A DNA stretch of 20,250 nt, taken from positions 1 to 20,250 of the IMG/VR virus record IMGVR_UViG_3300046535_002106. One strand, given 5' to 3'. Numbering within the stretch: position 1 is the first letter of the stretch; each line of letters opens with the position of its first letter. This document shows, in pieces, positions 1 to 20,250 of this stretch. The position numbers were made by a program, and so were the translations under genes. The notes below the pieces were generated by a model that worked only from the letters and a program-made list of their open reading frames with translations, was not told the DNA's origin and searched no databases. This stretch comes from a virus.

Positions 1-2
1 TC

Positions 3-1007
3 ACCCAGTGTTTTGACGAGCCTATTGGTATTATTGGTGATGGTCAGTGTGTAATTCATGACATCAACATAGCAAGTGTTTGGACCGTTGGTCAAGCAAT
101 TGGTATGAAGAAGAATGAAATCTTACTGGACTCTGATGATGACGAAAATCCGCTCAACAAGGAGAAGTACGCCAACATTCTAAAGATGATGAAGGAGACC
201 AAACTCCACATCATTGATGAGTGCCACATGTCAGCCTGCGAGACCATTCAACAGGTCTTCAAGCACTCTGCATCAGAATACATCTACGGACTCAGCGGAT
301 CTCCTTGGCGTGACGATGGCGCTGACTTGATGATTGAGTCTATCCTTGGTAAGTACATTGTTAACATTCCAGCTTCACGTCTTATCAAAGAAGGATATTT
401 AGCACAACCATTCATTAAGTTCCGCGTTACTCCGGCTTATCCATACGAACTAGAAAGACAATACCAATCCATATACAAGAAGTATGTGGTAGAGAATGAT
501 GTTCGTAATGGTTTAGTTCTTGATGCGGCTAAAGCTCTGGTTGGCAAAGGATACCAAACACTAGTTCTATTCAACAGCCTCAAGCATGGCAAGATTCTAT
601 ACGAGTTATTCCAAGAGCACATGAGTTGTGCCATATTGGATGGCTCGAACGACAAGGATGAAAGAGAAAAAGTCAAAAAAGACTTGATGAACCACAAAAT
701 TGATTGTGTTCTCGCCTCTCGTATCTTTGATATAGGCGTAGACATTCCAAGTTTGTCGGGCCTAGTTATTGCTTGTGGTGGTAAGTCCACTGTCAAAGCT
801 TTACAGAGAGTAGGGCGAGTCATCCGCAAATATCCTGGCAAGAAGTTTGCCGTAGTAATCGATTTCGCTGACCAAGCACCATTTTTGGATAATCATTCTA
901 GAATAAGACACCGCATCTATACGTCAGAAGATGGCTTCGATGTGCAGTGGCCAAAAGAAGTAAAACAATCAAGGAAAAGAAAGAAGAAAGATGAGCAAGA
1001 CGAATGA
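3..1007 (+). CDS. SF2 DNA helicase (DECH box), UvsW/ResIII-like, 5'-truncated
   Basis: The reading frame is open to the left edge, so the gene begins outside the window; the ATG at 105 is internal. Upstream of it the frame reads GIIGDGQ, then a DINIASVWTVGQAIG stretch, the motif Ia/Ib region of XPB/UvsW-type helicases. Visible motifs, numbered from the internal Met: DECH Walker B at 38-41 (nt 216-227), SGSPWRDD (motif III) at 64-71, FDIGVDIPSLSG (motif V) near 208-219 and QRVGRVIR (motif VI) at 234-241. Motif I lies off the left edge. The family unwinds DNA using ATP; phage members act in recombination, fork regression or replication start. Its 3' end overlaps the next gene by 17 bases, and a DnaC/DnaB pair follows, which fits a replication role. 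The superfamily call is firm; the precise role is inferred. Confidence 0.9.
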   Translation, partial: TQCFDEPIGIIGDGQCVIHDINIASVWTVGQAIGMKKNEILLDSDDDENPLNKEKYANILKMMKETKLHIIDECHMSACETIQQVFKHSASEYIYGLSGSPWRDDGADLMIESILGKYIVNIPASRLIKEGYLAQPFIKFRVTPAYPYELERQYQSIYKKYVVENDVRNGLVLDAAKALVGKGYQTLVLFNSLKHGKILYELFQEHMSCAILDGSNDKDEREKVKKDLMNHKIDCVLASRIFDIGVDIPSLSGLVIACGGKSTVKALQRVGRVIRKYPGKKFAVVIDFADQAPFLDNHSRIRHRIYTSEDGFDVQWPKEVKQSRKRKKKDEQDE

Positions 1008-1593
1008 CGATGGAGGCGATCTAACGCCCATTCCGAATGACAAATACAAGAAGTTCTTCGAAAAGTTTGCCGAGATTGATACCCTGGATGTGTCGCAATG
1101 GAAAGTTGCCCACATCCTTGGTTATTTCTGCAAGAAGTATAAGCAGACTTATGGCCTTGACTACTCTTGGAAATTCAATAACCAGAGCCCAAGCAAGTGT
1201 TTTGAGGTCTGGCAACTCAATACCTTGGCCGCTAAGCTATCTGCCAATCCTAAGATTCTGCGAGACTACATAGACTGGGTGTACGAGAAGTATGTGCCCA
1301 AGACTAAGGCGCGTTTCCGCTCTGTTTCTTTCATCACTAAAGACGAGATAGTCCAAGACTACAAAATGAATGTCCTCTTAGCTGGACAGAAGAATCTACA
1401 GGTAGATCGATCTACCCAGTTGCCGCCCAACTACATTGAGATCATGAATGAGATTGGCGGTATCAACGTTACGACTTATGGGGACCTGGCATTCCTTTCA
1501 CACATGGATCCTATGCCAGACAACATTGCCAAAGCGATGGAGAGGTTGGCCGAGTTTGGGCTTGACCAAGGTGTACTAAGAAGGATTGTATGA
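991..1593 (+). CDS. Unknown 200-residue protein in the replication block
   Basis: I do not recognise a family. The product is 200 residues, soluble-looking and rich in aromatic and charged residues, with no signal peptide or membrane segment. Residues 15-100 look mainly helical, with many Trp, Tyr and Lys (for example YCKKYKQTYG-like and DWVYEKYVPKTKARF stretches). The tail near 150-200 also looks helical. It starts inside the helicase gene (17-base overlap), and its stop overlaps the next ATG. The operon position between a helicase and a DnaC-type loader suggests a replisome accessory factor, but that is context only. The ribosome-binding site is a purine-rich run rather than a clean Shine-Dalgarno sequence. 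Confidence 0.8.
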   Translation: MSKTNDDGGDLTPIPNDKYKKFFEKFAEIDTLDVSQWKVAHILGYFCKKYKQTYGLDYSWKFNNQSPSKCFEVWQLNTLAAKLSANPKILRDYIDWVYEKYVPKTKARFRSVSFITKDEIVQDYKMNVLLAGQKNLQVDRSTQLPPNYIEIMNEIGGINVTTYGDLAFLSHMDPMPDNIAKAMERLAEFGLDQGVLRRIV

Positions 1594-2036
1594 TTACAGT
1601 AGACGTAGGACAATGGGTTAAATGCTTCTTGAGAGGCGGAATGGTGCTTGAAGGTTTCGTCGAAGAATTCACTGATGCCCAGGCGGTATTGCGATCAATA
1701 AACGACGGAAGTAAAATGATTATACACCACCCCAAGGAGGATATAATGCTAACCAAGATTATGCCCGAGCCGGACATCCTAGAAACTGTAGAGACAAAGC
1801 CGGCTCCAGAACCACCAGCTATCAAAGTTCAGATAAAGAACAAGCTGCAAGAGGCATTACAGACTGAAGATCCGGAACTTCAAAACATGAATATTGAAGA
1901 GCTGCGTCAGCTAGTCCACGAGCATGATAGGCAACTTATTGCTCAGAAAAGAAGAGAACACTTTGGGGCACCTGGCAATGCCAAAATGACTCGATACAGT
2001 TCTCCACTAGGCAAAATTCCTCGTAAGGGAGAATAA
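1590..2036 (+). CDS. Unknown protein with a possible Sm-like N-terminal fold
   Basis: The product is 148 residues. Residues 1-55 alternate short beta-like segments with glycine turns: a WVKCFLRGGMVLEG stretch, FVEEFTDAQAVLRS, then SKMIIHHPKEDIMLTKI. This strand order resembles the five-stranded Sm/Hfq barrel, which begins with a V-L-x-G-x-x-x-x-G-x-V pattern. That reading is by eye only. A proline/glutamate-rich linker (about 58-72) leads to a helical, charged C-terminus (about 73-125) that could be a coiled coil. An AAGGA ribosome-binding site precedes the ATG, which overlaps the upstream stop. The stop overlaps the next ATG (TAATG), so it is probably translationally coupled to the helicase loader. 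An RNA or single-stranded DNA binding role is possible but unproven. Confidence 0.75.
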   Translation: MITVDVGQWVKCFLRGGMVLEGFVEEFTDAQAVLRSINDGSKMIIHHPKEDIMLTKIMPEPDILETVETKPAPEPPAIKVQIKNKLQEALQTEDPELQNMNIEELRQLVHEHDRQLIAQKRREHFGAPGNAKMTRYSSPLGKIPRKGE

Positions 2037-2743
2037 TGGAACCGATTGATTTTACCAGAAGCCGTGCGCTCAACAATATCCCTACCAAGAAGCTTCAGGA
2101 AGAACTAGATGCTATCAATGCGAGTTCTGATCCAATAGAGGTTAAACACGTTAAGCTTATTGCAACCAATAGGTATGCCGAAAGCAATATCCCTATTGAG
2201 TATTGGCAGCTCAAGATGGAGAAGAACTTTGTAGGGGACCCACGTCTCAAACAGAAATATGATGAGTACATCACTGATTTGAAAGTGTCTCATCAGTCCG
2301 GAGCTTCGTTCTGTTTGGCGGGCGGGCATGGTGTTGGTAAGACAATGACTATGGCATGCATTCTAAAGAAGGCAAGTCAGAAGGGGTATTCATGTCTTTA
2401 CACAACCCTTAGTGATATTGTTAGTGTATTGATTCAAGCTCCACCAGAGGATAGATTCCTGGCTCGTCAAGAGCTTATCAAGGTTGACTTTCTGGTCATC
2501 GATGAATTTGATCCTAGGTTTATGGCATCAGAAAACGCGGCAGATTTGTATGCAAGAACGTTGGAAAGCATTTTCCGCACTCGTAGTGCTAATAAGCAGC
2601 CGACGTTGATGTGCACTAATAGCCCGAACGTAGTGGAGAGTTTTCATGGTCCATTGAAGGCAAGCATCAATAGCTTGATGAAGGGATACATCAAAGTGTT
2701 TCCTGTACTGGGTGAAGATATTAGAACGCGGGGTGTCAAATGA
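2036..2743 (+). CDS. DnaC-type AAA+ replicative helicase loader
   Basis: The 235-residue product has Walker A GGHGVGKT at 96-103, Walker B FLVIDE at 152-157 and a sensor-1-like LMCTNSPN at 191-198. An RYAESNIP motif at 46-53 matches the RY-x-x-A-NIP signature just before the ATPase core in DnaC/IstB-type loaders. The family binds DnaB-type hexamers and loads them on DNA using ATP. The gene lies directly upstream of a DnaB-type helicase with an ATGA overlap, which supports a loader role over IstB of a transposon; there is no transposase nearby. The start is set by the TAATG overlap and an upstream AAGGGAG. Confidence 0.92.
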   Translation: MEPIDFTRSRALNNIPTKKLQEELDAINASSDPIEVKHVKLIATNRYAESNIPIEYWQLKMEKNFVGDPRLKQKYDEYITDLKVSHQSGASFCLAGGHGVGKTMTMACILKKASQKGYSCLYTTLSDIVSVLIQAPPEDRFLARQELIKVDFLVIDEFDPRFMASENAADLYARTLESIFRTRSANKQPTLMCTNSPNVVESFHGPLKASINSLMKGYIKVFPVLGEDIRTRGVK

Positions 2744-4149
2744 GTTTCGATGATTTGGAAATGAGAGTTCTAAAGACCATTACTACTAACAAGAAGTTTG
2801 GTCTGGACTTTGCCAACGAAAACGACCCCAAGCTGTTCTCAGGTGAATTGTGGAATTTTGCCAACGTAGTAGTTGGGTACATCAAAACCCACAAAGACCT
2901 ACCCACTATTCGTGTTATCAATGAAAAGCTTTCAAAAGGCAACAACGAGAATCTTCTCAAGAAGATCAATTCCGTTTGGGATAGTCTTCAAAAGATTCAG
3001 GTTGATGACAAAGAGTATAAGCACGATCTAGAGAAGATGAAGAAGCGCTTTGCAGAAAAGACGCTTATCGACACCTCTGGTATGTTGGGCAAACTAGAGC
3101 CTGGCAACATCGATGTCAACAAGACTGTTGTTGAACTTCAGAAAACTATTCAGTCCATCAAGGGGCTAAGCCAGACTCGTGCGTATGAACGCAGGACTCT
3201 CAAAGGCGATGTGCCATTTTTCCGTGATGAATACAACGCGAAACTAGAAGACCCCAACTTCGATGCTGGTATCAAAACCGGCTATTCATTTCTTGACCAC
3301 GTAACAGATGGTCTACGAGCTGGTGAGTTGTTGCTCATCGGTGGTGAGTCTGGTGGTGGTAAGTCCATGCTCTTGATGAACATGGCACTCCAGATTTGGT
3401 TAGGGCAAAACAACATTGACATGACTGAGAATTTCAGTCCTGGCACCAATGTAATGTACTTCTCTTTGGAAATGCCATTCAAGCCTTGCCGTAATCGTGT
3501 GCTAGGTAGATTGTCATCCAATCCAACTAAGCTAATCAGAACGGCTAAGCTAAACAATGAAGAAGCTGGAAAACTCAAGAAGGTATTGAAATTCGTTGGT
3601 AACTATCCAAACGAATTTGAAATCATTGATATCCCTCGTGGCGCCACTATGGAGAGCCTTGAGCTGATATATGAGGAAGCCAAAGTTCTGTACGACCCCA
3701 AAGTCATTGTCATCGACTATCTTGGTTTGATGGACTATGAGGGCGGCAAGGAGATGGATGACTGGCTCAAGCTCGGTAAGATTGCAGAACGCATTCACGA
3801 GTTCGCCCGTGTCCACAACGTAACCGTTCTAAGCGCAGTTCAGCTTAATCGTTCCAAGGGAGCCAAGGAAGAGGACAAGATTGGGTTGCACCGTATTGGG
3901 CGTTCGGCTTTGATTATGACCAACGCTAACATTGCTATTCAGATTGAGACCCGAGCTAACGAGAAAAACTTCCCAGATATGAAGTACCACGTCATCAAAA
4001 ACCGTGATGGTGAATTGGGTGATGGTAGACTCATAAAAAACCTGGCCTGTGGTACCCTTTTGGACGAAAAAACCGAGGAAGATCCTACTACTTTCGAGAT
4101 GCGAGACCCTGATGATATTTCAGAAAAGATTGAATTATTAGACATATAA
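2740..4149 (+). CDS. DnaB-type replicative DNA helicase
   Basis: The 469-residue product has an N-terminal helical region (about 1-145) and a RecA-like C-terminal motor. Visible motifs: GYSFLDHVTDGLRAGEL at 181-197, Walker A GESGGGKS at 202-209, YFSLEMP at 240-246 with the catalytic Glu at 244, Walker B VIVIDYLG at 322-329, AVQLNRS at 366-372 and KNRDGELG at 420-427, where the arginine-finger region lies. Length and motif order match hexameric DnaB/gp41-like fork helicases. The ATGA overlap with the DnaC-type loader makes a loader-helicase pair. No primase domain is fused, and none is encoded next door. The acidic C-terminal tail (residues 443-469) follows the last recognisable motif. Confidence 0.95.
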   Translation: MSFDDLEMRVLKTITTNKKFGLDFANENDPKLFSGELWNFANVVVGYIKTHKDLPTIRVINEKLSKGNNENLLKKINSVWDSLQKIQVDDKEYKHDLEKMKKRFAEKTLIDTSGMLGKLEPGNIDVNKTVVELQKTIQSIKGLSQTRAYERRTLKGDVPFFRDEYNAKLEDPNFDAGIKTGYSFLDHVTDGLRAGELLLIGGESGGGKSMLLMNMALQIWLGQNNIDMTENFSPGTNVMYFSLEMPFKPCRNRVLGRLSSNPTKLIRTAKLNNEEAGKLKKVLKFVGNYPNEFEIIDIPRGATMESLELIYEEAKVLYDPKVIVIDYLGLMDYEGGKEMDDWLKLGKIAERIHEFARVHNVTVLSAVQLNRSKGAKEEDKIGLHRIGRSALIMTNANIAIQIETRANEKNFPDMKYHVIKNRDGELGDGRLIKNLACGTLLDEKTEEDPTTFEMRDPDDISEKIELLDI

Positions 4150-4161
4150 TAAGAGGTCAAA

Positions 4162-4335
4162 ATGCAGGATAAAGTAGTGGCGGAAGCCGTCAGAATAGAG
4201 TATGAAGAAAAGACTGGAAAACTATATATTGTTTTCGAGGTCAAAGACGAAAAATACAAGCAAGATATCAGAGCCAATTGGACAAAAGATATAGAATATA
4301 AACTAGTAGATAAGTTCTTAGTACACGGTGATTGA
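4162..4335 (+). CDS. Small unknown protein (57 residues)
   Basis: This short frame starts with ATG behind an AAGAGGT ribosome-binding site, 12 bases after the helicase stop. It encodes 57 residues beginning MQDKVVAEAVRIEYEEKTGK, followed by a probable beta strand (LYIVFEVKD) and a charged tail ending in VHGD. The stop overlaps the ATG of the next gene (TGATG). It fills the space between two neighbours exactly and has a good ribosome-binding site, so I believe it is real. No function can be assigned. Confidence 0.7.
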   Translation: MQDKVVAEAVRIEYEEKTGKLYIVFEVKDEKYKQDIRANWTKDIEYKLVDKFLVHGD

Positions 4336-4682
4336 TGAATATAATTCAAATTGAAAATTTGAGAACTATAATTGATTTGCAGTACCCGCATATTTGTTTG
4401 AACGATGCTGACATTAGTCAGTTCCTTAACATTCCTTGGGAGAGAAAAAGGTTCTATCCTCTTCGCACCCGAGGTGGCTGGTATGATAAGAAGGGGTTCT
4501 TTCACAATGGTCATACGACTGTCTGGGCAAATCCTCGTATGAAACAGAACCACATTAAAATTGCCGACAAAGAGGTCCCAACTATTTCGGAAGGGGCTTA
4601 TTGGTCAATAGATTTTTCCTTTGAGGAAAAAGGTAGCGCCGATGTCATCCGCAGGATGATGAAGCTGAAAGCATTTTGGTAA
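4335..4682 (+). CDS. Unknown 115-residue protein
   Basis: I start it at the ATG at 4335, which overlaps the upstream stop, rather than the TTG one codon earlier; the overlap is the pattern used throughout this region. The product begins MNIIQIENLRTIIDLQYPH, has a basic aromatic centre (PWERKRFYPLRTRGGWYDKKGFFHNGH) and ends KLKAFW. No membrane segment, cysteine pair or known motif is visible. It lies in a run of small genes between the helicase and the zinc-ribbon genes. Function unknown. Confidence 0.75.
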   Translation: MNIIQIENLRTIIDLQYPHICLNDADISQFLNIPWERKRFYPLRTRGGWYDKKGFFHNGHTTVWANPRMKQNHIKIADKEVPTISEGAYWSIDFSFEEKGSADVIRRMMKLKAFW

Positions 4683-4691
4683 GAGGATAAT

Positions 4692-5000
4692 ATGCCAACC
4701 TATGAACATCGCTGTGACACATGTAAACATGAATGGGAAGATTCTTATTCTATTAAGATCGACCCACCTAAAGAATGTCCTGAGTGCAAAGCCGAGACAG
4801 TAACTCGTCTTATCTCAGGAGCACCAAGAGGAGTCGTTGAGCTATACGGCCAAGACTTGGTAGACAAGATTAGGGCTGACGCTAAGAAAGAAAAAGCTGA
4901 TGCAGCCAAAGATGAAAAGAAGTACGCCAACCTATTAGGTGAAGATAGGTACCAGAGCATGCAAGTGCAAATGGATCGTCAGAAGCGCGAGCGTAGATGA
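4692..5000 (+). CDS. FmdB-type zinc-ribbon protein
   Basis: The 102-residue product starts MPTYEHRCDTCKHEWE and carries CDTC (8-11) and CPEC (29-32), with TRLISGAPRG after the second pair. That is the CxxC...CxxC layout of the FmdB/regulatory zinc-ribbon family. The C-terminal half (about 52-102) is highly charged and helical (many Lys, Glu, Ala), unlike the short tail of the sister protein at 5232. FmdB domains are small zinc-binding modules of uncertain function that recur in bacteria and large phages. An AAGAGGAT ribosome-binding site precedes the start, and the stop overlaps the next gene. Confidence 0.85.
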   Translation: MPTYEHRCDTCKHEWEDSYSIKIDPPKECPECKAETVTRLISGAPRGVVELYGQDLVDKIRADAKKEKADAAKDEKKYANLLGEDRYQSMQVQMDRQKRERR

Positions 5001-5224
5001 ATGAATCACGCCGTGCACAGTTATCTGCTAACATGTTAGCCTGTAGCTATATTGTCAAAAAATTATTGATGAGAATTGCCGAGGTGGAGAACGACACGGA
5101 AACTCCGCTAGAAGATAAAGTTTCTCAAATCAAAAAGATTAAGGACGAAATAACTAAAGTTGGCACGGAAATTGACAGTATAAAAAAAGAGATTACATTA
5201 CTGAACGCATACAACGTAAATTGA
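4997..5224 (+). CDS. Small coiled-coil-like protein
   Basis: The 75-residue product lies between the two zinc-ribbon genes and overlaps the first by ATGA. After a short N-terminus (MNESRRAQLSANMLACS) it is strongly helical and charged. Hydrophobic residues in its second half (KVSQIKKIKDEITKVGTEID) follow a heptad-like pattern, so a coiled coil is likely. It has no catalytic motif. A role as a partner of the flanking zinc-ribbon proteins is only a guess from position. Confidence 0.75.
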   Translation: MNESRRAQLSANMLACSYIVKKLLMRIAEVENDTETPLEDKVSQIKKIKDEITKVGTEIDSIKKEITLLNAYNVN

Positions 5225-5231
5225 GGATGAA

Positions 5232-5426
5232 ATGCCGACGTATCTATACGAGTGTCCGACTCACGGAGAATTTGAACACCAACACTCAATCAAAGAAGAG
5301 TTAGAGTTCTGTCCACAATGCCAAGAAGCAACTCCATCTATAGAGCAAAAAGTCAAACGATTAATTGCAAGCGGCACAAATTTCATACTCAATGGGAGTG
5401 GTTGGGCCAAAGACAACTATAGCTAA
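5232..5426 (+). CDS. FmdB-type zinc-ribbon protein, short paralog with CxxH
   Basis: The 64-residue product begins MPTYLYECPTHGEFEHQHS. The second metal pair is CPQC (32-35). The first pair reads C-P-T-H instead of CxxC, so the site would be Cys3His. The C-terminus SGTNFILNGSGWAKDNYS matches the F-x-L-x-G-SGW tail typical of complete FmdB-family proteins. It is therefore a closer match to full FmdB than its neighbour at 4692, whose tail has been replaced by a helix. A TGAGGAT ribosome-binding site lies upstream. DNA or RNA binding is possible but not shown. Confidence 0.85.
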   Translation: MPTYLYECPTHGEFEHQHSIKEELEFCPQCQEATPSIEQKVKRLIASGTNFILNGSGWAKDNYS

Positions 5427-5427
5427 T

Positions 5428-5574
5428 ATGAAAAACAAGGGAGACAGCGACAAACACAAGTTAGAGCACGTAATTGAGCTGCTCAAGTTTGCCCTTTCCC
5501 TTGATGATGAAGAGATCATGAAGTCTACGGTAGAATCAGTGATCGAGATTTTGGAAGAAGAAATCAGTAAGTGA
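5428..5574 (+). CDS. Small acidic helical protein (48 residues)
   Basis: I start the frame at the ATG at 5428, one base after the zinc-ribbon stop (5424-5426). An earlier in-frame ATG at 5365 would overlap the conserved C-terminal tail of that gene by about 60 bases. The product, MKNKGDSDKHKLEHVIELLK onward, is 48 residues, acidic and apparently two helices. The ribosome-binding site is weak. Function unknown. Confidence 0.6.
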   Translation: MKNKGDSDKHKLEHVIELLKFALSLDDEEIMKSTVESVIEILEEEISK

Positions 5575-5667
5575 AATCGTTACGTTGTAGTGATTAGAGA
5601 CCTATTTTCCAAGGTGGTATCAATAATTGAGTATACCTTTACTTTCGACCTAAAGTGAGAAAACTAA
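5575..5667. promoter_or_regulatory. Intergenic gap before the sigma factor gene, possible promoter
   Basis: This 93-base gap is one of only three larger breaks in an otherwise overlapping gene array. It contains TTGAGTATACCT at 5628-5639, a plausible AT-rich promoter element, and a 5-bp hairpin (ACTTT at 5641-5645 with AAAGT at 5652-5656) just before the start codon. No strong sigma-70 hexamer pair stands out. It probably holds a transcription start for the sigma factor gene; the exact site cannot be fixed. Confidence 0.3.
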
Positions 5668-6297
5668 ATGCTAACAGAACAAGAAGCACATGACCTAATG
5701 ACTAAGTTTATCGAGCTTAGAGACCAGGTAAAGGAATCCGGCGACTCTAAGATTGAGGCTCAGTTTAAGCGTCATGAACAAGAGTGCATTGAGAAATTTC
5801 GATATCTAGTCACCATGAAAACTGGCCGCTACAAGGCGTTCAGCAATTATGAAGATTTGAATCAAGAGGGCTTCGAAGCTCTGATCAAAGCAATGAAAAC
5901 CTTCAAACCGAACAAGGGATCTTTCTTTGCGTGGGCACACAACTATATTGGGACTCGTATTTCGAGAAGCGCCAATTTGCACACGACAATCCGTTTCCCG
6001 TTGAAGGTTGCTAAAGCAAATACACCACACAAGGAATCTGTAATGCCTGTGCAGGTGGAGGAACGCTATTGCCCTGATAAGGAGCTTGAGGAATCTCAAA
6101 CTACTCATGCCGTACAAGGTGCTCTATCTGTTTTGAATAAAGAACAGAAGGAGATCATTAGTCTGGCATATGGATTTGATGGTGACAAGCCAATGTCCAT
6201 TAACAAGATATGTAAAAAGTTAAGCATATCGCGATTGAGCTGTATCAAAACAATAAACAGCGCTCTTTCTTCCATGAAAGAGAATATCAAAATCTAA
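5668..6297 (+). CDS. RNA polymerase sigma-70-family factor, phage-encoded
   Basis: The 209-residue product has recognisable sigma region 2 at about 42-101: YLVTMKTGRYKAF, then YEDLNQEGFEALIKAM at 61-76, then FKPNKGSFFAWAHNYIGTRI (79-98). These match the core-binding and -10-melting signature of sigma-70 factors (DLxQEG, F-x-P-x-KG-x-F). A linker with TTIRFPLKVAKA follows, then a region-4-like helix-turn-helix at about 148-205 (LNKEQKEIISLAYGF, SINKICKKLSISRL). Region 1 and most of region 3 are absent. It would bind host RNA polymerase and direct it to phage promoters. Its likely targets are worth comparing with the inverted promoter-like element at 16145-16232. Neighbouring gaps on both sides suggest it has its own transcript. 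Confidence 0.88.
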   Translation: MLTEQEAHDLMTKFIELRDQVKESGDSKIEAQFKRHEQECIEKFRYLVTMKTGRYKAFSNYEDLNQEGFEALIKAMKTFKPNKGSFFAWAHNYIGTRISRSANLHTTIRFPLKVAKANTPHKESVMPVQVEERYCPDKELEESQTTHAVQGALSVLNKEQKEIISLAYGFDGDKPMSINKICKKLSISRLSCIKTINSALSSMKENIKI

Positions 6298-6353
6298 CCG
6301 TCTGCTGTATTGTAATATAGGGACTTTAACTTAATTCTTCTGAAGGATGGATT
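6298..6353. promoter_or_regulatory. Intergenic gap before the ribonucleotide reductase gene, possible promoter
   Basis: This 56-base gap contains TTGTAATATAGGG at 6312-6324, an AT-rich candidate -10-type element, followed by a GAAGGAT ribosome-binding site close to the ATG. No hairpin with a T-run is present, so I see no terminator for the sigma gene. Promoter assignment rests on base composition and position only. Confidence 0.3.
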
Positions 6354-8864
6354 ATGCAGGGACACACTTATTCTCAGGTTTACGAAGCTTCAATAAAATA
6401 CTTTGGTGGTGACGAGTTTGCAGCCAAAGTCTTTGTTGACAAATACGCTTTGCAACACCCGAACGGCGCTTATTTAGAACTCACTCCAGCCGACATGCAT
6501 CGTCGTTTGGCCAAAGAGTTCGCACGTATTGAACAAAACTATCCGAATCCTCTTGATGAGGAAACCATATTTTCTTTACTCGACCATTACAAGTACATTG
6601 TGCCTCAAGGCAGCCCCATGTCTGCTATTGGCAACCCTTATCAGATGCAGAGTCTTTCAAACTGCTTCGTGATCCAAGGTGTGCATTCTGATAAGTTTGA
6701 CTCTTATGGTGGTATTATGCTTGCTGATCAAGAGCTAGCACAAATCATGAAACGTAGGGGCGGAGTAGGACTAGATATCTCCGGCATTCGCCCTAAAGAT
6801 GTACTCACCAATAACGCTGCCAAGACCACCGACGGTCTTGGCGTTTTTATGGAACGCTTCTCCAATACCTGCCGTGAAGTCGCGCAGAATGGTAGACGTG
6901 GTGCCGAGATGATTACCATCTCCATCAATCACCCTGAGATCGAAACCTTCATCAATATCAAGCGAAATCTCACCAAGGTAACTGGAGCTAATATCTCTAT
7001 CCGTCTTAATGACGATTTCATGCAAGCAGTCAAGGACGATCAAGGATATACATTACGTTGGCCAGTAGATGCCTCACCAGAGAAGGCAAAAGTAACAAAG
7101 ACAGTTAGAGCTAAAGACATCTGGGATCAAATCATAGACTCCGCTTGGTCATCTGCCGAGCCGGGTCTTTTGTTTTGGGACACCGTCAAGAAGAATACCC
7201 CATCCGATATCTACCATGAGTTCGGCCACAATTCCATCTCTACTAATCCATGTGGAGAGATTGTATTGCCAGCTTATGATGCTTGTCGTTTGCTCGTCCT
7301 CAATCTAGTTTCCTATGTCAAAAATCCATTCACGCCAGATGCCGTATTCGATTTTAAGAAATTCCACCAGCACACCCTCGTAGCTCAGCGCCTAATGGAC
7401 GACATCATTGATTTAGAGATTGAATGCATTGATAGAATTCTCGCTAAGATCCAGGCCGACCCTGAGCCTGAAGAAGTCAAGATGGTCGAGCTGCGGCTAT
7501 GGCACAAGATCCGTAATATGAATGTCTCTGGTCGTAGGACTGGTCTAGGTATTACGGCTCTTGGTGACACCCTAGCTATGCTTGGAATCAAGTATGGCGC
7601 CCCAGAGTCCATTGAGATTACTCGTAAGATTTACCGTGCTTTGGCCGTAGGCTCACACACGTCTTCTGTCACTATGGCGAAAGAACGTGGAGCATTCCCA
7701 ATCTTCAATTATGATTTGGAAAAAGACCACAAGTATCTCAATACTATTTTCGATGATTGCAGTCGGGAAACTAAGCGGCTATGGAAGAAGAGTGGTAGAC
7801 GCAACATTGCTAATACGACTACTGCCCCAGCGGGATCCGTGTCTTCACAGACTCAAACTACGTCTGGTATTGAGCCAGTATTCATGCTTTCGTACGTTCG
7901 CCGTAAGAAGCACAACCCATCTGACAAGAATGCCCGCGTTGACTTTGTAGACGCAATGGGAGACCAGTGGCAGGAGTTTACTGTGTACCACCATGGTGTC
8001 AAGCTATGGATGGAAGCCACAGGTGAAACTGACGTTACCAAGTCGCCATACTATGGAGCTACGTCAAATGAGATTGATTGGGTTGCGTCTGTAGATATGC
8101 AAGCTGCCGCTCAAGATTCTATTGACCATAGCATTAGCAAGACTTGTAACTTACCTGAAGAGGCAACCAAGGATATGGTCTCTCAAGTCTACCTAAGAGC
8201 TTGGGAGAAGGGCTGCAAAGGCTTTACCGTCTACCGTGACAAGTGCCGCGATGGTGTATTGATCAGCTCATCTAAATCTACTAGTAAGAAGACTCAAGAT
8301 GGCAGACCATTGGAGATTGAAACCCACATGGCCCCTAAGCGTCCTCTTGAACTTCCATGCGATATCAAGAAGGCTAAGGTTCAAGGTGAACAATGGACTC
8401 TCTTTGTAGGCATGTTCAACGGTAAACCCTATGAGATATTTGGTGGTTTGTCTAAGTATGTAGACATCCCTAACAAATACAAAATGGGCAAAGTTGTCAA
8501 GAATGGTAAAGTAGAAGACATTACAACTTATAACTTAAGTATTGGTGAAGGTGAAGACCAGATGCTAATCAAAGACATTGCAAACGTTTTTGAGAATGCT
8601 AACTTCGGAGCTTTTACCCGTACTATTTCTCTGGCTCTACGTCATGGTACTCCGGTACAATATGTAGTAGAGCAACTTCAGAAGGACAAACACTCTGACG
8701 TTACCTCATTTTCAAAAATAGCCGCTAGAGTTCTCAAGAGCTACATTGCTGATGGAACTAAATCTACGGCTGAAAAGAAGTGCCCTAAATGCCATATGGA
8801 AAACAACTTTGCATATCAGGAGAAATGCCTGACTTGTATGGGTTGCGGATGGAGTAAATGTTAA
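6354..8864 (+). CDS. nrdJ: Adenosylcobalamin-dependent (class II) ribonucleotide reductase
   Basis: The 836-residue product reduces ribonucleotides to deoxyribonucleotides. Key residues are visible: the first redox Cys in LSNCFVIQG (C104), the active-site triad N298, C300, E302 in STNPCGEIVLP, and the partner Cys in YDACRLLVLNL (C311). GRRGAEMITISINHPEIETFI (182-200) and TAPAGSVSSQTQTTSGIEPVF (near 487-507) are class II hallmarks. A TSCPD-like domain follows (about 660-800). The C-terminus has six cysteines (810-836, starting CPKC), a zinc-ribbon-like tail. The layout matches the long vitamin-B12-dependent family. No radical-generating small subunit or activase is encoded nearby, consistent with class II. 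It needs adenosylcobalamin from the host. A GAAGGAT site sets the start. Confidence 0.95.
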   Translation: MQGHTYSQVYEASIKYFGGDEFAAKVFVDKYALQHPNGAYLELTPADMHRRLAKEFARIEQNYPNPLDEETIFSLLDHYKYIVPQGSPMSAIGNPYQMQSLSNCFVIQGVHSDKFDSYGGIMLADQELAQIMKRRGGVGLDISGIRPKDVLTNNAAKTTDGLGVFMERFSNTCREVAQNGRRGAEMITISINHPEIETFINIKRNLTKVTGANISIRLNDDFMQAVKDDQGYTLRWPVDASPEKAKVTKTVRAKDIWDQIIDSAWSSAEPGLLFWDTVKKNTPSDIYHEFGHNSISTNPCGEIVLPAYDACRLLVLNLVSYVKNPFTPDAVFDFKKFHQHTLVAQRLMDDIIDLEIECIDRILAKIQADPEPEEVKMVELRLWHKIRNMNVSGRRTGLGITALGDTLAMLGIKYGAPESIEITRKIYRALAVGSHTSSVTMAKERGAFPIFNYDLEKDHKYLNTIFDDCSRETKRLWKKSGRRNIANTTTAPAGSVSSQTQTTSGIEPVFMLSYVRRKKHNPSDKNARVDFVDAMGDQWQEFTVYHHGVKLWMEATGETDVTKSPYYGATSNEIDWVASVDMQAAAQDSIDHSISKTCNLPEEATKDMVSQVYLRAWEKGCKGFTVYRDKCRDGVLISSSKSTSKKTQDGRPLEIETHMAPKRPLELPCDIKKAKVQGEQWTLFVGMFNGKPYEIFGGLSKYVDIPNKYKMGKVVKNGKVEDITTYNLSIGEGEDQMLIKDIANVFENANFGAFTRTISLALRHGTPVQYVVEQLQKDKHSDVTSFSKIAARVLKSYIADGTKSTAEKKCPKCHMENNFAYQEKCLTCMGCGWSKC

Positions 8865-8890
8865 TATCAATTAACTAGCATTGGATAAAG

Positions 8891-9289
8891 ATGAAAGGCA
8901 CAATACTTCTCAATTATAGTGATGATACTCGTCAAGTTGAGGACGAAGAAAAGGCTAGATTTCTGCGTGGAATTCTATTTGCCAGCTTCGAAAACACTGA
9001 CGTAGCAACCCAAATTGAAACAATTTGGAGTTCGGATGGGCCTTTGCCAGCCTCCCAAAAAGTAAAATTGAGAGGTATCCTCGCTACTTACGGTATTCAG
9101 GTTATAGATGATCTTGATGGCCACATGCAGATATACTTAGAAAATGAGTTGATCGCTGAGTGGTACAAGTGCACCTATAAACTAAAGAGAGACCTGCGTG
9201 CTATAGATCCGCGAAAGCGTATTTATCTTGAAATGGAAGTCAATTGTTGGTCAGTCTTTGACGACAAAGAGGAACAAGAGATAGAATGA
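8891..9289 (+). CDS. Unknown 132-residue protein
   Basis: The product begins MKGTILLNYSDDTRQVEDEE. It looks mixed alpha/beta, with a central strand-rich part (ILATYGIQVIDDLDGHMQIY) and an acidic C-terminus (FDDKEEQEIE). No known motif is visible. It is followed directly by the PIN-PhoH gene with an ATGA overlap, so the two are probably co-translated. Its ribosome-binding site (GGATAAAG) is modest. Function unknown. Confidence 0.75.
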   Translation: MKGTILLNYSDDTRQVEDEEKARFLRGILFASFENTDVATQIETIWSSDGPLPASQKVKLRGILATYGIQVIDDLDGHMQIYLENELIAEWYKCTYKLKRDLRAIDPRKRIYLEMEVNCWSVFDDKEEQEIE

Positions 9290-10596
9290 GAAAAACTTAC
9301 GTACTTGACACTAGTACTTTGATCACCGATCCCGTAGCATATAAATCTTTTCCACACAGCGATGTGGTAATTCCAATGGCTGTTCTTAATGAACTTGATA
9401 AGTTAAAGAAAGGCGCAAGCGAAGCTGGCAAAAATGCCAGAGTTGCTATTAGATTGCTTGATGAGATTTGCGATAGAGGCGATATCAGTATGGGTATTCT
9501 ATTGGATGACGATATTATGCTCAGCATAGACGCCAACTATATTGATTGCTCCCAGCCCCCATATCTAGGGTTTGGAGATCCAAATTATGGTGACACCCAA
9601 ATTCTAGCTTGTTTACAATCACACTGGCAGGGCCACCCTGAGCGCGATGTATCATTGATCAGCAATGATATCAACTTGCGTGTAAAGGCCAAGGCTCGCT
9701 CTATTGATGCTGAGAAGCATGAAAAAGACGGCCACTCTCTAAGCGATTTGTACCCAGGATTCCAGGTCATTTCTGATGAGGATGCTGGCGTTGCTTTGCA
9801 GCAGGACGGTAAGATTGATCCACGTTGTTTTAACATTCATCTCAACCCAAACGAGTGTGTTCTTTTCCTAGCAGATAACGGTGATGGTATCTGCATGGGC
9901 CGTAAGGTTGCCACAGACTGTGTCAAGTTGGTTCGCAAGAACTATCCTTGGAATGTCTCCAGCCGTAACAAAGAACAGACTTTTGCCATTGACCTAATCA
10001 TGGATAGAAATATCGATTTGATTACGCTAATTGGTAAGGCCGGAACTGGTAAAAGCTTAATTGTATTGGCTACTGCTCTAGAGCTTGTTCTGAACAAGAA
10101 GGAATACGATAAGTTCATTATCTATCGTCCAATTCAGCCAGTTGGAAATGACATTGGTTATTTGCCAGGCACTATGGAAGAGAAACTAGCTCCATGGTTT
10201 ACTGCTATTATGGACAATTTTGAAATGCTTTTCGCTACTAAAAATGGTGGTGATTGGAAAAGAAATCTCGAAATGTACCAGAAAAATGGTAGAATTGAGA
10301 TGGAAGCCATTACCTACATCCGTGGACGTAGTATTCCAAACGCTATTATCCTAGTAGATGAGTGCCAGAACCTAACCAAAGAAGACGTGAAAACCATCCT
10401 CACTCGTGCTGGAGAAGGCACTAAAATCATCTTGACTGGTGATATAGAACAGATCGATAATTCGCTACTAGATGCTACCAGTAACGGATTAACCCATGTA
10501 ATCGAGAAGTTTAAAGACTCTGAGCTGGCTGGTCATATTACCTTCACTCAGGGTGAGCGTAGCAAGTTGGCCACTAAAGCCGCTGAAATTTTGTAA
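9286..10596 (+). CDS. phoH: PIN domain fused to a PhoH ATPase (PhoH2-like)
   Basis: The 436-residue product has two domains. The N-terminal PIN nuclease domain (about 1-135) shows the acidic set D8 (YVLDTSTL), E36 (LNELDKL), D103 (YGDTQILA) and D128 (ISNDINLR), so its active site looks intact. After a linker (about 145-225), the PhoH ATPase has Walker A GKAGTGKS at 250-257, RPIQPVGNDIGYLPG (281-295), AITYIRGRSIP at 341-351, Walker B ILVDEC at 355-360 and ILTGDIEQID at 382-391. Many phage PhoH proteins are the ATPase alone (about 250 residues); this one is the full bacterial PhoH2 layout, whose members couple RNA unwinding with RNase activity. It may degrade or remodel host or phage RNA. Confidence 0.93.
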   Translation: MRKTYVLDTSTLITDPVAYKSFPHSDVVIPMAVLNELDKLKKGASEAGKNARVAIRLLDEICDRGDISMGILLDDDIMLSIDANYIDCSQPPYLGFGDPNYGDTQILACLQSHWQGHPERDVSLISNDINLRVKAKARSIDAEKHEKDGHSLSDLYPGFQVISDEDAGVALQQDGKIDPRCFNIHLNPNECVLFLADNGDGICMGRKVATDCVKLVRKNYPWNVSSRNKEQTFAIDLIMDRNIDLITLIGKAGTGKSLIVLATALELVLNKKEYDKFIIYRPIQPVGNDIGYLPGTMEEKLAPWFTAIMDNFEMLFATKNGGDWKRNLEMYQKNGRIEMEAITYIRGRSIPNAIILVDECQNLTKEDVKTILTRAGEGTKIILTGDIEQIDNSLLDATSNGLTHVIEKFKDSELAGHITFTQGERSKLATKAAEIL

Positions 10597-10605
10597 GGAG
10601 TTTTC

Positions 10606-10974
10606 ATGACTAAGAAGAAGAATTCTCAACCAGGCGCTGAAGTTGTATTGACTCCAGATGTGTCTGGAGAGGCACCAACTAACGCAAATGGCGTTCCACT
10701 TGGATCCGTTGTTCCAATGCCAGTACCAGGCGGCCCTAGCAGACTGACTGACATGGACAGAATGGCCCTTGAGTTGGCCCGTCAACAGAGATTGACTGCT
10801 TTGGCTGATGCCAGAACAGCCATTGCTCAGAATGAAAAGGCTGAGCTATCCTATAAGTATGTGGTGCTCCAACTATACATGAAGTATGGTCTAACCGATG
10901 CCGATGCTATTAGTGAGACAGGTGATATCATTAAGAATGGTGCACTACCACAGAATCAACCAAGACAGCAATAA
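10606..10974 (+). CDS. Unknown protein with Pro/Gly-rich N-terminus and helical C-terminus
   Basis: The 122-residue product has a disordered-looking first half (TKKKNSQPG, then PLGSVVPMPVPGGP) and a helical second half (DMDRMALELARQQRLTALADA onward), ending NQPRQQ. A strong TAAGGAG ribosome-binding site 5 bases upstream supports the start and suggests high expression. The stop overlaps the next ATG (TAATG). The composition would fit a virion-associated or DNA-associated scaffold, but no family is recognised. Confidence 0.75.
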   Translation: MTKKKNSQPGAEVVLTPDVSGEAPTNANGVPLGSVVPMPVPGGPSRLTDMDRMALELARQQRLTALADARTAIAQNEKAELSYKYVVLQLYMKYGLTDADAISETGDIIKNGALPQNQPRQQ

Positions 10975-11258
10975 TGGAATTCGAAGAACTCTTAGCTCTT
11001 ATTGAGATTAGAAAGTATGTTATCAACTCCACCGCTCTTCCTACCATTGACAGGAAGACGGTAAATGAGTTGAATGGTATCCTTCTACTTTTAGACAAAA
11101 AAATTATCGGCATCTTGACAGGCAACGACTTCAAGGATTACATTGGTTACAGGGACGTACAAGCGGCTAAAGAAGCCGCCGCCCGAATCACCAATATATA
11201 CTCTGGTATTGAGAACAAGAACGCTCAGCTACACAAAGATATCAAAAACCATAAGTAA
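10974..11258 (+). CDS. Unknown 94-residue helical protein
   Basis: The product begins MEFEELLALIEIRKYVINS and appears almost wholly helical, ending in a lysine-rich tail (HKDIKNHK). The start overlaps the previous stop, with no clear ribosome-binding site, so translation is probably coupled to the upstream gene. The pair with 10606 could form a small complex; this is position-based only. Confidence 0.72.
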   Translation: MEFEELLALIEIRKYVINSTALPTIDRKTVNELNGILLLLDKKIIGILTGNDFKDYIGYRDVQAAKEAAARITNIYSGIENKNAQLHKDIKNHK

Positions 11259-11267
11259 GGTAAGCAC

Positions 11268-12071
11268 ATGAGAATGAACGCTCCTAAAGAGCTGTTCAGC
11301 GAAAACAGCTTTGTTCGTCTAAAAGACAAGGACTGGTTGGAGAAACAAAGGGTCGCCGGCAGAATTGCTGCCGAGACCCTTTTGCTTTTGGAGGGGTTTG
11401 TCAAAGGACGAACTTTCCATTCTCTAATCGCCCTCAACGAAGTCGCCGAACACTACATCACCAAGAACGGTGGCACGCCAACTTTCAAAGGCTACAAGGG
11501 ATTCCCCGCTGGAGTCTGTATCTCTGTCAATAAAGAAATGGTCCATGGTATTCCCAAGGATGTTGTTCTAGATGACGGGGATATCGTTAGTTTTGACTTA
11601 GGTGTAACTTACCAAGGCGCTATTGCTGATACAGCTATTACATGCATCTTTGGCACTCCACATGCTGATAGACACGTTACCTTAGTCAGAGCCACTGAAG
11701 AGTGCCTGATGAAAGGTATTGAAGCTATCGAAGTAGGCAAGCGCCTAGGTGTGATTGGTAATGCTATTTCTAGACATGCAAAGACCTATGGTTTTGGTGT
11801 CATCAACAATTACGGTGGCCATGGTTTGGATTGGGACATTCCGCATGCCCCGCCCTTCGTGGAAAACAAATCAGATGACAGCCGTGGAATTCGTATTCAA
11901 CCAGGATTAGCCATTGCTATAGAGCCGATGCTCGTGCTTGGCTCAACCGCCACTACCACATTGAATGATGGTTGGACTGTGGTGACACCTGACCTGAGTG
12001 CCCATTTTGAGCACTCAATTTACGTTCATGAGGACCATGTGGAGATTATCACCGATAGGAGCAAGCTGTAA
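11268..12071 (+). CDS. map: Methionine aminopeptidase, type I
   Basis: The 267-residue product removes the N-terminal methionine from nascent proteins. All five metal ligands are in place: D110 (SFDLG), D121 (IADTA), H185 (GGHGL), E219 (AIEPM) and E248 (HFEHS). The substrate-side histidine H93 (MVHGIP) is also present. The length matches bacterial type I enzymes without the extra N-terminal zinc finger. It is a phage copy of a host housekeeping enzyme and may help process abundant virion proteins during infection. A TAAGGTAAG ribosome-binding site supports the start. No peptide deformylase is in the window. Confidence 0.95.
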   Translation: MRMNAPKELFSENSFVRLKDKDWLEKQRVAGRIAAETLLLLEGFVKGRTFHSLIALNEVAEHYITKNGGTPTFKGYKGFPAGVCISVNKEMVHGIPKDVVLDDGDIVSFDLGVTYQGAIADTAITCIFGTPHADRHVTLVRATEECLMKGIEAIEVGKRLGVIGNAISRHAKTYGFGVINNYGGHGLDWDIPHAPPFVENKSDDSRGIRIQPGLAIAIEPMLVLGSTATTTLNDGWTVVTPDLSAHFEHSIYVHEDHVEIITDRSKL

Positions 12072-12280
12072 TGTTCTTTGTAGAAATGTTATTACCATCT
12101 GATGATATTCCAAATGAGGTAGCAACTACTCATGAAACTTTTGAGGCAGCATTGAAAGATGCTGATAGGTTGTTTGCTCACTACGGTGGAGCTAGGCGAC
12201 TTGAAATTTATGAGGGTATGGGGGAAGCTTTTTCTAGTAAAGGTAAAAAGCTAATAGCCTCTCTAAGGATAATTAGATGA
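12071..12280 (+). CDS. Small unknown protein (69 residues)
   Basis: The product begins MFFVEMLLPSDDIPNEVATT and looks like a small beta-alpha-beta unit (ETFEAALKDADRLFAHYGG, then RLEIYEG, ending SLRIIR). A TAGGAG site lies within the end of the aminopeptidase gene, and the start overlaps its stop (TAATG). The stop overlaps the next small gene (ATGA). Function unknown. Confidence 0.7.
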   Translation: MFFVEMLLPSDDIPNEVATTHETFEAALKDADRLFAHYGGARRLEIYEGMGEAFSSKGKKLIASLRIIR

Positions 12281-12447
12281 AAATCACATTCGATGACAAG
12301 AGTTACATTGAGTGCATCAAGTCAGATAACCCTGGCAAGATAATCATCACCATCTCTGCAAAAGATCATGGCGACCCACTCAAGAAAATCACCAATGCAG
12401 TTGAGATAACTGCGGAGGAATTCAAGAAACTCATATCTGACATTTGA
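12277..12447 (+). CDS. Small unknown protein (56 residues)
   Basis: This short frame starts at the ATG overlapping the previous stop (ATGA at 12277-12280) behind a TAAGGAT ribosome-binding site. It encodes MKITFDDKSYIECIKSDNPG, a strand (KIIITISAKD), then a helix (ITAEEFKKLISDI). It exactly fills the gap before the P-loop gene. The even spacing and good ribosome-binding site support it; no function is apparent. Confidence 0.72.
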   Translation: MKITFDDKSYIECIKSDNPGKIIITISAKDHGDPLKKITNAVEITAEEFKKLISDI

Positions 12448-12454
12448 GGTATTT

Positions 12455-13000
12455 ATGAAAGTATACTTTGTTGGTGCCCACAGCACTGGTAAGACGACGT
12501 GTGCCCGCTATGTTTCCGAGAAGTACAAACTTCCCATGATTACAGAGGTGGCCAGAGCCGTCTTGTCAGAGAAAGAACTTCATCTAGATAGTCTACGATA
12601 CAATATGGATTTGGTAGATGAGTATCAGGAAGCAATCTTTCATAGGCAGCTTGCTGAAGAGCGAAAATATGAAGATTTTGTTTCAGACAGAAGCTTCGAT
12701 TGTTTGGCTTATGCCGCCCAACATACGCGCATTCTTCCCAAACTTTTGCTCAGCGACCAGATAGGGCCGTACATTGCCAAGCTGAAGGCTCCAGGTTCAA
12801 TTATATTCTTCGTTCGTCCCTCCAAGGCTACCCTGAAGGCTGACGGTGTTCGAGAAAGTTTAACATGGGATGGCGTGGTCGCAATCGATGCTATGATCAA
12901 GTTCATGCTGATTCAATGGGAACTGCCATGCTTCCAAATTAATATCGACAATATGCAAGAGCGCGTCAAACTGATTGATGCAGTTCTTTCAATTGTGTAA
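12455..13000 (+). CDS. P-loop nucleotide kinase-like protein (AAA_28/NadR-like)
   Basis: The 181-residue product has P-loop GAHSTGKTT at 7-15 and an FVSDRSFDCLAYA motif at 75-87, where DR is the usual aspartate-arginine of AAA_28/NadR-kinase-like P-loop proteins. RPSKATLKADGVRES (121-135) would fit the lid and sugar/phosphate-binding region. Known relatives phosphorylate nicotinamide riboside or similar small molecules. Which substrate this one uses cannot be told from sequence. It could be part of NAD salvage or a nucleotide kinase. A TGAGGT ribosome-binding site precedes the start. Confidence 0.82.
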   Translation: MKVYFVGAHSTGKTTCARYVSEKYKLPMITEVARAVLSEKELHLDSLRYNMDLVDEYQEAIFHRQLAEERKYEDFVSDRSFDCLAYAAQHTRILPKLLLSDQIGPYIAKLKAPGSIIFFVRPSKATLKADGVRESLTWDGVVAIDAMIKFMLIQWELPCFQINIDNMQERVKLIDAVLSIV

Positions 13001-13016
13001 AAGGGGATAGAATCAA

Positions 13017-13268
13017 ATGCAAGGAACTGTAACTGGAATTAGAAAATTTGGTGTGGTTGTTCAATTAGACGGAACTCCAGAAATTGGAGATTTATTTGAA
13101 TTATACCGAATTCAAGATGGAACGGAAATCATTCTTGGAAAAGGATATGCGAGAAAGCACATGTTTGAATCATTCAAGATCAATCCAATTGAAGATGAAT
13201 CTGGTGATAGAGCTTCTTTTGAAGACGTTCAAATGGGCGATTTAGTACGAAGTATTGAATCCACTTAA
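13017..13268 (+). CDS. Small beta-rich unknown protein
   Basis: The 83-residue product starts MQGTVTGIRKFGVVVQLDGT, which reads like the first strands of a small OB/SH3-type barrel, and continues with short strands and glycine turns. Codon use differs from genes to the left: most glycines use GGA (7 of 10), with Glu GAA and Ile ATT preferred. It may mark a boundary with the virion cassette. An AAGGGGAT ribosome-binding site supports the start. It ends convergently with the minus-strand gene, sharing TTAA (13265-13268), so both stop codons overlap. Confidence 0.75.
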   Translation: MQGTVTGIRKFGVVVQLDGTPEIGDLFELYRIQDGTEIILGKGYARKHMFESFKINPIEDESGDRASFEDVQMGDLVRSIEST

Positions 13269-13271
13269 GTG
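13262..13271. repeat. 10-bp palindrome at the convergent gene ends
   Basis: CACTTAAGTG is a perfect palindrome that contains the stop codons of both converging genes within its central TTAA. There is no GC-rich stem or T-run, so it is not a convincing terminator. Confidence 0.5.
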
Positions 13272-15247
13272 TTGTATTTGATCTGATGAATTGCTATTTC
13301 TGATGGCGTTCCCGGGCCCGGATAACCAAAACCTCCAAAATCAGGAGAGCTTGGGAGAGCGTCCCAGGTTACAATTTCATTAGTGATACTATCTACTGCT
13401 TGCATCTTGATTTGAATGTTAGTGGCAGAAGTTACTAAATTCCTACTAAGCACAGTGGTTTGTAAAGGAGTTCCTGGTCCTGGGAAGAGGGTTCCGGCAA
13501 AATCCTCGGTTGGCGCAAGCCATGTAACTAAGCTGGAATCGGCACTAGATCTTGCCTGCATAACCACACTGATGCTGCCAAGTGGAGAAAATGCATCTAC
13601 AGCAATTTCTTCTGGAGATCCCGGTCCAGGATAAGCTGTTCCTGTAAAATCAGGATATGGCCAAGACCAAGTATATAGCTGCCCATTAGAACTAGATCTT
13701 GCTTGCATAACCCAACCAGTGAATTGGCCATTCCATAGTTGCATAACATTATCACCAGCAGCATTTTGAAATGTATTAGAGTATTGTGCAGCAAATGGAT
13801 CTGCCTGTTGTAATCCACAGTTAATGAAATTGCCATTAGTTCTACCGTTAAACCCTCTACGCGCGCCCCACATCCACGTTCCATCAAATTCAAGACTCCA
13901 AACTCCAAGACCGCTGTCACTGAATGGTGGACTATTAGAATCTATTTCATCTAGGATTGCCGCATCCGATATATCAGTTGGAGGTAATTTTACAATACTA
14001 GATCGACTGACGCTAAGAGTAGACCTTGAACCTGCCCATAAATTAGTTCCATCTGAACCAATAGCTCCGCCATCTGCCTGAAGAAAGGTGAAGAAATCAG
14101 TAGTTCTAAAGCTGGCAGACGGGAATTGTGTTGGATCAAATCTAAGTAATCGATTGCGTGGAGTAAATGTGTTGGTAGTAAAGGCATAAAGATTGCCAGG
14201 AAAAGGAGACCTTCCAGTACTATCGCTCAACATACCAAAAATTCCATGCGTTGAGTCTTGATAGATACTAATAGTGCCAGCACCTGGATCTATACGTGAA
14301 ACAATACCTTTACCAGTAAGACCGCCAAATGTAGTATTTCCTACGTAACCGCTAGCGGTCCAAATGAAACCAGAATCAAAACAAATTTCTTCGGCATGTC
14401 GTGTTACGCTAATTTGCTGGGAAGAAGTGCTTTGGACACCTGGTCCATTAGAAATAACTGTGGCAATATTGAACTTTTCCAAAAGACTAATGCCTTGCCC
14501 CGCACCACCAGCCGAAGCATTAATTACCCAAAGATTTCCAGAATTATCTTCTAAGCAGTCTCTCGCTTCACTACCATCACCCAGATCGCTTGGATTACCA
14601 AATATGCTTCCATCAGCAATGATACCGTTTTTCAATTGAGCAAGCCCAACAACAGTTTTAGTTGCTACGTCAATGATAATAACGTATCCGCATGGAGAGC
14701 CAATAATACTTTGTCCTGGAGTATTTAGGTGCCAAATAAGCGAACCATTATTTGCATCTGTGGATGCTAAAGGATTGGTAATATTTCCATCTGAGTCAAT
14801 AGGGAATGTACCATTGTTATTAGGATCGGCAGCACCAGAAATAGTGACAGTTAATCCAATATAATTAGGAGAGAATCCTCCACCGAGTCCTGGTCTATCT
14901 GCGAACGAAAAAAACCTAGTTCCAAATGAAGTATCTACCTGTCCATGTATTCCGCGATCAGAATATTGACCATGCCAGCCAGATGTACAAGCATATATTC
15001 TTGTTCCATCAGGAGATTTTTTTATTTTACGCATGTTTTTGATATAAGGACCAATGTATTGTCTTAGATCAATTTTTTTAACGACTCTTGGATATGGTGT
15101 TGTTGTAGGATCGAGAACGGTAACGAAATTAACCGAAGCCGGTATGTCATTACTATTACCAAAACCAGTAGCACGACCATCACATGTCCAGAGGTAACCT
15201 CCCGCATATGCTAGTCCAGTTATTCCTTCCCAAATAGCTGATGTCAT
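13265..15247 (-). CDS. Virion/receptor-binding-type protein: beta-propeller plus three C-terminal repeats
   Basis: The 660-residue product has no signal peptide. Seven blade-like motifs of the form ...(D/S)(G/S)xx(L/I)(W/Y)... are spread along residues 1-462: near 9-22 (LAYAGGYLWTCDG), 75-90 (SPDGTRIYACTSG), 228-245, 285-300 (FDSGFIWTASG), 337-355, 394-406 (GSDGTNLWAGS) and 448-462 (EFDGTWMWGARRG). This suggests a seven-bladed NHL/SMP-30-like propeller. A module at about 104-177 interrupts it (YIGLTVTISGAADPNNNGTF). Three C-terminal repeats start at 514, 563 and 615, each M-Q-A...V/Y-T-W...D-F...P-G-P-G. It is co-transcribed with the fibre-like gene upstream (7-base gap, TGAGGA site). It is probably a tail-tip or receptor-binding protein; this is inferred. 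Confidence 0.8.
   Translation of the reverse strand: MTSAIWEGITGLAYAGGYLWTCDGRATGFGNSNDIPASVNFVTVLDPTTTPYPRVVKKIDLRQYIGPYIKNMRKIKKSPDGTRIYACTSGWHGQYSDRGIHGQVDTSFGTRFFSFADRPGLGGGFSPNYIGLTVTISGAADPNNNGTFPIDSDGNITNPLASTDANNGSLIWHLNTPGQSIIGSPCGYVIIIDVATKTVVGLAQLKNGIIADGSIFGNPSDLGDGSEARDCLEDNSGNLWVINASAGGAGQGISLLEKFNIATVISNGPGVQSTSSQQISVTRHAEEICFDSGFIWTASGYVGNTTFGGLTGKGIVSRIDPGAGTISIYQDSTHGIFGMLSDSTGRSPFPGNLYAFTTNTFTPRNRLLRFDPTQFPSASFRTTDFFTFLQADGGAIGSDGTNLWAGSRSTLSVSRSSIVKLPPTDISDAAILDEIDSNSPPFSDSGLGVWSLEFDGTWMWGARRGFNGRTNGNFINCGLQQADPFAAQYSNTFQNAAGDNVMQLWNGQFTGWVMQARSSSNGQLYTWSWPYPDFTGTAYPGPGSPEEIAVDAFSPLGSISVVMQARSSADSSLVTWLAPTEDFAGTLFPGPGTPLQTTVLSRNLVTSATNIQIKMQAVDSITNEIVTWDALPSSPDFGGFGYPGPGTPSEIAIHQIKYNT
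13289..13708 (-). repeat. Three ~50-residue C-terminal repeats
   Basis: Residues 514-550, 563-599 and 615-653 of the 660-residue protein align by eye: MQARSSSNGQLYTW, MQARSSADSSLVTW and MQAVDSITNEIVTW, each followed by a DF(T/A/G)G stretch and a YPGPG or FPGPG turn. Spacing is 49 and 52 residues. The DNA has diverged but the protein pattern is clear. Repeats of this kind commonly form a beta-rich receptor-binding or trimerising tip. Confidence 0.85.
14717..14938 (-). other. Inserted module within the propeller
   Basis: Residues about 104-177 of the 660-residue protein do not follow the blade pattern. They carry a YIGLTVTISGAADPNNNGTF core and a later GSLIWHLNTPG strand. The surrounding blade motifs (75-90 and 228-245) resume afterwards, so this reads as a domain inserted into a loop between blades. 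Confidence 0.5.
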
Positions 15248-15254
15248 GCTTTCC

Positions 15255-16127
15255 TCACATTGTAATTTCTACAGATTTTACTACGGCAAAAACAGCGTCT
15301 CCAGGGAAATCGCTAATAGCTTCTGCCTGTACTTGATATACCGTGTTACCAGGTAAACTTGCAATTACAGATGAAAGTGCTCTAATGTCCGGAATGCTAG
15401 TAATTGAAGCCCTAGAGCCTGTAACTTCAGAAACAGTGGTTAAGTTGAACAACCTAACTGTCAAAGTTAAAGAAGGATCACTAACGCCACCAATAGTCTC
15501 TAATGTAGCATTAGTTATAGCTGTTGATAAATAAAATGCCCCAATAACATACCATCCAGGTTCAACCCCTTGGGAAGCAATTGGTTGAGTTGAGGCGACC
15601 GCCCTTATACTTGAGGAGCCCGCTGCCACAAGTGTGGGCTTCCAAATAGCGCCGTCCCATACAAGAGCCTGTCCTGAGGTTGGTGCTGTTGCTGCCAGCG
15701 GCCTGCTTTGCAAACCAACAACAGTTTGAAATAGTGGGTTTCCAGTTAAATCTCCTGCGAAATTTACATCAGCCGGAATTGCTCCAGGTATCCACGCAAT
15801 CCCATCCCATATTAGTGTCTGACCTTCACTTGGCTCTACATCAGAAACTGGCCTTCCTTGAATGCCGATAACAAGCGGAGTCTCTAAAGTTCCACCCAAA
15901 TCACCTTCTAGTTCAATTATTCTTAAATTGCCAACAATATTCTCAATAACATCAAGTCTATTCCTAACAGTTGTGTAAACTGCGCTTGGTTTAACACCCA
16001 ATTCTTCTTCAATAGCAATAATTGCTTCCCTCAATTGCTCAACAGATCTGCCTGTTACAGGCTGTCCGTCAACCAATGGCCTGAGGGTGAAAACGGTGTC
16101 TATAGCTGCTGGATATTTTGTTACCAT
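15255..16127 (-). CDS. Tail-fibre-like structural protein (possible adaptor)
   Basis: The 290-residue product begins MVTKYPAAIDTVFTLRPLVD. This N-terminal pattern, Y-P-x-x-I-D-T, then AIIAIEEELG (35-44) and TVRNRLD (53-59), recurs in phage structural proteins. Two tandem repeats (75-115 and 125-164) each read GDL.G...(T/P)...VVG(I/L)Q(G/S)RP(V/L)...P(S/T).GQ(T/A)L(I/V)WDG..W.P. The C-terminus (about 175-290) is Ser/Thr/Val-rich and beta-like, with no known catalytic site. It precedes the propeller gene by 7 bases in one operon and probably connects or partners with it. The gene runs opposite to its flanks. Its start is supported by an AGGA site and the promoter-like repeat upstream. Confidence 0.82.
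   Translation of the reverse strand: MVTKYPAAIDTVFTLRPLVDGQPVTGRSVEQLREAIIAIEEELGVKPSAVYTTVRNRLDVIENIVGNLRIIELEGDLGGTLETPLVIGIQGRPVSDVEPSEGQTLIWDGIAWIPGAIPADVNFAGDLTGNPLFQTVVGLQSRPLAATAPTSGQALVWDGAIWKPTLVAAGSSSIRAVASTQPIASQGVEPGWYVIGAFYLSTAITNATLETIGGVSDPSLTLTVRLFNLTTVSEVTGSRASITSIPDIRALSSVIASLPGNTVYQVQAEAISDFPGDAVFAVVKSVEITM
15636..15905 (-). repeat. Two tandem ~40-residue GDL...WDG repeats
   Basis: Residues 75-115 and 125-164 of the 290-residue protein repeat the same pattern: GDLGGTLETPLVIGIQGRPV and GDLTGNPLFQTVVGLQSRPL, each followed by an SxGQxLxWDGxxWxP turn. A partial copy (GDLLGNYPGPIAVVGLTGI) occurs in the collagen-like protein on the other strand at residues 52-70, linking the two proteins as parts of one structural family. 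Confidence 0.8.
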
Positions 16128-16144
16128 CTTATAAGTCCTGCTAT

Positions 16145-16232
16145 AATATCAAAATTTTAGCATAAGCCGGGTTTCTGACTATCTATATCTGAAGAACTCT
16201 TAAAACCAGGGATATACTAAAATTTTGATATT
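16145..16232. promoter_or_regulatory. Inverted repeat at the divergent gene pair, probable paired phage promoters
   Basis: Within the 134-base gap between divergent genes, AATATCAAAATTTTAG (16145-16160) and its perfect reverse complement CTAAAATTTTGATATT (16217-16232) lie 56 bases apart. The similarity extends inward: 16203-16216 and the reverse complement of 16161-16174 match at 10 of 14 bases. Read in the direction of each gene, the same ~30-base element therefore lies upstream of both starts, 30-45 bases away. This fits a promoter or operator repeated in both directions better than a hairpin, because the spacer is long and no T-run follows. The phage sigma factor at 5668 is a candidate partner, but that is inference. 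Confidence 0.6.
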
Positions 16233-16261
16233 CTTATGAGCTTTTAGTTCAATGAGGATAC

Positions 16262-18193
16262 ATGAGCGGAATTTTAACTCCAGGATACCTAAGGTGGGAT
16301 GGCACCAAATACGTTTTAGACAACGATGTTGAAATCGTTGGTCCGGCGGGATCCCAAGGTCCATCTGGTCCGGCGGGTCCAGCAGGTCCGCCAGGTCCTA
16401 ATGGCGTAGCCAGCGGTGATTTACTGGGAAATTATCCCGGCCCTATCGCTGTTGTTGGTCTAACTGGTATTACTGGTATCGTCAACTTCGGCGCTACCAT
16501 TACAAACCCTACGATTTCCCAAGCCGCTACAGGATCTACTCTTGGCCAGCCGCTAACAATCAAGGGCCAAACTGGCGCAACTATTGGTGGCGCTGTTGTT
16601 TTGCAAAGCGGAACAGCAACCACGGCTGGTATTATTCAGTTTTTAGTAGGCTCTATTCAGGCCGGTTTTTTTGATGCTAACTCTGCTTTAAGATTAGGCC
16701 CAAGCGCTTCTTCTACAATTCCATCAGGTCCAAACGGTTCAGCCCCAGTTGCAGGAACTGATTTCCTGTATGGTTACAATGCTAGCGGTAGTATGTGGGG
16801 CGAGTTCTTTACTAGCTCCAATGCTGACAGAGCTGCTATGGGCGTTTATAATAGTGGACTTGGCACTACCAATGTAAACGGTATCAGTATCCAAGGAGTT
16901 GGATCTACTTACTCTGTTGGTGCTTACCAAAGAAACGGCGTAATTGAGCAGGCCGGCCCCGCCACCTCTGGTTTGATTTTATCTAAAGTTCTGGGCGATG
17001 GTACCAGCCGCGCCATTACTGGACGTATTTGGCAAACTGGTGCTTGGTGTGTTGGCGACAATGGCATCAATGATACCTCTGCCGAGGCCCAGGCAGTTTC
17101 TGGCGCTTTGATCAATCTTTCACCAGCAAACTTTGGTATTGTTGGTGGCGGCACAATTAATCTAGTAACAGGATCACTTAGCGGCCAGACAACTGTTGGC
17201 GGTCAAACGATCATGTATAATGCTGTCAATACCAGCAACTCGTTTGGAAACTTGGTTTTGCAAGGAAATCTTGGCGTAGCTTTCGTTGCAGCAACTACTG
17301 TTGCAGCCACTGTTAATACCACCAAACTTACTAACCAAGTAGGTAGAACTCATAAAGTACGTAGTACAACTACAACTCCGGTTACCATTATCACTACTGA
17401 TGAAATTGTTTCTATCGGAGCGGTTTCCAGCGTAAGCACAACTGTTGCAGCGGGCTCTAACGGAGCTATTTTACCACAGGGTACGATTAACGTAGCCTCC
17501 ACAACAGGATTTGCAAGCACCGGCGCTATCTATGTTACAACCACTAATGGTCCACAACTAGTTACTTACACTGGTACGGGCGCAACAACTTTCACAGGAT
17601 GTTCTGGTGGAACGGGCGCAATGACTACTGGTAATGCTGTTACCAGCTTGTTTGCTATCAATTTACCTTCTACACCAACTACAGGAGACTTGTACACAGT
17701 TAAAGATGCAAATGCTAGCTGTGGCGCAACTAACTTCTTTGTTTCAGGTAATGGTGTTAATATTGATGGACAGACTGGTATTGTGTTGTCTACAAACTTC
17801 GCTCAAGCTACGTTTGTTTACAATGGTACTACATGGATTTCCTCACTATCGAACAACCTAATACCAAACGGATTTTCTTCGGTTATAAGCGTACCTAGCA
17901 GCGGAGTTGCAACTGTAGTTGGATTCGACCAGCTATTACTTTGTGACCCAACATCAGGTGGTGTCACAGTAAATGCGCCTCCTAGCCCGTTAGCAAACTT
18001 AAGATTTACTGTCAAAGATGCTACATCACAAGCCACTTCTTTGAAGCCAATTATCGTTAATGGAAATGGTAGACTTTTGGAAGATCCTGGTAATCCAGGT
18101 TTTTATACATCAACTGTCATCATTACTGCAGCATCTAGGTCAGTAACTTGGGCTTACGATCCTTCAACTAGAAATAGATATACGGTGGTATAA
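16262..18193 (+). CDS. Collagen-like modular tail-fibre-type protein
   Basis: The 643-residue product has seven Gly-X-Y triplets at 27-47 (GPAGSQGPSGPAGPAGPPGP), a GDLLGNYPGPIAVVGL motif (52-67), then a long Gly/Ser/Thr-rich beta region with few charged residues. At the C-terminus two copies of a beta domain are recognisable by (Y/F)TVKDA motifs at 478-483 and 582-587, each leading to a G-N-G turn and a late W. The first copy is split by a module at about 388-462 that also occurs in the next gene. The layout (collagen shaft plus trimerising beta domains) is typical of tail or head fibres. A TGAGGAT site sets the start, and the stop overlaps the next ATG (TAATG). Confidence 0.85.
   Translation: MSGILTPGYLRWDGTKYVLDNDVEIVGPAGSQGPSGPAGPAGPPGPNGVASGDLLGNYPGPIAVVGLTGITGIVNFGATITNPTISQAATGSTLGQPLTIKGQTGATIGGAVVLQSGTATTAGIIQFLVGSIQAGFFDANSALRLGPSASSTIPSGPNGSAPVAGTDFLYGYNASGSMWGEFFTSSNADRAAMGVYNSGLGTTNVNGISIQGVGSTYSVGAYQRNGVIEQAGPATSGLILSKVLGDGTSRAITGRIWQTGAWCVGDNGINDTSAEAQAVSGALINLSPANFGIVGGGTINLVTGSLSGQTTVGGQTIMYNAVNTSNSFGNLVLQGNLGVAFVAATTVAATVNTTKLTNQVGRTHKVRSTTTTPVTIITTDEIVSIGAVSSVSTTVAAGSNGAILPQGTINVASTTGFASTGAIYVTTTNGPQLVTYTGTGATTFTGCSGGTGAMTTGNAVTSLFAINLPSTPTTGDLYTVKDANASCGATNFFVSGNGVNIDGQTGIVLSTNFAQATFVYNGTTWISSLSNNLIPNGFSSVISVPSSGVATVVGFDQLLLCDPTSGGVTVNAPPSPLANLRFTVKDATSQATSLKPIIVNGNGRLLEDPGNPGFYTSTVIITAASRSVTWAYDPSTRNRYTVV
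16340..16402 (+). repeat. Collagen-like Gly-X-Y segment (7 triplets)
   Basis: Residues 27-47 are seven uninterrupted Gly-X-Y triplets, four of them starting GPA or GPP. Segments this short in phage proteins usually act as a trimeric shaft or linker and vary in repeat number between relatives. Confidence 0.9.
17432..17641 (+). other. Shared ~70-residue beta module, copy 1
   Basis: Residues 391-460 of the collagen-like protein (AAGSNG..., TINVASTTGFASTGAIYV, VTYTG, TTFTGCSGGTG, MTTGNAV) match residues 195-274 of the next protein in the same order. The sequence before (TDEIVSIGA) and after (FAINLPSTPTTGDLYTVKDA) belongs to a different domain, so this looks like an insertion into a loop. Confidence 0.7.
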
Positions 18194-19230
18194 TGACTTT
18201 TACTTTTCCACAATGGGCAACAGCTCTAGATTTAGATTTTACTACACTACCAGCTCAATCACTGGCCTCAGATACTACTTTCACAGTAGGTAGCAGCCCT
18301 ATCTTTGGAACTGGTCTTGTATGGACTAAAGTAAATTCTGCCAGTGATGCTTCAGCCATGAACATAACTAATGGTTCTGGTCTGATAATTACTCCCAACG
18401 CAGCCAGCAATGTAAGCGGCGCTACCTTTACTGCGCCCGCTCTAAGAATACAGCTTAACAGCATTATCCCTGACTGGACTGTATTCATGCCATTCAGGAT
18501 TTGGATATGGGAATCAGCCTCCAATGAAGCAGCTAATAACGATAAGTTGTTCTTTGGAACTTACATACCAAACGGCGCATTTCAAAACCAATTAACTCTA
18601 GGACACTGGAGAGGATTTGGCGGAGCTACCAATGGTTGGGGTTCTCAATTTACCGTTCTCAATACTGATGTCACTACTACTGGTACAAGTATTCCATTAT
18701 CTGCAAATAGAGTTGGTGTAATGTACTGCCCAATGGGAGTATTAGGAGGCAGCTCGCCTCTGATAGTAGGAAGTACTGTAACGACAACTACTACAACTAT
18801 CACTGCAGGATCAAACGGAGTAGCTATTAATGGTGCCACAACTATCAACGTAGTATCCACAGCAGGATTCTCTTCTTCGGGCATTATCAACGTTACAAGT
18901 ACTACTGGTAGTAATATCATTGCTTATACTGGCATTACTGGCACTTCATTTACAGGATGTACTAGTGGTAGTATCGTACCACTCACTGGTACGATGTCCA
19001 CTGGCGGTTTCGTTAGTTTTGGAACCTGGCCCCCAACAAATTCACTAACTATCTGTAATGGTGCCGCAATCACTTCAGCATCTTCTGCGGCCTTCTCTAG
19101 TACAGCCAGCGGTTCACATACGGTTACAGAAAACAACCTCTTTCTATCTGCTTTTAGAAACGGCAGCGGCACTGCTTTTTCTACTACAATTGCTAGAATC
19201 AGAGTGGACTACTTGCCAACATTTAATTAA
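18193..19230 (+). CDS. Jelly-roll-like tail-fibre-associated protein
   Basis: The 345-residue product begins MTFTFPQWATALDLDFTTLP. The first ~190 residues have a lectin/jelly-roll feel (LDLDFTTLP, a GLIITPNA strand, WTVFMPFRIWIW, KLFFGTYIPNG, GVMYCPMG). A shared beta module sits at about 195-274, and the fold seems to resume afterwards (LTICNGAAI, LFLSAFRNGS, IARIRVDYLP at the C-terminus). It overlaps the collagen-like gene by one base (TAATG) and is probably in the same structure. It may bind a surface sugar, but no catalytic site is visible and the fold call is by eye. Confidence 0.8.
   Translation: MTFTFPQWATALDLDFTTLPAQSLASDTTFTVGSSPIFGTGLVWTKVNSASDASAMNITNGSGLIITPNAASNVSGATFTAPALRIQLNSIIPDWTVFMPFRIWIWESASNEAANNDKLFFGTYIPNGAFQNQLTLGHWRGFGGATNGWGSQFTVLNTDVTTTGTSIPLSANRVGVMYCPMGVLGGSSPLIVGSTVTTTTTTITAGSNGVAINGATTINVVSTAGFSSSGIINVTSTTGSNIIAYTGITGTSFTGCTSGSIVPLTGTMSTGGFVSFGTWPPTNSLTICNGAAITSASSAAFSSTASGSHTVTENNLFLSAFRNGSGTAFSTTIARIRVDYLPTFN
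18775..19014 (+). other. Shared ~70-residue beta module, copy 2
   Basis: Residues 195-274 (TAGSNGVAING, TINVVSTAGFSSSGIINV, IAYTG, TSFTGCTSGS, MSTGGFV) correspond in order to copy 1 in the preceding gene. DNA identity is patchy, so the copies are not a recent tandem duplication. The flanking jelly-roll-like sequence differs from the flanks of copy 1. Confidence 0.7.
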
Positions 19231-19238
19231 GGAATATC

Positions 19239-19703
19239 ATGAGTTCTGTAGACAAACTTTTCAAACTAGCTGACCGTTTTGCCCGTAAAATTTCACTCGG
19301 TCAAGAAACTGAACAAGCAATGGAAGCCCCAGATTTCTTTTTTGGAAAGGGCTATAATCTAAATACCTTTCTAGATTCATTGGGCAAATTGTCAGTTGAA
19401 GGAAATAAAGCTGTTGGTGATAAGTCTTTGGCCGTTTTAATGGCTAATTACTTTAATAAAACACAAGACAGTGTTTCTGTAAATGTATCTGTTGATGTTA
19501 AGCCTGGTGCCAGCGCTAGATGGATTGTTCAAATTACACCACCAGGATTTACACAGCAAGCTATGGGCGAATTAAACAAACAGTTCCAAGCCGTAACTGG
19601 TAAATCTTGGGCACAAGGTCAGGCAGCCGCCGATGCAGCAGCTAAAACGGCCAAAAAAGTTGAAGGTCCAGGTACTAAGCTAATTGTAGACAAAGGTCTG
19701 TAA
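19239..19703 (+). CDS. Unknown 154-residue protein, possibly virion-associated
   Basis: The product begins with a basic amphipathic helix (MSSVDKLFKLADRFARKISL), has a mixed alpha/beta centre (NYFNKTQDSVSVNVSVDVKPG) and an alanine/lysine-rich tail (AAADAAAKTAKKVEGPGTKL). No enzymatic motif or signal peptide is visible. It follows the fibre genes by eight bases with a TAAGGAAT site, suggesting a structural or assembly role, but this is inference. Confidence 0.7.
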   Translation: MSSVDKLFKLADRFARKISLGQETEQAMEAPDFFFGKGYNLNTFLDSLGKLSVEGNKAVGDKSLAVLMANYFNKTQDSVSVNVSVDVKPGASARWIVQITPPGFTQQAMGELNKQFQAVTGKSWAQGQAAADAAAKTAKKVEGPGTKLIVDKGL

Positions 19704-19749
19704 TTCAAAAAGCCTGAAAGTTCAACTAAGTCCGATATAATAAGATGGC
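19704..19749. promoter_or_regulatory. Intergenic gap before the FAD oxidoreductase gene
   Basis: This 46-base gap contains TATAAT at 19735-19740, ten bases from the next ATG. There is no clear Shine-Dalgarno sequence. As a promoter it would make a nearly leaderless message. The assignment is weak. Confidence 0.2.
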
Positions 19750-20250
19750 ATGAAAGATTTTGATGTCGGTATTATTGGGGCAGGTGTAGCTGGGGCTTTT
19801 GCGACCCTGAAATTAGCAAAAGACCACAAGAACGTTAAGGCTATTCTTTTTGATTTGGGTAGACCTCCTATGAAGCGCAGAAGACAACTGGAAGGTTGGC
19901 TCGGCTGTTTGCCAAATAGTGACGGAAAACTCTATCAATCTGATGTATTCAAGGTCGCGGATATTACTGGACTTCGTAGAGCTAAGTCAGCTCATACTTG
20001 GTTCAAACATGTATTAGAGCAAGTCGATGATTTCAAAGTAATCAAAGACCGCGCCCCAACAGCAGCCTTGGAAAAGAAAATAAAGAAATTGGGATATGAC
20101 ATTTCCCTAAATGACCATGTACAGATCTACCCAAAAGAGATTCATGCATTGTCAAAACATATGGCAGAAGTTATTGAGCATGGCAAGAATATTACTTTCA
20201 ATTTTGATAGCGAGGTTGTTAGGATAGTCAAGCAGAAGAATGTCTTTGTT
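19750..20250 (+). CDS. FAD-dependent oxidoreductase, 3'-truncated
   Basis: The frame is open from ATG 19750 to the right edge (167 codons, no stop). The N-terminus has the Rossmann motif GIIGAGVAGAFATLKLA (8-24; GxGxxG at 10-15) followed by an acidic residue at the end of the second strand (ILFDLG, D35). GWLGCLPNSDGKLY at 49-62 resembles the conserved region of COG2509-like FAD-dependent dehydrogenases. Residues 129-163 (PKEIHALSKHMAEVIEHG, then ITFNFDSEVVRIVK) follow the pattern of the FAD-binding region that leads to the substrate domain. No substrate can be inferred. No strong ribosome-binding site is seen, but the Rossmann motif fixes the start near here. It is unusual next to virion genes. 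Confidence 0.85.
   Translation, partial: MKDFDVGIIGAGVAGAFATLKLAKDHKNVKAILFDLGRPPMKRRRQLEGWLGCLPNSDGKLYQSDVFKVADITGLRRAKSAHTWFKHVLEQVDDFKVIKDRAPTAALEKKIKKLGYDISLNDHVQIYPKEIHALSKHMAEVIEHGKNITFNFDSEVVRIVKQKNVFV

Follow-up and report, generated by a model that had tools for sequence, protein, structure and literature searches.

A domain of ~70 residues, predicted to be all-β and to fold autonomously, is very probably a portable insert of tailed phages. In this reading, copies drawn from a pool within the genome entered loops of two adjacent proteins, P1 and P2, in separate events; the domain also inserts into itself, and its likely contribution is added surface. P1 and P2 are encoded in the window, the whole 20,250-base virus record that was analysed. 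Positions below are window coordinates unless a locus (L number) is named. The features are as follows.

16262-18193 (+): P1, an ORF of 643 aa, collagen-like and of tail-fibre type, hosting module copy 1; orthologues in L003-L008
17381-17431 (+): VKDA domain (interrupted), first half, ending DEIVSIGA plus linker; aligned with empty-site orthologues
17432-17644 (+): module copy 1, P1 aa 391-461, with short linkers VSSV and TSLF
17645-17842 (+): VKDA domain (interrupted), second half, INLPSTPTTGDLYTVKDA ... WISS; aligned with empty-site orthologues
17879-18190 (+): second VKDA-type domain, uninterrupted, at the P1 C-terminus; from sequence and orthologue alignment
18193-19230 (+): P2, 345 aa, its start overlapping the P1 stop (TAATG), hosting module copy 2
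18193-18786 (+): P2 host domain, N-terminal part, by host-family profile
18787-19017 (+): module copy 2, P2 aa 199-275
19018-19227 (+): P2 host domain, C-terminal part, by host-family profile

BLASTP comparison of P1 and P2 yielded a single significant common region (P1 aa 397-461, P2 aa 205-275) with 37 of 71 positions identical and an E value of 1e-11. The Smith-Waterman score of the two proteins was 193, exceeding all of 500 residue shuffles of P2 (86 ± 12, maximum 133), and the match is therefore not explained by low complexity. Once the modules were removed, the hosts had no similarity (score of 52 versus 55 ± 8 for shuffles). The module is the sole thing common to the two proteins. These results confirm the proposal of a first-pass annotation that one ~70-residue module occurs in the adjacent genes, and the motifs which that annotation named (TINV.ST.GF, YTG, FTGC and STG/TTG) were all found. 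The span it gave, 17432-19014, opens with the first module and closes with the second; the limits of both are refined here. The collagen repeat of P1 (aa 27-48) is a weak match, below the Pfam cut-off.

In P1, the module interrupts a VKDA domain. All five orthologues compared (L003, L004, L005, L007 and L008) align with P1 to either side of the module and have no module at that position. The window junctions read DEIVSIGA-VSSV[STTVAAGSNG...TTGNAV]TSLF-AINLPSTPTTGDLYTVKDA, and the corresponding empty site of L005 reads DEIISIGTLAAPCTVNLPATPTVGDTYTIKDA. A module of 71 residues and its short linkers thereby occupy the place of a ~5-residue loop in a likely hairpin. From these alignments, the P1 module appears to be a clean in-frame insertion in a β-hairpin of the VKDA domain. 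Its absence from all five orthologues suggests gain over multiple loss. The uninterrupted second VKDA domain is also present in L003, L004, L005 and L007. The remaining orthologue (L008:6001-8460) has an internal tandem expansion, giving 819 aa, and is without the second VKDA domain.

The neighbourhood of P1 also differs between viruses. Two opposite-strand genes of 660 and 290 aa (13265-16127, -) lie between a kinase-like gene and P1, and contain repeats and weak propeller and DUF5907 matches. The region upstream of P1 is a variable locus, as the kinase-like gene adjoins P1 directly in L004, L005 and others. Genes at L247:251-1138 (-) and at 15255-16127 (-) of the window have related, ELGVKPS-type N-terminal parts and differing C-terminal domains, which may be another sign of domain swapping at the P1 locus.

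For P2, a simple search returned no close relative. A search of related genomes combined with a profile scan identified ten homologous P2-host domains, all module-free (L246-L250 and L256-L258), as well as near-copies of them in L252-L255. We built an HMM from the ten module-free domains, leaving P2 out. Intact P2 matched this HMM in two pieces (100.8 and 26.5 bits), while P2 from which the module had been excised gave one end-to-end match of 143.4 bits. The break in the match of the intact protein lies just before a conserved FPxL loop. According to these profile data, the P2 module is a putative insertion in a loop of a domain known without it. L248 and L249 each have a P1-like gene with a P2-like gene immediately after it, and the module is in neither; the gene pair thus recurs, and the two insertions are most simply additions in the lineage of the window virus.

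We considered whether the module could instead be integral to each host domain, with P1 and P2 having one fold and the empty-site relatives having lost the module. The surroundings of the module are indeed β-rich and T/G-rich in both proteins, and MAFFT is prone to aligning the module with the VKDA domain when both are given as fragments. However, the hosts without their modules are dissimilar to each other, all P2-host relatives are module-free like the five P1 orthologues, the module is found by itself, as tandem copies and in ~40 other host clusters, and the lone module is predicted to be a compact domain. A fold shared by P1 and P2 is largely refuted by the empty sites, and we consider this alternative extremely improbable. 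The data support the earlier proposal that a different host domain is interrupted in each gene, the VKDA domain in P1 and a putatively jelly-roll-like one in P2.

The two copies are 68% identical in nucleotide sequence and 54% identical in amino acid sequence. For comparison, the median nucleotide identity among all module copies within each of five related records was 66-68%. The P1 copy is most similar to copies that related viruses carry in other proteins (75% amino acid identity), and the P2 copy is likewise nearer to copies in other genomes (67%) than to the P1 copy. The two differ by as much as any pair of copies in the genome, so one did not arise from the other by recent duplication. 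A simple duplication between the adjacent genes, from P1 to P2 or the reverse and with no wider mobility, would fit their adjacency and translational overlap, but it is at odds with this background level of identity, with each copy having its best relatives elsewhere, with the two sites being in unrelated domains, and with the module-free gene pairs of L248 and L249. We regard such a duplication as very unlikely. Rather, the P1 and P2 modules appear from their sequences to have been drawn from different copies of a pool. The earlier view that the DNA is diverged, with no recent duplication, is borne out; its description of the insertion as old holds for the divergence of the copies and not for the P1 event, which looks lineage-specific in view of the five empty orthologues.

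Both insertions are also present in another assembly of this virus that is not identical to the first, and so are not an assembly artefact. This 38-kb record, IMGVR_UViG_3300047311_000833, is 99.87% identical over 9,989 nt (13 mismatches) and continues the window downstream. The relatives of the virus include large phage contigs of ~200-480 kb.

To model the fold of the module, we used AlphaFold2 on the P1 copy alone with 69 aligned copies. The model was compact and all-β, with a pLDDT of 90.6, a pTM of 0.77 and strands at residues 8-11, 24-27, 37-43, 46-52, 59-61 and 75-78. Its best Foldseek match in the PDB was the tail tube of Acinetobacter phage Mystique (9n71; TMq 0.70, E = 0.042), a likeness not significant at 0.001 and with no sequence relationship shown; other matches included the phage GP4 portal-tail protein and F1/V-ATPase β-barrels. 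Among viral predictions in BFVD, 13 matched at E ≤ 0.001, including the wedge initiator of the cyanophage Synechococcus phage Bellamy (TMq 0.77). No Ig fold was present among the best 50 Foldseek matches listed, the top ones being barrel domains of tail and ATPase proteins, and there was no Pfam Ig match to the module. Based on the Foldseek matches, we provisionally label the module a barrel-like domain.

The module is widespread among phage proteins. Using two peptide patterns, we found 305 stretches in IMG/VR viral contigs that encode module relatives, and an HMM iterated on the fetched loci detected 389 domain hits in 220 proteins. Single-linkage clustering of 219 module proteins with the module masked gave 40 host clusters, an approximate count in that clusters may have other domains in common and some ORFs are partial. 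Among the hosts are families of baseplate wedge, tail fibre, central tail fibre J, adaptor and virion structural proteins. In two cases the module lies in the interior of a Pfam domain: in L172 (module at aa 273-333) this is Baseplate_J, whose 238 profile positions are spread over 318 aa (79-396), and in L132 (module at aa 124-182) it is SU10_adaptor, which spans aa 4-276. On its own, the module matched 12 PHROGs of tail, baseplate or virion proteins or of unknown function. Matched stretches number 10-22 per virus, with 13 in the 38-kb record of the window virus and 21-22 in related records of 210-481 kb. The profile search across phage proteins thereby supports the mobility that the first-pass annotation had suggested, with the module in many unrelated structural proteins. 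Found in dozens of these, and even within itself, the module behaves like a portable unit from which virus surfaces are built.

The module is not covered by any Pfam or NCBIfam model, and PDB sequence searches with it returned no relative. In tblastn searches of named phages, the P1 module, the P2 module and one other huge-phage module had no match at E < 10, to which low-complexity filtering may contribute. A cyanophage-type query (L115) matched 438 named phage records, mainly gp7-type baseplate wedge proteins, and the isolated phages carrying this second form of the module are mainly cyanophages and pelagiphages. A comparable pattern search of 84,980 cellular genomes yielded just six module relatives, some of them in apparently secreted bacterial proteins. 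Those in L269-L273 lie in repeat-rich, apparently secreted proteins of Filimonas, Coriobacteriia, Acidimicrobiaceae MAGs and Catenulispora. Some module hosts also have CBM_5_12, Laminin_G_3, PA14 or Mtd_N domains, a purely circumstantial hint of a possible adhesin or carbohydrate-binding role.

In proteins of 750-1260 residues from the window virus and its relatives, N- and C-terminal half-modules flank whole modules.

L164:4428-8201 (aa 192-820), L175:3465-7247, L170, L148:2322-5297 and L260: nested-module proteins, by complementary break points

With numbers giving the HMM break positions and F a whole module, L164 reads (24 F 24) (24 (39 (40 F 41) 40) 24) F 23), and the window virus's own nest (L148/L260) reads (36 F 34). 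When halves were paired on a last-in-first-out basis, the breaks of 15 of 17 pairs met within -3 to +5 model positions; the two exceptions were a three-piece copy (L156) and, in L175, a pair of weak halves that the HMM had merged. The HMM resolved four levels of nesting, or five if a weak outermost half is accepted (L175, aa 388 onward, 5 bits; in L164 by eye). These patterns indicate that the module is nested in itself to a depth of at least four levels and probably five. Break points map to two loops of the model, one at residues 28-36 (HMM 24) and the other the hairpin at 43-46 (HMM 34-41). Others lie near HMM 50 (L262, L264, L266 and L156) and, by eye, near HMM 12 (L189). In L156 and L189, an outer copy has two inserts at two loops. 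Nests in orthologues do not represent independent events, as the pattern is conserved between them. AlphaFold2 modelling of a nested pair gave a pLDDT of 34.8 on a seven-row alignment, which is too shallow. That interrupted hosts would fold correctly is argued from sequence.

We propose that recombination places the module in-frame in exposed loops of virion proteins, with the host domain still folding around it. Separate insertions would have entered the hairpin of the P1 VKDA domain and the loop of the neighbouring P2 domain, their source being different copies of the pool that is abundant within the same genome. As the module's own loops would be equally permissive, copies would insert in copies, giving bracket-like nested proteins. 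The simplest route would be that the many copies occasionally recombine, illegitimately or through short homology, and that selection retains those insertions that are in frame and in loops. The likely benefit would be extra protruding surface, for adhesion or contact, on fibre, baseplate and adaptor proteins, as suggested by the types of host.

A dedicated mobile element or nuclease process, such as a homing-type or targeted recombinase, might instead insert the module, and its spread would then be in part selfish and not solely the outcome of selection for surface variation. The very high copy number per genome and the self-nesting do resemble a transposon pattern, and a LAGLIDADG-type endonuclease-like gene, recognized by motif only, lies immediately upstream of a collagen-like, P1-type gene (L010:5138-5962, +). 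Against this, the ~70-aa module encodes no enzyme, every copy is in frame, the copies are old and diverged, and rare illegitimate recombination plus selection suffices for in-frame loop insertions. Nor was there an excess of direct repeats flanking the modules, as would mark target-site duplication: cognate flanks matched at 6.40 of 9 bases, versus 6.33 for non-cognate flanks. The module flanks showed no other trace of how insertion took place. A near-repeat seen by eye at the P1 module (GTTTCCAGC / GTTACCAGC) was rejected as a target-site duplication, being unsupported by the comparison of cognate and non-cognate flanks. A dedicated process is an unlikely source of these insertions, and we favour recombination with selection.

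A broader proposal is that the module re-inserts in three or four of its own loops, to four to five levels, with the result that the surface proteins of large phages would be branched like trees and not linear fibres. The genome-wide pool of copies would then be a recombination substrate for continual in-frame re-insertion, as in P1 and P2. The chances of this extended scheme seem to us evenly balanced.

Phage tail proteins evolve by domain shuffling, usually seen as end-to-end mosaics; this module enters the middles of domains. It is an uncatalogued family entering both host domains and itself, and empty-site relatives make each event traceable. Taken together, its sites record which loops of tail, baseplate and adaptor proteins tolerate insertion in nature; the proteins are also a natural system for the folding of interrupted and nested β-domains. 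A Pfam-type model of the module would re-annotate many 'hypothetical' phage structural proteins.

Promiscuous Ig-like domains are known in phage virion proteins. Like them, the module is a small β-domain that has been shuffled between unrelated proteins of the phage tail, baseplate and head; unlike them, it belongs to a different sequence family, is inserted in loops within domains and nests in itself. Domain mosaicism in phages is well described, with receptor-binding and baseplate proteins as hot spots of recent mosaicism (PMC10684548).

The module also resembles phage E1_FCCH-like repeats (Pfam PF16190), which are T/G-rich β-repeats of similar size, and 28 of 36 proteins with such repeats also have the module. 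The two are interspersed in large proteins of L140, L141, L164, L175 and others. We rejected their homology: hhalign gave a probability of 0.1 between the profiles, and in multi-module proteins the E1_FCCH matches fall on other residues than the module. The E1_FCCH-like repeats may themselves be interrupted, as at aa 328-390 of L175, running into a module half. The module of cyanophage and pelagiphage baseplate-wedge and tail-tube proteins ('YTG.....FTGC.RG'; PHROGs 2885, 708 and 4406) is of the same family by HMM. That form ends in RGxxG, lacks the SNGxxLPQ start and usually occurs in one to three copies, and the loci retrieved showed no nesting of it.

Domains are commonly interrupted by insertions, a minority of which are nested (PMC13114784). 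In a limited search of the literature, we came across no account of this module or of self-nesting among phage virion proteins. A precedent for self-nesting does exist in Si3 of cyanobacterial RNA polymerase, in which SBHM repeats are nested in themselves (PMC10802570), to six levels (PMC13114784). As in Si3, a β-barrel-like family is repeatedly nested within itself, several copies being assembled from distant sequence segments. The module has no demonstrated relationship to SBHM, and whereas Si3 occupies one host site in one cellular enzyme, the module is a phage family with many hosts.
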